Shown here: one piece after another, positions 1 through 64,000 of the stretch | Numbering within the stretch: the stretch's first letter is position 1 | Layout of the letters: every line of letters begins with the position of its first letter | Assembly: GCA_017542245.1 (NCBI GenBank) | Contig: JAFXXN010000107.1 | Span: 62,001-126,000, forward strand | DNA: 64,000 bases | Origin: Lachnospiraceae bacterium | Lineage (GTDB): Bacteria; Bacillota; Clostridia; Lachnospirales; Lachnospiraceae | Direction of reading: 5' to 3' | Notes under the pieces: model-generated | What the model was told of the DNA's origin: nothing | Seen by the model: only the letters and a program-made list of their open reading frames with translations | Databases searched by the model: none | Position numbers and translations under genes: made by a program

Positions 1-798
1 GTTATCAGCCTTGTTTCCCGCAAGTCTCGTACAATGAACTCTGCTCTGCTGACCTGCACCTACACCGATAGCCTGTCCGTCTGCTGCAAAGCATACAGAA
101 TTTGACTGGGTATACTTAAGAGTTATAAGGCTTATGATAAGATTAGTACGAGCCTCGTCTGTTAAGTCCTTATTCTCTGTAACGATATTATTTAAAAGTT
201 CGTTATCAATTTTAAAGTTATTTCTGCCCTGCTCAAATGTAACACCGAATACCTGTTTTTTCTCCTGTACCTCAGGGATATAGTTAGGATCGATCTTTAT
301 AACATTGTATCCACCCTTACGCTTACTCTTTAAGAGTTCAAGAGCTTCGTCGGTATAACCGGGAGCAATGATACCATCAGATACTTCACGCTTGATAATC
401 TTGGCTGTTGTAAGGTCGCAGACATCTGAAAGCGCGATAAAATCACCAAATGATGACATCCTGTCAGTTCCTCTGGCTCTGGCATAAGCACAAGCTAAAG
501 GCGAATCGTCCAAGCCTTCGATATCATCAGCAAAAACAGCCTTCTTTAACTTATCGCTCAGCTTGTTGCCTACAGCTGCGGAAGTAGGTGATACATGTTT
601 AAAAGATGTGGCGCAGCATTTTCCGGTAGCCTCTTTAAGCTCTTTTACAAGCTGCCATGAGTTAAATGCATCAAGGAAATTGATGTATCCGGGACGTCCG
701 TTAAGTATCTCGATAGGAAGCTCAGCACCGTTCTCCATATAGATTTCCGCAGGTTTCTGATTTGGGTTACATCCATACTTTAATTCAAATCTTGTCAT
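1..798 (-). CDS. AICAR transformylase, stand-alone type (3' end cut by window edge)
   Basis: Formyltransferase that adds a one-carbon unit from 10-formyl-THF to AICAR to make FAICAR, the penultimate step of IMP synthesis. 266 codons are visible from ATG at 798, preceded by AGGAGAT; the C-terminus lies outside the window. The protein opens directly with the KYGCNPNQ motif of the transformylase domain and has no MGS-like IMP cyclohydrolase domain in front, unlike bifunctional PurH. The catalytic Lys-His pair is in FKHVSP (K67, H68). It lies 59 bp downstream of purO on the same strand, so the two form a split version of PurH activity in one transcript. Family assignment is from motif recognition and is strong; the full length cannot be seen. 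Confidence 0.9.
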   Translation of the reverse strand, partial: MTRFELKYGCNPNQKPAEIYMENGAELPIEILNGRPGYINFLDAFNSWQLVKELKEATGKCCATSFKHVSPTSAAVGNKLSDKLKKAVFADDIEGLDDSPLACAYARARGTDRMSSFGDFIALSDVCDLTTAKIIKREVSDGIIAPGYTDEALELLKSKRKGGYNVIKIDPNYIPEVQEKKQVFGVTFEQGRNNFKIDNELLNNIVTENKDLTDEARTNLIISLITLKYTQSNSVCFAADGQAIGVGAGQQSRVHCTRLAGNKADN

Positions 799-857
799 TT
801 TCTAATAATCTCCTCTTTATCCTTAATCTATATCGCCATTGTAACATTGAGTACTTT

Positions 858-1625
858 TTACACGTTCTTATTTATTATTCTGGTTTCCTTCTGTCCTGTA
901 GCCAGATCAATATATGCAACATACAGAGAAACCTTATTATTCTCATCAAGTCCGTTCCAGATAGTGTTTGTATATTCATCAATATCGTTTGGAACGAAGA
1001 CTCTCTCCGGCTCGCCGGTAAATGTAGGGATAGGATTTCCATCATGATTGTAAGTATGGATGAAATGTCCAAGACCTGCTACGGAATTATAATTAAACGT
1101 ATATCTGTTGCATGTACTTCCTTCTGCGTCAGCACTCTTTAAAATGCTCATCTTGTAAGTGAAATCATTTGCCTTAATGAAGCTCAGCATAGCACTGATA
1201 CGGGGTGTCCAATTAGGTCCGTCGGGCTCGAACTCACGAGCTGAAAGAGCAACTTCAAAAGCATAACTCATATCTACGACCTGAATGGGATTAAGAGCAA
1301 ATGTAGACTCCCACTTCTCTAATACCTTATATACGGTATCTGTCTGGTCACCGTTTGTAACTATCATATAATTCTTGAATTCACGAACAGGTGAATAGAT
1401 AACCAGTGAAGGATCCTCCAGCTTAGAAGGATCAAAAGGCTTGATGATAATGCCGTCAGGAGTTTCAATGAACACACGGTTTCTTGAGTTTGTACTCCTG
1501 CCCATGATAAAGTAAGCGGTCACTGCCTTCTTACTGTCCTCGCTCTTTCCAACTATGATACCACGTCCTACATAAGAGTTTCCTTTTACCAGCTCGTCAA
1601 ACTTCATAACATCATAAATGCTCAT
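858..1625 (-). CDS. purO: IMP cyclohydrolase, archaeal PurO type
   Basis: Closes FAICAR to IMP, the last step of purine synthesis. The 255-residue protein matches the PurO (IMP_cyclohyd) family rather than the PurH N-terminal domain: YVGRGIIVG at residues 18-26 and GRSTNSRNR at 42-50 are the family's N-terminal signatures. ATG at 1625 follows GGAAAGGA. Its partner transformylase is immediately downstream, so the operon supplies both halves of the reaction normally made by one bifunctional PurH. A sigma-A-like promoter (1701-1729) and a structured leader precede it. No purine riboswitch motif was recognised in the leader. Cytoplasmic. Confidence 0.88.
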   Translation of the reverse strand: MSIYDVMKFDELVKGNSYVGRGIIVGKSEDSKKAVTAYFIMGRSTNSRNRVFIETPDGIIIKPFDPSKLEDPSLVIYSPVREFKNYMIVTNGDQTDTVYKVLEKWESTFALNPIQVVDMSYAFEVALSAREFEPDGPNWTPRISAMLSFIKANDFTYKMSILKSADAEGSTCNRYTFNYNSVAGLGHFIHTYNHDGNPIPTFTGEPERVFVPNDIDEYTNTIWNGLDENNKVSLYVAYIDLATGQKETRIINKNV

Positions 1626-1640
1626 GCTCAGTCCTTTCCG

Positions 1641-1687
1641 TTTGGATACAGTTTTGTTTCGGCTTTTATAATCCGAATGTAATCCAA
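1641..1687 (-). promoter_or_regulatory. structured 5' leader of purO
   Basis: In the transcript, TTTGGATTAC pairs with GTATCCAAA (one bulged T) and encloses an inner TTCGG/CCGAA hairpin, all between the predicted start site and the ribosome-binding site. The pairing is read directly from sequence. A regulatory role is inference; it matches no riboswitch class I know. Confidence 0.4.
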
Positions 1688-1700
1688 AAACCTAACTTTC

Positions 1701-1729
1701 ATTTTAACAAGATATCACAAATAAATCAA
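1701..1729 (-). promoter_or_regulatory. sigma-A-like promoter of purO operon
   Basis: On the minus strand TTGATT, 17 bp, TAAAAT. Predicted start about 1694, giving a leader of about 70 nt before purO. Confidence 0.6.
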
Positions 1730-1784
1730 GTTATTTTTTCAGCCCATTCTACCGGATAAAATTTTAAAATCCAGCCCGGTAACT

Positions 1785-1828
1785 TATAAAAAGAAAAGGG
1801 AGATTTTTGAATTTCTTCAAAATCTCCC
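1785..1828 (-). terminator. intrinsic terminator of the DUF4430 gene
   Basis: GGGAGATTTT pairs with AAAAATCTCCC on the minus strand and is followed by TTTTCTTTTT, 10 bp past the stop codon at 1838. Confidence 0.85.
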
Positions 1829-1837
1829 ATAATATTA

Positions 1838-2740
1838 TCAATCAACTACTTTAACTTTGTATGTAATACCGGCATATTCTATTTTCTTAGGAATCTTTTT
1901 ATTTCCAACAGTAGCTTTTGATAAAGTTACCTTTCCCATCTTTCCTAAAAAACTGCCCTTCTTTATAACAGTATATTTAAGACCGTTTACAGTTATCTCT
2001 TCATCATATGAAGGTTTGATAAATACCAGTGCCGAAGGAGGAACAAGGTTTGCTTCCGCACTTGCAGCAGAAATAAGATAACTTCCCGAAACAGGAGGTA
2101 ATACTCCCTTTACAGTTCCGTTTTCATCGGTAACAAGTCCCGACTCAACACCGTTTATATAAATCATGGCATTTGCAACCGGTGTCTTTACAGGATTCCA
2201 ATTTTCGTCATAGCTGTATGAATAAAGAGTAACCTTGATTTTTTTATTCTTATTGCAGCCATATACACGAGCATCAAAAAATGCATAAGAATCTGAAAAA
2301 TATGTTGTATCACTGTAAATAAATGCATTTAAATAATCGCCTTCAGCTACGGGGTCTAAAAGACTCCATGCAGACATATCATTTAAATAGTAACCATAGG
2401 AGCCTCCGTTTTCAACTCCCCAGAGTTTTTTAAGTGATAATCCATCGTATCCTTCAATACTTTCAGCAGCAAAGCCTGCTTCTGCTCCGCCTTTATAATA
2501 CTTCTCATGAGCGCAGTAGAGAGCATCATAAATTGTTAATGCACCATCACTGTCAACATCTGTAACAGTTACTGACTGCTGTCTTACTACCATATTCTTG
2601 GTGCCGTCACAAATAGTAACATAAATATTCGCACCATCTGCAGCAGATGCACTAACACTGCCGGATAATCCGGTAAAACCAGTCACGATCATGGCCGCAA
2701 TCAGGATCATTGACAGAAATTTTAATTTAATCTTTTTCAT
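1838..2740 (-). CDS. secreted DUF4430 protein, probable cobamide-binding surface protein
   Basis: 300-residue exported protein. Residues 1-34 form a signal peptide (KKIK, hydrophobic core, SASA cleavage region). Residues about 36-150 resemble DUF4430, the domain related to the C-terminal domain of transcobalamin/intrinsic factor (TIYDALYCAH, a Gly/Tyr-rich GGSYGYYLND, then WSLLDPVAEGD). A carboxypeptidase-regulatory-like segment (about 185-245, NGVESGLVTDENGTV) and a BspA-like tail (IPKKIEYAGITYKVKVV) follow. The gene sits alone between its own riboswitch/promoter and its own terminator. Because a cobalamin riboswitch controls it, cobamide capture at the cell surface is a reasonable inference; binding is not shown by sequence alone. 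No membrane anchor or sortase motif is visible. Start ATG follows GGAGG with 7 nt spacing. Confidence 0.8.
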   Translation of the reverse strand: MKKIKLKFLSMILIAAMIVTGFTGLSGSVSASAADGANIYVTICDGTKNMVVRQQSVTVTDVDSDGALTIYDALYCAHEKYYKGGAEAGFAAESIEGYDGLSLKKLWGVENGGSYGYYLNDMSAWSLLDPVAEGDYLNAFIYSDTTYFSDSYAFFDARVYGCNKNKKIKVTLYSYSYDENWNPVKTPVANAMIYINGVESGLVTDENGTVKGVLPPVSGSYLISAASAEANLVPPSALVFIKPSYDEEITVNGLKYTVIKKGSFLGKMGKVTLSKATVGNKKIPKKIEYAGITYKVKVVD

Positions 2741-2844
2741 ATCATATCCTCCATCAGTTAGATTTGCAGTTGTATAAACAACTGTATATTTGGGCGGCTT
2801 CCTCTATTTTTCGAAAATCCGGCGCTCGCAGACGATCATATGAT

Positions 2845-3050
2845 CTAAAGGAAACACGGCTAAGTCTTCCGGCTCATAGCCTCAAGCCAAATATGTCTTA
2901 CCTTCTCAAAGCATTCACTTCAATGGTGTATAAAAACAGTCTGTTTGCGGCAGCATACTGTTCCGACAATCCGGCTGTAAACCCCAAATAGGTTTACGGA
3001 TTATTTACGGCGGCGTGCCCGCTCAGGTTTCTCACCTGATTCCTTACTCC
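2845..3050 (-). promoter_or_regulatory. cobalamin riboswitch
   Basis: The minus-strand leader carries the ordered conserved pieces of the B12 element: AAGGAATCAGGTG (near 3045-3033), then a GGTG-AGAAA-CCTGAG hairpin, GCGGGCACGCCGCCGTAAA (3022-3004), CCATTG (2926-2921), GAGAAGG (2908-2902) and the B12-box-like AGCCGGAAGACTTAGCCG (2874-2857). The spacing and order fit RF00174. Downstream to the ATG lie the palindrome GATCATATGATC and a CAGTTGT/ACAACTG hairpin without a T-run, so control is more likely translational than by an intrinsic terminator (inference). This region explains most of the 415-bp gap between the flanking genes. Confidence 0.85.
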
Positions 3051-3065
3051 GTTACCGCTCCATAG

Positions 3066-3094
3066 ATTATACTCTTTTATAACCTGTTTTGCAA
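3066..3094 (-). promoter_or_regulatory. sigma-A-like promoter of the riboswitch transcript
   Basis: Minus strand TTGCAA, 17 bp, TATAAT. Its predicted start at about 3059 lies just before the first conserved riboswitch block. Confidence 0.75.
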
Positions 3095-3155
3095 GGTTTT
3101 TATACTTAAAGAGTCCTATCCAAATTCCAAAATCATCGGAAAATGATAAACATGA

Positions 3156-4331
3156 TCACTGTTCATAGATAGGTTTTTGGATACGCTGTCTGGTTATCTC
3201 AACAAGGTTCAGCATAGTCATATCTATCAATTTTGCCGGTATATGGTCAAGTGCCAATACTTCCTTTATTTTTTTAAGCAGTTTCTTTTTATGCTCTTCC
3301 TCCTTCATATCAATAAAATCAACTATTATTATTCCGGAAAGATTTCTAAGTCTCAGCTGCCTGCCTATTTCTTCAGCCGCTTCGAGATTTACCTTAAAAA
3401 AGGTTTCCTCGGTATCCTCCCTGCCTGCAATCGCTTTTCCGGTATTAACATCTATAGATACCAGAGCTTCCGTAGGCTGAATAACAAGGTATGCTCCGGA
3501 ATCAAGCCATACTCTTTCATGAAGTGCATTTTGTAATTTACTTTCTATCCCATAAAGAGTAGAAAGGGATATCTGATCATCCCTGTAAAATTCCAGCTTC
3601 TTAAGCTCATCACCGGGACAAGTCATAAGATATCTCTTTATGTCTTCATATATCTCCGCATCATCTGTTTTTATGCTGCTTATTTCGGAAGAATACCCGT
3701 CCCTTATCTCACTTATGTATTGAGGAGGTGCTGTGTATAAAACCGAATAGCAGGTTCTGTGTATTCCGTTCTGTATAATTGTTTTATACTGTTCGATAAG
3801 TTTTTCAGCTTCCCCGGTCAAAATCTCACCAGAGATTCCCAAAGCATTTGTACGTATAATAAAACCATAATCTTCACCAAGATAAGGTTTCATAATCGTC
3901 TTTAATCTTTCTCGTTCCGCATTATCATCGATTTTTGCAGAAATTCCTATCGTATTTTTGCCGCGTACCATTATAATATATCTGCCCGACAGGTTTAAAT
4001 CGGTAGTGGCAAGACATGCTTTTGTTTTTGTAGCATCTTTTGCTATCTGCACTATCAACTCGTCTCCAATCCTGATTGCATGATTGCCGGAATCATTAAA
4101 AACAGGATTCTTATTCTCTTTCAGTGACAGATAGACGATTTCCTTACCGGCTATTTCCACAAAAGCCGCATTTATATTTTTTACTATATTTCGTACTTTT
4201 CCCAGATAGATATTTCCCACGCGGCCTTTTTCTTCGGTTTTATCCATTCTGATCGTAACAATCTCCCTGTCTTCAAAAAGCGACGTGATAATCTTGTCCT
4301 CTTTTCGTACTACAATTATAGAATTCCCCAT
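3156..4331 (-). CDS. rng: ribonuclease G/E family protein
   Basis: Endoribonuclease for rRNA maturation and mRNA decay. The 391-residue protein has the S1-like RNA-binding region (about 36-115, GNIYLGKVRNIV) and the catalytic core with both metal-binding acidic residues, D294 in SIDVNTGK and D338 in IIVDFIDM. It ends at ITRQRIQKP and lacks the CPxCxG zinc-link and small C-terminal domain found in E. coli RNase G (about 489 aa). It is last in the operon with the TIGR03960 and TIGR03936 genes, a common clostridial arrangement; the usual following rplU-rpmA genes are absent here. Cytoplasmic. Confidence 0.9.
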   Translation of the reverse strand: MGNSIIVVRKEDKIITSLFEDREIVTIRMDKTEEKGRVGNIYLGKVRNIVKNINAAFVEIAGKEIVYLSLKENKNPVFNDSGNHAIRIGDELIVQIAKDATKTKACLATTDLNLSGRYIIMVRGKNTIGISAKIDDNAERERLKTIMKPYLGEDYGFIIRTNALGISGEILTGEAEKLIEQYKTIIQNGIHRTCYSVLYTAPPQYISEIRDGYSSEISSIKTDDAEIYEDIKRYLMTCPGDELKKLEFYRDDQISLSTLYGIESKLQNALHERVWLDSGAYLVIQPTEALVSIDVNTGKAIAGREDTEETFFKVNLEAAEEIGRQLRLRNLSGIIIVDFIDMKEEEHKKKLLKKIKEVLALDHIPAKLIDMTMLNLVEITRQRIQKPIYEQ

Positions 4332-4368
4332 TATGATTCTCCTGTTTCAATTCCTGCAGAACAGAGTA

Positions 4369-5151
4369 TTACAGACTCACAACATTGTCTATATCTTTGT
4401 ACATCTGCATACGATGTATCTGGAATGCCAAAGGATTATAATCAACATTTGCATATTGCAAGAATGCTTCAATTACCGGTTCCGGCTTGATATTTACAGC
4501 ACTTCCGGCAGAAAGCCGAAAGAAAAACCTTATTCCGGGTTCATATGTATCTGCATGTACTATTCCCACAGGCTCGAACTGTCCCGGGCAATGTCCGTTA
4601 TCTGTAAATTCTGCCTGATAAATATACGGTTTTATATCCATCAGCCGTTCACCTGATTTAGTCTTTTTGTTAACAGTTATCTCAGGAAGCGATTTAAATT
4701 CATTAAAAAGCTCTGACAAACTGTCTCTGTTGTCATTTAAAATGCCAAGACTATATCCGTCTTTCAGGGATACCATATAATCAGCGCCGTTTACAAGTGC
4801 CATGGCATTTTCAGGATGTTTTGTTCCCTCAGCCCAAGGTATCTTTACGCATGACACTATCTCAAATCCTTCGGTAAGACTTAATGATAACATTTCATTT
4901 ACTCTTTTCTCCGTCATCGGATTACCGTCAGAATCTGTATCTTCTGTTTCAATATCCATGTATTCTCCGTCACTTGTGATACCTACACCCAGTGGTGAAG
5001 CAAATACCATAAGCTGGTGCGGATTAAATCCCTGTGAATATTTAATCGGCAGCAGTGACCTGCGTACTGCTTTCTGAAAATATCTCATAACATCCAGATG
5101 CCCTATAAACTTCACTACCCCATATTTGGAAAAACGTATTCTGAATATCAT
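4369..5151 (-). CDS. TIGR03936 / DUF2344 radical-SAM-linked protein
   Basis: 260-residue partner of the upstream radical SAM protein; exact biochemical role not established. The family start is clear: MIFRIRFSKYG, GHLDVMRYFQKAVRRS and SQGFNPHQLMVFASPLGVG in the first 60 residues. I use the ATG at 5151 (GAAAGGG upstream) rather than the TTG at 5181, because homologues begin at this position and the extra residues are non-conserved. It lies between TIGR03960 and rng, 37 bp upstream of rng. Conserved linkage in Clostridia suggests a role in RNA or ribosome maturation, which is inference. Confidence 0.85.
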   Translation of the reverse strand: MIFRIRFSKYGVVKFIGHLDVMRYFQKAVRRSLLPIKYSQGFNPHQLMVFASPLGVGITSDGEYMDIETEDTDSDGNPMTEKRVNEMLSLSLTEGFEIVSCVKIPWAEGTKHPENAMALVNGADYMVSLKDGYSLGILNDNRDSLSELFNEFKSLPEITVNKKTKSGERLMDIKPYIYQAEFTDNGHCPGQFEPVGIVHADTYEPGIRFFFRLSAGSAVNIKPEPVIEAFLQYANVDYNPLAFQIHRMQMYKDIDNVVSL

Positions 5152-5186
5152 TTTTTCCCTTTCTTTATAAAAAATTGTCAATTTTT

Positions 5187-5226
5187 GGTCAATGTCACTT
5201 CAAAAACGCTTCCAGCGTTTTATCCG
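5187..5226 (-). repeat. partial copy of palindromic intergenic repeat
   Basis: The short spacer between the radical SAM gene and DUF2344 contains a hairpin (AAAACGCTGGAAGCGTTTT) followed by GAAGTGACATTGACC. This aligns with the 3' part of the element at 57734-57810 (AACGC, 5-nt loop, GCGTTTTCGAGGTGACATTACC). Weaker copy. Confidence 0.5.
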
Positions 5227-5229
5227 GGC

Positions 5230-7092
5230 TTATTTGCTTTCAATACAAACACCTGTGTTCCAGGAATTGCACCCGCAGCCTCCGCAGCCTTCCCGACAGT
5301 TTTTTGTAATCTCTCCGCGTTCTGCCTTTTTATATTCTCTTTCAAGGAATTTCCGAGAGATACCCGTATCAATAAAATCCCACGGAAGAATTTCTGCAAT
5401 ATCACGTTCCCTTAAGGTATAAAAATCCATATCTATCCCGGATTTTTCAATAGCTTTCTCCCACTTTTCCATCTTAAAGAATTCAGTCCATGCATCAAAA
5501 ATACATCCTGACCGGTATGCCTCGAGGATAACCCTGCCTACACGTCTGTCACCTCTGGCAAGCAGTCCTTCAAGTATGGAAGTATTACTGTCATGCCAGT
5601 TATATTTTATGCTCTTATAATTATGTTCCTGCTTTAATGTATCCATTAACAGTGTTTTTCTTCTAATATATTCATCCGGTGAAATCTGAGCTGCCCACTG
5701 GAAAGGAGTAAACGGCTTCGGAACAAAATAGGATGTACTGATGGTGACCTGTACCTTTCCCTGACGCTCACTCTTTGGTACAGTATCATAATAAGCCATG
5801 GCTATTTTATCGGCAAGATGGGGAATTCCCTCTACATCAGTGTCCTGCTCAAACGGCTGTCCCAGCATAAAATAAAGTTTTACCTTATTCCATCCGGCTT
5901 TATATGCCTCACATGCACCTCCCAATATAGTTTCCTCATCCAGACCTTTGTTTATTATATCACGCATCCTCTTAGTTCCCGCTTCAGGCGCAAAAGTAAG
6001 ACTGCTCTTCCTTACATCCTGCACCCGGCTCATAACGTCAAGAGAAAATGCATCTATTCTAAGCGAAGGGAGTGAAATATTTATTTTTCTTTCCCCCATT
6101 TCTTTTATAAGAAAATCCATCAGTTCAGCAAGTTTTGTATAATCACTTGAACTTAAGGAACAAAGTGTTATCTCTTCATAACCTGTTGAATTTATCATGG
6201 CAAGCGCATATTTTTTAAGGAACTCCAAACTTCTCTCTCTGATAGGACGATATATCATTCCTGCCTGGCAAAAACGGCAGCCTCTTATACATCCTCTTTG
6301 TATTTCAAGTGCAACACGATCCTGCACAGCTCTTATATAAGGCACCACCGGTTTTTCAGGATACACGGTATCACTCATATCTGCTACAACCTGACGCCTT
6401 ATCTTTTCAGGTACACCTTCCGCAGGCTTAAAATATGCTATAGTGCCGTCTTCATTATATCCCACATCATAAAAAGCAGGTACATATAATCCTTCTATAT
6501 TGGCTGCTCTCTTTAAAAATTCTTCCCTTGTCTGGCCTTTTTTTCTGCTGTCCTTATAGGTCTCCATCAGAAGGTCATATACCGTTTCTCCTTCACCGAT
6601 ATAAAATATATCAAAAAAGTCAGCCAGCGGTTCGGGGTTATAAGTACAGGGGCCCCCACCGATCACGATCGGGCATTTCCATGTCCTGTCCTTTGCCATC
6701 AGTGGGATCTGAGACAGTTCCAAAATCTGTAACACATTAGTATAACACATTTCATACTGCAATGTTATTCCAAGAAAATCAAAATCCTTAATCGACTGTT
6801 GGCTTTCAAGAGCAAAAAGCGGTATCTTTTTTTCTCTCATAAGCTTATCAAGATCCGGCCATGGCGAATAAACTCTCTCGCAGAAAGTATCCGCTCTGCG
6901 GTTAAACAACTCGTACAGGATCTGGATTCCTATATGTGACATGCCAACCTCATAAACATCCGGAAAACACATACAGAACCGGATGTCAACAGATTCAGGC
7001 TCTTTCCAGACAGCGTTAACTTCATGTCCGATATAACGTGCAGATTTATCAACGCTCATTAATATTTCATCAGATAGTGCTAATTTTCTCAA
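5230..7092 (-). CDS. TIGR03960 B12-binding-domain radical SAM protein
   Basis: 620-residue radical SAM enzyme of unknown substrate. An N-terminal B12-binding-like Rossmann region (FPDVYEVGMSHIG, IVIGGGPCTYNPEPLADFFD) precedes the radical SAM core with the cluster cysteines in CIRGCRFC (C268, C272, C275, spacing 3 and 2). The C-terminus has a Cys-rich tail (CREGCGGCGCN ... GVC), as is usual for this family. I place the start at TTG 7092: GGAGG lies 8 nt upstream, and RKLALSDEIL is the conserved N-terminus; a start at 7107 would put the ribosome-binding site inside the gene. First gene of the TIGR03960-TIGR03936-rng operon. Confidence 0.88.
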   Translation of the reverse strand: MRKLALSDEILMSVDKSARYIGHEVNAVWKEPESVDIRFCMCFPDVYEVGMSHIGIQILYELFNRRADTFCERVYSPWPDLDKLMREKKIPLFALESQQSIKDFDFLGITLQYEMCYTNVLQILELSQIPLMAKDRTWKCPIVIGGGPCTYNPEPLADFFDIFYIGEGETVYDLLMETYKDSRKKGQTREEFLKRAANIEGLYVPAFYDVGYNEDGTIAYFKPAEGVPEKIRRQVVADMSDTVYPEKPVVPYIRAVQDRVALEIQRGCIRGCRFCQAGMIYRPIRERSLEFLKKYALAMINSTGYEEITLCSLSSSDYTKLAELMDFLIKEMGERKINISLPSLRIDAFSLDVMSRVQDVRKSSLTFAPEAGTKRMRDIINKGLDEETILGGACEAYKAGWNKVKLYFMLGQPFEQDTDVEGIPHLADKIAMAYYDTVPKSERQGKVQVTISTSYFVPKPFTPFQWAAQISPDEYIRRKTLLMDTLKQEHNYKSIKYNWHDSNTSILEGLLARGDRRVGRVILEAYRSGCIFDAWTEFFKMEKWEKAIEKSGIDMDFYTLRERDIAEILPWDFIDTGISRKFLEREYKKAERGEITKNCREGCGGCGCNSWNTGVCIESK

Positions 7093-7106
7093 AGCTTCTT
7101 CCTCCA

Positions 7107-7147
7107 AAATAAGAGCTATGGACTCTATTTTCTCTATCCATAGCCCT
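7107..7147 (-). terminator. terminator-like hairpin between mcp and the radical SAM operon
   Basis: Minus strand AGGGCTATGGA pairs with TCCATAGCTCT, followed by TATTTT, and runs directly into the GGAGG of the next gene. It may end the mcp transcript or attenuate the operon. Confidence 0.6.
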
Positions 7148-7199
7148 GATATTCCGATTCAAATATCTTAATCCGTTACAGGTCCGCCTTTGGTACCTA

Positions 7200-8897
7200 T
7201 TATTCAATATTAAATGCTGACATTGTAAGGTCAAGCCTTTCTGACATCTCTGACAGACTAAGTGCCGCTGCAGAAACTTTGTTAACTACATTTCCTACCC
7301 TGTCCATGCTTGCAGATGTCTCTTCTGTTCCCAATGCGTTCTTATCTGCCACGTCCGAAAGATTCTTAAGAGCTTCCTCAACTGCATTTCGTGCTTCTTC
7401 AAGAGCATTTACATCGTCTGATATCTTCTCGGATGTTTCAACGGTGATATTAATGTTATCTTCCAGTTCATTAAAAATACTAACTGTCCTGTCAACATTT
7501 TCATTTTGCCTTACGATTATCTCCCGAACATTGTCCATGGTTTCAACAGCATTATTGGAGTCTTTCATGAGCGAAACTATTATGCTCTGGATAGTATGCG
7601 CGGAATTATTGGTCTGTTCCGACAGCGCAGATATCTCAGATGCAACAACCGCAAATCCCTGTCCCGCTTCTCCGGCGCGGGCTGCTTCTATGGAAGCATT
7701 AAGAGATAAAAGATTTGTCTGATTTGCTATGTCTGATATAAGATTGACAGCTTCTTCAATAGACTTGGCTGAACTGTTGGTCTTGTTTGTCTGTTCAAAA
7801 ATTACTTTTATCGCTGTGTCGACTTCTTCATTGATTGCTTTTAATTCATCAAGTATCTCAAGAGCTCTTTCACTCTTTTCCTTCATTACTTCAGAATTTT
7901 TATCAAGACGCTTCACTTCATGTGCCGTATCGTTAATGGCATTACTCATTACATCAACCTGTTCCGAAGCCATTCCGGTATCTTTTGCCTGTAATGATGT
8001 CGCCTGATTTATTGAACTGACAGAATTCTTTATGGATTTTATGGCAACATTACTGTCCATAGATACTTTCTTCAGATTAGCAGATGCTTCACCCAGTTCA
8101 TCGGTACAGTGTTTCGCCTCAGACACTATATCCTTTAACGTGGAAGCAAGTTTCATATTCGACTTGCCGAGCATCCCCAGTTCATCCTGACGTTGCAGGG
8201 TGGCATTATCTATCACTATATCAAGATCGCCTGAAGTAAGCTTGTCTGCTGCGCGGTTACATGAAACAACTGCAGATGTTATGGAAGAAGATGTACGATA
8301 CGAATAAATGATCGCCAATACAACAAATATAACCACAGTACCTAACGTGATCCATACAATTACAAACATTCTTGATTTTGCTTCGCTTATAGGTATTCCG
8401 ACAAATAACATACTGTTTATCACATCTGAACCCGACTGCTTCAAAGGTACGTAAAAGCCATAATACTCTGTCCCGCCATATTCCACTTTACTTTCAAAAT
8501 AGGAACCTTTAAAGCTGATTACTTCATCCACGATATCGCCAGCTGCCGCAAGATCTTTCAGCCTGTTTCCTTCGTTATCTTTTATAGTAGTCGCATAACC
8601 TGTTGGACCATAGAAAACAATCGAGTCCACATTAGAATCTCTCTTTACGGACTCAAGGATTTCAACGCCATCTGAAAGATCAAGCTCACCCTTATAAATA
8701 TGACCTTTTAACACCTTATAGTCACCTTCTATCATATTTAAGGCACCTGCTAATGAATATGCTGTCGATTTTAATCCCATTTCAGTATTATGCCTTGTAA
8801 GCATAGGAAATTCACCCACTATTATTCCTGCTATAATTATTATAACAAGGAGCATGGGTATCAAAGTCATAAGCATAAGCCTCATCTTTAATTTCAT
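7200..8897 (-). CDS. methyl-accepting chemotaxis protein
   Basis: Transmembrane chemoreceptor. TM1 at about residues 8-30, an extracytoplasmic sensor region of about 150 residues with a Cache-like look ([15 protein letters not shown], then YYGFYVPL), TM2 at about 178-200, a HAMP-like linker, and a long helical signalling domain. The signalling tip is intact: [19 protein letters not shown] followed by GFAVVA, the contact site for CheA/CheW. ATG at 8897 has AGGAGG 9 nt upstream; an ATG two codons earlier (8903) is only 3 nt from it. No che or flagellar genes are in the window. The ligand is unknown. Confidence 0.93.
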
Positions 8898-8979
8898 CGG
8901 CATGTTCCTCCTGTTCTGTCCGGATATGTAAATAATAACATAAAAATTATATATTTTAAAGCAATTTTTATATTTTATG

Positions 8980-9007
8980 TTGAAAAATCTAAAAAATCAT
9001 ATATAAT
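8980..9007 (+). promoter_or_regulatory. sigma-A-like promoter of the zinc-ribbon gene
   Basis: TTGAAA, 16 bp, TATAAT. The palindromic repeat starts at the end of the -10 box, so it would form the 5' leader. Confidence 0.55.
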
Positions 9008-9060
9008 ATAACAAAATAGAAGATATTCCCCCCTTTTAGCGTAGCGAAGGTGGGGGAATA
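9007..9060 (+). repeat. palindromic intergenic repeat, copy 1
   Basis: Begins TATAACAAAATAGAAGAT and continues into a hairpin with arms TATTCCCCC and GGGGGAATA around a loop holding TAGCGAAGG. It shares core and loop with the reverse-strand copy at 59857-59919. Confidence 0.7.
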
Positions 9061-9085
9061 GTGAAATAAAAGGAGTGATTTTATC

Positions 9086-10054
9086 ATGCCCTGGTGTCCT
9101 AACTGCCAGACAGAATATCGTGAAGGTATTCTCAAGTGTACAGATTGCGGAGCCGACCTTGTCTCAGAACTGGTTGCCGAAGATTCCGATTCTGTTTTAT
9201 GTTATCTGCAAAATGAACAGGCCGCAGATAAATTGGTTGCTTATCTTGCTTATTCAGGAATCGAATCCATGTATCAATACGATCCCGATGAAGACGCTTT
9301 TATGGTTGTCATAAAAGAGAAAGATAAAAAAAGGGCTATTGTAGAATATAAAGCATTTCTCACGGTGGAAGGCGAAGCTATGAAGCAGGCTTCACAAGCT
9401 GAAGAAGAGATAATGCCTCTTGAAGAAGATGACAGCCAGAATTCCGAAGCTTCCTCCGAGGAGGAATATCAGACCCAAAGAGAATACTTACAGATAAAAA
9501 CTCTCGAAGACTTCGAAAAGTTAAAAGAGTATGGTATAAGCGATGAGGAAAAAGAGGACATCATCAAAACCGCCAAAGAAGCCATAACTTACAAGCCCGC
9601 CGGTGTTTATCATTCTCAGTCAGAGAAAGCAAACGATTACTCATCAACAGGTTATACATTTATAATCATCGGTGCTGCCATGTTCATTTTCACGGCGCTG
9701 AATCTTTTCGGAGTAATTCCGTTGCTTCACGAGAATACACTTGCTCTCATAGTTCTCTTTGCGTTATCAATTGCAGCATGCGGTGTCGGAATCGGTGCCT
9801 TCAAGCGTTCCAAAAAAGCAAGTTCTCAGATTGCTGCCGAGGAAAATCAGACCAAAGAAATAAATGAATGGATGGAGACCCATAAAGAGATTATGACGCA
9901 GGATGATTTGAGCGAGGATGCTGATACTCCGGATGAAATATTATATCTTAAAAGGACAGCCGTCATGAAAACCGCTTTACGTAATGTTTTCGGTAACCTT
10001 GACGATGACTACATTGACAGTCTTATAGATGATTTTTACAACAAATGCTTTTAA
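9086..10054 (+). CDS. zinc-ribbon, DUF2007-like membrane protein
   Basis: 322-residue protein of unknown function. An N-terminal zinc ribbon has C4, C7, C18 and C21 (CPNC ... CTDCGADL). Residues about 35-90 look like DUF2007 (putative signal-transducing domain: VLCYLQNEQAADKLVAYLAYSGIES). An acidic linker follows, then two membrane segments at about 188-208 and 216-234, and a charged C-terminal tail on the cytoplasmic side. ATG follows AAAGGAG. Transcribed divergently from mcp, with a palindromic repeat in its leader. Ends at a very strong convergent terminator. Confidence 0.75.
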   Translation: MPWCPNCQTEYREGILKCTDCGADLVSELVAEDSDSVLCYLQNEQAADKLVAYLAYSGIESMYQYDPDEDAFMVVIKEKDKKRAIVEYKAFLTVEGEAMKQASQAEEEIMPLEEDDSQNSEASSEEEYQTQREYLQIKTLEDFEKLKEYGISDEEKEDIIKTAKEAITYKPAGVYHSQSEKANDYSSTGYTFIIIGAAMFIFTALNLFGVIPLLHENTLALIVLFALSIAACGVGIGAFKRSKKASSQIAAEENQTKEINEWMETHKEIMTQDDLSEDADTPDEILYLKRTAVMKTALRNVFGNLDDDYIDSLIDDFYNKCF

Positions 10055-10100
10055 ATACAAAAGAAAAGAATGTCCCTCGGGACATTCTTTTCTTTTGTAT
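10055..10100. terminator. bidirectional intrinsic terminator
   Basis: Perfect 22-bp inverted repeat (arms run from ATACAAAAG to AATGTCCC) with 2 nt between the arms, carrying T-rich ends both ways. It separates two convergent genes whose stop codons are 10054 and 10110. Confidence 0.95.
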
Positions 10101-10109
10101 TATTCTTTA

Positions 10110-13100
10110 CTAATTCTTTATTACTTTTACAGTACATGCAAGAGCTCTTCCGTTAACTATACAATATACTGTAGTAGTTCCACATGCCCTTCCGGTAACT
10201 TTTCCGTTGGAAATGTCTGCGATACTCTGATTATCTGTATCCCATCTGACATCAAGTTTGTTCGTTCCTACTCCGTCAAGCTGAAGATTTATCTTTGTGC
10301 TCTCGTACTGATGCAGCGTGATTTTTGTCTTACTTAAGCCTACGACATATACACTTATCGTGCTCTTCTTTCCTGATTTAGACATAACTGTTATAGTAGC
10401 GGTACCAACAGATTTTGCAGTAATCCTTCCGTTACTGTTAACGGTTGCAACAACAGGGTTGTCCGATGACCAGCCAAATGACTCAGTATAGTTTGCCGGG
10501 CTTATAGAATACTGAACACTTGAACTTTCACCCGGAACCATGATTATTGAACTTTCCGCTAAAGTAATGCTCGATATTGAAACCGGAGCCGTGACATGAA
10601 CATAGCATAATTCATAAACATTGGGATTATCTTTGGCGGCGCACTTAATTATACAATCCCCGGCTTTTATGGCTGTTATCTTTCCTTTTTTATTTACTAC
10701 CGCAACCTTTTCATTATCCGAAGTCCATACTAGCGGATATGTAACCTTTTTAGGAGTGGTCGTCGCTTTAATCTTAACATGCTCACCCTGTAAAAGATCT
10801 ACATAGTTGGCACTTAGATCAATATTCTCAGTAGCGGTTATGACTTTTACTTCACAATCCGCGTATACCCCGCTTCCATCAGTCGCTTTAACTCTTATTC
10901 TTGCCGTCCCGGCTTTAACTCCGAGGATTACGCCTTTCTTGGAAACTTTAACTACTTTTTTATTGCTGCTTGCCCATTTAACATTTTTATTTGTAGCTGT
11001 TTCTCCGGAAACTACAGCTGTAAGCTTAAGCTTTTTTCCGACTCCGATTTCCACAGACTCATTAACTGTTATTGTAGTTACTTTCTCAACAACGGTTATA
11101 AGCGAATATGACATATAGTCACCGTCTTCACTTACACATTTTATGATTGCGAATCCACCCTTTTGAGCCTTCACAAGACCTTTACTGTCAACAGTAGCCA
11201 CTTTGGTATCGGTGCTCGTCCACTTAACTTCCTGATCGGTCGCATTTTTCGGAGTGATGGAAGCAGTAAGCTGCAGAGTCTCACCGGCGTTTACCGATGC
11301 CGATGCAGGTGAAACAGTAATTCCCGTAACCTGCTGGGTAACAGTCACATTGCACGATACTGAAATTCCTGCGTCCGTTCTTGCAAATATCACACAGGTT
11401 CCTTTTGCCTTTGCCGTAACCTTTCCGGTTGCTGATACGGTTGCGACTTTAGTATTATTACTTTCAAATTTCACAGTATCGGTTGAATCGGCAGGTTTCA
11501 GTTCCACTTCAAGCAAATATGTTTCTCCGACACCCAGTGTAAGCTCCTTAACATCCATTGTTATGCCGGTTGCATTTCTCAAAACAGTTACTGTACAGGT
11601 TGCAAATATTCCCGATCCATCCTGTGCCTGTGCGGTAATAACACAGGTACCTGTGTTTTTGGCTGTAAAAAATCCCGTGGAATCGACGGTTACAACTTTT
11701 GCATCTGTGGAACTCCATTTCAGAGTTTTATCAGAAACATTATCCGGCTTAATAGTATAGGCCATTCTGTATGTATCACCGACAAACATGGTCAAAGATT
11801 TTTCATCCAAAGTAATGGACTCCATACCCTGAAGAATAGTGAATTTACAGGAATCCATCTTTCCGTTAGATGTTAAAACATTTATATCTGCCGTACCGGG
11901 TTTTACAATAGAAACCTTTCCGTTCTGATCAACCTTTATTACCTTTTCATCGGAGCTCTTCCAGATTAATTTTTCATTTTCCGGCAGTTCCGGTTCACAT
12001 TTTGCATATAACTGGTAAAAGCCGGCAGATTTAGGTAGCGTAACTTCATGATCTGAAAGGGTGATGCTTGTAATATTTGATATTACATGTATCATCATTG
12101 TTCCGATAACCCCGTTATCAGGATTAACAGCAGTTATGATCGTAGTTCCGCCTTTTATGCCTTTTATGATGATGGAAAGATCACTCGTTGTAGTTATCGC
12201 AGCTACAGATGTATCAGAAGATGTCCATTTCAGCGAAGTTCCCTGAACTACAGGAGATATATCTGCTGTTATCGTAAGACTCTCATCTATACCGATGTGG
12301 TCACTTACAGCACTTAAGGTAATCGAACTTACAGATGCAACGACCTTTATCGAACATTGTGCACGTTTCGTTACACCGCTGCCAACAACTATTTTGACCG
12401 TAATCGTAGTATCTCCCACCTTGAGAGCTTTTACAAGTCCGTTCTCATCAACCGTACAAATAGATTCATCCGCGCTGGTCCATGATATATCTCCCTGATA
12501 AGGGCTGGGTGCAGTAAGTGAAAGCTTAAATTCAGATCCCAGCGTCATTGTCGCTGAAGTAGTACTTATTGCAATACCATCATAAACAGTTACATTGATT
12601 TTTTTATCGGTGCCCGCGGTTTTATCAATTCCGATGATTTCCGGTTTGGTAGCATAGCTTCCGAACAATTCATCAAAAAATGTTAAATCTTTCAATGTTA
12701 TGCTAACCTTAGCAGAACCTTCCCCTACTGCTCCTATAACACCCGTAGTTGAATCAACACTTATAACATTTTCTCCGCCGGATACAACTGCGAACTTAAA
12801 AAGTCCTTCAGGGAAATTTGAATTTTCCAGCAGATCATATGTATCATAAATACTTGAATTGTAATAGCATAAAGTAACATCACCGGAAGGGAATTTGACC
12901 GGAACAACTATTACGTATTCAAGTGCCATAAGGTCCTTTTTCTTGGTTACATCATATGCAGGAGTACTTGTAGCTGTTTCAGAACCCTTTATCGGAACTG
13001 CCGTAACATAATATACGCCGGCTTTCAGATTCTTTAAGACCATACGCCCGTTAGCATCGCTGGGCTGGATATCTGCTTTTATCTCATCTGTTATCTCAGT

Positions 13101-14147
13101 TTTCGAAGAAGCTATATCTCCTCTGAAAACTCTCCACTGAAGGTTATCTGCAAACAGGGCATTTGTCTGAAATACTATAGTGGAATCTTCCCATTTCACA
13201 TAGGGATCCGGGCTTGAAGTACAATGGCTTTCCTCATTATAACCGCTTATGTAAGCTTCAGGGACTACAACTACATCATAGCTTAATGTTTCACCTTCAC
13301 CGGTCTTTTCATTTTTGGTAAGGGTTCTTACAGAAATAGTGGTAAAACCTGCAGTTTTAGCCGTAACCATACCTGTAAGGGAATCCACTTCCGCAACAGA
13401 AGGATTAGAACTGGTCCACTCAAGAGCGGCAGTAAAAGAACCAAGCTTTTGAGGATCTATATCACTATATACACTTTCCAGCGTAGTTTCATCAACTTCG
13501 GTAGCCGGATCATCTGTTTTATATGAATATCTTGCATATTTCAGCTTTCTTATGTAGTGAGATGCTTCCGGATGGTCCGCAGAACTAACCGTATACATCT
13601 GAAGGGTATACTGATTTTTATCAGCTTCAGAGCTGCTGTCTCCGTCCTGTGCATATATCAAGCCGTAATATCCGTTATTCTCTGTACCCAGAAGATTATT
13701 CAGAATTTTCTTGTCCGGATTGCTTTCCACATTATCAGACCACTGAAGAGGAACATAAACAGAACAATATGCTGCAGCTGTATATATATTTCCTCCGGTC
13801 TCTATATCAACGGAAAGTCCTGAAAAACCCGGAGAGATAATATCAAGGGTAACATTTCCTGCATTATCCTGTTCTTTTATCTTTACAATGCTCTCATTGC
13901 TGACGCCCCATGTAAATTTTGTTCCTGACGGTAATCCCTCAGAATATTGAAGTTTTATCGTAATCGGGCTGCTTTCACCGTTAGTTGATGAATATTCAAT
14001 AATTCCACCACTCTCTATAGGCTTGTTACCTATAAGAAAGCTGAATACACCCTCTAAAGAATCTGCTTTTGTTACTCCGGAATGTGAAATTCCGACAAAA
14101 ATCATAGTCAGGGCTAAAACCATTATTATCCGGGAAATTTTTTTCAT
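10110..14147 (-). CDS. large secreted Big2-domain surface protein
   Basis: 1345-residue exported protein. The signal peptide starts MKKISRIIMVLALTM, and ATG at 14147 has GGAGGT upstream; longer in-frame starts run through the leader and terminator and are rejected. At least eleven Big2 (bacterial Ig-like group 2) repeats are visible, each with a core like W-T-S-S/D-x-x-x-V-A-x-V followed by G-x-V-x-A-x-x-x-G; examples are LEWTSSNPSVAEVD, VKWTSTDTKVATVD and FGWSSDNPVVATVN. There is no LPxTG, SLH or choline-binding motif and no enzymatic domain, so surface retention would be by an unknown route. Probable adhesin or wall-associated scaffold (inference). Confidence 0.88.
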   Translation of the reverse strand: MKKISRIIMVLALTMIFVGISHSGVTKADSLEGVFSFLIGNKPIESGGIIEYSSTNGESSPITIKLQYSEGLPSGTKFTWGVSNESIVKIKEQDNAGNVTLDIISPGFSGLSVDIETGGNIYTAAAYCSVYVPLQWSDNVESNPDKKILNNLLGTENNGYYGLIYAQDGDSSSEADKNQYTLQMYTVSSADHPEASHYIRKLKYARYSYKTDDPATEVDETTLESVYSDIDPQKLGSFTAALEWTSSNPSVAEVDSLTGMVTAKTAGFTTISVRTLTKNEKTGEGETLSYDVVVVPEAYISGYNEESHCTSSPDPYVKWEDSTIVFQTNALFADNLQWRVFRGDIASSKTEITDEIKADIQPSDANGRMVLKNLKAGVYYVTAVPIKGSETATSTPAYDVTKKKDLMALEYVIVVPVKFPSGDVTLCYYNSSIYDTYDLLENSNFPEGLFKFAVVSGGENVISVDSTTGVIGAVGEGSAKVSITLKDLTFFDELFGSYATKPEIIGIDKTAGTDKKINVTVYDGIAISTTSATMTLGSEFKLSLTAPSPYQGDISWTSADESICTVDENGLVKALKVGDTTITVKIVVGSGVTKRAQCSIKVVASVSSITLSAVSDHIGIDESLTITADISPVVQGTSLKWTSSDTSVAAITTTSDLSIIIKGIKGGTTIITAVNPDNGVIGTMMIHVISNITSITLSDHEVTLPKSAGFYQLYAKCEPELPENEKLIWKSSDEKVIKVDQNGKVSIVKPGTADINVLTSNGKMDSCKFTILQGMESITLDEKSLTMFVGDTYRMAYTIKPDNVSDKTLKWSSTDAKVVTVDSTGFFTAKNTGTCVITAQAQDGSGIFATCTVTVLRNATGITMDVKELTLGVGETYLLEVELKPADSTDTVKFESNNTKVATVSATGKVTAKAKGTCVIFARTDAGISVSCNVTVTQQVTGITVSPASASVNAGETLQLTASITPKNATDQEVKWTSTDTKVATVDSKGLVKAQKGGFAIIKCVSEDGDYMSYSLITVVEKVTTITVNESVEIGVGKKLKLTAVVSGETATNKNVKWASSNKKVVKVSKKGVILGVKAGTARIRVKATDGSGVYADCEVKVITATENIDLSANYVDLLQGEHVKIKATTTPKKVTYPLVWTSDNEKVAVVNKKGKITAIKAGDCIIKCAAKDNPNVYELCYVHVTAPVSISSITLAESSIIMVPGESSSVQYSISPANYTESFGWSSDNPVVATVNSNGRITAKSVGTATITVMSKSGKKSTISVYVVGLSKTKITLHQYESTKINLQLDGVGTNKLDVRWDTDNQSIADISNGKVTGRACGTTTVYCIVNGRALACTVKVIKN

Positions 14148-14182
14148 ATATACTACGACCTCCGAACATAAAACCCATACAA

Positions 14183-14226
14183 TAAAGAAAAAAGGATTTA
14201 CGGTGCCATCGCACTGTAAATCCTTT
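14183..14226 (-). terminator. intrinsic terminator after the DUF1836 gene
   Basis: GGATTTACAGTGC pairs with GCACCGTAAATCC around GATG, followed by TTTTTTTCTTT on the minus strand. It lies between the DUF1836 stop (14273) and the Big2 gene start (14147). Confidence 0.85.
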
Positions 14227-14272
14227 TGCATACAATACACCATATATTATATCGGCATAATTTTGTAAAACT

Positions 14273-14947
14273 TTAACTTTCTTCCTTTTTTGATGAAATT
14301 GAAAAATTATCATCAATTATTTTTTCAATCATCCTTCTTTTCATATATACATCAAAGCATAACATGGCTATGAAAGAAAATGCCTGAAGATAGTCTTTTT
14401 CTTTTCCTTCTTTTACTTCTTTAAAACTTTCCTTTGACTTGTAATACTTTCTTATAACATCACGCGTCACAGTAAAAGACTGATCATACCCCATATCAAA
14501 TATTTCTTTGTAGATTGCTTCCATGTCTATTAAGCCGTTATCCCCAAAAAACATATCTGTAAGAGGTTTCAGGATACTCTGCATATCATCCATAGGCATG
14601 ACATTCTTTAGATAATATATGAAAAGCAGGGTATACATATGATCCTTTGTATACTTTTTCTTATGGGGTGAAGGAAGCAGATCATTTTTGGTATAATTAT
14701 TGATCATCGTTTTGGTAAGCAGCTTATCGTCCGAATGACGCTTTGAACTTTCAAGATGCTCATCCATAAATTTTGTGACCTGATCCATATATAGGTCAAT
14801 ATTCGGAATCTCACCAGGCTGCACATAATTCGTTGACTTCATTTTGTTAAGGATAGAAAGCATATATGCATTGTTTTCATCCTTCAGCATTTGCCTCAGG
14901 CTCTTCACCGCTGCGGCAGAAATGCCGTCTTTTTTTGATCCGCTCAT
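14273..14947 (-). CDS. DUF1836 family protein, putative regulator
   Basis: 224 residues. The middle matches DUF1836: IPNIDLYMDQVTKFMDEHL at about 48-66, then LLTKTMINNYTKNDLLPSPHKKKY and an FIYYLKN helix. DUF1836 proteins resemble MerR/HTH-type regulators; that role is inferred, no target is visible. It is the second gene after the small acidic-tailed membrane protein (28 bp gap) and ends at a strong terminator. Cytoplasmic. Confidence 0.8.
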   Translation of the reverse strand: MSGSKKDGISAAAVKSLRQMLKDENNAYMLSILNKMKSTNYVQPGEIPNIDLYMDQVTKFMDEHLESSKRHSDDKLLTKTMINNYTKNDLLPSPHKKKYTKDHMYTLLFIYYLKNVMPMDDMQSILKPLTDMFFGDNGLIDMEAIYKEIFDMGYDQSFTVTRDVIRKYYKSKESFKEVKEGKEKDYLQAFSFIAMLCFDVYMKRRMIEKIIDDNFSISSKKEES

Positions 14948-14975
14948 CTACTTCATCCTTTTCCCGCAAAAATTA

Positions 14976-15311
14976 TTACTCTGCGGACTCCTCTTCCTTC
15001 TCATCCTTGTCTTCTGCATCAAGGTCATCAAAGTCGTCAAGATCGTCTATATCTTCGAAATCATCGAAATCATCGTCCTCTTCATAGTCCTTGAGGTAAT
15101 CAGGCTTAACAAGTTTATATACGAAGTATACGATTGCTGCTACTGCTGCAACAGCCAGAATAACAGAAACTATGATAACAACCTTATTCTTCTTATCTTC
15201 TTTCTTTTCTTTCTCTTTCTTGTGAATGATCTCATTAATCTTTGACTCTGTTATCATCTCATCAAGTTTCTTTTTTGCGTTGTCCTTAAATTTCTTACAC
15301 TTAAAACACAT
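14976..15311 (-). CDS. small membrane protein with acidic C-terminal tail
   Basis: 111 residues, no family recognised. A short Cys/Lys-rich N-terminus (CFKCKKFK), a lysine-rich amphipathic helix, one membrane segment (VVIIVSVILAVAAVAAIVYF) and a C-terminal tail dominated by Asp and Glu. I use the ATG at 15311 with AAAGGA 10 nt upstream; a GTG three codons earlier overlaps the ribosome-binding site. It precedes the DUF1836 gene. The gene at 19225 encodes a similar membrane-plus-acidic-tail layout. Confidence 0.75.
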   Translation of the reverse strand: MCFKCKKFKDNAKKKLDEMITESKINEIIHKKEKEKKEDKKNKVVIIVSVILAVAAVAAIVYFVYKLVKPDYLKDYEEDDDFDDFEDIDDLDDFDDLDAEDKDEKEEESAE

Positions 15312-15471
15312 AAACCCCACATCCTTTCAAATTTTTAATCTTGTATCCGTATTATGTATTCGGAAATTTACATTTAATAGTTTATCATACTATTTGATAT
15401 TTTTCCAGTATTTTTTTACATTTTATTAAATTTTTTTAAATTTTTTCAAATCATCTGCATATATAAAACAA

Positions 15472-15500
15472 TTGACAAAAGGGATAAATGAGAGTAGAAT
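15472..15500 (+). promoter_or_regulatory. sigma-A-like promoter of pcrA
   Basis: TTGACA, 17 bp, TAGAAT. It overlaps the longest possible reading-frame extension and so supports the ATG at 15569 as the start. Confidence 0.8.
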
Positions 15501-15568
15501 TAACCATTATAAATCGGCAGGCAAAGGCATTGTCTGTTCTTTTTTTCAAAAATTTTCAGGAGGAATCC

Positions 15569-17956
15569 ATGTACGATATAGATATACTTGAAGGTCTCAA
15601 CGATATGCAAAAAAAGGCCGTGCAATGTACCGAGGGACCGCTTCTTATCCTTGCTGGTGCAGGGTCCGGCAAAACAAGAGTACTTACCTATCGGGTAGCA
15701 TATCTTATCTCCGAATGCAACGTCAGCCCCTATAATATTATGGCTGTTACATTTACAAACAAAGCCGCAAAAGAGTTAAAAGAGAGGATAGACCACATAG
15801 TGGGTCCGGGATCTGAAGCTGTCTGGGCCAGCACTTTTCATTCAACCTGCGTAAAAATCCTGAGACGTTTTATAGAAAGGCTTGGATATTCGAGAGATTT
15901 TATAATATATGACAGAGACGACCAAAAAGCCCTTATGAAAAATATCATAAAGAGCATGAATCTCGATCCTAAAAAATATAAGGACAATACTTTTTTAAAT
16001 GTTATCTCCTCCGCTAAGGATGAGCTGATAGGTCCACAGAAATTTTCGGATATTGCTGGGAATGACCCCCAGCAAAGGCTATATGCAAGGGCTTACGATG
16101 AATATCAGAAAAGACTGATGGCAAATAATGCTCTTGATTTTGACGATCTTATATTTATGACCGTTCGCCTTTTTAGGGAATCATCAGAAACTCTCGAGTA
16201 TTACCGCAGAAGATTTCGTTATATCATGGTTGACGAATATCAGGATACCAATACAGCTCAGTTTGAACTTATACGTTTGCTCGCCGAATTCACTGATGAA
16301 TACGGCTATACCGTGCATAATCTTTGTGTGGTAGGCGATGACGACCAGTCAATCTATAAATTCAGAGGCGCAAATATAAGGAACATCCTTGAATTTGAAG
16401 AAAACTATCCTGATGCCACAGTCATAAGGCTTGAGCAGAATTACCGATCTACCGAAAGCATTCTCGATACCGCAAATGAGGTAATCAAAAACAATCAAAA
16501 CCGAAAGGCCAAGCGGCTTTGGACACAGAACGGCCCGGGAAAACCTGTTTCATATACTTCTTATCCAAGTGATAAAGAGGAAGCTGCAGAGATTATCAGT
16601 CAAATATATGACGAAGTACGAAACGGATATTCCTCTTACAAAGATTATGCTATCCTATACAGGACTAATGCCCAGTCAAGACTTTTTGAGGAAAGGCTCA
16701 TCATGCGCGGTGTACCTTATCGCATTATCGGAAGCATCAATTTCTATCAGCGTAAAGAGATTAAAGATCTGCTGGCATATTTAAGAGTATTGTCCGGCAG
16801 TACTGATGACATTTCCGTAAGGAGGATTATTAACATTCCCAAACGAGGAGTCGGAAACGCAAGCCTTGATAAAATAACTGCTTATGCCAATGACAATAAC
16901 ATCAGTCTTTATCGTGCATTTCTAAACATTTCCCGGGATGAACAAATTGCTAAGTCCCTTAAAGCAGGAAGATCGCTTACAGGGATCAAAGACTTTGTAA
17001 CACTTATAGAATCCTATAAAAAGCGTCTCGAAACCATATCTTCACTGACCGATTATGCAAGAGATCTTCTCGAAAGCATAGATTATGATAACTACTTAAA
17101 AGAAGATGATGATGATTTAAAAGTTGAAGAAAGAAAAGAAAATCTGGAAGAATTATTTAACAAAATAGCTGATTATGAAAACATGGCCGAAACAGGTGAT
17201 GAACCTCCGTCACTTTCCGGATTTTTGGAAGAAGTAGCCCTTGTAGGCGACATAGACAGTTATTCCGAAGAATCTGATGTAGTAGTCCTAATGACAATAC
17301 ACAGTGCAAAAGGATTGGAATTTGACAATGTTTTTCTTGTTGGCATGGAAGAAAACATCTTTCCGAGTGCTCTTTCCATCAATTCCGAAGACCCTGAGGA
17401 AGAAATAGCTGAAGAACGCAGATTGTGTTATGTCGGAATCACACGGGCCAGAAAGAATCTTTATCTGAGTTCCGCTATCACACGTATGATGCATGGAAAT
17501 ATAGTTTTCAACGCCCAATCACGTTTTATCCGTGAGATACCGAGACATCTTTTATCCATGAAGGGAGCCGGCGGACGGGCAAATACCATAAGCGGAAATA
17601 AAGCTATAGCAAATCTACAGTATCGCAATACGTCAAGTAGACCCGTTATGACAAGTATTGAAGATAATCACAGCCGGGCATTCAGAGAAAAAGATGCCGG
17701 ACACTATAACCCCAAAGTCACATTAAACGACAATCCATATATCAGTATGCCGTCAAAGGGGATCAGCTCATCAATAAATGATGCCGATGACCTCGGGTTT
17801 AAAGTTGGTGACAGAGTAAAACATATCAAGTTTGGGACGGGTATTGTTGCCGAAATAACAAAAGGCGAAAAGGACTTTGAAGTAAGCGTTGACTTTTCTT
17901 CCGGTCGAAAGCGTATGTTAGCTTCTTTTGCAAAATTAAAAAAAGCAGAGGACTGA
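15569..17956 (+). CDS. pcrA: ATP-dependent DNA helicase PcrA/UvrD
   Basis: 795-residue superfamily 1A 3'-5' DNA helicase for repair and clearing replication obstacles. The Q motif/Walker A (AGAGSGKTRVLTYR) is near residue 28, motif Ia is TFTNKAAKELKER, Walker B is VDEYQDTN, motif III is GDDDQSIYKFRGA, motif IV region QNYRST, motif V TIHSAKGLEFDNVF and motif VI VGITRA. The C-terminal tail (VGDRVKHIKFGTGIV) is the PcrA Tudor-like RNA polymerase-interacting domain. ATG follows AGGAGG. Convergent with the flippase-like gene, with only 7 bp between stops and no terminator seen. Confidence 0.96.
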   Translation: MYDIDILEGLNDMQKKAVQCTEGPLLILAGAGSGKTRVLTYRVAYLISECNVSPYNIMAVTFTNKAAKELKERIDHIVGPGSEAVWASTFHSTCVKILRRFIERLGYSRDFIIYDRDDQKALMKNIIKSMNLDPKKYKDNTFLNVISSAKDELIGPQKFSDIAGNDPQQRLYARAYDEYQKRLMANNALDFDDLIFMTVRLFRESSETLEYYRRRFRYIMVDEYQDTNTAQFELIRLLAEFTDEYGYTVHNLCVVGDDDQSIYKFRGANIRNILEFEENYPDATVIRLEQNYRSTESILDTANEVIKNNQNRKAKRLWTQNGPGKPVSYTSYPSDKEEAAEIISQIYDEVRNGYSSYKDYAILYRTNAQSRLFEERLIMRGVPYRIIGSINFYQRKEIKDLLAYLRVLSGSTDDISVRRIINIPKRGVGNASLDKITAYANDNNISLYRAFLNISRDEQIAKSLKAGRSLTGIKDFVTLIESYKKRLETISSLTDYARDLLESIDYDNYLKEDDDDLKVEERKENLEELFNKIADYENMAETGDEPPSLSGFLEEVALVGDIDSYSEESDVVVLMTIHSAKGLEFDNVFLVGMEENIFPSALSINSEDPEEEIAEERRLCYVGITRARKNLYLSSAITRMMHGNIVFNAQSRFIREIPRHLLSMKGAGGRANTISGNKAIANLQYRNTSSRPVMTSIEDNHSRAFREKDAGHYNPKVTLNDNPYISMPSKGISSSINDADDLGFKVGDRVKHIKFGTGIVAEITKGEKDFEVSVDFSSGRKRMLASFAKLKKAED

Positions 17957-17963
17957 CAAACGT

Positions 17964-19049
17964 TTAGGGATGCTCACTCTGCTCTTCTGCTTTAGCTAAA
18001 GCCTTGGAATCGGCTTTAGCTTTTATCCTTTTAAAATATATATGTGCTATTAGGGTAAATACACCTGTTACTATGGCCAAAAAATAGTATGTTATGCCTC
18101 GATTCAGAAGCAGCCCTGCAGAGACTGCCTGACCGAAAATCATAGTTTGAAGTCTTACAAACAGTATCTCGTTTGCTCCTGATGCTCCGGGAATGGGGAG
18201 CATATCTACCGCAAGAGAAAGTATTATCTGGAGGGCAATAATCTCTATAGGATTACAGTCCTCTATTTTTAATGCCATTGCCACACAAAATGCAACACCG
18301 AAATAAGCCAGTCTCTGTAATATGGTTATAATAGCCATCTTAAGCATAATAAGCTTATTTCCCTTGATAAAATCAGATGCCATTTCATATTGCTTTATTG
18401 AGTTTTCTGCTTTTTTTCTGGTCTCATCAGGTCTTTTTACCAAATGAAGCTTTGCACCGATATTGATAAACCAGTTTACTACTCCTGCTGCAAGCGAGGG
18501 TTTTAACACACACGCCAAAAGGAATAGTCCGAAACCTGCCTGAATAACTATTCCGATAATAAAGAAAAGTAATACGTCAAAGATAGCATTCCCTACAAAA
18601 ACCGGCTTAATTATCAGCGCGATCAAAAATAATACAACAAGCGAAAGCTTATAAACAAGAGTTACCATCATACATACGAGGGTAGATACAAATGCATTTA
18701 CTCCAAGCTTTGTCATATATACTATCTGAAGCGGCTGTCCTCCGGAAGCCCCGGGAGTAATCTGGCTAAAAAAGAAACCGATATTTGACAACAGTATGCA
18801 TTTGATAAAACTTACCTTCTGTTTCATCCCTTTAAACAGCATCCTGAACTGTATCGACTCTCCACAGACAAAAAATACCATGAGCAGAACTGCAACCATT
18901 ATCCATTTTATGTCTGCTTCTCCGATTTTTTTCAGAATAACTCCGGGCTCATTATCTTTAAATAATGTATGTAAAGCAAAATAAGTTATACCTATGATCA
19001 ATAATACATTCAGGGTATACTTCAGGAATTTCTTTAATGAGCTGCTCAC
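17964..19049 (-). CDS. LPG-synthase-type flippase-like membrane protein (UPF0104)
   Basis: 361-residue polytopic protein of the lysylphosphatidylglycerol synthase transmembrane / YbhN family, with about eight membrane segments. Family features visible are SNIGFFFSQITPGASGGQPLQI and, near the C-terminus, LPIPGASGANEILF. Only the membrane domain is present; there is no C-terminal aminoacyltransferase domain, so lipid or lipid-linked glycan translocation is more likely than lysyl transfer (inference). I prefer GTG 19049, 5 nt after GGAGG; the adjacent ATG at 19052 is only 2 nt from it. Upstream reading frame is low-complexity and non-conserved. Confidence 0.85.
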   Translation of the reverse strand: MSSSLKKFLKYTLNVLLIIGITYFALHTLFKDNEPGVILKKIGEADIKWIMVAVLLMVFFVCGESIQFRMLFKGMKQKVSFIKCILLSNIGFFFSQITPGASGGQPLQIVYMTKLGVNAFVSTLVCMMVTLVYKLSLVVLFLIALIIKPVFVGNAIFDVLLFFIIGIVIQAGFGLFLLACVLKPSLAAGVVNWFINIGAKLHLVKRPDETRKKAENSIKQYEMASDFIKGNKLIMLKMAIITILQRLAYFGVAFCVAMALKIEDCNPIEIIALQIILSLAVDMLPIPGASGANEILFVRLQTMIFGQAVSAGLLLNRGITYYFLAIVTGVFTLIAHIYFKRIKAKADSKALAKAEEQSEHP

Positions 19050-19152
19050 CATAACCTCCAACATGTGAAAAAATATCACAAACAGAAAAAGTATATCTTT
19101 TTGAGATAGACTTGTCAACAAAAAACTTTTTTTCCGTTCATAATTTTTTAAC

Positions 19153-19181
19153 TTTACTTTTTTCCCAATACACATTATAAT
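19153..19181 (+). promoter_or_regulatory. sigma-A-like promoter of small acidic protein
   Basis: TTTACT, 17 bp, TATAAT, with the ATG 43 bp downstream of the -10. Confidence 0.55.
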
Positions 19182-19224
19182 ATATCTAAACAGGTTTACT
19201 TCTATATTTGAAAGGAGAAGCAAA

Positions 19225-19509
19225 ATGAAAAAGTTATTTAAGGTTGTTGTCGGTACTGCAGCTGCTGCAGCTGCATGTTTTGGAGCTTATTGTGCATACA
19301 AGAAGTTCGTCGCTAAGGATACTGAGGAGGATGATTTCGATGATGACATCGATGATTTTGACTTAGACGAAGACGAAGATGAAGAATCTCCTGAGTATGT
19401 TTCATTAAACATTGACTCTGATGCTGCCGAAGATGCAAAAGATGCTTTAGATGATATCAAGGATGCTGCTGAAGATGCTGCAGATGACATCAAGGACGCT
19501 TTTAACTAA
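19225..19509 (+). CDS. small membrane-anchored acidic protein
   Basis: 94 residues, no family recognised. N-terminal Lys pair and a hydrophobic Ala-rich segment (VVVGTAAAAAACFGAYCAY) act as a membrane anchor or signal, followed by a strongly acidic stretch of Asp/Glu and a helical repeat of the type D-A-A-E-D-A-x-D-A near the C-terminus. AAAGGAG lies 7 nt before the ATG. It is a single-gene unit with its own promoter and terminator, which suggests it is real and well expressed. Compare the layout of the gene at 14976. Confidence 0.75.
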   Translation: MKKLFKVVVGTAAAAAACFGAYCAYKKFVAKDTEEDDFDDDIDDFDLDEDEDEESPEYVSLNIDSDAAEDAKDALDDIKDAAEDAADDIKDAFN

Positions 19510-19530
19510 AACTTTTAAACTTTAATGATA

Positions 19531-19560
19531 AAGACCCTCACATAATGTGAGGGTCTTTTC
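19531..19560 (+). terminator. intrinsic terminator
   Basis: AAGACCCTCACAT pairs with ATGTGAGGGTCTT, followed by TTCATTT, shortly after the small acidic gene. Confidence 0.9.
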
Positions 19561-19572
19561 ATTTCATCAATG

Positions 19573-20820
19573 TCACTTAGTTGTAGTTGTTTCAGCCGGC
19601 CATGTAATCGAATATGATGCATAATACGAAGGCAGTTTCAAGCTGATATTCTTTGAATCGTTCTTGTTTATTCCTGAAAATCTTATATATATGGTACTTC
19701 CGTCAGGAACGGACTTCTTTTTAACTTTAATCTGTTTAGCGGATTTTATAGTCTTCCACTTTGCTTTTGTTACATCAAATGTTTCCCCGTTCTTAACTAT
19801 ACAATAGTCTATCGGAGCTGTTGAAGAAGCCTTAGTAAATGTCAGTAAAAGTACACCATCGGAAAACTCAGTTTTAACATGACCTGCTGCTCCAAACTCC
19901 GGTGCCTTTGTCTGACCGGGTATAGTCACTATCGCAGTCTTCGAATAAGGTTTCTTCTCGGTAGCGGCAGTTCTTATTTTTATATTTACGCTTGTTCCTT
20001 CTTTTGAAGCAGAATACAGAGCTTTAGGAGCAATATCTGCAATTGTCATATTCTTAGAACATGATACCCATTTATTTCCTGCTGTATCATAATATTCCAT
20101 AGATACTTTTGTGTTAAGAGTCATCTTCTTAACATTAACCTTTATTGAAGGTGCATTTGCCATCTTCGGGATAGAAACTGTTACTTCCTTACTCGGACGC
20201 TGTCCCGGATGTTCTGCATCAGTTCCGGGGACCTGATTACAAAGAAATACTACCTTACAGCCTTTGAATCTGAGATCATTTATCTTTTTAAGGAAATTTT
20301 TGTATTCCTGGGAAGATTTGTCAAATGGAACCGTCATCCAGTTATAATCTGTGGACTTTCTCCACATAAAGCTTGTTGCTTCCTCATAACCGCTAAATTC
20401 AAAATCTATATTGACTTTATCAAAAGTAACCTTAAAGCTTGAATTCATTTTGGGGAATTCCATATCAAGTGCCGTAGTCACCTTATTTCCCTTAAAGTAA
20501 ACCGTTGTATCAGCTTTTGAGCTTACCCATGATATATCCATCAATATGTATGCACCGTTTCCGTCGCTGTCTGAATCTCCCTCTACTTCATTCCATGTTT
20601 TTCTGCCATCCGAAGAAAAGTATAATATAGAATTACCATTCTTATATACCTTTATGGTCAGATTATCATAATCTACAGTCCCAACGGTAACAGCAGTAGC
20701 GTCACTGTCAGCTTTTACCGGCTTAAAGCCGATACCGTTCAGAACAAAGATCAGAACAGCAACTAACAAAGTCGATGCTGGAAGAAATGATATGAGGAAT
20801 TTACCGATCATTTTTTTCAT
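19573..20820 (-). CDS. secreted protein, shorter tandem paralogue
   Basis: 415 residues with an N-terminal signal/anchor (KKMIGKFLISFLPASTLLVAVLIFVL). No catalytic family recognised. It is colinear over most of its length with the first 400 residues of the upstream 842-residue gene: both have a start like V-x-x-(I/V)-x-Y-(D/E), then a DxSW(V/I)S motif (MDISWVSS against LDMSWISA), FKVT, RxSKEVTVSI and TVTIPGQ at matching places. The similarity implies tandem duplication. The gene ends TWPAETTTTK without a wall-sorting signal. The pair is separated by 55 bp and is probably co-transcribed. Likely a beta-rich surface protein. Confidence 0.7.
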   Translation of the reverse strand: MKKMIGKFLISFLPASTLLVAVLIFVLNGIGFKPVKADSDATAVTVGTVDYDNLTIKVYKNGNSILYFSSDGRKTWNEVEGDSDSDGNGAYILMDISWVSSKADTTVYFKGNKVTTALDMEFPKMNSSFKVTFDKVNIDFEFSGYEEATSFMWRKSTDYNWMTVPFDKSSQEYKNFLKKINDLRFKGCKVVFLCNQVPGTDAEHPGQRPSKEVTVSIPKMANAPSIKVNVKKMTLNTKVSMEYYDTAGNKWVSCSKNMTIADIAPKALYSASKEGTSVNIKIRTAATEKKPYSKTAIVTIPGQTKAPEFGAAGHVKTEFSDGVLLLTFTKASSTAPIDYCIVKNGETFDVTKAKWKTIKSAKQIKVKKKSVPDGSTIYIRFSGINKNDSKNISLKLPSYYASYSITWPAETTTTK

Positions 20821-20875
20821 ATGCCCTTACTCTCCTTCCGGATTATTCATTACGGATTATCTGCAACTTTGGGAA

Positions 20876-23404
20876 TCAATACGGGTTAACAATTATCTGG
20901 TATCCTTCCGACAGAACATATCCGTTATCAAAAGTAAATTGTACAAATGCCGAAACTCCTGTTGTCTTGTATGATTCTATAATCCTGTTCATCAGTTCTT
21001 TGGAGATTTCACACTTTATATATCCACCTGACTTGGTAATATTCTTACATATTGAAATACCCTTAAAAGTAACATTAAGAAGGTTTACTGTTGCACTCGG
21101 ATACTTAAGCTTAAGCCAGATAACTGTTCCAAGATCGTCCAAAGTAGTTGTTGTTGTAGGAACACCGCCAACAGTAGTTGTTGTAGTAATCTCCGTATTC
21201 AAAGGCCCTGTAATTACCCATGATCCGGATGAAGCCTCTGCAGCCTTATCATCTGCAACAACAAATGCTGTTTTGTCATATGTGATCTTAATCTGGTCTT
21301 TGATCACTTCCCCATCGCTTAAGTAAACATTCAGAACTTTCTCTATGCAGTCATCCTTAATCTGAGAGTTTTTCTCCATAGCCCAGGTATCAACAGTAAC
21401 GATCGCATATCTCTTACCGTTTAATTCATAATAGTTCACAACATAGCAGGGATAAGTATTGTCACGCATATCCTGCTCGGTAAAAGTTATTCCGTCATAC
21501 TCAAGCTTTGTTATATTTCTTTCATTTGAATCAAATTCACCCTGAGAATGGACTATAGGAGAATTCTTTGTTCCGATCTCAACCACAAAACTGAATACAC
21601 TCGCATCACATTTTTTCCAGTCACTTGAATAACGTGAATAGATAAATGTTGAACCGTACAACCTGCTAAACGATGTCAGGTACTCTCCGTGATCACCCGA
21701 AACCTTCTTTATCTTCCTGCTGTTCATAGCAGATTCCTCTGACTGGCTGGGATTCTTTATAACACTCTTCGGATGAATGTATATTGCAACACCATGCTCA
21801 GCAGTACTCTTTACCAGTTCAGAATTTCCCTGTTTGAAGTTAAGCAGCAGTTCACGCTTCGTATCATCAGTTCCTAAGGAATCTATTGCTGCGGTAGACA
21901 TAATCGTCGTAGTGATCAGATATTTATAATCTTCTTTTCCATCGGGAAGCTTGCTCTTTTCTTCATCAGTAAGTTCTCTTATAACTGACTTAAATGTGTC
22001 TGTTCCCGATTTTAATGTAATAGTAGTAAAGCTTGTTGTAGAATCATATGCTACAAACTGTATTTCAGATATTACCTCATTAACAGCACTGTAACTGTTA
22101 AATGTCAGATAACTTCCTGTATTTTCCGGTCTGCATACACCCGAAATCGTAGACAGCCAGTAAAGCCCGTCTTCCTGTGAGCTGAGCTCTAACGGATAAC
22201 TGAGTTTTGACAGTTCATAAGAAGGTGATGCCAATTCATAATCTTCCTCACCGAGTTTGCCTTTAGCTTTCTTTCTGACATATATAAGGCTTCCGTCCCC
22301 AGCCTTGCTCTTAGTTATAGTAACCTGCTTTGAGTCAGAAATACTGTTCCATGTCAGTTCCTTAACGTTGTCTATCGTAACACCATCCTCTACATCCTTC
22401 TGAGTAATGATACAATACTCGTAAGGGGCACTGTCTGTAGCAACAGATACGGATAATCCTACAGTTGAAGGACTTGTGTACTCCAGCTTAATGCTGTCTT
22501 TTGCAGCTGTCGTCAAAGGTTTTTGTCCCGGTATGGTAACTGTGGTAATATTCGAAACCTGACTCTTATCAGTAGCTTTCATTCTAAATTGAATGGTAAC
22601 TTCGGTACCGGCAACAGTTCCTCCTCCCGAACACATAGCTGCAGCTGCGATTGAATTAAGAGGTCTGTCCTCATTTTTATCAACCGATTCCCAGCTATTC
22701 CCTGTGGGTGTACCTGTACTGTCACAATATCTGAATTCCATGTCTTTCTTCAGATTAATGGTCATCTTCTGATCATCTATCTTCATTACCGGTGCAGAAG
22801 CTCTTGCCTTGATAGAAACAGTAACTTCTTTACTTGCTCTTGCGCCAGGATCCGAACCGTTTCCGTTCTTAGGTGCAGTCCTGAATACCAGTGTAGCGCC
22901 CTTTGCGATCATACCCTCAAGGGTAGAGTTGAAATCTGCCGCATTATTAGGGAAGGGTTTCCAGGTCACACTCTCTTTCTTCTTCCACTGAATAGAGCTT
23001 CCATCCGCTGCGCCGCTGAATGAAATACCTTTCAGCGGTGAATATGTAACCTTAAAATTTTTATTCTGCATCGGGATAGTCACTCTTACGGGAGTAGTGT
23101 TTACATCTCCCTTCAGAGACAGCTCGTAATTCTTTGTAGCGGATATCCACGACATGTCTAAATAAACATAACCGCCTTCCGGCTCCGAGATCACAGTCTC
23201 CCATTTTTTCTGTTTGCCATCCGAGATCAAAAGTGTGGTATCGCCTGATCCGAGCTTTACTTTTATAGTACTTGTTTCATAGTTTATTTCCTCAACAGAA
23301 ACAGCTCCGTCGGCAAAAGCCTTTCCATATGCAGAAAGCATGATAAAAAGGCACATCAAACCCAAAATGCAGACTGAACCTTTTAGCACTCTTCTTATTC
23401 GCAT
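20876..23404 (-). CDS. secreted protein, longer tandem paralogue
   Basis: 842-residue exported protein, signal peptide MRIRRVLKGSVCILGLMCLF with ATG at 23404 after GGAGG. The first 400 or so residues correspond to the downstream 415-residue protein (LDMSWISA, FKVTY, RASKEVTVSI, TVTIPGQ, GSLIYVRKKA). About 430 further residues are unique, beta-rich, with a Thr-rich spacer (TTTTTVGGVPTTTTT near 725). No enzyme or anchoring motif is recognised. First gene of the pair. Confidence 0.7.
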   Translation of the reverse strand: MRIRRVLKGSVCILGLMCLFIMLSAYGKAFADGAVSVEEINYETSTIKVKLGSGDTTLLISDGKQKKWETVISEPEGGYVYLDMSWISATKNYELSLKGDVNTTPVRVTIPMQNKNFKVTYSPLKGISFSGAADGSSIQWKKKESVTWKPFPNNAADFNSTLEGMIAKGATLVFRTAPKNGNGSDPGARASKEVTVSIKARASAPVMKIDDQKMTINLKKDMEFRYCDSTGTPTGNSWESVDKNEDRPLNSIAAAAMCSGGGTVAGTEVTIQFRMKATDKSQVSNITTVTIPGQKPLTTAAKDSIKLEYTSPSTVGLSVSVATDSAPYEYCIITQKDVEDGVTIDNVKELTWNSISDSKQVTITKSKAGDGSLIYVRKKAKGKLGEEDYELASPSYELSKLSYPLELSSQEDGLYWLSTISGVCRPENTGSYLTFNSYSAVNEVISEIQFVAYDSTTSFTTITLKSGTDTFKSVIRELTDEEKSKLPDGKEDYKYLITTTIMSTAAIDSLGTDDTKRELLLNFKQGNSELVKSTAEHGVAIYIHPKSVIKNPSQSEESAMNSRKIKKVSGDHGEYLTSFSRLYGSTFIYSRYSSDWKKCDASVFSFVVEIGTKNSPIVHSQGEFDSNERNITKLEYDGITFTEQDMRDNTYPCYVVNYYELNGKRYAIVTVDTWAMEKNSQIKDDCIEKVLNVYLSDGEVIKDQIKITYDKTAFVVADDKAAEASSGSWVITGPLNTEITTTTTVGGVPTTTTTLDDLGTVIWLKLKYPSATVNLLNVTFKGISICKNITKSGGYIKCEISKELMNRIIESYKTTGVSAFVQFTFDNGYVLSEGYQIIVNPY

Positions 23405-23724
23405 ATAAACCTCCTTAACTTGCAAAAACAACAAATTATATGTTTCAAACCCTAAAACTTTCCCGAAGAATGATCATCTTAAAGCAAAGGGCATAAAAAT
23501 GGCATAATATACTTCTTCATTTTGTATATCGGACAATGACAAGAAAATCTGAACCCCTATAAAAAATTTTTTTTACCACTATACAAAATTGATAAAGTAG
23601 GTTAAAATATATTTTTGTCAAATGTGTTCTACGTGTCTTCGTATTTTAGGCCGTACAGAAATCAGCATCTGATAATTATATATAAGGAGACCCGTATACT
23701 TGATCGTGTTACGGAAAAAAACTC
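23405..23724. other. 320-bp divergent intergenic region
   Basis: Separates the secreted paralogue pair from mraY. It is AT-rich and must hold promoters for both directions, but I could not find one with convincing spacing. CCGTA/TACGG form a small hairpin at about 23691-23713 between an AAGGAGA and the mraY start. No reading frame or RNA family was recognised. Confidence 0.5.
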
Positions 23725-24693
23725 ATGATCACCTTATTATTTGATGAATTACCTTCTTTTTACGTAGCTGCTGCTTCCATCATTGTTTTTATCGTTACTT
23801 TCTTATTGACCGGCATTCTTAAGGAAAAGCTTCCAAGGGATATCGGAAGAGCCTACGCAGTAAATGCCGAAAAGTCAAAAGGTAAACCCAGAGGAGCAGG
23901 AATCATCTTTGTTACGATTTTCTGCATTTTATCCTTTCTGTTCGCACCGTTTGATGCTGAATACTCCGTTTACCTTGTTTTCCTTTTCTTTGCAATGATG
24001 ACCGGTTTTCTGGATGATGCCTCAAAAATCCCCTGGAGTGATTACAAAAAAGGGATTTTGGACCTGCTGATAGCAGTGGGAACCTCCATAACCTTTGCAG
24101 CACACAACTCCACAACCATAGATTTTAAACTGATCTCTCTCTTCACAAGCGACCCTGTATCCTTAGAAATACCGTATGTTGTTTATGTAATTCTTGCAAC
24201 AATCCTTATATGGATGGCTATCAACGTGATCAATTGTACCGATGGTGTTGACGGTTTATGTACAACACTGGCCATCATAAGTTTATTTACATTTATCCTA
24301 ATTACCACCGAACTTGACTTTGTTTCATATGAGATCATGTTCCTTCTGGCGATGTCCGCTTACCTCTGGTACAATGCAAGTCCCAGTCAGATGCTTATGG
24401 GCGATGCCGGTTCACGTGCCATAGGAGTTTTCATGGCACTAGCTGCTATGAAATGCGGTGATCCTATACTCTTTATACCTATATGTATTGTATTTATCGT
24501 AGACGGCGGTATAGGATTGGTAAAAATATTCCTTAAACGTTTCTTTAAGATATGCATTTTAAAGAAAACAAAGACGCCGCTGCATGACGAAGCCCGAAAA
24601 AACAGAAGCTGGTCCGATACTCAGGTCGTTACCCGTTTCAGTATTCTCCAGTTTTTAGTATGTATTATAGTAATAGTCCTGCTCACATTCTAA
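23725..24693 (+). CDS. mraY: phospho-N-acetylmuramoyl-pentapeptide-transferase
   Basis: Membrane enzyme that makes lipid I from UDP-MurNAc-pentapeptide and undecaprenyl phosphate. 322 residues, about ten membrane segments. Family motifs: KGKPRGAG near 53, the catalytic Asp pair in GFLDDASK, NVINCTDGVDGL, and LMGDAGSRAIG. The usual PLHHHFE loop reads TPLHDEARKNRSWSDTQVV, a form I associate with Lachnospiraceae. It is not within a division/cell-wall gene cluster here. The local ribosome-binding site is weak (CGGA), with a stronger AAGGAGA 38 nt upstream beyond a small hairpin. A WecA-like role is less likely given the C-terminal loop. Confidence 0.88.
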   Translation: MITLLFDELPSFYVAAASIIVFIVTFLLTGILKEKLPRDIGRAYAVNAEKSKGKPRGAGIIFVTIFCILSFLFAPFDAEYSVYLVFLFFAMMTGFLDDASKIPWSDYKKGILDLLIAVGTSITFAAHNSTTIDFKLISLFTSDPVSLEIPYVVYVILATILIWMAINVINCTDGVDGLCTTLAIISLFTFILITTELDFVSYEIMFLLAMSAYLWYNASPSQMLMGDAGSRAIGVFMALAAMKCGDPILFIPICIVFIVDGGIGLVKIFLKRFFKICILKKTKTPLHDEARKNRSWSDTQVVTRFSILQFLVCIIVIVLLTF

Positions 24694-24739
24694 AACTTTT
24701 GAAGATGTACATAATTATATCAATATTGTTATAACAATG

Positions 24740-24778
24740 AAAGAGGTGGTTAAATCGCCACCTCTTTATCATTTTTCT
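24740..24778. terminator. intrinsic terminator between convergent genes
   Basis: AAAGAGGTGG pairs with CCACCTCTTT, with T/A-rich flanks on both sides, between mraY and the CotH-family gene. Confidence 0.85.
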
Positions 24779-24802
24779 TCAAGTCAGAAATTAATACAAG
24801 AA

Positions 24803-26665
24803 TTATTCAAGTTCAGGCAGAAGATCATCCATATACTTTACAACATATGAAGCTCTTTTCTCGGCAAATGTATATATCTGCTGCTCATACCCTGCATAGT
24901 TGGAAGCCTGCGCCCAAATATCCCAATATCCTCTCTGGCGAAGAACCTGAAGAAAATCATAAAAATATTTCATTTCCTCTGCCCGTGAAGCATGGAGTTT
25001 TTCGTATTCTTCCTTAATTGTTTTCTCACTCTGTGCTCCGTTCAGATATTCAAAGGTTTTATCCCTAAAGTACTTTCTGCAGTCTTTTCTCTGCATAAGT
25101 TTTTTGAATAGAGGCGAATACCTTTCGTTGTTCTCATCAAGTACAACCCTTAATGTATTATAATTCTCCTTGGTCTTTGCCTGATCATAAAGGTTATAGG
25201 TATAGTCCATATCGTGCGGCAGAAATCTCCACTTTCCGTCAAATACTCCGTCCCCGAAAGAAACAAGATCATCAGGTATATATTTGAAGCACTTAAAGTT
25301 ATTATTGGGCCAGTCCCAGTTATTTAGTGCTATGTTCCATGCAAAAAAGTCAAGATAACTGTTTACATCTATAAATTCACAAAGGCTGTTGTAGATTGAA
25401 TCATTGGTAAGATCTGCTTCTGAATAGTATTCATATTTTTCATTATATTCATCTATATAATACTGGATTTCTTCGTCATCATTCTTAAGCTGATCCGTAC
25501 CTTCGGCTATTATAAACTCTCCGTCCGCATCTCCGTATTTTTCTTTGAAATACTTATCGCAATAGTTTTCATGTAACCAGAACAGAGAGTAGTACTTTCC
25601 GTTAAGATAAATAACCACAGGAAGTACTTCTTCGTAAGTTTCAAAACCTGCTGCCTTGCAAAGCCTTTGACTTAACTCGTCCCTTATATAAGCAAACTGA
25701 TAATCATTACCGCCGTTTCTCAAGACAAGTTTGTCATATTTTGTTATGACAGTACTCTTTCCTTCTTCTACTTCATAAAGCTTAGGCGTACCAAAGGCAT
25801 CAATCTTAAAATTTTTATGTCCCGCATCATAAGAACTTCTGGCAAATAGTTTCAGAGACTTAATCGTATACCTTCTGGAATAACCGCCATAAGCCCTTAC
25901 TCCGCCGTACTGTTCAAAAATAAGTGAACCATCGGCTTCAAATGCCTCGATAAAAACCTTTCGTTCATACTCTCTTCCACGGTTTAAAGCATTCTCATTA
26001 TACAATATGCCGTCGGGAGCTTCAGTCAGTTCAGCAGGATCTCCGCTCACAAAGAATACAAGCGTCGAAAATCTGGAGTCAAGATTTCTGCCGACAAGAT
26101 AAGATCTGGCTGCAACATCGGACTTATTGCCATCTTTGTCTATAGCGCATGCTCTCAATGTATATGCGTCAGGGAATTTTCCTCCCTTTGCCTTCATTTG
26201 GAGCGGTTCCTTGTATAATGTATCTGAAACTTGAGGTTCTGTTCCGTCCATTGTATAATAAACGCTGGAGCCTTCAGGACAGATAATCGTAAGTTTGATA
26301 TCTTCATTATAAAACTTATTTTTCTGTTTAAATTCATAAGTTCCGTCAGCATAGAACCATAATTCAAGATCTTTTGTTTCAACAGTTGTATCTTCTTTTT
26401 TATTCTGTTCTTTTGCCAATGAACTTATACTTTCGGAAGAAGTGTTAGTATCAGTGTTGGTCGGTTTCGACGTTTCACCCGGTCTTCCAGGCGTTCTTGT
26501 CGGAATCGAAGTAGGCTTTTCACTCTCCGGAGAAGGAGAAACCGTCGGAGTCGGATCTCCTTCAGTTTTTTCCTTTTCATTACTGCTGCACGCGCTTAAC
26601 AAAAATGCAAATACGCATACTGCAAGTAATAGTAAAATCTTTATGTTCTTTGTTGCTTTTTTCAC
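24803..26665 (-). CDS. CotH-family lipoprotein with chitobiase-type C-terminal domain module
   Basis: 620-residue lipoprotein: lipobox LLSAC (Cys26), then a Pro/Ser/Thr spacer to about residue 80. Residues about 100-190 contain a chitobiase/hexosaminidase C-terminal-like module (VYYTMDGTEPQVS). From about 195 to the end is a CotH domain: YGGVRAYGGYSRRYTIKSLKLFAR, KLVLRNGGNDYQF, YLNGKYYSLFWLHENY and LPHDMDYTYNLY. CotH proteins are kinase-fold; in Bacillus spores CotH phosphorylates coat proteins, but many anaerobes carry secreted homologues of unknown target. Kinase activity here is untested inference. 22 bp downstream of hflX, so co-transcribed. Confidence 0.85.
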   Translation of the reverse strand: MKKATKNIKILLLLAVCVFAFLLSACSSNEKEKTEGDPTPTVSPSPESEKPTSIPTRTPGRPGETSKPTNTDTNTSSESISSLAKEQNKKEDTTVETKDLELWFYADGTYEFKQKNKFYNEDIKLTIICPEGSSVYYTMDGTEPQVSDTLYKEPLQMKAKGGKFPDAYTLRACAIDKDGNKSDVAARSYLVGRNLDSRFSTLVFFVSGDPAELTEAPDGILYNENALNRGREYERKVFIEAFEADGSLIFEQYGGVRAYGGYSRRYTIKSLKLFARSSYDAGHKNFKIDAFGTPKLYEVEEGKSTVITKYDKLVLRNGGNDYQFAYIRDELSQRLCKAAGFETYEEVLPVVIYLNGKYYSLFWLHENYCDKYFKEKYGDADGEFIIAEGTDQLKNDDEEIQYYIDEYNEKYEYYSEADLTNDSIYNSLCEFIDVNSYLDFFAWNIALNNWDWPNNNFKCFKYIPDDLVSFGDGVFDGKWRFLPHDMDYTYNLYDQAKTKENYNTLRVVLDENNERYSPLFKKLMQRKDCRKYFRDKTFEYLNGAQSEKTIKEEYEKLHASRAEEMKYFYDFLQVLRQRGYWDIWAQASNYAGYEQQIYTFAEKRASYVVKYMDDLLPELE

Positions 26666-26687
26666 CTTTTATTACCCCCAAAAACTG

Positions 26688-27953
26688 TTACCTGTTGTTT
26701 ATTTCGGATTGTATCTTACCATACAGATCTTTCGGGACATAAGCCCGCACTTTAATTCCTGAAGGAAGATACTCTTCCTCCAAAAGAGCTCCTTCTTTTC
26801 TTATCTGCTGAACTATCCCTGCATCTTTAAAATCCAGAACGGTATCAACCAAAAGTCTGTTCTGCAGAATTATCTTTTCTATATTCTTTGCAAGTTCATC
26901 CATCCCAAGACCGGTATGTGCCGAAGCTTTTACTGTCACGTTCGCGTTTAAATCCTTCATAACCTCTTGGGATTCTGCTATATCCTGTTTATTAAATACC
27001 GTAATGATAGGTTTTTCCTTAACACCCAATTTCTTAAGTGTCTCATAAACAACACTCATCTGCTTCTCTGCTTCCGGATTTGAAGCATCAACCATATGTA
27101 TTATAATATCCGCATAGCAGGCTTCCTCAAGCGTAGAATGAAAAGCATCTATAAGATGATGTGGAAGTTTCCTTATAAAACCTACGGTATCTGTCAATAA
27201 AACTTCCTGTCCTCCGGGTAATCTATAACTTCTTGTCGTAGGATCCAGAGTAGCAAAAAGCATATCTGCAGAAAGAATGTCTGCTCCTGTCAATCTATTT
27301 AGCAGCGTAGATTTTCCGGCATTCGTATAACCTACAATAGCGACAACAGGAACTCCGCTTTTCATTCGCCTTGCCCTGCTGACACTGCGGTTCTTTTGCA
27401 GTTCTTTTAATTCTTCATCCAGCCTGCTTATTCTGTTCCTTATATTACGTCTGTCGACCTCAAGTTTCTTTTCTCCAGGCCCCCTCATTCCTATTCCATA
27501 AGACACTCGAGACATTGAACTTCTGAGTCCTACCAAACGTACGAGCCGATATTTCAGCTGTGCCGCTTCTACCTGAAGTTTTCCTTCGGCAGTAGAAGCA
27601 TGGCGGGCAAAAATATCAAGAATAAGCATGGTCCTGTCCATTATCTTAGTCTCTAATAATTCCTCAAGATTCTTCATTTGAGCAGGTGACAGCTCATCAT
27701 CACATATGATTCCCGTAGCTCCGGTATCAGCTATCATTTCTTTTAATTCTTCGACTTTTCCTTTACCTATGTAAGTCCCGCTCTGTAAAGCATCTCTTTT
27801 TTGTATGAGCCTTCCTACGGTTAACGCCCCTACCGTATCGGTCAGCTCCTTCAGTTCATCCAGTGAACTCTCCGTATCATCATTTTCATTCAGCTCAACA
27901 GCAACCAGAATTACTTTCTCCTGCTCTTCATATATATCGATCATTTCACTCAT
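26688..27953 (-). CDS. hflX: ribosome-associated GTPase HflX
   Basis: 421-residue GTPase that splits stalled or hibernating ribosomes. N-terminal HflX domain (GTYIGKGKVEEL, CDDELSPAQMKNLEE, DRTMLILDIFARHA), the glycine-rich linker (GIGMRGPGEKKLEVDRR), then the G domain with GYTNAGKST (G1), DTVGFIRKLPHHL (G3) and NKQD (G4). ATG at 27953 has GGAGGTT upstream; the longer frame is non-conserved. First gene of a two-gene unit with the CotH-family lipoprotein. Cytoplasmic, ribosome-bound. Confidence 0.95.
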   Translation of the reverse strand: MSEMIDIYEEQEKVILVAVELNENDDTESSLDELKELTDTVGALTVGRLIQKRDALQSGTYIGKGKVEELKEMIADTGATGIICDDELSPAQMKNLEELLETKIMDRTMLILDIFARHASTAEGKLQVEAAQLKYRLVRLVGLRSSMSRVSYGIGMRGPGEKKLEVDRRNIRNRISRLDEELKELQKNRSVSRARRMKSGVPVVAIVGYTNAGKSTLLNRLTGADILSADMLFATLDPTTRSYRLPGGQEVLLTDTVGFIRKLPHHLIDAFHSTLEEACYADIIIHMVDASNPEAEKQMSVVYETLKKLGVKEKPIITVFNKQDIAESQEVMKDLNANVTVKASAHTGLGMDELAKNIEKIILQNRLLVDTVLDFKDAGIVQQIRKEGALLEEEYLPSGIKVRAYVPKDLYGKIQSEINNR

Positions 27954-28066
27954 AACAACCTCCAAAAGCAGGTCCGACAAAACAACTTTTAAGATTTTAG
28001 CATAAAGATTTCCAATTATCAACCCAAATAAAAAAGATAAATTATCAATTATTGCTTTTTATATGG

Positions 28067-28095
28067 TTGATTATATTAAAAAAATATGATAGACT
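28067..28095 (+). promoter_or_regulatory. sigma-A-like promoter
   Basis: TTGATT, 17 bp, TAGACT upstream of the secreted protein gene at 28181, giving a leader of about 80 nt. Confidence 0.5.
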
Positions 28096-28180
28096 ATGAA
28101 ATACAAATCAGAATTGTCTGAAAAAAGTGCTTACCCGGTACAAGTCCGCCGGTATTCGCATTTTTTTCTTCGGAGGAAAA

Positions 28181-28954
28181 ATGTCTATATATAAACGTTT
28201 TATATTTACTTTAGTAACCGGTATCATGTTCATAGGACTTCTTACCTTCTATACTGGGCAGCCTTTAAAAAGTGCTATGATTGTTGATACATCCGCAAAA
28301 GAAGATGTACCGTCACCTACCGTGACTCCTTCGCCTGAACCCGTCGTCGAAACAGGTACTCCTGTACCTACTCAGGAAGCAGAAACAACCCCTGTACCTA
28401 CTCAGGACGAAGATGCTCCAAATCCTCTTTTAGAGGAGATTTATCCTGACATACACGATCTTATCGAACAATATCTGAACGCCAAAGCAAATGCTGATAT
28501 AGATACGTTAAAAACGCTTGTAGTCGATCCTCTTTACATAAGCGTTGAGACTATTACCGCACAGAGTGAATTTATCAAGGGTTACTCTGACATTAAATGT
28601 TATACTAAGCGTGGCGGAGGAGATATCAAATTTGTAGTATACTGCACCTTTAATATGTTGGTAACTACCATAGACACTCCTATCGCTTCCCTTGAGTCCT
28701 TCTATATAACATATAAAGATGGAAAACCGTTGGTATTCTCCGGCCTCTTTGATGAAGAGACTCAGAAAATGCTGGATAAACTTGATAACGACGAAGATGT
28801 TATCGCACTCAAGGAATACACTTCCGAACAAATAGCAAAGGCCCTCAAAGAGGACCCTGCGCTTTATGAGTTTTGGAAAAAACTGATAAATTTTGTCGGA
28901 GACGATCAGCTTCCTTCAGAAGAATCAACCGATGAACCCGAAATAACAAATTGA
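28181..28954 (+). CDS. exported protein of unknown function, Pro/Thr spacer
   Basis: 257 residues. An N-terminal signal-anchor (YKRFIFTLVTGIMFIGLLTFY) is followed by a Pro/Thr/Glu-rich spacer containing a repeated TPVPTQ unit, then a mixed alpha/beta domain (about 85-245) that looks like an NTF2- or SH3-like fold but matches no family I can name. ATG follows GGAGG. The last 49 bp overlap the end of the convergent DUF5688 gene, so both stop codons sit inside the neighbour's coding sequence. Confidence 0.7.
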   Translation: MSIYKRFIFTLVTGIMFIGLLTFYTGQPLKSAMIVDTSAKEDVPSPTVTPSPEPVVETGTPVPTQEAETTPVPTQDEDAPNPLLEEIYPDIHDLIEQYLNAKANADIDTLKTLVVDPLYISVETITAQSEFIKGYSDIKCYTKRGGGDIKFVVYCTFNMLVTTIDTPIASLESFYITYKDGKPLVFSGLFDEETQKMLDKLDNDEDVIALKEYTSEQIAKALKEDPALYEFWKKLINFVGDDQLPSEESTDEPEITN

Positions 28955-29850
28955 TTGTCCGGATAATAATATACTCTGTCTGAAAGAACCTCCTCAGGGT
29001 CAACACATTCCCTGTTAACAGACATAACCATTCCGTCCAGAAAATCTCTTGACATACTTTCATTGTCGGGAACTATAATGATTTCATGTACAGAACTCGG
29101 AAGAATATAAAAATTCCCTCCGATCACTTTACTGATTCTATCCAGAATACCATTATACAGAAGACTAACAGCACCGTTACTCCTGTCTTCTGTAGACAAA
29201 ACATACATATTTAAGCCATCGTTCCTCTGAAAAGTTTCGATGGCTTCTTTTTTTGCCCTATCGCAGCCTAAATACTTATTAATACTTTTAAGCAGAATAT
29301 TATCCATTCGGTCAAAAGTCGGAGGGTTAATCCTCATACTGTTATTTACAGCATTTTCCTTTACGGTCTTTTCCGGTATGCCCAAACACTCACACAGCTT
29401 CCTGTCTATCCTGATGGTAGCTTTTTCTTTACCGCATTTAATAACATAATGATATGTTACGGCAAGATCATCTTCCACTCTGTCATATACAGCCTGTTTA
29501 AGCATTTCTATGTTCTTTTCATAGTTCACAAGGCGAATGATAATATTGTCCTGAAAATGTTCCGGATCGATCTTGTTGCATAAACGTTCATAGTCGGATT
29601 TCCTGCACGTCCTGAAAACCCTTAAAATTTCTCTTATTATATCTCCAATATCTCTGCCGTTAATAAAATCAAGATAAAATGACTGCATATAAATATTGGG
29701 AGCAATATTATGCCCCTCCTCCATTATAACTATGCTGTCAAATTCAATGGAATTATTTTTCAGGATTTTTCTATGCTCAACACTATAACCGTCTCCAAGT
29801 TCTTTTTCGAGACAAACAATGATTAAATTTACAAATTCATTCAGATCCAT
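28906..29850 (-). CDS. DUF5688 family protein
   Basis: 314-residue cytoplasmic protein of unknown function, recognised as DUF5688-like from its layout (FVNLIIVCLEKELGDGYSVEHRKILKNN, NIYMQSFYLDFINGRDIGDI, then a C-terminal IIVPDNESMS). ATG at 29850 follows AGGAGG; the upstream extension runs through an unconserved hydrophobic frame and is dropped. The 3' end overlaps a convergent gene by 49 bp. No neighbour explains its role. Confidence 0.72.
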   Translation of the reverse strand: MDLNEFVNLIIVCLEKELGDGYSVEHRKILKNNSIEFDSIVIMEEGHNIAPNIYMQSFYLDFINGRDIGDIIREILRVFRTCRKSDYERLCNKIDPEHFQDNIIIRLVNYEKNIEMLKQAVYDRVEDDLAVTYHYVIKCGKEKATIRIDRKLCECLGIPEKTVKENAVNNSMRINPPTFDRMDNILLKSINKYLGCDRAKKEAIETFQRNDGLNMYVLSTEDRSNGAVSLLYNGILDRISKVIGGNFYILPSSVHEIIIVPDNESMSRDFLDGMVMSVNRECVDPEEVLSDRVYYYPDNQFVISGSSVDSSEGS

Positions 29851-29942
29851 ATTTCCTCCTAAAACGGAGGAAATAATACTAAAAAATAAAAGAAATATAC
29901 ACAAACATATAAGTATAATATCATTTATGCCATATTTTGTCA

Positions 29943-29974
29943 AATATAAAAGCATGGCTTCCGCCATGCTTTTA
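29943..29974 (-). terminator. intrinsic terminator
   Basis: AAAAGCATGGC pairs with GCCATGCTTTT, followed by ATATTTG on the minus strand. It ends the unit of two small genes at 30007-30574. Confidence 0.8.
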
Positions 29975-30006
29975 TCCCCAAAATATACTACACCCTATAA
30001 ACAATA

Positions 30007-30261
30007 TCACGACCAGTAAGGCTTCTGTTCACTGTTAGAAACGCCTTTTAGCTTCTCCTTGAATTCATCAAGGATTTCCGTATAGTCCTCAGCCTTATAG
30101 TCCTTTATCTTCTTATTCTCCACAAGAGTCTTTAAGGTTTCCTCAAATTTAGCAACGTCCTGAAGAGCCGTATCCTTATAATTATTGGATATATTCATTT
30201 TTATCTTCTCTATCAGCAGATCTAACTGATTTTCCTCTTTGCTCTTAAAAAAAAGTCCCAT
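30007..30261 (-). CDS. small hypothetical protein
   Basis: 84-residue soluble, charged, mainly helical protein (LIEKIKMNISNNYKDTALQD ... EILDEFKEKLKG); no family recognised. ATG has AGGAGG 6 nt upstream, and a terminator follows. It lies 13 bp after another small gene, likely co-transcribed. Coding potential is supported mainly by the ribosome-binding site and operon layout. Confidence 0.65.
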   Translation of the reverse strand: MGLFFKSKEENQLDLLIEKIKMNISNNYKDTALQDVAKFEETLKTLVENKKIKDYKAEDYTEILDEFKEKLKGVSNSEQKPYWS

Positions 30262-30274
30262 GACGTACCTCCTG

Positions 30275-30574
30275 TTAACTCTTGCATATTTTTTCTATGC
30301 TATTTATATCAAACCGTCTGCCGTGTGCTACTTTTTCATAGTCCCCGATATGATCGTTCATCCATGACACAGCCTCTTGATAACCGCTTTCTGAAAATTC
30401 AAATACTTTTTTGCTCTTTAGTTCTTCAGGCGTTTTATCAAATCCAAACGGTCCCGGATACAGGTATGCTTCAAGCTTATCCTCATTTTTTATGAAGGCG
30501 AAGCTAACCCCTTCGGAACTTCCGAAATAAGGTGCTTTCTTTATATAATTGATAGAAATTGGCTTTTCAAACAT
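30275..30574 (-). CDS. small hypothetical protein
   Basis: 99-residue soluble protein, no family recognised (FEKPISINYIKKAPYFGSSE ... YLYPGPFGFDKTPEELK). The ATG at 30574 has GGGAG only 3 nt away; a GTG at 30586 with AGGAG 8 nt upstream is an equally possible start that would add four residues. First gene of a two-gene unit. Confidence 0.6.
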   Translation of the reverse strand: MFEKPISINYIKKAPYFGSSEGVSFAFIKNEDKLEAYLYPGPFGFDKTPEELKSKKVFEFSESGYQEAVSWMNDHIGDYEKVAHGRRFDINSIEKICKS

Positions 30575-30692
30575 AATCTCCCACACTCCGCTATCTCCTA
30601 TTATTGATTATAGCAAAATTTTTAAATTAAAAAACTGTACTTTTTTTACAAAAAGTACAGTTAGGATTATTCATTGTCAAATTTGTACCGTA

Positions 30693-31820
30693 TCAGTTAA
30701 GTTTCATATCCCCATCCTTAATCCAGCCGATCTTCTTTAAGAGCATACAGAAAACACATGAAAGAACTGCAGGAAGTACAAAGCAGATAAGAATCATACC
30801 TACCCAGTCAAAGGCTGTGATAGCATCCTTCGCTCCGGAAGCCACATCATTTACCCAGCCGGTATATACACCGATCTGACCTACCAGACCACAGGTACCC
30901 ATACCTGAAGAAACAGGCACACCGTTCATCTTAAAATCAAAAACACAGGTTGCGATAGGTCCGGTGATAGCGGACGCCAATGTGGGCGGTATCCAGATAC
31001 GTGGATTTTTTACGATATTACCCATTTGAAGCATACTGGTACCGATACCCTGTGATATAAGACCCCCAACCTTATTTTCCTTATAGCTCATAAACGCAAA
31101 GCCGATCATCTGTGCACAGCATCCCGCCACTGCTGCTCCGCCGGCAAGTCCCGTCAAAGAAAGCGCTGCACATATGGCTGCTGAACTTATCGGAAGCGTA
31201 AGCGCCATACCTACCAGTACAGATACAACGATACCCATAAGGAAAGGCTGAAGCTCAGTTGCATTCATGATAACAGTTCCTACCCAGTTAGCCGCCTCTC
31301 CAAGTGCAGGAGCGATCAGCCATGAAAAGAACATACCGACACCGATAGTTACTATAGGGGTTACCAGAATATCAATCTTTGTTGTCTTCGAAACTAATTT
31401 TCCTGCTTCAGATGCAATAACTGCAACAAAAAATACTGCTAAAGGACCACCCGCACCGCCTAAAGCGTTCGAAGCAAATCCTACTGTGATTAACGAAAAG
31501 AGGACCAATGGAGGACATTTAAGAGCATAGCCTATAGCTGTAGCCATAGCAGGTCCGCTCATGGCCGATGCAAGTCCGCCCACTGTATAGGTTACACCTG
31601 AAACAGTAGCAACCGTCGCGGTCAAAAAAGGGATATTGAACTGTGTTCCAATAGTATTAATGATCGTTCCGATCAAAAGCGAACAAAACAATCCCTGTGC
31701 CATAGCGCCAAGCGCATCAACAAAATAACGTTTTGCAGAAATCTCAATATTCTGCTTCTTCAGAAATTTTTTCAGCTTACTGTCCTGAGGATCAGCCTGC
31801 TTCTTCTCTTCTGTTTTCAT
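30693..31820 (-). CDS. PTS EIIC-like (PTS_EIIC_2 / PfoR family) membrane protein
   Basis: 375-residue polytopic membrane protein with about ten Gly/Ala-rich segments, matching the PTS_EIIC_2/PfoR-type family (MAQGLFCSLLIGTIINTIG, SGPAMATAIGYALK, NALGGAGGPLAVF, CGLVGQIGVYTGW). ATG at 31820 has GGAGG 5 nt upstream. No EIIA or EIIB domain is fused or next to it, so it may borrow those parts, act as an ordinary permease, or be regulatory as proposed for PfoR. It is downstream of nagB but behind a terminator, so an amino-sugar substrate is only a guess from position. Confidence 0.8.
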   Translation of the reverse strand: MKTEEKKQADPQDSKLKKFLKKQNIEISAKRYFVDALGAMAQGLFCSLLIGTIINTIGTQFNIPFLTATVATVSGVTYTVGGLASAMSGPAMATAIGYALKCPPLVLFSLITVGFASNALGGAGGPLAVFFVAVIASEAGKLVSKTTKIDILVTPIVTIGVGMFFSWLIAPALGEAANWVGTVIMNATELQPFLMGIVVSVLVGMALTLPISSAAICAALSLTGLAGGAAVAGCCAQMIGFAFMSYKENKVGGLISQGIGTSMLQMGNIVKNPRIWIPPTLASAITGPIATCVFDFKMNGVPVSSGMGTCGLVGQIGVYTGWVNDVASGAKDAITAFDWVGMILICFVLPAVLSCVFCMLLKKIGWIKDGDMKLN

Positions 31821-31871
31821 TTGAGCCTCCATAAAATATATTTAACAATATCGGCGATCCTTGCTTTCTGT

Positions 31872-31908
31872 AAAAAAAGATAAGCAGGACCATTTCTGAT
31901 CCTGCTTT
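31872..31908 (-). terminator. intrinsic terminator after nagB
   Basis: AAGCAGGA pairs with TCCTGCTT on the minus strand and is followed by ATCTTTTTTT. Confidence 0.8.
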
Positions 31909-31982
31909 TTCCCGGCACTGCAATCAATTTTTGGGGATATTTTTAGCAATATTCTGAAATTCTGCAGAATCATTGCCCTATA

Positions 31983-32771
31983 TCATAACCTCTCTGACCT
32001 ATAAATGTCAAGAAAATATTTATAAGTATCTACTTTTAATTCTCCGCAAGCCTGTTCGTCACAAGCAATAATCGCATTATTGTGTAACTGAAGGGCACTG
32101 ATAGTCCACATCTGTGATACTCCGCCCTCTACTACATGTGCCAAAGCTCTTGCCTTATTATGTCCGTTAATAAGGATAAGAACTTCTTTAGAATCTGTAA
32201 CAGTACCCACACCTACAGAAAGAGCTTTTGCAGGAACCTGTTCAGGATCGTTGTCAAAGAACCTGGAGTTAACAATCCTTGTATCTTCTGTAAGATCCCT
32301 CACACCTGTACGTGAGTTAAGTGATGTAAAGGGTTCATTAAAAGCAATATGTCCGTCAACACCGCATCCGCCCATAAAGAGATCTATTCCGCCATATGAA
32401 GCAATCTTCTCTTCATAACGTCTGCATTCAGCTTCAGGATCTTCAGCAAGACCGTTTAAGATATTAATATTCTCTCTCGGAATATCAATATGATCAAACA
32501 GATTGTCATGCATGAAATACCAATAGCTCTCATGATGCTCTCTTGGAAGACCTACATACTCATCCATGTTAAAAGTTACAACATTCTTAAATGTAACTCT
32601 TCCGGCCTTATTGGCTTCAACAAGCTTCTTATATACACCGATAGGTGATGAGCCTGTAGGAAGTCCAAGAATAAACGGTCTGTCCTCCTTGTGTAAGTTA
32701 ATGGCTTTGATAATGTGCTCAGCAGCCCATTCACTCATTTTGTCATAGTTTTCCTGAATAATAACCTTCAT
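31983..32771 (-). CDS. nagB: glucosamine-6-phosphate deaminase
   Basis: Converts glucosamine-6-phosphate to fructose-6-phosphate and ammonia, feeding amino sugars into glycolysis. The 262 residues carry the family hallmarks: [16 protein letters not shown] near residue 35, the active site stretch [10 protein letters not shown] (catalytic Asp), [14 protein letters not shown] with the catalytic His, and SRTGVRDLT. Length matches the family. AGGAAAG precedes the ATG. It follows the GntR regulator on the same strand by 77 bp, a space that contains a copy of the palindromic repeat, and is within a glmM-gntR-nagB block. Cytoplasmic. Confidence 0.97.
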
Positions 32772-32829
32772 TTTATCTTTCCTTTCTTTAAAAAAAATTT
32801 TTCTTCTTTAATATTTGAACAGATATGAA

Positions 32830-32858
32830 CCGGATATCTTCAATTTTGTTATATCCGG
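32830..32858 (-). repeat. palindromic intergenic repeat, copy 3 (short)
   Basis: CCGGATATAACAAAATTGAAG then ATATCCGG forms a short hairpin carrying the family core ATAACAAAATTGAAGATATCC. The TAA stop of the GntR gene lies inside it. Confidence 0.6.
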
Positions 32859-33574
32859 AACTGGAAGATATCTCCACGTATATACTGGCTGGATATATGC
32901 AATGGTCTTCCTTTTTTATCATAAATCACTTCATGAAGGAACATTATCGACGTTCCCTCCTCTATTTTCAGTAACCCGCAAACTTGTTTGGATGCTTTCT
33001 TTAATGATATCACATGTGTTGCCTGAGCGGGCTCTGCTCCACATTCACTTAAAAGATTATATAGCGAACCGTTCAGATCGCTTTCAAGTAGATACGAATA
33101 TGCCATAGAAAAATGATTTTCTTCAAGAATAACCGGTATTCTGTCAGCAAAGTGAATTCTTACAGTTTCAACCACTCTTGACCCCTGTGAAACTCCAAGT
33201 TCCTCTATATCCTTTGCGGATGCAGGCACTGTCCTTAATACCAGCACTTTCGTAGAAGGCTTTTGTCCGTTCATTCTGCAAGTATCATGAAAACTGTTCA
33301 CTGCATGCAGTTTTCTGTGGATTGCCGGTACGGTAACAAACGTTCCTTTGCCCTGTTTTTTTTCTAAGATTCCCTGCTTTTCCAGCTCTGAAATAGCCTT
33401 TCGTACAGTAATACGGCTCACTCCGTATGTAGAGCATAATTCCTGTTCAGGAGCTATTTTTGAACCGGTCTGAAGTTCACCGGTACTAATGCTGTTTTTC
33501 AGTTTCTGCATCAACTGTATATAGAGTGGACTGGAGGCCTCACTATTCAGTTTATCCTCTTTCCTGTTTTCCAT
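32849..33574 (-). CDS. GntR/HutC-family transcriptional regulator (NagR/YvoA-like)
   Basis: 241 residues. An N-terminal winged helix (PLYIQLMQKLKNSISTGEL, EQELCSTYGVSRITVRKAI, KQGKGTFV) is followed by a UTRA effector domain (about 95-241). This layout and its place immediately before nagB point to an amino-sugar-phosphate-responsive repressor of NAG use, like B. subtilis NagR/YvoA. No clear NagR operator palindrome was found. ATG 33574 follows GGGGA; longer frame starts at TTG. The last codons and stop are formed at a copy of the palindromic repeat. Confidence 0.85.
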   Translation of the reverse strand: MENRKEDKLNSEASSPLYIQLMQKLKNSISTGELQTGSKIAPEQELCSTYGVSRITVRKAISELEKQGILEKKQGKGTFVTVPAIHRKLHAVNSFHDTCRMNGQKPSTKVLVLRTVPASAKDIEELGVSQGSRVVETVRIHFADRIPVILEENHFSMAYSYLLESDLNGSLYNLLSECGAEPAQATHVISLKKASKQVCGLLKIEEGTSIMFLHEVIYDKKGRPLHISSQYIRGDIFQFRI

Positions 33575-33625
33575 ATATCCCCTGTCAATCAATACTAAAC
33601 TTTTTCAATAACTCTTACCTACGGA

Positions 33626-34987
33626 TTAACGGATTTTTGTAAGGTGACCGGATACCTTCATCGAATCTATGATACTGTCAACCTGCTTTTCACATTCTTC
33701 AATGGTCCCTGCCTCTGCCATAACACGAAGTACAGGTTCTGTTCCGGACTTTCTCAAAAGTACTCTTCCGTTATCACCAAGATCTTCAGTTGCCTTATCA
33801 ACTGCTGCCTTAACAGCTTCATCATTCAGTGTCTCGTCCTTGTCATCTACCTCAACATTCTTTAATACCTGAGGGAACATAGTACATCCTGCTGCCAAAG
33901 ATGATACCGGAAGTTTGGTATCTATCATTACCGACATAAGCATGATAGCGGTTATAAGACCGTCTCCGGTATGTGCATACTTACGGAAGATAACATGTCC
34001 CGACTGTTCGCCGCCTATCATATGATCATATTCCTTCATATTTTCATATACATATCTGTCACCTACCGCAGTCTTCTCATACTCTATCTCTGCAGCATCC
34101 AAAGCTTTATAAAGGCCAAAATTAGACATAACAGTGGTAACAACGGTATTGGATGGAAGCATTCCGTTCTTTTTCATCCATTTAGAACAGATGTACATAA
34201 TCTTATCACCGTTTATCTCCTCACCATTCTCGTCTACGGCAAGGCATCTGTCAGCATCTCCGTCAAAAGCAAACCCGATATCCATCTTATTTGCCTTTAC
34301 ATATTCTTTAAGTGCATTAAGATGTGTAGAACCACAATCTTTATTTATGTTAAGACCGTCAGGAGTTGCATTTATAACATAGGTTTTAGCACCAAGAGCA
34401 TTAAATACAGCGGGGCCTATCATCCATGCTGCTCCGTTCGAACAGTCAAGAGCAATCTTATAATTCTCAAATGAACGAGTAGCCAAACCTGTCAGATATC
34501 CGATATAACGGTTTCTTCCGGAGTAAAAATCTATTGTGCTTCCAATCTCAGAATCAACTGCTTCCTCAAGATATGCAGGATCACCGTCAATAAAGCGTTC
34601 AAGCTCATTCTGAAGATCGTCATCCATCTTCTCGCCTTCGCTGTTCATAAGCTTGATTCCGTTGTCGTAGTAAGGATTATGTGATGCAGAAATCATAACA
34701 CCGCAGTCAAACCCTTCAGTTCTTGTAATATAACTTACACAGGGAGTAGTTGTTACATGAAGAAGATATGCATCGGAACCGGTAGATGTAATACCTGCAG
34801 CAAGAGCATTCTCATACATATAAGATGATCTTCTTGTATCCTTTCCTATTACAATCTTAGCTGCTTTTCCATCATGTTTCTTCTTGTAATACCATCCAAG
34901 AAACTGTCCTGTCTTAAATGCATGCTCTGCCTTTAAAACCTTTCCTGCCTTACCTCTGAAACCATCTGTTCCAAAATACTTTCCCAT
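33626..34987 (-). CDS. glmM: phosphoglucosamine mutase
   Basis: Isomerises glucosamine-6-phosphate to glucosamine-1-phosphate for UDP-GlcNAc and peptidoglycan synthesis. 453 residues, with the phosphoserine loop ISASHNPYYDNGIK near residue 100, the metal loop DGDADRC, the sugar-binding GGEQSGH and the phosphate-binding RKSGTEPVLRVM near the C-terminus. GAGGAGG precedes the ATG. It opens the amino-sugar block, 51 bp before gntR, so synthesis and breakdown of glucosamine-6-phosphate share one transcript. Its own promoter is at 35087-35114. Confidence 0.96.
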   Translation of the reverse strand: MGKYFGTDGFRGKAGKVLKAEHAFKTGQFLGWYYKKKHDGKAAKIVIGKDTRRSSYMYENALAAGITSTGSDAYLLHVTTTPCVSYITRTEGFDCGVMISASHNPYYDNGIKLMNSEGEKMDDDLQNELERFIDGDPAYLEEAVDSEIGSTIDFYSGRNRYIGYLTGLATRSFENYKIALDCSNGAAWMIGPAVFNALGAKTYVINATPDGLNINKDCGSTHLNALKEYVKANKMDIGFAFDGDADRCLAVDENGEEINGDKIMYICSKWMKKNGMLPSNTVVTTVMSNFGLYKALDAAEIEYEKTAVGDRYVYENMKEYDHMIGGEQSGHVIFRKYAHTGDGLITAIMLMSVMIDTKLPVSSLAAGCTMFPQVLKNVEVDDKDETLNDEAVKAAVDKATEDLGDNGRVLLRKSGTEPVLRVMAEAGTIEECEKQVDSIIDSMKVSGHLTKIR

Positions 34988-35086
34988 TAAACCTGTTCCT
35001 CCTCATTATCTTTTCATATATTGCCCTTCTGAAAAATGATCACTGTAAATATATTGTCTTAGGGCAAAAAGCAATCATCATTTATA

Positions 35087-35114
35087 ATTATATGTATAAT
35101 TACAGACTTGTCAA
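35087..35114 (-). promoter_or_regulatory. sigma-A-like promoter of glmM
   Basis: Minus strand TTGACA, 16 bp, TATAAT. The leader of about 90 nt contains a TTGCCC/GGGCAA long-range pairing. Confidence 0.75.
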
Positions 35115-35147
35115 CATAACATTATATAACATTATATCAAATCAAAA

Positions 35148-35180
35148 TTTAAAAATAAAAAGAAGGCTTTTCAGCCTTCC
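35148..35180 (-). terminator. intrinsic terminator of the 51-residue gene
   Basis: GGAAGGCT pairs with AGCCTTCT around GAAA, then TTTTATTTTT on the minus strand. Confidence 0.85.
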
Positions 35181-35229
35181 AAAACAATCCACTTTATTCT
35201 ATCAGTATCCAAATAGATCGGATAAACTT

Positions 35230-35385
35230 TTATTCCTCATCCTTATCCTGTGCAGTAACAGCAGCAACGGATGAAATAGCTGCAATAACAGCTGCAATAA
35301 CAGCTATCAGCACCATAACAAAGAAAGCTATAATAGCTATTGTCACTCCGGGATTAACACTGAACATGCTCAAAAAATCTTCCAT
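35230..35385 (-). CDS. 51-residue membrane protein
   Basis: Short gene with a full expression kit: promoter 35416-35444, GGAGGG 5 nt before the ATG, and a terminator 50 bp past the stop. The peptide has a short acidic N-terminus (MEDFLSMF), one long hydrophobic segment of about 30 residues rich in Ala, Ile and Val with a repeated AVIAA unit, and an acidic end (QDKDEE). No family recognised. Possible roles (membrane-complex subunit, stress peptide, type I toxin-like) cannot be told apart by sequence; no antisense RNA promoter was noticed. Confidence 0.75.
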   Translation of the reverse strand: MEDFLSMFSVNPGVTIAIIAFFVMVLIAVIAAVIAAISSVAAVTAQDKDEE

Positions 35386-35415
35386 ACTGTCCCTCCGAAA
35401 ATCTTTCTATACGAT

Positions 35416-35444
35416 ATAATACAACAGCATTGAAAAATATGCAA
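35416..35444 (-). promoter_or_regulatory. sigma-A-like promoter of the 51-residue gene
   Basis: Minus strand TTGCAT, 17 bp, TATTAT. Confidence 0.7.
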
Positions 35445-35487
35445 GAAAAATCTTATAAAAGTAATGTCGTAATAATATAAAGAAAAA

Positions 35488-37401
35488 TCACTTGATAATT
35501 TTTCTTGAAGCTCTGTTCTTATCCTTCATCTCATACATTCTGTCATCACTTTTTGTCAGCCACTCACTTAGAGTAACTCCGGATTTTACAAAGCATATAC
35601 AATGTCCGTAACTTGCCAGTACATTATATGGCTTATTCGAATTTTTGTTAAAATCTTCAAGATAATTTGAAAACCTCTTAACAAACTTAAGAACACTGTT
35701 TTCAGAATAGTCAAGAGCAAGTACCTGGAACTCGTCACCGCCAACCCTAAAGCCCTGTTCATCCGTAAAAGAAGCCTCCCTTATTGCATCAGCTATAACG
35801 CAGATCGCAAAGTCACCTTCAGCATGTCCGAAAGTATCATTTATCACCTTAAGGCCATCCATATCAATACCGATAATAGCCATGGTACGGTTTTCATGTT
35901 GAACAAGCTCATACATCTTATGTGATTCCACATCAAAGCCATGTCTGTTTTTAAGATTGGTAAGAACATCTGTAACATACATGGACTGAAGTTTATTTAT
36001 AAGCGCTTCGGTTCGTTTTGATGCTCTCATATGCTGAAGAGCATTACATATAGAAATCAGCATGAACTCGTAAAAACTTCCGATAGTTCCCCCCGGATAA
36101 TAATCGATAACCGCATATCCGAAACTTGCTTTATGGAAATGCAGCGGGATTACATAGTACGCCTTAGGTTCATCGCTTATATACTCATCCGGAAGCAATT
36201 CTTTGCGGGAAAATTTCATTTTAATGTTTATTTGTCTTTTCCTGTCAAAAAAAGCCGTCCTTAAAACAACATCGTCAGTATATCCGACCATGTCTTCGTT
36301 TTCTACGCTTTCCCATTTATAATCATTTAAAACTACAAAAAAGTCCTTATACAGAACATTGTTATTTATATATTTTGCAACATACAAATTTAAAGCTTCT
36401 ATATCAGCAGCAACTACAGTATCTAAGCTCATAAAGCACGACTGGAGATTCTCTCCGCGCTGTCTGTGCCATAAATCAAAATATTTTCTGAGCGATATTG
36501 TAAGAATCTTCATGGAACTCTCACAGCAGCCGCAGCTCTGACGCGGTATGGCTTTGGTTGTTACATATTCGAATTTGTCAATTTTCTTTTTATCTCTTAG
36601 TTTTACAAACATTTCACAGGCAGTTTCAGCCATTTCTTTTATATCCATTCTGACTGATGTAATCGTCGGAATAGTATAACTAACCTCATCAACATCGTCA
36701 AAACCGGTCACCACAACATCTTTCGGAATCTCATATCCTCTGGCCTGAAGAGCATGGCAGACTGCTATAGCCATATAATCATTTGCACATACTATAGCCT
36801 CCGGAAGCTTTGAATTTTTCCTTCTTTCTAAGATAGCATCTACGATCCTGTCTCCGGAATTTCTCCAAAAATCACCGTGATACAGATTTTCTTCCTTAAG
36901 TTCCATGCCATGTTCCGCCAAAACTCTCTTAAAACAGTTTAGCCTTTTTACTGCATCGGGATGTCCCTTAATACCGCTGACATAGAACAGATCTTTAAAC
37001 CCATGGTACTCAATAAGATGTTTTGTGATGCTCTCCATAGAATTCTCATCATCGATAAGAACCGTATGATAGTTATCAGCTTCACGTCTGATACTTACTA
37101 CAGGACATTTACTGTATTTTTTTACCATATTCAGGACTTCTTCCGAAGCTTCTTCACTGGTAAATGTATCAAGGCAGAGAAATATTCCGTCATAGTCCGA
37201 ATAATCCGGCAGATAGGCAGCATTCATCTCTCCGGCTTCAAACTCATATGTTTCTCCGAATCCGCCAAACCAGTTATATATTATTGAATAATAGCCAAGC
37301 TCCGCCATCCTGTCCGAAAGGCTGACGACCATCTGACTCTGATAATCTACCATGCTGCCGCATATAAAAATTGCGACTTTCTTTCTTCCCACAAATCCCA
37401 T
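35488..37401 (-). CDS. cytosolic LacI-type sensor domain fused to GGDEF
   Basis: 637 residues. Residues about 5-290 form a periplasmic-binding-protein fold of the LacI/Peripla_BP_3 type (VAIFICGSMVDYQSQMV, LIDDENSMESITKHLIEYHG, PEAIVCANDYMAIAV, VVTGFDDVDEVSYTIPTITSVR), but with no HTH before it. A central region (about 320-465) is GAF-like in length, and the C-terminus is a diguanylate cyclase domain with an intact GGDEF near residue 555 and no RxxD inhibitory site in the usual place. No signal peptide or membrane segment, so a cytosolic sugar or metabolite would control c-di-GMP synthesis (inference). ATG 37401 has GGAG 8 nt upstream. A hairpin sits at the 5' end of its transcript. Confidence 0.88.
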   Translation of the reverse strand: MGFVGRKKVAIFICGSMVDYQSQMVVSLSDRMAELGYYSIIYNWFGGFGETYEFEAGEMNAAYLPDYSDYDGIFLCLDTFTSEEASEEVLNMVKKYSKCPVVSIRREADNYHTVLIDDENSMESITKHLIEYHGFKDLFYVSGIKGHPDAVKRLNCFKRVLAEHGMELKEENLYHGDFWRNSGDRIVDAILERRKNSKLPEAIVCANDYMAIAVCHALQARGYEIPKDVVVTGFDDVDEVSYTIPTITSVRMDIKEMAETACEMFVKLRDKKKIDKFEYVTTKAIPRQSCGCCESSMKILTISLRKYFDLWHRQRGENLQSCFMSLDTVVAADIEALNLYVAKYINNNVLYKDFFVVLNDYKWESVENEDMVGYTDDVVLRTAFFDRKRQINIKMKFSRKELLPDEYISDEPKAYYVIPLHFHKASFGYAVIDYYPGGTIGSFYEFMLISICNALQHMRASKRTEALINKLQSMYVTDVLTNLKNRHGFDVESHKMYELVQHENRTMAIIGIDMDGLKVINDTFGHAEGDFAICVIADAIREASFTDEQGFRVGGDEFQVLALDYSENSVLKFVKRFSNYLEDFNKNSNKPYNVLASYGHCICFVKSGVTLSEWLTKSDDRMYEMKDKNRASRKIIK

Positions 37402-37460
37402 ACAAAAATCTCCGTAGTAATACAATACATACCATCTGTAAACAATCCGGCATTCAACTA

Positions 37461-37497
37461 AAGCCGATATACCCTTTTATAAATATATCGGCTTTTT
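37461..37497 (-). promoter_or_regulatory. 5'-terminal leader hairpin of the GGDEF gene
   Basis: AAAGCCGATATA pairs with TATATCGGCTTT starting a few nt after the predicted start site. On the minus strand the T-run after it is short, so it looks like a leader or stability hairpin more than a terminator. Confidence 0.5.
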
Positions 37498-37507
37498 CAC
37501 ATATTAT

Positions 37508-37536
37508 ATTATATAATCAAAATAAATATTTTTCAA
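37508..37536 (-). promoter_or_regulatory. sigma-A-like promoter of the GGDEF gene
   Basis: Minus strand TTGAAA, 17 bp, TATAAT. Confidence 0.65.
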
Positions 37537-37574
37537 TAAAAATTCTATATTTTCAAACTTATTTCTATTATTTC

Positions 37575-39533
37575 TTAAGCAATGCCTGTATTATCTACTT
37601 TTAAAGCCCGCATGGAATTCAATATAGCCAGGACAGCTACTCCTACATCTGCAAATACCGCCGCCCACATTGAAGCAATTCCTACTGCACCGAGCACCAG
37701 TACCAACAGCTTTACTCCGAGTGCAAAAAATATATTTTCTTTTACTATCCTCAAAGTTTTTCCTGCAATCTTCATAACTGCGGCAATCTTTGCCGGATTA
37801 TCATCCATTATAACTACATCTGCTGCTTCTATTGCCGCATCCGATCCAAGACTTCCCATAGCTATACCAACATCTGCACGTGTAAGAACCGGTGAGTCGT
37901 TTATTCCGTCCCCCGCAAAAGCAACCTTGCCTTTTCCGGTCAATTCCCCTATAAAGCGTTCTACAGCCTTTACTTTATCCTGAGGAAAAAGCTCTGCTGC
38001 CACTTCATCTATGGCCTTCCCGGTAAATCCCGGATGTTTTTTTACTACACTTTCATGGATACTGCTGCAAACAGATTCAGCCTGTTCCTTCCTGTCTCCC
38101 GTAAGCAGCACACATTTTTCAACACCTGCCTGCTTTAATTCGACAAGTGCTTCTATACTTTCAGGCTTTATAGAATCGGATATAAGTATAGAACCCATGA
38201 ATCTGCCATTATCAGCCAAATATACAATTGTTCCGGGCAGATCATTTTTCTTAACACAGATATCGTTTGCCTGCATCATTTTTTCATTGCCTAACAATAT
38301 TATTCTTTTTTCACAAGAATCATTATCTAAAACGGTAAGTATAACTCCCTGTCCGGCTATCTCACTGATTTCTGTTTTCCCATCAATTGCCGCTTCAGGG
38401 ATTTTCCTATCTCTTGCTGCCTTGCATATTGCCACTGCAATCGGATGTGTTGAATTTCGTTCCGCCAGTTCGGCCAGTCCCAGCAATTCGTCTTCACTGA
38501 TTCCATCAGGGTATATGCCGTTAACTTTGAACTCACCTTTTGTAAGAGTTCCCGTTTTGTCGAAACATATGGTTTTTACATCCGCAACCGCCTCTAAATG
38601 ATTGCTTCCCTTAACAAGAACGCCTATAGAAGACGCAGCACCGATTCCGCTGAAAAATCCCATAGGAACAGAGATTACAAGCGCACATGGGCAGGAAATA
38701 ACAAGGAACGTGCATGCTCTTTTAATCCATTCTGCCCAATCTCCTGTGATCAACGAAGGAATAACTGCCAGAATTATTGCAGCAATAGTAACTATCGGTG
38801 TATAGTACTTAGCAAATCTATGAATAAAGTTCTCATGCCTGCTTTTTCTTGAGGACGCATTTTCAACCATCTCCAAAATCTTGGATATCGTAGAGTCTTC
38901 GTATTCCTTTGTCGTCCGGCATTTTAAAAGGCCGCTTCCGTTTATGCTTCCGCTGTATATTTCATCTCCTTCGCAGCCCCGTCTTGGTACAGATTCTCCT
39001 GTAAGAGCGGAAGTATCAAGGAATGACTCTCCGTTAAGAATAACGCAGTCAATTGGTACTCTTTCTCCCGGTTTTATAACTATAATGCTTCCGGTCTCCA
39101 CATCATCCGGATCCATCTTTTCTATTGTGCCGTCTTCATTCTCCACATTTGCATATTCGGGACATATGTCCATAAGATCGGATATTGATTTTCTTGATTT
39201 TCCGACAGCATATGATTGGAAAAGCTCGCCTACCTGATAAAACAGTATCACTGCAACAGCCTCAGAATACTCTCTTATTCCGTATGCTCCTATACCTGCT
39301 ATAAGCATCAGGAAATTCTCGTCAAAAATCTGTCCGTGACATATGTTTTTTATCGCTTTTATCACGATATCATAACCTGCCATTAAAAAAGGAATCAGGA
39401 AAATAAATGGTTCCACAAGCTTTCCTTCAATATTCTCTTCATAAACGGCTGTATGTGACCAGATCAGTATTCCGGCGTAGATAATCCCTGCAGCTATGAT
39501 CCTGTAAAGTATTTTCTTTTGTTTAGGACTCAT
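37575..39533 (-). CDS. Zn/Cd/Pb-type heavy-metal P-type ATPase
   Basis: 652-residue P1B-type exporter. Membrane metal site CPC (281-283), phosphorylation site DKTGTLT (D325), TGES actuator motif at about 178, HP-type locus (ERNSTHPIAVA) and GDGINDSP hinge. There is no N-terminal heavy-metal-associated domain inside the protein; one is encoded separately just upstream. CPC with an SmtB-like regulator fits group IB-2 (Zn, Cd, Pb), like ZntA/CadA. ATG follows GGAGG, 30 bp after the HMA gene. Third gene of the sensor-HMA-pump operon. Confidence 0.93.
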   Translation of the reverse strand: MSPKQKKILYRIIAAGIIYAGILIWSHTAVYEENIEGKLVEPFIFLIPFLMAGYDIVIKAIKNICHGQIFDENFLMLIAGIGAYGIREYSEAVAVILFYQVGELFQSYAVGKSRKSISDLMDICPEYANVENEDGTIEKMDPDDVETGSIIVIKPGERVPIDCVILNGESFLDTSALTGESVPRRGCEGDEIYSGSINGSGLLKCRTTKEYEDSTISKILEMVENASSRKSRHENFIHRFAKYYTPIVTIAAIILAVIPSLITGDWAEWIKRACTFLVISCPCALVISVPMGFFSGIGAASSIGVLVKGSNHLEAVADVKTICFDKTGTLTKGEFKVNGIYPDGISEDELLGLAELAERNSTHPIAVAICKAARDRKIPEAAIDGKTEISEIAGQGVILTVLDNDSCEKRIILLGNEKMMQANDICVKKNDLPGTIVYLADNGRFMGSILISDSIKPESIEALVELKQAGVEKCVLLTGDRKEQAESVCSSIHESVVKKHPGFTGKAIDEVAAELFPQDKVKAVERFIGELTGKGKVAFAGDGINDSPVLTRADVGIAMGSLGSDAAIEAADVVIMDDNPAKIAAVMKIAGKTLRIVKENIFFALGVKLLVLVLGAVGIASMWAAVFADVGVAVLAILNSMRALKVDNTGIA

Positions 39534-39563
39534 ATCCTGCCTCCTTGGTTATCTCCTTACCAT

Positions 39564-39782
39564 CTATCTTATGATAACACAATCAGGTTCTACCTTTTTG
39601 CAAACCCTTACCACTTCATCCATTATACTTTCGAAACGTGAATCATCTGCATCGATTGTCATTTTCTGTGTCATAAAACTAACACTTGCATCACTGACTC
39701 CATCAATCTTCTTTATAGCATCTTCCATCTTCGCTGCACAATTTGCGCAATCAAGGTCCTGTAATTTAAATTTTTTCTTCAT
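39564..39782 (-). CDS. free heavy-metal-associated (HMA) domain protein
   Basis: 72-residue ferredoxin-fold metal-binding protein. The metal site is CANC at residues 12-15 (DLDCANCAAKMEDAI). It stands in for the N-terminal HMA domain missing from the adjacent P-type ATPase and probably hands metal to it or regulates it (inference). Located between the SmtB-like regulator (72 bp) and the pump (30 bp). Confidence 0.9.
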   Translation of the reverse strand: MKKKFKLQDLDCANCAAKMEDAIKKIDGVSDASVSFMTQKMTIDADDSRFESIMDEVVRVCKKVEPDCVIIR

Positions 39783-39854
39783 CTTCTTTTCCCCACCGAA
39801 TATACGGTGTCCTTTCTTTTATTTATTTTATAAAAACCTCTTAGAGTAGAAGTT

Positions 39855-40220
39855 TTACTCGGAAATATGCTCTATTCCCTGAGCAATAATAGAGCTTACA
39901 TGTGCATCTGCCAGCATATAAATAACGGACTTACCTTCTCTTCTGTTCGTAATAAGCTTTGTTTGTTTCAATATCTTAAGCTGATGCGAAACTGCTGACT
40001 GTGTCATGTTCAAAGTACCTGCAAGGTCGCATACGCACATCTCGCTTTCAAACAGTGCAAACAAAATCCTTATTCTTGTAGAGTCTCCGAAACACTTGAA
40101 CAGCTCAGCCAGATCATACAGCTTATCTTCTTCCGGCATCAGCTTCTTCAATTCATCAATTTTCTCATCATGTGCATGTCCATGAGATACTTCACAGCAT
40201 TCAACTTCGTACAGTGCCAT
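39855..40220 (-). CDS. ArsR/SmtB-family metal-sensing repressor
   Basis: 121 residues with the ArsR winged helix (LAELFKCFGDSTRIRILFAL, NMTQSAVSHQLKILK). The full alpha-5 zinc site is present in the last helix: D105, H107, H118, E121 (D-x-H-x10-H-x2-E). Additional potential ligands are C62 and C64 and an N-terminal Cys/His run (C8, C9, H13, H15, H17), so a second alpha-3N site as in CadC is possible. ATG 40220 follows AAAGGA; the upstream ATG at 40235 is less well placed. First gene of the export operon, with an operator over its start site. Confidence 0.93.
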   Translation of the reverse strand: MALYEVECCEVSHGHAHDEKIDELKKLMPEEDKLYDLAELFKCFGDSTRIRILFALFESEMCVCDLAGTLNMTQSAVSHQLKILKQTKLITNRREGKSVIYMLADAHVSSIIAQGIEHISE

Positions 40221-40258
40221 ATTTTTTCCTTTCATATATGTCCTAATTCTGTTGCGAT

Positions 40259-40284
40259 AACATATGAGCATTTGTTCATATGTT
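40259..40284. promoter_or_regulatory. 12-2-12 ArsR/SmtB operator
   Basis: AACATATGAGCA, 2 bp, TGTTCATATGTT: an inverted repeat with one mismatch, matching the TGAACA-N2-TGTTCA type recognised by SmtB/CzrA proteins. It covers the predicted transcription start just downstream of the -10 box of the metal operon. Confidence 0.85.
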
Positions 40285-40285
40285 C

Positions 40286-40313
40286 ATAATACTACAATTT
40301 TTTATTTTGTCAA
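40286..40313 (-). promoter_or_regulatory. sigma-A-like promoter of the metal export operon
   Basis: Minus strand TTGACA, 16 bp, TATTAT, running into the operator at 40259-40284. Confidence 0.85.
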
Positions 40314-40327
40314 GTCCTTTTTTTCAT

Positions 40328-40356
40328 TTGACTTAAAATCTTTAATGCCGTATAAT
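40328..40356 (+). promoter_or_regulatory. sigma-A-like promoter of rfbC operon
   Basis: TTGACT, 17 bp, TATAAT, divergent from the metal operon promoter only 14 bp away. Confidence 0.8.
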
Positions 40357-40405
40357 AAGGTAAGGTTTATTTATGCTATAAAACAAAGGTTTCAGGAGGA
40401 ATATC

Positions 40406-40963
40406 ATGAATTTTACAGAAACAGAATTAAAAGATGTCTATATTATAGAACCCAAGGTTTTCGGAGATCACAGAGGCTGGTTTTACGAGAGCTGGACTGA
40501 AAGAGATTTTGCAAATGCGGGACTTTCATATCATTTCGTACAGGATAATCAAAGTTATTCTTCCAAAAAAGGAACTCTCAGAGGGCTCCATTTCCAAAAG
40601 GGCGAATACTCTCAGGCAAAGCTTGTCCGCTGTGTCAGGGGGCGTATAATGGACGTTGCCGTAGATCTGCGTCATGAATCCCCTACATATCTTAAATGGA
40701 CAAGTATTGAACTCTCCGCCGAAAACAAACGCGAGTTTCTCATCCCGAGAGGATTTGCACATGGTTTTCTCACCTTGACGGATGATGTTGAATTTATATA
40801 CAGGTGTGATAATTATTATAGCCCTGCTCATGAAGCAAGCATACGCTTTGACGATCCAGATCTTAACATTAACTGGGGGATTACCGATCCTATTCTTGCT
40901 GCCAAAGATACAGAAGCACCATTTCTCAAGGATTACTTAAAAGGAAACGAGGTACTTTTCTGA
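40406..40963 (+). CDS. rfbC: dTDP-4-dehydrorhamnose 3,5-epimerase
   Basis: Third enzyme of dTDP-L-rhamnose synthesis for cell-surface polysaccharide. 185 residues, usual length, with the cupin motifs GTLRGLHFQ (substrate-binding Arg and catalytic His) and IPRGFAHGF, plus RGRIMDVAVDLR. AGGAGG precedes the ATG. The stop overlaps the next gene (TGATG), so translation is coupled with glf. rfbA, rfbB and rfbD are not in the window and must lie elsewhere. Cytoplasmic. Confidence 0.95.
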   Translation: MNFTETELKDVYIIEPKVFGDHRGWFYESWTERDFANAGLSYHFVQDNQSYSSKKGTLRGLHFQKGEYSQAKLVRCVRGRIMDVAVDLRHESPTYLKWTSIELSAENKREFLIPRGFAHGFLTLTDDVEFIYRCDNYYSPAHEASIRFDDPDLNINWGITDPILAAKDTEAPFLKDYLKGNEVLF

Positions 40964-42114
40964 TGGAGAAAAAATATGATTATCTGATAGTCGGTTCCGG
41001 GCTTTATGGGGCTGTTACTGCATACGAGCTGACTAAAAAGGGCTTAAGCTGCCTTGTAATAGACAAGCGTAAAACCATAGGTGGAAATGTATATACCGAA
41101 AATATTGACGGTATCAATGTTCATAAATACGGTGCGCATATCTTCCATACTTCGGATAAAAAAATCTGGGACTATATAGGCCAGTTTGCAGAATTTAACA
41201 ATTTCATCAATTCTCCCGTCGCCCGTTTCCACGATGAACTTTACAATCTGCCTTTTAATATGAATACCTTTTCCAAATTATGGGGAATAACCACACCCGA
41301 AGAAGCTGCTGCCAAAATCCGTGAGCAGATAGATAAGGAAGGCATTGTCGGGGAACCGTCAAATCTGGAAGAACAGGCTCTTCGTCTTGTCGGTCGTGAT
41401 GTATATGAAAAATTAGTAAAAGAATATACCGAAAAGCAATGGGGAAGAAGCTGCAAGGAGCTGCCGGCTTTTATAATCAAAAGGCTCCCTGTACGTTTCA
41501 CTTTCGATAATAATTATTTCAATGACCGGTATCAGGGCATCCCGATAGGCGGTTATACTGCGATCATAGAAAAAATGCTCGACGGTATCGATATTATGTT
41601 AAATACAGATTACTTCAATATGAAAAGAGAGTATGAAGCCAAAGCGGGAATTGAAGGCGGTTACGAGAGCACAGACTATGGCTGCGGTATTGCCGACAAA
41701 GTAGTATATACCGGCATGATCGACCGTTTCTTTGATTATTCTTTAGGGGAGCTCGAATACAGATCGCTCAGATTTGAAACAGAAAAACTTCCCACCGAAA
41801 ACTTCCAGGGAGTAGCTGTTGTTAATTACACGAGTCACGAAGTCGATTTTACAAGAATAATCGAGCATAAACATTTTGAGTTCGGAAAGCAGCCATCTAC
41901 TATCATAACCCGAGAATATCCCAAGACTTGGGAAGCGGGTGACGAACCTTATTATCCGATCAATAACGAACTTAACAACAGGCTTTATGCCGAATACAAA
42001 AAACTTGCCAATGAAATACCTAATGTATTCTTTGGTGGCAGGCTCGGGCAATACAAATATTTTGACATGGATAAAGTTATTGCACAGGCTTTAGAAGATA
42101 TAGCCTATATGTAA
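40963..42114 (+). CDS. glf: UDP-galactopyranose mutase
   Basis: FAD enzyme that converts UDP-galactopyranose to UDP-galactofuranose. 383 residues with the dinucleotide motif GSGLYGAVTA near residue 11, GGNVYTE, HIFHTSDKKIWDY, the catalytic region NYTSHEVDFTRIIEHKHF and the C-terminal GRLGQYKYFDMDK, all typical of bacterial Glf. Start overlaps the rfbC stop. Together with rfbC it supplies galactofuranose and rhamnose for a surface glycan. Cytoplasmic. Confidence 0.97.
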   Translation: MEKKYDYLIVGSGLYGAVTAYELTKKGLSCLVIDKRKTIGGNVYTENIDGINVHKYGAHIFHTSDKKIWDYIGQFAEFNNFINSPVARFHDELYNLPFNMNTFSKLWGITTPEEAAAKIREQIDKEGIVGEPSNLEEQALRLVGRDVYEKLVKEYTEKQWGRSCKELPAFIIKRLPVRFTFDNNYFNDRYQGIPIGGYTAIIEKMLDGIDIMLNTDYFNMKREYEAKAGIEGGYESTDYGCGIADKVVYTGMIDRFFDYSLGELEYRSLRFETEKLPTENFQGVAVVNYTSHEVDFTRIIEHKHFEFGKQPSTIITREYPKTWEAGDEPYYPINNELNNRLYAEYKKLANEIPNVFFGGRLGQYKYFDMDKVIAQALEDIAYM

Positions 42115-42150
42115 AGGAGGGAAGGGGCTTTTTAGCTTCCAGACGTATTA

Positions 42151-44298
42151 ATGACACAAAAAGCAAAAAATTTTCTTTTAAAAATCGGCACAGTCCTTTT
42201 ACTTACCTTACTGATTCCGGTTTTCAATCCCTACAGTGATAAGACTTCCGCTGCGGATACTCTCACCGGCAAAACTTCTGCAGAGATAACAGCAGAAATG
42301 GGAATAGGCTGGAATCTCGGTAATACTTTTGACGCCACCGGTGGTAATCGTTCAGATATATACAGTCAGGAAACCTCATGGGGTAACCCCAAAGTTACAC
42401 GCGAACTGATACAGGCCATCCACGACCGTGGATTTAAAACCATCCGTATCCCTGTAACCTGGATGAATCATATACAAAAAGATGGCGGATATACCATTAA
42501 CCCCGCCTTTTTTGCGCGGGTTAAAGAAGTTGTGGATTATGCATATGAGCTTAATATGTATATTATCATTAATGCGCATCACGAATCCTGGATCAACACC
42601 TCTAAGCTTGGTGTTGAGAACGCAGGGAACAGTGCCGATGGCACACCTTATTCCGGATATTTTGCAATAGCTGACGAGCTTTCCGCTGTCTGGTCCCAGA
42701 TAGCCGATTATTTTGCCGATTACGATCAGCACCTCATCTTTGAAGGCATGAATGAGCCGCGTTTAAAAGGGACAAGCATAGAGTGGACCGGTAACAGTTC
42801 CGCTTATGACGGCGTTAACTACTTAAATCAGGTTTTTACTTATACAGTCAGGAACAACGGTAAAGGCCATAACAATGAACGATGTCTCATGATCCCCGGT
42901 TATGCTGCATCCTCTTCCGCTGATATAATGAAAGCTCTGTCTATACCGACTTATCAGGGAGAACCTGTTAACAATCTTATAATATCCGTTCACTGTTACA
43001 GTCCTTATGACTTTTGTCTTTCCGACAACATGGAGGATTTCGATTCTTCAAACAAACAGCATACATCATCTATCGACTCAGTATTTAAAAATATCGAAGA
43101 GCTTTTCTTATTCAATAACCTTCCCGTAGTTATAGGTGAAACAGGTGCAACCAATACCAATAACAACACGAAAGCACGTGAAAACTGGGCTGAATACATG
43201 GGTAAAAAAGCCTATGAATACGGAGTTCCGATAATCATTTGGGATAACGGAGCATATGGTACATCCGGCGGAGAATGTCATGCCTGGATAAACAGGCGGA
43301 CTTGCGAATGGAATTTCCCCACAGTTATAGATAAACTTTTTGAAGCAGAATCTTATATCGATTGGGGTGAAAAATCTAGCATAGACAAGCTGGCATATGA
43401 TGAAACCAGCTATAAACCCTCAATATCCGGAGGAACCGTCATTTGGGAAAACAATGCCGGAACAACTGTTTCAAAATTAGGCGCAGGTTCTGATAAGATC
43501 ATCTCTGTTCCCGTTTTAAAGAAATATATTATAGCTTCATTTGATATAGCTGTGGCATATACAGGTGAAAGCTCTGTAAGGCTGGATTTTTACGGTGAAT
43601 CCGCTGATACAACCGCAACCGGCGTAGAACCATATAAAACAGAAGAGGCATTTGGAAAAAAAGTGGCATATTTTAAGTTCCGCAACATCAGTGAAACTAT
43701 ACGTAACAGTGATCTTGCCATGGCTTCAAACGTTACCGATATGAGTATAACTTCCACCGGTGAGGACCTGACCGTATATGAAATAGCTTCTGTTCTGATA
43801 GATGCTACAACCACTTATGTCGTTGGAAGCAAAGAATATACCGGCACAAGCTCATTTAATGATGGCATCCCATCCTTACCGGGTCTAAAGTTTCTAGGCT
43901 GGTACTCTTCTCCTGTTTACGAAAAAGGAACTGAATTTAACGGAAAAGCAACCAGGAATCTGACTGTTTATGCAAAATTTGCCCTTAACGAAGATACTGC
44001 AGCAGATAAATATGTAGTTAAACCGGTAAATACCGGCACTGATACTGATACTGATACAGATGCCGTTACCGACACCGAAACCGAAACCGATAAACCCATA
44101 AGCGTAACGGATCCGGTTTCTGCACCTGATGACAGCACTCAGATAACGCCTGAGCCTTCAGCACCTGAGAAAACCAAGGACAATTCCGAATCTTCCGGTC
44201 CTTTCCCTATTATTATAATAGTCCTTCTGATAGGTGCTGCGGCCGGAGTTGTCGGCGCCGTAACCATAATTATTGTTTCCCGTAGGAAAAAGGGCTGA
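42151..44298 (+). CDS. secreted membrane-anchored GH5 endoglucanase
   Basis: 715-residue cellulase-type hydrolase. Signal peptide (FLLKIGTVLLLTLLIPVF), GH5 catalytic domain at about 45-395 with GWNLGNTFDAT, the acid/base Glu in FEGMNEPR and the nucleophile in VVIGETGATN. A beta-rich middle part (about 425-575) resembles a carbohydrate-binding module, then a Listeria-Bacteroides-type repeat (FLGWYSSPVYEKGTEF ... YAKF), a Thr/Asp-rich linker, and a C-terminal membrane segment followed by RRKKG, leaving the enzyme on the outside. AAAGGAGG lies 30 nt before the ATG behind a small hairpin, and no closer ribosome-binding site is visible. It lies between glf and galK in the same orientation. Confidence 0.92.
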   Translation: MTQKAKNFLLKIGTVLLLTLLIPVFNPYSDKTSAADTLTGKTSAEITAEMGIGWNLGNTFDATGGNRSDIYSQETSWGNPKVTRELIQAIHDRGFKTIRIPVTWMNHIQKDGGYTINPAFFARVKEVVDYAYELNMYIIINAHHESWINTSKLGVENAGNSADGTPYSGYFAIADELSAVWSQIADYFADYDQHLIFEGMNEPRLKGTSIEWTGNSSAYDGVNYLNQVFTYTVRNNGKGHNNERCLMIPGYAASSSADIMKALSIPTYQGEPVNNLIISVHCYSPYDFCLSDNMEDFDSSNKQHTSSIDSVFKNIEELFLFNNLPVVIGETGATNTNNNTKARENWAEYMGKKAYEYGVPIIIWDNGAYGTSGGECHAWINRRTCEWNFPTVIDKLFEAESYIDWGEKSSIDKLAYDETSYKPSISGGTVIWENNAGTTVSKLGAGSDKIISVPVLKKYIIASFDIAVAYTGESSVRLDFYGESADTTATGVEPYKTEEAFGKKVAYFKFRNISETIRNSDLAMASNVTDMSITSTGEDLTVYEIASVLIDATTTYVVGSKEYTGTSSFNDGIPSLPGLKFLGWYSSPVYEKGTEFNGKATRNLTVYAKFALNEDTAADKYVVKPVNTGTDTDTDTDAVTDTETETDKPISVTDPVSAPDDSTQITPEPSAPEKTKDNSESSGPFPIIIIVLLIGAAAGVVGAVTIIIVSRRKKG

Positions 44299-44348
44299 CA
44301 TTTACATATTTTTAATTAAAATTCTTATAGTTTAAGAGGTATTAATCA

Positions 44349-45527
44349 ATGTCTGACAACATCGAGATCAAAAACAAAATAAAAGAAAGATTTAAAGCTC
44401 TGTACGGATATGACTCCTGTCGTGCTTTCTTTGCACCCGGAAGAGTAAATCTTATCGGAGAACACACCGATTATAACGGAGGGCATGTATTTCCCTGCGC
44501 ACTTACGCTCGGCACTTATGCTGTTGTCGCCAAAAGGAATGACCGCAAACTCCGATTCCATTCTATGAACTTTGAATCCCTCGGAGTCATTGAATCCTCC
44601 CTTGATGACCTTGTCTTTAATGAATCTGCCGCATGGACCAATTATCCCAAAGGAATTATGTGGGCTTTTAAAGAGAAAGGATTTGATATTCCTTCCGGAC
44701 TCGACATTGTTTATTATGGGAACATACCAAACGGATCAGGGCTTTCCTCTTCCGCTTCCATAGAAGTGTTAACCGGTTTCATTCTCAGAGCTCTTTACGG
44801 ATTTGATGTCTCCAACATTGATCTCGCACTGATAGGTCAGTTTTCCGAAAACAAATTTAACGGGATGAATTGCGGTATAATGGATCAGTTTGCCTCTGCC
44901 ATGGGTAAAAAAGACCATGCCATTTTTCTTGATACCAACACTCTGGAATATACTTATGTTCCGATTGAGCTGCAGGGAATCAAAATTGTTATTGCAAACA
45001 CTAACGTTAAACATACTCTCACTTCTTCAAAGTATAATGACCGTCGCCGGGAAAGTGAAGCTGCTCTTAATGAACTGAAAAAATGCTGTAATATCTCATC
45101 TTATGGCGATATGGACGAGGATATGTTTAATCTCTACTCCAAAAATATAAGCAATGACATAAACCGCAGACGTGCCAAGCATGCGGTTTATGAAAACCTA
45201 CGCACAATATCTGCAGTAAAAGCATTAAATTCAAAAGACCTTAATACTTTCGGGCGCCTCATGAAAGAATCCCATATATCACTTGATAAAGACTATGAAG
45301 TTACCTGTAAGGAACTGAATATTCTTGCCGAAACAGAGTGGGCTCAGGAAGGAGTGATCGGAGCCAGAATGACCGGAGGCGGTTTTGGAGGCTGTACGGT
45401 AGCGCTTGTTTATGAAGACTGTATTGAGAATCTGATAGCAAAAACCGGACCTATTTATTATGAAAAAACCGGTATTAAACCCGATTTTTATATCGTAGAT
45501 ATCGGTGACGGTCCTTATGAATTTTAA
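44349..45527 (+). CDS. galK: galactokinase
   Basis: Phosphorylates galactose to galactose-1-phosphate (Leloir pathway). 392 residues of the GHMP kinase family: GRVNLIGEHTDYNGGHVFP signature at about 27-45, the ATP loop GSGLSSSASIEV, and the C-terminal GARMTGGGFGGCTV. AAGAGG before the ATG. 50 bp after the GH5 gene and followed by a strong terminator, so it is the last gene of the rfbC-glf-GH5-galK run. Product can feed UDP-galactose, the Glf substrate. Cytoplasmic. Confidence 0.96.
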   Translation: MSDNIEIKNKIKERFKALYGYDSCRAFFAPGRVNLIGEHTDYNGGHVFPCALTLGTYAVVAKRNDRKLRFHSMNFESLGVIESSLDDLVFNESAAWTNYPKGIMWAFKEKGFDIPSGLDIVYYGNIPNGSGLSSSASIEVLTGFILRALYGFDVSNIDLALIGQFSENKFNGMNCGIMDQFASAMGKKDHAIFLDTNTLEYTYVPIELQGIKIVIANTNVKHTLTSSKYNDRRRESEAALNELKKCCNISSYGDMDEDMFNLYSKNISNDINRRRAKHAVYENLRTISAVKALNSKDLNTFGRLMKESHISLDKDYEVTCKELNILAETEWAQEGVIGARMTGGGFGGCTVALVYEDCIENLIAKTGPIYYEKTGIKPDFYIVDIGDGPYEF

Positions 45528-45560
45528 ATCAGACATGTTCCCGGCTTTTTAGCCGCTTAG

Positions 45561-45591
45561 TCCCCGGTTATCAGCCGGGGATATTTTTTTC
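45561..45591 (+). terminator. intrinsic terminator after galK
   Basis: TCCCCGG pairs with CCGGGGA around TTATCAG, followed by TATTTTTTT. Confidence 0.92.
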
Positions 45592-45620
45592 TTTACAAAA
45601 TATAACTAATAAGATATAAT
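45592..45620 (+). promoter_or_regulatory. sigma-A-like promoter
   Basis: TTTACA, 17 bp, TATAAT, directly after the galK terminator and upstream of the O-antigen-ligase-like gene. Confidence 0.75.
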
Positions 45621-45654
45621 GTTGATAATTATGTGCTGATAATTGGAGGTCATT

Positions 45655-47619
45655 ATGGGCAAAAACATAAAAAAAGGAACTATGCCGAAAAAAGAACAGA
45701 TTACAAAAGAGCAAGCAGAAAAAAAGAAAGCAAGTTTTAATCCGTATCTGCTTCCTTTGATGTTTGTCCTTGGAGTGCTTCCGCTTATAGTTCACTTAAA
45801 AATATATGATACGCACCTGGAAGACTTTGATTTTTTTGAAACTATTCAATATGCAGATGTTTTCCTGTATTACAAGCAGCTTTTCTTTATCACTGCATGC
45901 AGTATCATGTTACTGCTTATCATTGCACAAGCCGGATTACATCACCGCAAGATTAAAGGGCTTAAGCTGTTCATTCCATTAGGAGGGTATGCTCTTCTTG
46001 CTTTATTATCGGCAATTTTCTCTGAATATTCCCAATTCTCTTTTTCCGGAATATTTGAGCACTTTGAGTCGGTATGGGCACTTCTCGGTTATGCATTAGT
46101 GGCTTACTATGGATTCTTATTTGTATCAACAGCAAAAGATCTTGACTGGCTGCTTTCGGCACTTACGGTAGGAACTGTTATAATGCTCCTCATCGGGTTG
46201 TCTCAGGCATTCTCACATGATATATTCCGTTCCGATTTCGGAAGAGGATTAATCCTTCCATATAAATACCTGCATGATGAAAACCTGCAGCTTAATTTCG
46301 GATTTCCGGAGGACAGCGTATATCTTACACTGTTTAACCCCAACTATGTAGGATCTTATGTTTGTCTTCTTGCTCCGGTATTTTTGATGTTTGCTTTCGC
46401 AAAGAAGAAAATATGGCTCGTTATATTGAACATAGTAATATTTGTGGGCTTGCTCCTCTGTATACTTGGTTCAGGTTCAAGAGCCGGATTCATTGGCATC
46501 GCTTTCTCTTTACTCCTTCTTGTAATAATATTTAACAAGAAGCTGATCAAATTCCTTCCGGAAGCAATCATCGTAATAGTATTGCTCATTGGTGTTGTAT
46601 ACACCTACAATAACCTTTCGAACGGTCAGTTGGTTGCACGTGCCAAGCTTGCACTTGATATAGAACTTAAGAACCCGACACTTAAGTCCATAGAAACAAA
46701 TGATAATGACATAACTATCAACTATAACGATCGCAAGATTTCTATCGGTCATACAGTAAATGGATCAACCGGTAGTTATATTATATTCACAGTAGATGAA
46801 TACGGCACAACAATTCCTTATACCGCAGTAAAGATTGAATCTGCCGACGGTTATCATTTCACAACCGAAGATGAACGTTTTAAGAATATTTCCTTTGATT
46901 TCGAGATTTTAAAGAATATCGCTACCTTCTCAATAAAGATAGACGACAAGGTATGGCATTTCCTGTATCTTGAAGACATGAACCATAAATACAGCTATTT
47001 CTATTACAACAATAAAAAGAAAGCTGTAAAGATACGTAATGCCGAGTATGTAGAATCATTGGATAAATACGGAAGAGCACTCTCCAACCGTCTGTTCATC
47101 TGGTCTTATACAATACCACTGCTTAAGGATAACATAATACTCGGTACCGGTCCTGATACATTTATTTTGAACTTCCCTAATGATGACTATGTAGCTATGT
47201 ATAACGGAGGGTATGAACGGGAACTTCTGACCAAACCACATAATATGTATCTTCAGATAGGTGTACAAACCGGCGTGCTCTCACTCATCTGCTTCCTGGC
47301 ATTCTATTTCTGGTATTTTATTTCCAGTATAAAGCTCTACATGAAAGCAGATAAAGCACACTATTATCCGTCAATGATAGGCATCGGAATACTTTGCGGT
47401 ACTTTTGGGTACATGATAGTAGGAATGATAAACGATTCTATGATCGTTGTGGCTCCGCTCTTCTGGACACTCATCGGTATCGGAATAGCTATTAACTCCA
47501 TGATAAAGAGAGATTCCGCTTTTGCAGTTATAGAAACTCTTGAGCCTGACAATTCAGATAAAGAAGCCGAAGCTCCGGTTGAAACTCCGGTAACCAAAGA
47601 AGTCCAGGCAGTAAAATAA
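45655..47619 (+). CDS. O-antigen ligase / Wzy-type polysaccharide polymerase family protein
   Basis: 654-residue polytopic membrane protein, about eleven membrane segments. The Wzy_C signature is visible as LCILGSGSRAGFIGI, and the extracytoplasmic loop near the end has RLFIWSYTIPLLKDNIILGTGPDTF and KPHNMYLQIGVQTGVLSL. Between these is an additional soluble segment of about 140 residues (roughly 325-465, beta-rich, IETNDNDITINYNDRKI), longer than usual. In a Gram-positive the role would be polymerising or attaching a wall glycan, not LPS. ATG 45655 has GGAGG 5 nt upstream. It has its own promoter and terminator and no flippase next to it. Confidence 0.88.
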   Translation: MGKNIKKGTMPKKEQITKEQAEKKKASFNPYLLPLMFVLGVLPLIVHLKIYDTHLEDFDFFETIQYADVFLYYKQLFFITACSIMLLLIIAQAGLHHRKIKGLKLFIPLGGYALLALLSAIFSEYSQFSFSGIFEHFESVWALLGYALVAYYGFLFVSTAKDLDWLLSALTVGTVIMLLIGLSQAFSHDIFRSDFGRGLILPYKYLHDENLQLNFGFPEDSVYLTLFNPNYVGSYVCLLAPVFLMFAFAKKKIWLVILNIVIFVGLLLCILGSGSRAGFIGIAFSLLLLVIIFNKKLIKFLPEAIIVIVLLIGVVYTYNNLSNGQLVARAKLALDIELKNPTLKSIETNDNDITINYNDRKISIGHTVNGSTGSYIIFTVDEYGTTIPYTAVKIESADGYHFTTEDERFKNISFDFEILKNIATFSIKIDDKVWHFLYLEDMNHKYSYFYYNNKKKAVKIRNAEYVESLDKYGRALSNRLFIWSYTIPLLKDNIILGTGPDTFILNFPNDDYVAMYNGGYERELLTKPHNMYLQIGVQTGVLSLICFLAFYFWYFISSIKLYMKADKAHYYPSMIGIGILCGTFGYMIVGMINDSMIVVAPLFWTLIGIGIAINSMIKRDSAFAVIETLEPDNSDKEAEAPVETPVTKEVQAVK

Positions 47620-47651
47620 AAATAATCCCCACTGTGTGGGGATTATTTTTA
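47616..47651. terminator. bidirectional intrinsic terminator
   Basis: ATAAAAATAATCCCCA pairs with TGGGGATTATTTTTAT around CTGTG, between two convergent genes. Confidence 0.92.
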
Positions 47652-48902
47652 TACTTCCTTTATATACGGTTCTTCCTCTTCAGATATCGGAATCATAACA
47701 AATCTCATACCGTCAATATTCTCAATCTTTATTGTTTCGGCACGATCTGTCGGTATTAATATCTTTACCCGCCCGGCTTCGTTTTCTTTCAGATCATCCT
47801 CTTCTGAAATATCATTTTTTCCATCGCCAGAAGTGACTTCTGCTTTATCCAGCTTCTGTTTCAGTTCAACTATTTCCTTTACCAGTTCCTTTTCACGGCG
47901 CTCACCTTCACTTGATCTTAAGGCCTTTTTATCAACAAAGCTCTGTGCGCTCGGAGGTTCCTTATCAAAAGCTTCTTCACAGGTTTCAACAATCTTTTTT
48001 ACATAGGCTTCTTCCTTAACAACATCCTTAACTGCTTCTGTAAGTATATCTCTGTCTAATATTTTTCCACTGACATCTTCTCCTTCAGCTGTACGTTCTT
48101 CCAACAGGCAGTTCAGGTTATCATGTATCTCAAGAATTGTATCCCGTATCTTCTCCCTGTTTTCAGTACCGAAAGATTCTTCCACGGCATCTTTTAGCAC
48201 TTCCCTGCATTGTGTCGCAGTCTTTTTAGTACAGCATCCTATGACTGAATCTATTATCTCATCATGAATCTCAGAAGAATCCTTTGTATAATAACAGACA
48301 TGATGAGTATCCGTCTGTCTGTCTGAGAAACAAGGAAACATAAATGCCACATCCGGAGCGCCGACAACCCAGTCCTTTTCTCTTGCTCCCATCCTGTTCT
48401 CGGCAGGAAGATAGCCAAGGCCTGCTTTTGTTTGGTTAACAGGACATATACTCACCAAAATATACGAAAAGACTTCTTCCGATTCATCCAGTTTCAATTT
48501 ATCCGTAGTCTTTACAGGTACATCATAATTATCGGCAAGTACAGTTATCAGGAAATTCCCTTCGAAAACATAACTGTCTATGATCCTGTCAAACAGCAGA
48601 TTTAAAAGATCTTCATTCTTTAGTCCGCTTTCTTTCAGAGAAGTCAGCAATCTGTAATTTTCTCCTTGTTCCTGTGAAGAAGTAAAAGCCAGTTCAAGAA
48701 GGTTATCTCCGATATTACCCGAAAGCGACTTCTTTGCTATATCCAGATATTTAAAAATTTCCTCTTCCGGAAGGTTAAGAAACACTTCATTCTGTACAAC
48801 CACTTTTTCTCTTGAACTGTTTACATAACACAATGCCATCCTGCTTATGGAGTTATCCTTAACAAACCTTCTTCTTAATTCGTTTCTGTCTGAATTTGTC
48901 AT
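47649..48902 (-). CDS. DUF4317 family protein
   Basis: 417-residue cytoplasmic protein of unknown function recognised by the DUF4317 N-terminus (ELRRRFVKDNSISRMALCYVN) and a conserved GYLPAENRMGAREKDWVVGAPDVAFMFPCFSDR stretch near the middle (shown in the region of residues 162-195). The second half is helical and charged (a probable coiled coil near 330-365). Downstream of the GHL10 gene by 27 bp, so co-transcribed. Function not established for this family. Confidence 0.8.
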   Translation of the reverse strand: MTNSDRNELRRRFVKDNSISRMALCYVNSSREKVVVQNEVFLNLPEEEIFKYLDIAKKSLSGNIGDNLLELAFTSSQEQGENYRLLTSLKESGLKNEDLLNLLFDRIIDSYVFEGNFLITVLADNYDVPVKTTDKLKLDESEEVFSYILVSICPVNQTKAGLGYLPAENRMGAREKDWVVGAPDVAFMFPCFSDRQTDTHHVCYYTKDSSEIHDEIIDSVIGCCTKKTATQCREVLKDAVEESFGTENREKIRDTILEIHDNLNCLLEERTAEGEDVSGKILDRDILTEAVKDVVKEEAYVKKIVETCEEAFDKEPPSAQSFVDKKALRSSEGERREKELVKEIVELKQKLDKAEVTSGDGKNDISEEDDLKENEAGRVKILIPTDRAETIKIENIDGMRFVMIPISEEEEPYIKEV

Positions 48903-48929
48903 ATTTTCATCCTCTCAAAATATTAATAT

Positions 48930-50246
48930 CTAGCCCAAGATCTCATCACGAAGGTTTTCTACCATTTCTTTATTCTTTGAGCTGATCATGTCTGAATAGT
49001 CAAATACTATGAACCCGGAAGCTCTTCCGCTCTTTCTTAAGAATCTGACCATATCGGCAAGCAGATACTGATTATACCATTCAGTATCCGTTATCTTATC
49101 AAGAGAACTTATATTATTGTTTTCATTCATCTTATAAGCAGGAAGCCCTGCATAAACTCTTACATTATCGTTTTTTGCGGCAGCTATCCATTTTAAAAGA
49201 GTCTCATAGAAAGGGAAAATATTTCTGCTGTTAAAACTCCAATAAAGCTGCGGGCAGATATAATCAATATATCCGTCTTCCGACATCCATGTCCTATAAT
49301 CCACATACCAGCAGTCGTCATCATCGAAATAATCTATATATCCGCCGGGACTGATGCCAAATACAACTTCCGGGTTCGTTTCCTTTACAGCCTTATAAAC
49401 ATCACTTACGAGAATATTTACATTATTCATTCTCCACTCAACTATAGAAAGAGCCTTTTTCCCGGAAGATATTCTTTTTTCTTTATATTTTTCATACTCC
49501 GGCGCATCGAAATTGTTTTTATAGTTACTGCCTAATGCCGGATAAAAATAGTCGTCAAAATGTACCCCGTCAACGTCATAATTTTCTACTATTTCCTTTA
49601 CTCCGTTAACGATCAGTGTTCTTACAGCCTTTATAGAAGGATTAAGGTAAAGAGCTCCGTCAAACTCAAGTACGTTCCTGTCATCGGAAGTCTTGGAATT
49701 TGTAAGCCATTTTCTTGCCTTGTTCTTCTTTGAAAGTTTATCTACATCTGTACCGTAATTCCATGAACCGCTTATACGGTAAGGGTTGATCCATGCATGG
49801 ATTTCAAGATTTCTCTTATGGGCTTCCTCTACCATGATCTCCAATGGATCGTATCCTGGATTTTTGCCCTGTTTTCCTGAGGCATATGCTGACCACGGAA
49901 AATAGGATGATTCATACATTGCATCTCCAAAAGGACGAACATGGACTACAACAGCATTCATCCCAAATGAAACAGCATTGTCAAACATCTCTTCAACATA
50001 TTTTGTAAATTCTGTCTTTGAGTACTCACAAGAATCCGCAAAATCATAATATGCAATCCATACGGCTCTGAACTCTTTTTCACTCTGTTCAGTTATCTCA
50101 GTATCTTTTTCTTCAATGATTTCTTCGGCATAAATTCTGTCATTGCCGGTTAATTGAAAAAATACCAGCACCATTAAAAGGCAAAGAAGTATCTTAAAAT
50201 ATCCATTTTCAGAACCCTTACCGTAAGCTTTAAAGCTATGTTTCAT
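48930..50246 (-). CDS. secreted GHL10-type (DUF187) glycoside hydrolase
   Basis: 438 residues. N-terminal signal-anchor (ILLCLLMVLVFFQLTG) then the GHL10 TIM-barrel: EFRAVWIAYYDF, FGMNAVVVHVRPFGDAMYESSYFPWS, HAWINPYRI, GVHFDDYFYP with acidic residues at the expected strand end, and YICPQLYWSFN. Members are linked to cell-wall or polysaccharide turnover; substrate unknown. ATG follows GGAGGAG. First gene of a pair with DUF4317. Exported. Confidence 0.88.
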   Translation of the reverse strand: MKHSFKAYGKGSENGYFKILLCLLMVLVFFQLTGNDRIYAEEIIEEKDTEITEQSEKEFRAVWIAYYDFADSCEYSKTEFTKYVEEMFDNAVSFGMNAVVVHVRPFGDAMYESSYFPWSAYASGKQGKNPGYDPLEIMVEEAHKRNLEIHAWINPYRISGSWNYGTDVDKLSKKNKARKWLTNSKTSDDRNVLEFDGALYLNPSIKAVRTLIVNGVKEIVENYDVDGVHFDDYFYPALGSNYKNNFDAPEYEKYKEKRISSGKKALSIVEWRMNNVNILVSDVYKAVKETNPEVVFGISPGGYIDYFDDDDCWYVDYRTWMSEDGYIDYICPQLYWSFNSRNIFPFYETLLKWIAAAKNDNVRVYAGLPAYKMNENNNISSLDKITDTEWYNQYLLADMVRFLRKSGRASGFIVFDYSDMISSKNKEMVENLRDEILG

Positions 50247-50317
50247 AAAGCTTTCTCCTCCTCCGGATCAAAATGATAACGATATGATTATAGACATTCT
50301 GTCCGAAGAAATCAAGC

Positions 50318-52444
50318 TTATTTTATCTCTTCTGTTCTGTATATGAACTTAACCTGTCCAGCCATTCCGTCAGCTATACCTGAATAGTTGTTATATTCTT
50401 TTGCCAGGCCGCCCAGTGCCTCCATTCTCGAAACAAACCCTTCAAGGTCTCCTTCAATCGCTTCTACAAGTTTCTTAATAGCTTTCTCATTAAACTCCTT
50501 TATTCCGTCACTAAGCTGTACAGAACCGTCATGAAGCTGAGTTATTCCGTCTTTCAGTGCAGGCATATTATCTTTTAAAAGATTGATTCCGTCGTTAAGA
50601 GCACCTGAACCGTTATATATCTGTTCTGTTCCTGCTTTAAGATCCTCAGTACCTTTCTTCAACTCGTCCGAACCTGTTTTCAGTGATCCTAAGCCATCTT
50701 TCAGAGTCGCAGAACCTGTCTTAAGTTCAGAAGCTCCGTTCTTTATTCCGTCTACACCGGATTTAAGTTCTGTAGTTCCGTTCTTTAGTGACTCCGATCC
50801 GGCCTTTATCGTAGCAACACCTTCTGCAGACTTTGCAACACCCGCAGTATATGCACCAAGTCCCTGATAGAAAGTATTATAACCGTCAAGGGACGCTTTT
50901 AATTCTGCAGCAGCCTTTGCTTTAGCTGCATAAACTGCACTTGTGGCAGGATCTGCTTTTTTATATCCCTCAGCTGCCTGGTTAAGTTTAAGAATAACAC
51001 CATCGAGTACCTGTGAATAGTTATCTACTGTTAATGCTGGTATTTCAGCGCCTGCTTCCTTAAGCTGGTTAGAAGCGGTTCCAAGCATTGCATTAAATAC
51101 ATCAAGGGCTCCCTTCATCAGATTATCATTATTACCTGCAAGTGTATCAAGACCGGTTTTAAGCTGTCCGATTCCTGCATCGAGTAATCCTGCTCCGCTT
51201 TCCAACTGTTCTGTTCCGGTCTTCAGCTGTCCTGCTCCGGCCTCTAACTGACCAAGTCCGTCATAAAGCTGTCCTGCTCCGGCCTCAAGTTTTCCGGCTC
51301 CGTCACTTAATTGTTCAGCACCGCTCTTGAGCTTGCCAACTCCGTCATCAGCAGCTTTTATACCATTTTTAAGATCAAGCGACCCATTTGCAAGTTTTAC
51401 TATGCCGTCTTCAAGGTCACCTGATTTTGCAAGCAGTTCTGCAAGACCTTCACTCAATGCTCCCGATCCGTCTGTAAGCTGTTTCATTGCGTCGGTTAAC
51501 TGTCCCATAGACTCACTCACATTGTCTAATGAAGATATATCCAGACTGCTTATCTTTTCGAATATCTCATCAGTTGCGGCCGTTACAGTCATTCCAAGAC
51601 TAAAATCTTTAACATCCGCCTCTATCTCAATACTTTCCGGAATCGTGAACTTTTCCCTGTCAATTTTCAAACTGTCCTGTAATCCCGGAAATGCTATTCC
51701 GACTACCACAGTTCTGGAACCGTCATTAAGCAGCCTTGCATTAGAAGCTTTAATCTCACTGAATCTGTCATCGTCAAGGATAACTCCTGATATTACGGCA
51801 AAAGGAATCTGCATTTCTTCTTCCTTTCCGTTTATGTTAACTGTTTTTCTTGTTGTATTCTCATACTCAAATCTTATCACGGTATGTCCGGATTTTCCTT
51901 TTATCTCATCAGGAGTCATTTCTTTTCCGTCAAGGAAATATCTTACTCTGACATTTACCGGGAGCTTATCGTCACTTGTTCCCTGATAGCTGATATCTGA
52001 ACCATTTGCTGTCCATGCACAGTTTGTGCCGTTTTGCGAAAAGGTCTCATCACCTTTTACATTTATAATATCTTTAAGTGAACTTACATCATTAATTGTT
52101 GTATCCTTAAGATTATTCTTTATCCAATCACTGACAATAACCTTCTGGATATTCCCATTAGCATCTGAAATGACATATACAGTCTCATCCTTAACCGTTT
52201 TAGAACTGTCCGAATCACTTTCTGATGATAAAAGGCTGTTAATAAGACTGCTCGCATCCTTTCCTATCTGTTCTGTTCCATCAGTAATAGGATCTCCTGT
52301 ATTAACTTCAAGCTCCCCAGTTGTTACGGTAGCAACACCGTTTTCGGTATCTTCAGCCCATACCTCCGAAGCAGTCTTAATGCCGGTGATAATTAGAGCT
52401 GCACTCAAACCCAGAGATATAATCCCCATTGTAATCTTTTTCAT
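50318..52444 (-). CDS. X-heptad-repeat exported partner of MMPL transporter (YhgE/Pip-like)
   Basis: 708 residues with a signal peptide (MGIISLGLSAALIITG). Residues about 310-660 contain many 7-residue repeats of the form (L/I)-x-x-G-x-x-x, for instance LKSGAEQLSDGAGKLEAGAG, typical of YhgE/Pip extracellular domains, forming a long rod. Unlike full YhgE proteins no C-terminal membrane permease domain follows; the protein ends in a short unannotated region. Its start overlaps the MMPL gene's stop by one base (TGATG), so the two are translationally coupled and probably form one envelope complex (inference). Confidence 0.85.
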   Translation of the reverse strand: MKKITMGIISLGLSAALIITGIKTASEVWAEDTENGVATVTTGELEVNTGDPITDGTEQIGKDASSLINSLLSSESDSDSSKTVKDETVYVISDANGNIQKVIVSDWIKNNLKDTTINDVSSLKDIINVKGDETFSQNGTNCAWTANGSDISYQGTSDDKLPVNVRVRYFLDGKEMTPDEIKGKSGHTVIRFEYENTTRKTVNINGKEEEMQIPFAVISGVILDDDRFSEIKASNARLLNDGSRTVVVGIAFPGLQDSLKIDREKFTIPESIEIEADVKDFSLGMTVTAATDEIFEKISSLDISSLDNVSESMGQLTDAMKQLTDGSGALSEGLAELLAKSGDLEDGIVKLANGSLDLKNGIKAADDGVGKLKSGAEQLSDGAGKLEAGAGQLYDGLGQLEAGAGQLKTGTEQLESGAGLLDAGIGQLKTGLDTLAGNNDNLMKGALDVFNAMLGTASNQLKEAGAEIPALTVDNYSQVLDGVILKLNQAAEGYKKADPATSAVYAAKAKAAAELKASLDGYNTFYQGLGAYTAGVAKSAEGVATIKAGSESLKNGTTELKSGVDGIKNGASELKTGSATLKDGLGSLKTGSDELKKGTEDLKAGTEQIYNGSGALNDGINLLKDNMPALKDGITQLHDGSVQLSDGIKEFNEKAIKKLVEAIEGDLEGFVSRMEALGGLAKEYNNYSGIADGMAGQVKFIYRTEEIK

Positions 52445-54540
52445 CAGATATTTACCTCCATATTCTTCTTCGTACTGCAGGATTTCATTCCGGCAGTTGT
52501 TTTTATGATTATTCCGTCAAAAAGCATCAGCATGGCAGGTAATGCCAGCACAACCAATACTACACTGATTACCGCTCCTCTGGCTAAAAGCATGCACATC
52601 GAGCTAATAATATCTATATCCGAATAAACGGCTACACCAAATGTTGCTGAAAACAATCCCATGCCGGATACGATGATCGAAGCAAGAGAAGTAGAAAGTG
52701 CTGTCTTTATTGCTGTTACTTTATCAGCCCCCTCTATCCTCTCCTTCTTATATCTGGTAGTCATGAGTATCGCATAGTCCACAGTTGCTCCCAGCTGGAT
52801 GGTACTGATACAGATTGGAGCTATAAACGGAAGTGACTCACCCATATAATGAGGAATTCCAAGATTAATAAATATTGCTGCCTCTATAACAGTTATAAGT
52901 ATTATCGGAAGTGATATGCTCTTTACTACCAAAGCTATGATAATAAATATGGCTATTATTGATATCATATTAACAACCTTGAAATCCTTATCGGTTGTTT
53001 CAATCATATCCTTCATACAAGGAGCTTCACCTATAAGCATTCCTTCAGGATCATGTTTTTTAAGTATGGCATTTAAACTGTTTATCTGCTCGTTGGCATC
53101 ATCGCTTGCAATCCGGTACTCTGAATTGATAAGCATCAGCTTCCATCTGTCACTGACAAGAATCTTTTTTATTGAAGCAGGAAGGATATCTTCCGGAACT
53201 CCTGCTCCGATAAGTGATTCTAATCCGAGAACCTTTTTTACACCACTTACCTGTTCCATTTCTTTCATCATATTCCTTATATCTTTGGACGGAAGCGAAG
53301 AATCGATCAATATCATATGTGTTGAAGCGACATTAAATTCTTCTTTAAGTTTACTGTTTGCTATCACATAGTCCAAATCCTGGGGCAGCTTATCTCCCAT
53401 ATCATAATAAACTTCATCATTTGTTTTTGAGTATCCTATAAAAGCCGGTACCAATACGATAAAGAATATAATCAGAAAAACAGGGAATTTTTTTACTGTA
53501 AATCCTGAAAAAGCATCCATTTTCGGAAGCAGGGATTTATGCATGCATTTTTGTAAAGGCTTATCCAAAACAAGGATCATAGCAGGAAGTACTGTAACAC
53601 ATCCTATCACACCAAGTACAACACCCTTAGCCATAACAATTCCAATATCTCTTCCCATTGTAAAAGTCATAAAGCAAAGAGCAATGAAACCTGCTATTGT
53701 CGTTATAGAACTGCCTACAACACTTGTCAGGGTATTATGTATTGCTTCTGCCATTGCCTCATGCCGGTCCTCAGTCTTGCTGCACGCTTCATTATAGCTG
53801 TGCCACAGGAATATCGAATAGTCCATTGTAACCGCCAACTGTAAAACCGCTGAAAGTGCTTTAGTTATATATGAAATCTCTCCTAAAAGGAAATTGCTTC
53901 CAAGGTTCAGTACAATCATCATACCGATTGAAACAAGGAAGACTATAGGAATGATCCAATTGTCCAAAAGTATGATCATAGCTATCAAAGCCAATACAAC
54001 AGCTATTGCAACATATATTGGCTCTTCGCGTTCACAAAGATCTTTAAGATCAGTTACCATAGCGGATAACCCCGAAACAAAACATTGCTTACCGGCGATA
54101 GAACGGATTTCTTTTATTGCATCCATTGTAATATCAGCTGATGTGGAACTGTCAAAGAAAACCGCCATCATTGTGGAATTCTCTGTATTAAAAATCTCAT
54201 ATATACTTTTCGGAAGAATTTCAAGCGGAATTGAAAGATCCGCTATCGTATCATACCAGATAACGCTTTCCACATGATCAACCTTTTCTATTTTCTGTTT
54301 TAATACCGCAACATCATGTACCGGCATGTCCTCCAGAATGACAAGTGAAAACGCACCTTTTCCGAAATTCCTCATTAATTCATCCTGACCTTTAATGGTC
54401 TCAAATTCCTTCGGCAGATAATTTAGCATATCATAATTTACCCTGGTATTAATATATCCAAGTACCGAAGGAACCATAAGCGCAAGTGTAAGAACCAGTA
54501 TAACAATCCGGTATCTTACAACAGCCTTTGAAAACCTCAT
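52444..54540 (-). CDS. MMPL/RND-superfamily transporter
   Basis: 698-residue membrane protein with twelve segments in two matching halves, each a TM followed by a large extracytoplasmic loop and five more TMs. MMPL features: MDYSIFLWHSYNEA in the first half and GATVDYAILMTTRYKKER in the second. Likely exports lipid, drug or peptide by the proton gradient. Downstream partner is the heptad-repeat protein; upstream is a TetR regulator, the common regulator-pump arrangement. Substrate unknown. Confidence 0.9.
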   Translation of the reverse strand: MRFSKAVVRYRIVILVLTLALMVPSVLGYINTRVNYDMLNYLPKEFETIKGQDELMRNFGKGAFSLVILEDMPVHDVAVLKQKIEKVDHVESVIWYDTIADLSIPLEILPKSIYEIFNTENSTMMAVFFDSSTSADITMDAIKEIRSIAGKQCFVSGLSAMVTDLKDLCEREEPIYVAIAVVLALIAMIILLDNWIIPIVFLVSIGMMIVLNLGSNFLLGEISYITKALSAVLQLAVTMDYSIFLWHSYNEACSKTEDRHEAMAEAIHNTLTSVVGSSITTIAGFIALCFMTFTMGRDIGIVMAKGVVLGVIGCVTVLPAMILVLDKPLQKCMHKSLLPKMDAFSGFTVKKFPVFLIIFFIVLVPAFIGYSKTNDEVYYDMGDKLPQDLDYVIANSKLKEEFNVASTHMILIDSSLPSKDIRNMMKEMEQVSGVKKVLGLESLIGAGVPEDILPASIKKILVSDRWKLMLINSEYRIASDDANEQINSLNAILKKHDPEGMLIGEAPCMKDMIETTDKDFKVVNMISIIAIFIIIALVVKSISLPIILITVIEAAIFINLGIPHYMGESLPFIAPICISTIQLGATVDYAILMTTRYKKERIEGADKVTAIKTALSTSLASIIVSGMGLFSATFGVAVYSDIDIISSMCMLLARGAVISVVLVVLALPAMLMLFDGIIIKTTAGMKSCSTKKNMEVNI

Positions 54541-54634
54541 GATAAAACCTCCATTTCTTTTAACACTCCTTCATTAGCACTCGTGTCTTTAAACTGCTAA
54601 TACTATAATAACCATTCTTTGTATATACAATAGT

Positions 54635-54672
54635 CAAAAAAAAACACGTGACCAAAATTTAGTCACGCGTTT
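54635..54672 (-). terminator. intrinsic terminator after the TetR gene
   Basis: AACGCGTGAC pairs with GTCACGTGTT on the minus strand, then a run of eight or more T. It separates TetR from the MMPL pair. Confidence 0.88.
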
Positions 54673-54687
54673 ATATCTGTCTATATT

Positions 54688-55233
54688 TTAATTATTTACA
54701 AACTGCCCAAAGAACATTTTGTTTAGTTCGCAAAACCTTTCTATTCCTGCTTCAGTATCTTCCTCCATTCCGTTATTAAGCCAATCAATCGCGAATCCGA
54801 AACACTCACATTTATAAAACTTTAGTACTACCTTTCTGTCAAAACCCTTTAGCATACTCCTGTCAAATATCGGATTCATATACTCATCTATAACATAATC
54901 GCATATCTTCCACAAATGCTGTTCAAAAATATCTCTGTTAATAGAATTATAAATATGTAAAATTGCTTTTCTTTTCATAGATGCAAAAGCAAGAATAGCT
55001 TTAATACAGGTTTCTATAGAGTCTATGGTAGTATATTCTTTCATTATATCGTCTGCTTCTTCCCTGACTATTTCTTCTATCAGTGCCGGAATGTCCTGAT
55101 AGTGATAATAAAAAGAATTACGGTTTATCTTACATTCAGCAACAAGCAGCTTAACTGTTATCTGGCTTAAGGGCATTTTTTCAAGAAGTTTTAAAAACGT
55201 ATTCTTAATTTCCTTTTTTGTAAATTGTGTCAT
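54688..55233 (-). CDS. TetR/AcrR-family transcriptional regulator
   Basis: 181 residues with an N-terminal TetR helix-turn-helix (FLKLLEKMPLSQITVKLLVAECKINRNSFYYHY at about 13-46) and an all-helical ligand domain. It precedes the MMPL-heptad pair and probably represses it; a palindrome TTGTATATACAA lies in the spacer at about 54621-54632. Direct repeats upstream of its own start suggest autoregulation. ATG has AGAGG 6 nt upstream. Ligand unknown. Confidence 0.88.
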   Translation of the reverse strand: MTQFTKKEIKNTFLKLLEKMPLSQITVKLLVAECKINRNSFYYHYQDIPALIEEIVREEADDIMKEYTTIDSIETCIKAILAFASMKRKAILHIYNSINRDIFEQHLWKICDYVIDEYMNPIFDRSMLKGFDRKVVLKFYKCECFGFAIDWLNNGMEEDTEAGIERFCELNKMFFGQFVNN

Positions 55234-55242
55234 TCCATACCT

Positions 55243-55307
55243 CTGTTTTGCAGAATTTTCGATTATCCGGTTTTTCTGTTTTGCAGTTAATCAAAACACC
55301 GATTATC
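55243..55307 (-). promoter_or_regulatory. direct repeats upstream of tetR, candidate operator
   Basis: CTGTTTTGCAG occurs at 55243 and 55276 (plus-strand view), and GATTATC at 55261 and 55301. Each 11-mer is itself a partial palindrome (CTG ... CAG). Operator function is inference. Confidence 0.45.
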
Positions 55308-55371
55308 ATAAAGCATACTGATTGGATAAGTATAACAAAATAACTCAGTTTTGACAACATTTTTTTCAGAG

Positions 55372-55400
55372 TTGCATATAATCATAGAATATGGTAGAAT
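55372..55400 (+). promoter_or_regulatory. sigma-A-like promoter of the Big2/SBP gene
   Basis: TTGCAT, 17 bp, TAGAAT; an upstream TTGACA at 55351 is spaced too widely from the TATAAT at 55377. Confidence 0.6.
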
Positions 55401-55492
55401 TTATGTATCTTTAAATGATAGGTATAGTATCCTGATCAGCTTTTAGGATATCTAAAACCTACCAAAAATATATATTAATAGGAGGGTTCAAA

Positions 55493-57106
55493 ATGTCTGT
55501 AAATGTGGGGAAAGTTATTGTTGCATCAACTGTCGCTGTTACCAGCGCAATCAGTCTTACCGCTCCTGCCGGTATAAATGCGGCAGCAAAAGTAAAACTT
55601 AATAAAACTTCCGTTGAATTAAAAGTCGGCGAAAGCTTTAAGCTCAAACTCAAAGGCGCAAAAGCCGTAAAATTTAAGTCTTCCAACAAAAAAGTTGCAA
55701 AAGTCACAGCCAAGGGTAACATCAAGGCGAAAAAAGCAGGTACAGCTACCATTACCGTAACCGGCGATAACGGAAAGACTTACAAATGTAAAGTAACAGT
55801 TGTTAAAAAGAATCAAGACACCGGCTTAACCGATACCAACATTGATCTCGGCGGAATGGAAATCATTATACGTGACTGGTGGAGCCCCGGAGAAGATATC
55901 GAACCAAGAAACGAATATGAAGCAGCACGCCAGAAGTATCTCGATGACATACAAAAAACATATAATTTTAAAATAAAAGAAGTAGCTATTTCTGACTGGG
56001 GAGCAACACCCATGGATTTCATCGATTATGTAACCAATGGTGGAGATGACCAGAACTATGTATTTGCTCTTCGTCCCGATCCATCTATGGGCAGCGCAGT
56101 ATTATCAGGACTTATGTATGATCTGTCCACACTTGACTGTTTAGATTTCAGTCAAGAGAAATTTAAGCGTAACATGCTCCATGAGCAGTTTACCTTTGGA
56201 AGCAGCATTTATGCTTTCCATGCAGGCTATGCAGAGCCCAGAACAGGAGTTTACTTCAACAAACAGGTTTTAAAGGATGCCGGAATTGATCCTGATGATA
56301 TTTACGACGCTCAGAAAAACGGAACCTGGAATTGGCAAATGTTTGATGAACTAATGTCTAAAGTCCAGAGAGATACTGATGGTGACGGAGTTGATGATGT
56401 ATACGGATTAACACTTAATGAAACCATTATGACTCAAATGGCTATCCTTTCAAATAACGGTTCACTTATTTCAAAAAATAAGAAAGGTAAGTTTGTAAAT
56501 AACCTTGATAGTGCCGAAACTCTTGAAGCACTAGAATGGTGTGCAGATATATTTGCCAAGTATGACGCCCATGATCCTGAAGATGCTACCTGGGACTACT
56601 ATTTTGAAGAATGGAGATCCGGAAAAGTCGGATTCCTGGTTGATCAGGAGTATTTAGCTACACAGGGCAATATGCTGTATAATAGAACCGATTTTGACAT
56701 GGGATTTGTAATGTTCCCCAAAGGACCTAAGGCAGATGATTATGTTTCCCTTTGGGATGACAATATTTATGCAATACCGGCTTGTTATGACGCTGAAAGA
56801 GCATGGAAGATAGCTTTTGCATGGAATAAATATACCGATCCTGTTCCCGGTTACAAAGACTATAACCAGTTTATCGAGACAGCTAAGATTTCAAATTACG
56901 ATAAACGCGCGATCAAAGAAACGCTTCCAATGATGGAAGATCAAAAACTCGGAAAGTATACATTTGATTACTTAATTCCTGAGATAGAAATCGGTCCAGA
57001 TCTCTACTGGATGATCGGTCCTAATGCAGCTATTGATGAAATAGTTGAACCTACTATTATCAAATGGAATGAAGTTCTTGATGAAATAAACTCATATATC
57101 AAGTAA
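55493..57106 (+). CDS. Big2 domain fused to extracellular solute-binding protein
   Basis: 537 residues. Signal peptide (VIVASTVAVTSAISLTAPAG ... AAA), one Big2 domain at about 33-103 (VKFKSSNKKVAKVTAKGNI), then a family-1-type solute-binding fold (about 120-537: PRTGVYFNKQVLKDAGIDP, TWNWQMFDELMSKVQRD, GFVMFPKGPKADDY). A DTDGDGVDDVYG loop near 297-308 looks calcium-binding. There is no lipobox Cys, so it is not a standard ABC lipoprotein, and no permease or ATPase gene is nearby. AGGAGG precedes the ATG. It may present a carbohydrate-binding module on the wall (inference). Confidence 0.87.
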   Translation: MSVNVGKVIVASTVAVTSAISLTAPAGINAAAKVKLNKTSVELKVGESFKLKLKGAKAVKFKSSNKKVAKVTAKGNIKAKKAGTATITVTGDNGKTYKCKVTVVKKNQDTGLTDTNIDLGGMEIIIRDWWSPGEDIEPRNEYEAARQKYLDDIQKTYNFKIKEVAISDWGATPMDFIDYVTNGGDDQNYVFALRPDPSMGSAVLSGLMYDLSTLDCLDFSQEKFKRNMLHEQFTFGSSIYAFHAGYAEPRTGVYFNKQVLKDAGIDPDDIYDAQKNGTWNWQMFDELMSKVQRDTDGDGVDDVYGLTLNETIMTQMAILSNNGSLISKNKKGKFVNNLDSAETLEALEWCADIFAKYDAHDPEDATWDYYFEEWRSGKVGFLVDQEYLATQGNMLYNRTDFDMGFVMFPKGPKADDYVSLWDDNIYAIPACYDAERAWKIAFAWNKYTDPVPGYKDYNQFIETAKISNYDKRAIKETLPMMEDQKLGKYTFDYLIPEIEIGPDLYWMIGPNAAIDEIVEPTIIKWNEVLDEINSYIK

Positions 57107-57130
57107 TAAAACTAACATATGGCTTATATG

Positions 57131-57165
57131 TAAATAACCCTTCTCTGCGAGAAGGGTTATTTTTG
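57131..57165 (+). terminator. intrinsic terminator
   Basis: AAATAACCCTTCTC pairs with GAGAAGGGTTATTT, then TTG and T-rich sequence, 25 bp past the Big2/SBP stop. Confidence 0.9.
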
Positions 57166-57193
57166 ATTTTAGTTTCAACAGTCACTGATCATT

Positions 57194-57703
57194 TCAAGAT
57201 TTCTTCGTTTTTTTAGGTCTGAGAACAAATGCTGCGAGCCCAGCTAACAAACCTAAAATAACAAATATTATGCCAAAAACTTTATATCTTGAATCGGATT
57301 CCGGGTTAATTACAGGTTCCCCATTCACTTTAGCGTAACGCAGAATTTCCGAACCGCCGACCTGAAGCTTATCTGCTCTTTCGTATGGTTCCAATCCCGT
57401 ATATCTATATTCTTTACCATCAACCAAATATCGATATTCGACCTTAATCTCATATTTTATAGAATCTTCTGCAACGCCCTTGGTTCGTAAGACTTCTTCC
57501 TGAGAACGGCTAAGGTTCCTGCTCACTTTATCAGCCGATATTATTTCAGCCTGAACCATTTCGATATCATCCGGGCTTATGTTATTAAATAAAAGACCGT
57601 AGAGGAACAATCCGCAGCCTATAACAAGGAATAATATCATACCTATAATACAAGTCCTAAAAGTCGATGGAAGGTTCTTCCATTTTGTTTTCTTTTTGTT
57701 CAT
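57194..57703 (-). CDS. DUF3592-like membrane protein
   Basis: 169 residues, with a TM near 18-40 and another near 140-160 flanking an extracytoplasmic beta-rich loop (EIKVEYRYLVDGKEYRYTG) as in DUF3592 proteins. ATG 57703 has GGAGG 9 nt upstream; the longer reading frame is created by the palindromic repeat just upstream and is rejected. Function unknown; no operon partner. Confidence 0.72.
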   Translation of the reverse strand: MNKKKTKWKNLPSTFRTCIIGMILFLVIGCGLFLYGLLFNNISPDDIEMVQAEIISADKVSRNLSRSQEEVLRTKGVAEDSIKYEIKVEYRYLVDGKEYRYTGLEPYERADKLQVGGSEILRYAKVNGEPVINPESDSRYKVFGIIFVILGLLAGLAAFVLRPKKTKKS

Positions 57704-57733
57704 TTTCAAGTGCCTCCAGCTTTCATCGTTCTT

Positions 57734-57810
57734 GGTAATGTCACCTCGAAAACGCCTTCTGCGTTTCCTCGGTAACAAAACGATGCTTCGCATCTTCTAT
57801 TTTGTTATAA
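57734..57810 (-). repeat. palindromic intergenic repeat, copy 2 (longest)
   Basis: On the minus strand TATAACAAAATAGAAGAT, then GATGC-GAA-GCATC, TTTTGTTA (pairing with the starting TAACAAAA), and a second hairpin GGAAACGC-AGAAG-GCGTTTTC followed by GAGGTGACATTACC. It precedes the DUF3592-like gene. Confidence 0.75.
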
Positions 57811-57918
57811 TACCATAAATCTTATCCGTTTTCAATTTTTTCTTTCAAATAATAGTGGAAAAGAATCTATATAACGAGTATAATAGACCCAGACAAACCA
57901 AAAAGTGAGGTAGTATCA

Positions 57919-59805
57919 ATGAAAAAAAAGAGTTTCAAGAAAATATCAGCTTTATTCATAGCCGGAATCCTTGCCTTATCCTGTACAGAGCCTCTTAGTG
58001 TCAAAGCTAAACTACCTGTCACTGTTTCCGGAAGGTATGAAGAAGATGCAAACAGATCCCTTCCCGGTTTCACTTATGCTCTGAATTCGGTACATAAAGT
58101 TGACGGAAGACAGGGGATTGCCTGTGAGAACGAAGAATTTTATGTTAGCGGCAGTACTTCTCTCTCCCACTACGATAAAGACTGGAACTTAGTGGCAAGT
58201 AACAGTACTCCGTTTGAAGAATTTTCAAAAGACACTTCTGTTAATCATATCGGTGATATAGATGTATATAACGGCGAGATATATGCCGGAGTTGAATATT
58301 TCATGGAGGGTAAAGCCTCGGATATACAGATTGCTATCTATGATGCTGAAACTTTAAAACTCAAAAGATACTATTCGTTTGCGCCGGAAAGCGGGCAGAC
58401 CGAATGCTCCGGGATAACTGTAGATGCAGACAATCATTCTGTATGGATGTGTGCCTGGGAAGACGGCGAAAGCGGAAGATACCTTTACAGATATAATCTT
58501 GATACCGGTGAATATCTCGGAAAATATCACCTTCAATGTCCGCCCCAGTGGATACAGGGCATAGTATATTATGACGGCTGGATCTATATAACTGCCGACG
58601 ACGGAACTGCCGATGACGGAGAACCCGATCATATTTACAGATGTCTCGTAGATCTTAATAAGACATCCTTCAACGTAATCCTGGAACGAACTTTGGATGA
58701 TGTAATACTTCAGGGAGAAATAGAAGGCATCTCCGTTGACAGGGAAAATAAGCGGATGCTTGTCAGCTACAACAGAGGTTCACAGATTGTCCTTGGGATG
58801 GTTAAAGGTTTCTACGATGGATATACCGAAGAAATACACGAAATATTTACCTACGATATGGCAAGGAATTTTAGGGAACTGGACTATTCCCTTGATGACT
58901 ACTGGGTAAATAAACCCGCAAAAATAAAAAAGAGTGCAGATGTGTTTTTCGTGCTTCCAACAGTAAATATGAAGAATTTTTCCCCTGATAACGACGACAT
59001 TCTCAGTAAAAGAAATGCCACCAGATATTATCTGACATACAATATGGAAAAAGCTATTGCAGAATATTCCGCCAATGTATTTGCTCCGCTGTACAGGCAG
59101 GCTACTCTGGGCAGCTGTATGAAAGACGGTAATTTACTTCTCTGTCTTGATGAAGAATATCTGTCAACTTTAGATTATTTCGATATAGCTTACGCTGATA
59201 TAAAAAATGCATTCGAGTACTATCTTGAGAATTTAAATGATGGCAGAGGTATTGTTCTTTTCGGATATTCCCAAGGTGGTGAAATGATTAAGCGACTTCT
59301 CTCCGAATACGGCGAAGATAAACGTTTCACCGATAAATATATAGCTGCATATATTATCGGAGCTCCCGTTACCGAGTCTTACATGGCGGCAAATCCTTAT
59401 CTAAAAGCAGCGAAAGGTAAAAAGGATACCGGAGTTATCGTAAGCTTTAATGCGGTAGATGCCCGTCTTAAATATACCGGAGAAAAAGAGATATCCATCA
59501 ATCCGCTAAATTGGAAGACAAGCAGTAAAAAAGCCGACGCTTCTCTTAACAAAGGATATGTATCATATGATACATATGGGAAAGTATCCAAAAAGATTCC
59601 AAATTATTGCGGCGCCTACATAGATAAAAAGACAGGCAAGCTGGTTGTTACCGATATTGAAGATCAGGATGCTCTTTATGAAACAGATACAAAATTTTTT
59701 GAAAAAGGAGATTATCATTTATATGAACTTTCCTTCTTCTGTCAGAACCTGAAAAAGAATATCGCAACAAGAATAAAAACATACAACTCAAGACTTTCCT
59801 CATAA
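57919..59805 (+). CDS. secreted beta-propeller / DUF3089-type hydrolase fusion
   Basis: 628 residues, signal peptide (MKKKSFKKISALFIAGILAL). Residues about 35-300 consist of short beta repeats (FYVSGSTSLSHYDKDWNLV, IDVYNGEIYAGVE, GITVDADNHSVWMC, QGIVYYDGWIYIT, EGISVDRENKRM) that look like a propeller. Residues about 340-628 match DUF3089 (alpha/beta hydrolase): ADVFFVLPTVN, ANVFAPLYRQATL, and nucleophile elbow FGYSQGGEM. The Ser is therefore a likely catalytic residue. AAAGTGAGG precedes the ATG. No recognised co-operon gene. Substrate unknown. Confidence 0.82.
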   Translation: MKKKSFKKISALFIAGILALSCTEPLSVKAKLPVTVSGRYEEDANRSLPGFTYALNSVHKVDGRQGIACENEEFYVSGSTSLSHYDKDWNLVASNSTPFEEFSKDTSVNHIGDIDVYNGEIYAGVEYFMEGKASDIQIAIYDAETLKLKRYYSFAPESGQTECSGITVDADNHSVWMCAWEDGESGRYLYRYNLDTGEYLGKYHLQCPPQWIQGIVYYDGWIYITADDGTADDGEPDHIYRCLVDLNKTSFNVILERTLDDVILQGEIEGISVDRENKRMLVSYNRGSQIVLGMVKGFYDGYTEEIHEIFTYDMARNFRELDYSLDDYWVNKPAKIKKSADVFFVLPTVNMKNFSPDNDDILSKRNATRYYLTYNMEKAIAEYSANVFAPLYRQATLGSCMKDGNLLLCLDEEYLSTLDYFDIAYADIKNAFEYYLENLNDGRGIVLFGYSQGGEMIKRLLSEYGEDKRFTDKYIAAYIIGAPVTESYMAANPYLKAAKGKKDTGVIVSFNAVDARLKYTGEKEISINPLNWKTSSKKADASLNKGYVSYDTYGKVSKKIPNYCGAYIDKKTGKLVVTDIEDQDALYETDTKFFEKGDYHLYELSFFCQNLKKNIATRIKTYNSRLSS

Positions 59806-59856
59806 ATGTCAATATCACCGCATCTTCTTTCATTCATGGCTTTAACCACGACTTAA

Positions 59857-59919
59857 AACAAAGATATCCCCTACCTTCGCTATACAAAGAGGTGGGGGAT
59901 ATCTTCAATTTTGTTATAA
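59857..59919 (-). repeat. palindromic intergenic repeat, copy 4
   Basis: Minus strand TATAACAAAATTGAAGATATCCCC, loop holding TAGCGAAGG, GGGGATATC, TTTGTT. Arms and loop match copy 1 at 9007-9060. It lies between two convergent genes. Confidence 0.7.
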
Positions 59920-59923
59920 TTTA

Positions 59924-61675
59924 TTAATAAATCAAAGGCATCTGATATTCTTTCTCATAAATATCCTTCCAAAGATTATAATTCTGCTCTTTAAGCTTTT
60001 CCACTCTGAGTTTATACGGAAGCGTTGTATCCGGATACAACGGCTCAGAGATATGAACTGTATACTCTTGGACGAAGTAACCGTCCTCTCCCAAGATATC
60101 AGAGTCTCTCATAACTATGAAGCACGGAAGCACAGGAACATTGCTTTTAGCTGCAAATACGAATGCACCCTCCTTCAGAGGCTTAGGCTTTCTGTAATTC
60201 CACCACATACTCTGCTCCGGATAAACCAGAACAAAATGTCCCTTTTGCAAAAGCTTGATAGTAGATTTCATAAACTTCTTCATGGTTGTATAATTCGATG
60301 ATAGAGGAAGGGTATTACAGTTTCTCATCATAAAACCATAGAAGCCCGGGAACGATGTATAATTTCCCTCACGGATGACCCTGTAAAATGTTCTTTTAGG
60401 CTTATTTGCGGCATCATAAACCAACTGGATTGCAAAGCTGTCAAATGCATTAAAGTGGTTACATGTAATGACCGCTCCGCTGTTAAGATTCCTGAAGTTT
60501 TCTATGCCGATCATATCCTTTATAATAAGCTTCTTTTCATTTACAAGTTTTCGAACAAGTTTTCTTGCAAGTCCAAATGCAATTTTTGTCAAAAGCTTCT
60601 TTATCGGATTACGTCTGAAATAATCAATATCTTCAGGATTGAGTACTTTTGAAGGCGGATCATCCTCAACATCTTCATCAAATCTTTTCGCAAGTTCGTA
60701 CTCCCTTATCTTTTTAACAATAGCAACCCTGTCGGAAGCCCTTTTCTTTTTATTTAAAAAATTCTGATAGTTGTTCTCATTATCAGCCTCTTTTACAGCT
60801 AAAGCAACAAGATTTTCATAGCGTTTCTTATCGTTTACGATATTCTCCGGCCTGTAATCTTCTATTTCTTTAAGAATCTCATTATATACCGAAGTCTTTT
60901 CTGCATAGCTGTAATAAATATCCGCATAAGGACAGTCTCTATAATGCCAGGGTTTTTCAAACATTATGTAATGGAAAATACCTACCTCATTAACCGGACA
61001 TGGAAGGTCGAACATAGTCTCGTAATTCCACCTCTGGTCTATAAATAGAACATGATCCTTGCATATAAGATTCAGGTAATCCTCATCCTGCGTTACTACG
61101 AAATCATATTGTTGAAGAAGTCCCATAAAACGGTTCAAAACCCTATGAGAGCGCCATTCCTTTGAATTGATAAGTAATACTCCGCAATTAAAGAAATTAT
61201 TCCTTGATACTCCTACACACTTTTCAACATAGTTTCCAAACTCATCAACCTGAACCATTGCCTGTTCATGACAGGCTGCAAGATAATGATTTGAAACATC
61301 TGTATTATAAAGGACCGAGATATCTCCCTGTACAATTGTGTCTGAGTCAATGTATAATGCCTTATCAAGTTCAGGATGCATATCTGCAATGAAAAGACGA
61401 TAGTATGTTGTTACAGAATAATAATCTCTAAGAGGAAGATCGTGAGAAAGGGTACTCAAATAATCCGAGACATCCTCAAAGAAAAATGTGAATCCCGGTT
61501 TGGCAAGGCGCTTTACCAGTTCCTTCGATTCCTCATGAAGGCCTCCGTGCAGGAGATGTATATGATAGTCGTAGTTTTTTGAAGCATTCTCTATGAGAGA
61601 ATACATTGAAACTATAACATATTTTAAAAATGTTTCATCAAAAGCATAAAAAATTTCAATTATTGGTTTGATCAT
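59924..61675 (-). CDS. GT8 glycosyltransferase fused to PlsC-type acyltransferase
   Basis: 583-residue bifunctional protein. Residues 1-260 are a family 8 glycosyltransferase, with the metal-binding DSD (110-112), NNFFNCGVLLIN and a conserved FHY-x-x-x-x-K-P-W-H-Y end. A charged helical linker (about 265-345) joins to a PlsC/LPLAT domain (about 360-583) with the HX4D catalytic pair (H407, D412 in NHFNAFD) and the acceptor motif YPEQ (485-488). No signal peptide; membrane-associated on the cytoplasmic side is likely. Downstream of separate GT8 and PlsC genes in the same operon. It probably makes an acylated glycolipid or glycan (inference). Confidence 0.92.
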   Translation of the reverse strand: MIKPIIEIFYAFDETFLKYVIVSMYSLIENASKNYDYHIHLLHGGLHEESKELVKRLAKPGFTFFFEDVSDYLSTLSHDLPLRDYYSVTTYYRLFIADMHPELDKALYIDSDTIVQGDISVLYNTDVSNHYLAACHEQAMVQVDEFGNYVEKCVGVSRNNFFNCGVLLINSKEWRSHRVLNRFMGLLQQYDFVVTQDEDYLNLICKDHVLFIDQRWNYETMFDLPCPVNEVGIFHYIMFEKPWHYRDCPYADIYYSYAEKTSVYNEILKEIEDYRPENIVNDKKRYENLVALAVKEADNENNYQNFLNKKKRASDRVAIVKKIREYELAKRFDEDVEDDPPSKVLNPEDIDYFRRNPIKKLLTKIAFGLARKLVRKLVNEKKLIIKDMIGIENFRNLNSGAVITCNHFNAFDSFAIQLVYDAANKPKRTFYRVIREGNYTSFPGFYGFMMRNCNTLPLSSNYTTMKKFMKSTIKLLQKGHFVLVYPEQSMWWNYRKPKPLKEGAFVFAAKSNVPVLPCFIVMRDSDILGEDGYFVQEYTVHISEPLYPDTTLPYKLRVEKLKEQNYNLWKDIYEKEYQMPLIY

Positions 61676-61704
61676 TGTTTGGACCTATCGCTTATAATAT
61701 TGGT

Positions 61705-62523
61705 TCAGTATAACTTCTTTATTCTAATATATTCCTTATATATATCATCAAACTGATGATACTTGAATACTTTGTGTACTCTCTTAATATCCCACTGCTT
61801 TATATTATCTGTATGTGGGTAAGGCAGATAAAACAGTCTTTTTGAAAAATGTCTTATAACCGTCCATTTATGAAGGAATTTCTGATCGTTAAAACGCTGC
61901 TTCAGCATTTTCTTCCTGGTAGTCGATCTTATAAGTGCACTCTGATCTGCAAACACAAGCTTTTTTCTTTTAATCCAGCATCGTGCCTTTTTAAACAATC
62001 CGTTTTTCTTATCTTCGGCTATATTAAACAAAAGCACTCCTGCATTAATATAATTAGGTTTTATAAGATATTTCCCATAATGATCCCTGGCTGCAGCATA
62101 TTCATATCCGGAAATATCAACATCGTATAAAAGATGAATGTCCCGGTTGAAGAAAATATCCGCATCCAGATACAGAAGCTTATCAGGAATATTAGGAACA
62201 AGATCTGCAAAAAGTCTTATAAGAGTGTAGGGTGAACAATAAGCACTCTCATTTGGGCAGCCTGCAAAATGCTTCTTATAATATTTATCGACTCTTATGG
62301 CATTTACGGAATTTTCCGAATTATACGATTTTATCACTGAATCATATATACTTATCTGTCTTTCGGTAATTGCAGTGTATTTTGCATCTATATCCTTTAG
62401 TTCCATTGTAAAAATGTAAAAGCAAAACGGTTCTGCGGATTTAGTTCGCATAAGTATCGACAGGGTACATGTCAGGATTCCGTCAAAAACACCTTCATTT
62501 CCGCAAAATAGAACATTAACCAT
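61705..62523 (-). CDS. GT8-family glycosyltransferase
   Basis: 272 residues of glycosyltransferase family 8 with the DXD motif in YLDADIFFNRD (about 117-127) and NAGVLLFNI. ATG at 62523 overlaps the stop of the PlsC gene by one base; a TTG at 62526 is rejected. GAGG lies upstream. It parallels the GT8 half of the fused gene 29 bp downstream, which suggests a second sugar addition. Cytoplasmic. Confidence 0.92.
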   Translation of the reverse strand: MVNVLFCGNEGVFDGILTCTLSILMRTKSAEPFCFYIFTMELKDIDAKYTAITERQISIYDSVIKSYNSENSVNAIRVDKYYKKHFAGCPNESAYCSPYTLIRLFADLVPNIPDKLLYLDADIFFNRDIHLLYDVDISGYEYAAARDHYGKYLIKPNYINAGVLLFNIAEDKKNGLFKKARCWIKRKKLVFADQSALIRSTTRKKMLKQRFNDQKFLHKWTVIRHFSKRLFYLPYPHTDNIKQWDIKRVHKVFKYHQFDDIYKEYIRIKKLY

Positions 62524-63302
62524 CAATTTTCCTCTTTTTTTATGTACTCAATCACACTGATATCTGAATTCTTTGCCAGTTCACACATCTTCGAATAAAC
62601 TTTATCCCGAAGGGCCTTACGGTTCAGCTTTGGACTACCCTCTTTCTCAGGAAAGAATGGTCCTTCAATGTAAGTTACCATTTTAGGCTGTTTCCTGAAC
62701 CTGGTCTTCTTGTATGTATTAACAAAACAAAAAACAGGTGCCTGTAAATTTACCGGATACAGGAATGATGTGTCAACAAAAGGTCTTATTCCGGTATAGT
62801 AAGGCCAGATATGTGCCTCCGGATATATAACTAACGGATTCCCTGCGGATACTTTGTTGTTGATGGCCGCTAAAAAGTTTTTATAGGCAGCCTTATCATC
62901 AGGAATCGGAAGACCTCCTAGGGACGGCACCATCTTTCCAAAAACCGGTACATTCAGATTATTCGGATGAACTATAATATATGTCCTTCTCGGAAATGTC
63001 AGTCTTGTCTGTAAGAGTGCATCCCCTAAAGCTTGCGTATGATTCCCATACAGGAATATACCCTGCTTTTTAAAAGGAGTCAGTTTATCCTTACCTATTA
63101 TCTTCTGCCTAAAGACAATCCGACCATATAAAACAACTATCGGATACATTATGATCCTATAGCAAACGAATCCCATAAATCTCTTAAACAAAGATTTTCT
63201 CTCGTAATCATAGGATCCGGTAATTATGGGCGGTGTAGTAGTAAAAGTGGAAAATTCATCATGGAGTTCATCGGTAAAGTATATAACTTTTCTTTTATCC
63301 AT
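62523..63302 (-). CDS. PlsC-like 1-acylglycerol-3-phosphate acyltransferase family protein
   Basis: 259 residues with a membrane-proximal helix (VCYRIIMYPIVVLYG) and an LPLAT fold. The catalytic block reads NHTQALGD, with H88 and D94 separated by five residues instead of the usual four (HX4D). The acceptor block is YPEAHIWPY. The extra residue could affect activity or reflect a variant subfamily. First gene of the operon, coupled by stop/start overlap to the GT8 gene. Possible acyl-transfer partner in glycolipid formation. Confidence 0.85.
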   Translation of the reverse strand: MDKRKVIYFTDELHDEFSTFTTTPPIITGSYDYERKSLFKRFMGFVCYRIIMYPIVVLYGRIVFRQKIIGKDKLTPFKKQGIFLYGNHTQALGDALLQTRLTFPRRTYIIVHPNNLNVPVFGKMVPSLGGLPIPDDKAAYKNFLAAINNKVSAGNPLVIYPEAHIWPYYTGIRPFVDTSFLYPVNLQAPVFCFVNTYKKTRFRKQPKMVTYIEGPFFPEKEGSPKLNRKALRDKVYSKMCELAKNSDISVIEYIKKEEN

Positions 63303-63461
63303 CCCCTCATTCCATCCTTTACTGGCAGTTATTTTTATAAATGTATAAAAACCTTTAGTTACTAACCCATAACATTCTTATTATACTCAAAGAAAAAAAT
63401 TTTTCAACCACCAGTTTTGTGGATATGCCAAAAAAATCTTTTAAGAATATCATAAGAAGTG

Positions 63462-63490
63462 TTTACAAGCAGATAAAAAAAGTGTAGAAT
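63462..63490 (+). promoter_or_regulatory. sigma-A-like promoter
   Basis: TTTACA, 17 bp, TAGAAT upstream of the gene at 63543. The 240-bp spacer with the divergent PlsC gene otherwise shows no feature. Confidence 0.6.
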
Positions 63491-63542
63491 GTATAAAATG
63501 TGATATTGGGGAAAGAAGTATTAAGGATAGGAACATTTCGAA

Positions 63543-64000
63543 ATGAACGCAATAACAGTTATCAGAGACAAATTTAGAAAAATAAGGCAAATATCGGGAA
63601 GCCACTTTATTTTTTCGGTACTTGCAGCTTTTTTGATAACAGGCATAGCTGTTTTAAGACTTCCGTTAAAATCCAAGATTCTCCCGATGATCGACTGGAT
63701 TTTCGTATTTCTTCCCACACTTACTATACTTTTTTTATTCTATGCTTCAATAGAAAGAACAAAGCGTTCGGTTTTCTTATTCATAAAGTTTCTGTATTAT
63801 CTATGCTCACCCTTCATCCTCATGTTTATATGTGATGCTTTGTTTGACCCTAACAAGGCAAATACGTATTCTGAGAACTTTTTCAGCCGTTTCTTTCCCC
63901 TTTGGATAGTCATATGGCTGTTTGGAATAATTGCTCTTAAAGCTTTGGCATGGCTGTTAGAATTTACCGCCAAAAAGGTGTTTGCAGATGAAAACCCGGC
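63543..64000 (+). CDS. polytopic membrane protein, 5' part only (possible LTA-synthase-like)
   Basis: The first 152 codons are visible, open to the window edge. Four membrane segments are seen (FIFSVLAAFLITGIAVL, WIFVFLPTLTILFLFYAS, FLFIKFLYYLCSPFILMFIC, PLWIVIWLFGIIALKALAW). A polytopic start before a large domain is typical of LtaS/sulfatase-family envelope enzymes, but the diagnostic part lies outside the window, so this is a guess. ATG follows AGGATAGG at weak spacing. It is divergent from the glycolipid-like operon. Confidence 0.7.
   Translation, partial: MNAITVIRDKFRKIRQISGSHFIFSVLAAFLITGIAVLRLPLKSKILPMIDWIFVFLPTLTILFLFYASIERTKRSVFLFIKFLYYLCSPFILMFICDALFDPNKANTYSENFFSRFFPLWIVIWLFGIIALKALAWLLEFTAKKVFADENP

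Follow-up and report, generated by a model that had tools for sequence, protein, structure and literature searches.

In the present study, we found that a 64,000-nucleotide stretch (hereafter the window) from the genome of a Lachnospiraceae bacterium akin to those of the rumen carries on its minus strand a compact unit, spanning 1798-3094, in which a promoter-like site, a cobalamin riboswitch, a gene for an exported protein and a terminator-like hairpin follow one another. Relatives of the secreted protein are often encoded beside intrinsic-factor-like proteins and a B12-type importer, so that a part in the extracellular capture of B12 by Gram-positive gut bacteria is probable. More precisely, sequence comparison makes it quite probable that the gene encodes a corrinoid-repressed extracellular corrinoid-capture protein that feeds a CbrT-type ECF importer. 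The members of the family are candidate extracellular B12 binders that lend themselves to direct tests, and they hint that the beta domain of the vertebrate B12 carriers has working bacterial cousins. Loci, genomes and contigs are designated below by L, G and C numbers, respectively; G000 is the genome from which the window comes (its own genome).

The gene behind a cobalamin riboswitch in the window

The cobalamin riboswitch aptamer (RF00174) was matched at 2841-3071(-) over the full-length model (positions 1-189) with 37.9 bits, above the gathering score of 31.5 (E 4.8e-6), and the B12-type riboswitch proposed in a first-pass annotation is accordingly a member of this family. With 91 of 91 candidates scored, no second RF00174 match emerged in the 4.7-Mb genome. 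Its sequence and fold are kept in L028-L032, and the six related leaders align closely over the aptamer core and past its limits. The consensus fold of this six-leader alignment has 70 predicted pairs, of which 17 are kept via both-sided changes in at least one sequence, and a covarying helix lies downstream of the aptamer. The leader from the aptamer to the start codon (2741-2840(-)) contains a conserved hairpin, which is a candidate expression platform, and the Shine-Dalgarno sequence GGAGG (2748-2752(-)). Folded alone, the window leader was not unusually stable (z -1.36), and the fold gave no decisive expression platform. A consensus scan of 1600-3200 listed no terminator-like site on the gene strand between the aptamer and the start codon; thus, translational control is the likelier mode of the riboswitch.

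The gene itself is a single open reading frame of 300 amino acids at 1838-2740(-), including the stop codon, and is monocistronic in the window. A hydropathy scan revealed a hydrophobic N-terminus, in agreement with the export claimed before; the putative signal peptide covers approximately residues 1-34 (2639-2740(-)), with the cleavage site placed by inspection. The promoter previously read as TTGCAA-17-TATAAT is present at 3066-3094(-), where it agrees with 10 of 12 consensus positions and lies just upstream of the conserved aptamer start in the six aligned leaders. However, sites of this type are no commoner than chance in 1600-3200 (7 found against a shuffle mean of 5.9), and the site is weak evidence when taken alone. 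At the other end of the unit, a hairpin with a U-rich tail at 1798-1828(-) (-15.7 kcal/mol, z -3.37; one of 200 shuffles as good) agrees with the terminator assigned earlier. This hairpin was absent from the consensus terminator scan of 1600-3200, and thus the terminator reading rests on its fold and sequence.

The adjoining genes are ordinary neighbours, namely one for an IMP-cyclohydrolase-like protein at 858-1625(-) (PF07826, E 5.8e-58) and, next to it, a frame at 1-798(-) that runs off the start of the window. A gene at 5230-7107(-), the product of which we take to be a Radical-SAM-like protein, has a weak match to a B12-binding domain (G000:C179:68577-68789, E 9.2e-4, below the cut-off). 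The content of the window agrees with the previous remark that no BtuFCD partner is encoded nearby.

A domain family remotely related to DUF4430

DUF4430 (PF14478) is the beta domain of transcobalamin, intrinsic factor and haptocorrin; intrinsic factor and transcobalamin combine an alpha/alpha toroid with this beta domain in one chain. The first-pass annotation named the window protein a DUF4430 protein, and this identity fails at the level of single-profile searches, where the outcome is the one that the annotation had named as refuting it: hmmscan against Pfam at E<=1 gave no match to PF14478 (cut-off 23.8 bits), the sole match at that threshold being CarbopepD_reg_2 (E 0.22), a scan of NCBIfam found neither DUF4430 nor an informative family, and phmmer against PDB found no match for the protein. 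What stands is a remote homology. The protein contains, at 2273-2632(-), a domain of a new family (family-profile match E 3e-46), of which one of 25 members matched PF14478, at E 0.036. When the profile of this domain was compared with a DUF4430 profile by hhalign, a score of 31.9 (probability 78) was obtained, against 17.8 for the best of 400 column shuffles (one invalid) and 12 for reversed profiles; the alignment is co-linear between columns 3 and 75 of 79 and covers 65 columns, indicating remote homology over the whole domain. The former profile was built from 25 of 30 extracted domains (L031, L049, both L033 copies and L026 were left out), and the latter from 22 genuine domains of 30 DUF4430 loci (without L074-L081). 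Because the kinship is seen by profile-profile comparison and not by Pfam, we place the window domain, on these alignments, in an unnamed family with remote kinship to the beta domain of transcobalamin. Against PDB, the DUF4430 profile in turn matched transcobalamin-1 (E 1.9e-4) and transcobalamin-2 (E 0.0049), with intrinsic factor reached at no better than 0.69; the top hit was 3u7z, a structural-genomics DUF4430 entry named putative metal binding protein. In the corresponding search with the new domain profile, the best 60 of 111 matches were mostly G-protein alpha chains, at E 0.012 at best and with no stretch that passed alone, and these were taken as chance.

Two features of the domain are shared by many of its members. 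The histidine at position 78 of the window protein (codon 2507-2509(-)) is near-invariant, being kept in 51 of 53 distinct domain rows. An EF-hand-like DxDxDG loop occupies residues 61-66, and in 35 of 54 rows the domain contains, at one position or another, a motif of the form [DN]x[DN]x[DN]G.

The remainder of the protein is less easily assigned. The Ig-like segment suggested earlier corresponds to an Ig- or carboxypeptidase-regulatory-like segment at 2006-2263(-), to which the CarbopepD_reg_2 match belongs; this support is weak, and it is better in the relative L043 (CarbopepD_reg_2 9e-6; CarboxypepD_reg 4.8e-7, the latter still below the curated cut-off). A BspA-like segment had been claimed as well, and here the annotation found no support, the last 55 residues having no match to any Pfam family at E<=1. 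They form a basic C-terminal segment (1841-2005(-)) that is common to L028, L029, L030 and L032 in the alignment, with L031 cut by the contig end. Since the window protein shows neither a sortase-like tail nor an SLH-like segment, it may be released, or may be retained by the basic segment.

Within the taxonomic family, 24 of 397 genomes contained a match, the own genome and a probable false hit included, as did 47 of 291 genomes at the class level, the own genome again included. Furthermore, six named MAG loci were matched, five labelled Lachnospiraceae and one Ruminococcus; two of the titles refer to buffalo rumen and goat omasum. The hit in G353 (E 4.9e-4) is probably false because it does not match the family profile; G353 was kept as a miss among the 52 genomes or loci counted below for riboswitches and excluded from the 48 counted for neighbouring genes. 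Because the search was built on it, the DUF4430-like family domain is present in all architectures. It is fused to PQQ_2-type beta-propellers in L038 (G175), L046 (G378) and L024 (G181) and to toroid-like regions in L035, L037, L050 and L023, only that of L037 scoring above the Pfam cut-off. Sortase-like tails are found in L034, L036, L038, L039 and L086 (L034 alone above the Pfam cut-off), and several class-level relatives end in SLH-like segments as judged by eye.

Linkage to cobalamin riboswitches and putative corrinoid uptake genes

Of 52 genomes or loci, 33 have a cobalamin riboswitch ahead of the family gene or of the operon that contains it. A case was counted when the riboswitch lay on the strand of the gene no more than 800 nt upstream of the frame or, alternatively, when it headed an unbroken same-strand row of uptake genes including the family gene. 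The 33 cases are made up of 10 of the 24 genomes of the taxonomic family, 5 of the 6 named MAG loci and 18 of 22 class-level loci; the Rfam scan at the class level covered 20 of the 29 loci outside the own genome and then six longer stretches, which added two genomes. Among the ten family genomes, the riboswitch directly precedes the gene in nine (G000, G330, G157, G229, G275, G071, G279, G030 and G169) and stands at the head of the gene row in G139. The riboswitch of G279 is RF01689, not RF00174; among the candidates scored, this class was above the cut-off in that genome only of the 24 and gave no match in the own genome. G330, G275 and G071 have one RF00174 each among the candidates scored, and in each it is located before the family gene. 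In five of the 33 cases, 430-726 nt with short frames separate the riboswitch from the gene. By our own arithmetic, based on 38 riboswitches in about 68 Mb among the candidates scored, a random gene would have a riboswitch within 800 nt upstream in approximately 2 of 10,000 cases. In the comparison group of canonical DUF4430 loci, the riboswitch was found in 2 of 20; this group is 20 of the 30 DUF4430 loci, with stretches of approximately 3 kb (1.9 to 3.2 kb), a length that could have hidden a riboswitch ahead of a long gene. Short canonical DUF4430 proteins in L067 and L069 (frames of 147 and 159 aa) have a cobalamin riboswitch upstream, and thus a resemblance to B12 proteins extends to some true members of DUF4430.

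Cobalamin control of the family is not universal. Among the candidates scored, RF00174 was not matched in eleven of the 24 family genomes, and ten of them (G134, G039, G175, G181, G189, G211, G245, G285, G378 and G395), including those with the five closest homologues (G245, G285, G039, G134 and G189), also have no RF01689 above the cut-off. The 19 misses are these ten together with G353, G027, G159, G261, L033 (a named locus) and the class-level genomes G409, G445, G501 and G508. In G159 and G508 the contig breaks off at the gene or shortly ahead of it, and in G027 about 600 nt of upstream sequence are visible. G261 was counted as a miss since five other genes and an opposite-strand frame separate its riboswitch-headed row from the family gene; in this row (L087, G261:C10:414000-432000), a riboswitch at 13521-13643(-) heads genes for DUF4430, EcfT, EcfA and EcfS. 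In L085 (G169:C66), three very large consecutive frames with DUF4430-like domains each lie behind a cobalamin riboswitch, and two of the three also carry the new-family domain.

The neighbouring genes indicate a second recurrent linkage. Toroid (intrinsic-factor-like) or DUF4430 segments occur in the same stretch or frame in 40 of the 48 genomes or loci with the domain, and EcfT in the same stretch in 25 of 48; these counts take in the neighbouring stretch L084 for G030 and L087 for G261, where EcfT lies approximately 10 kb from the family gene. The eight without toroid or DUF4430 nearby are the window, L031, L032, L033, G229, G159, G275 and G027; of these, L031, G159 and G275 have their family gene at a contig end. 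In L028-L030 the order is riboswitch, family protein, toroid/DUF4430 protein, EcfT and EcfA, with EcfS also in L028; L043 has the same order, with AdoCbl-II and EcfS. The intrinsic-factor-like neighbours have a toroid-like region, a pair of adjacent transmembrane stretches and, at the C-terminus, DUF4430; in an alignment of ten, the pair is present in all and a hydrophobic N-terminus in eight. Downstream of their genes lie those for an EcfT of the CbiQ family and a double-ATPase EcfA, often with one for an S component as well. The toroid-like part matched the Pfam families Prenyltrans or squalene-cyclase, below the curated cut-offs in the ten neighbour proteins scanned, and in PDB at E<=0.1 its profile matched squalene cyclases, with no specific match to intrinsic factor found; the likeness to intrinsic factor therefore rests on the architecture and the DUF4430 half. 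In L032, a riboswitch-controlled gene (7045-8031) is followed in the available sequence by neither intrinsic-factor-like nor ECF genes, as in the window, and thus a gene standing alone in this way may not be peculiar to the window.

A profile of nine linked S components, including that on C46 of the own genome, matched 6fnp chain A best in PDB (E 1.6e-15), followed by a riboflavin uptake protein at 0.0057. The kinship with CbrT concerns these linked genes and not the window protein. Judging from its size and the match, chain A would be the CbrT chain of this entry, the PDB label of which reads only 'Membrane protein'. 6FNP is the deposition of ECF-CbrT, for which transport of cobalamin and cobinamide is reported in the available part of PMC5997447.

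In the own genome, the corresponding parts are dispersed over three contigs: the window gene and its riboswitch are on C179, the genes for the intrinsic-factor-like protein, EcfT and EcfA on C146 (L083), and the S-component gene on C46 (L128), its product being 80% identical to that of L028. No riboswitch was detected on C146 or C46. The likely partner of the window protein, as judged from these genes, is the ECF transporter encoded on the other contigs (L083 and L128). The contamination of this MAG is 8.6%. The composition of both contigs is close to that of the window, with correlations of 0.955 for C146 and 0.901 for C46, against 0.50-0.87 for other genomes and 0.937-0.973 for chunks of the window, which are part of the reference; this speaks against contamination in the case of C146, and moderately so in the case of C46. 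The genome also encodes three FecCD permeases, so that the ECF system need not be the sole uptake route, and has three matches to the B12-binding domain, one of them above the cut-off (a strong match in an 883-aa frame). A Clostridiales-1 RNA (RF01699) at L128:1786-1952 lies a few kb before the S-component gene, and another is found beside a DUF4430 gene in L071.

Proposed function and comparison with known systems

We propose the following scheme. When intracellular corrinoid is low, the riboswitch would permit expression, and the exported protein would capture a corrinoid (B12 or cobinamide) outside the cell by its DUF4430-related domain. The corrinoid might then be handed to the membrane-anchored intrinsic-factor-like protein, with its toroid-like region, two transmembrane stretches and DUF4430, and pass from there to the dedicated CbrT-like ECF transporter for import. 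When corrinoid is plentiful, the aptamer would bind it and expression would fall. The three dispersed loci of the own genome would work together in this manner. Scavenging of corrinoids at the Gram-positive surface, as the first-pass annotation had it, gains comparative support from the riboswitches, the linkage to intrinsic-factor-like and DUF4430 proteins and the CbrT-like ECF genes, but the DUF4430 label on which it was based holds only as a remote one; taken together, the earlier observation is partly confirmed and its interpretation partly supported. A broader possibility, to which we give somewhat less than even credence, is that the mammalian intrinsic-factor system has a bacterial counterpart in Clostridia. 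Secreted carriers with DUF4430-like domains of the new family, some of them fused to beta-propellers or toroid-like regions, would take up corrinoids and deliver them to a membrane-anchored intrinsic-factor-like receptor, in which a transmembrane hairpin joins toroid and DUF4430, docked on a CbrT-type ECF importer, and His78 would be a candidate cobalt ligand.

Among other explanations, the window protein could be a riboswitch-regulated structural or docking partner, with a domain that has for its target not a corrinoid but the intrinsic-factor-like protein, the ECF complex or the cell wall. The sortase-like, SLH-like or Ig-like surface modules of relatives would suit such a role, the domain has diverged past recognition by Pfam, and in the 40 of 48 cases mentioned above a toroid or DUF4430 segment able to bind is near or fused. 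Nevertheless, we regard this as unlikely, because it is this domain that all architectures share (as the search was constructed), with the one histidine kept almost throughout, and because it is often fused in one chain to the very DUF4430 or toroid segments. A far less probable role is that of an adhesin, or of another surface protein, for which corrinoid is merely an environmental cue governing expression. The protein is indeed secreted and modular, has an Ig-like segment and is encoded monocistronically in the window, and the FecCD genes of the own genome could serve uptake; however, in many relatives the genes of a CbrT-like ECF transporter stand in one row with that of the family protein.

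The least probable of the readings considered is that cobalt ions or another metabolite, and not an intact corrinoid, are bound. It is suggested by the match of the EcfT proteins scanned to the CbiQ (cobalt transport) Pfam family, by the EF-hand-like motif in 35 of 54 copies and by the name of 3u7z, the best PDB match of canonical DUF4430. However, the CbiQ family also includes the EcfT subunits of vitamin transporters, the S-component profile fits 6FNP far better than the other S components in the PDB search, and the ten neighbour proteins scanned had no Pfam match to CbiM or CbiN. Among these readings, we prefer corrinoid capture.

In the literature searched, DUF4430 and a cobalamin riboswitch were not found together, and the arrangement of an extracellular protein with an ECF transporter for corrinoids is unreported in the titles and abstract openings of the papers listed. 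The available parts of PMC9600662, PMC3766115, PMC2667541, PMC8123684, PMC7478625, PMC6977713 and PMC13398666 do not mention the extracellular family; DUF4430 is mentioned in the accessible part of a paper on vertebrate B12 carriers (PMC4350170). As for the riboswitch, RF00174 here controls a secreted protein of an unnamed family and, in the window, that gene alone and not transporter genes. The family-linked S component is a relative (E 1.6e-15) of that of the B12/cobinamide transporter ECF-CbrT of Lactobacillus delbrueckii (6FNP), but here EcfT and a double-ATPase EcfA accompany the S component along with extracellular proteins; CbrUVT is listed as a B12 transporter in the available part of PMC6593275, where no extracellular partner is named.

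BtuG and BtuH of Bacteroides are surface-exposed B12-binding lipoproteins. If our reading is correct, the window protein would resemble them as an extracellular capture protein aiding an importer, although the domain is unrelated, the cell is Gram-positive, and an ECF transporter takes the place of BtuB/BtuFCD. The available text of PMC6977713 describes BtuG2 as a beta-propeller, and three relatives (L038, L046 and L024) fuse the family domain to a PQQ-type beta-propeller, whereas the window protein has no Pfam match to one at E<=1. With the transcobalamin beta domain, the window domain shares the co-linear profile alignment of 65 columns, through the DUF4430 profile that matches transcobalamin-1 and -2; it differs from canonical DUF4430 in lying below Pfam detection, and its family often has the EF-hand-like loop and longer insertions. 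Compared with intrinsic factor and transcobalamin, the window protein is a separate secreted protein without a toroid match, whereas the linked intrinsic-factor-like proteins of the relatives combine a toroid-like region (under the cut-off) with two transmembrane stretches and DUF4430.
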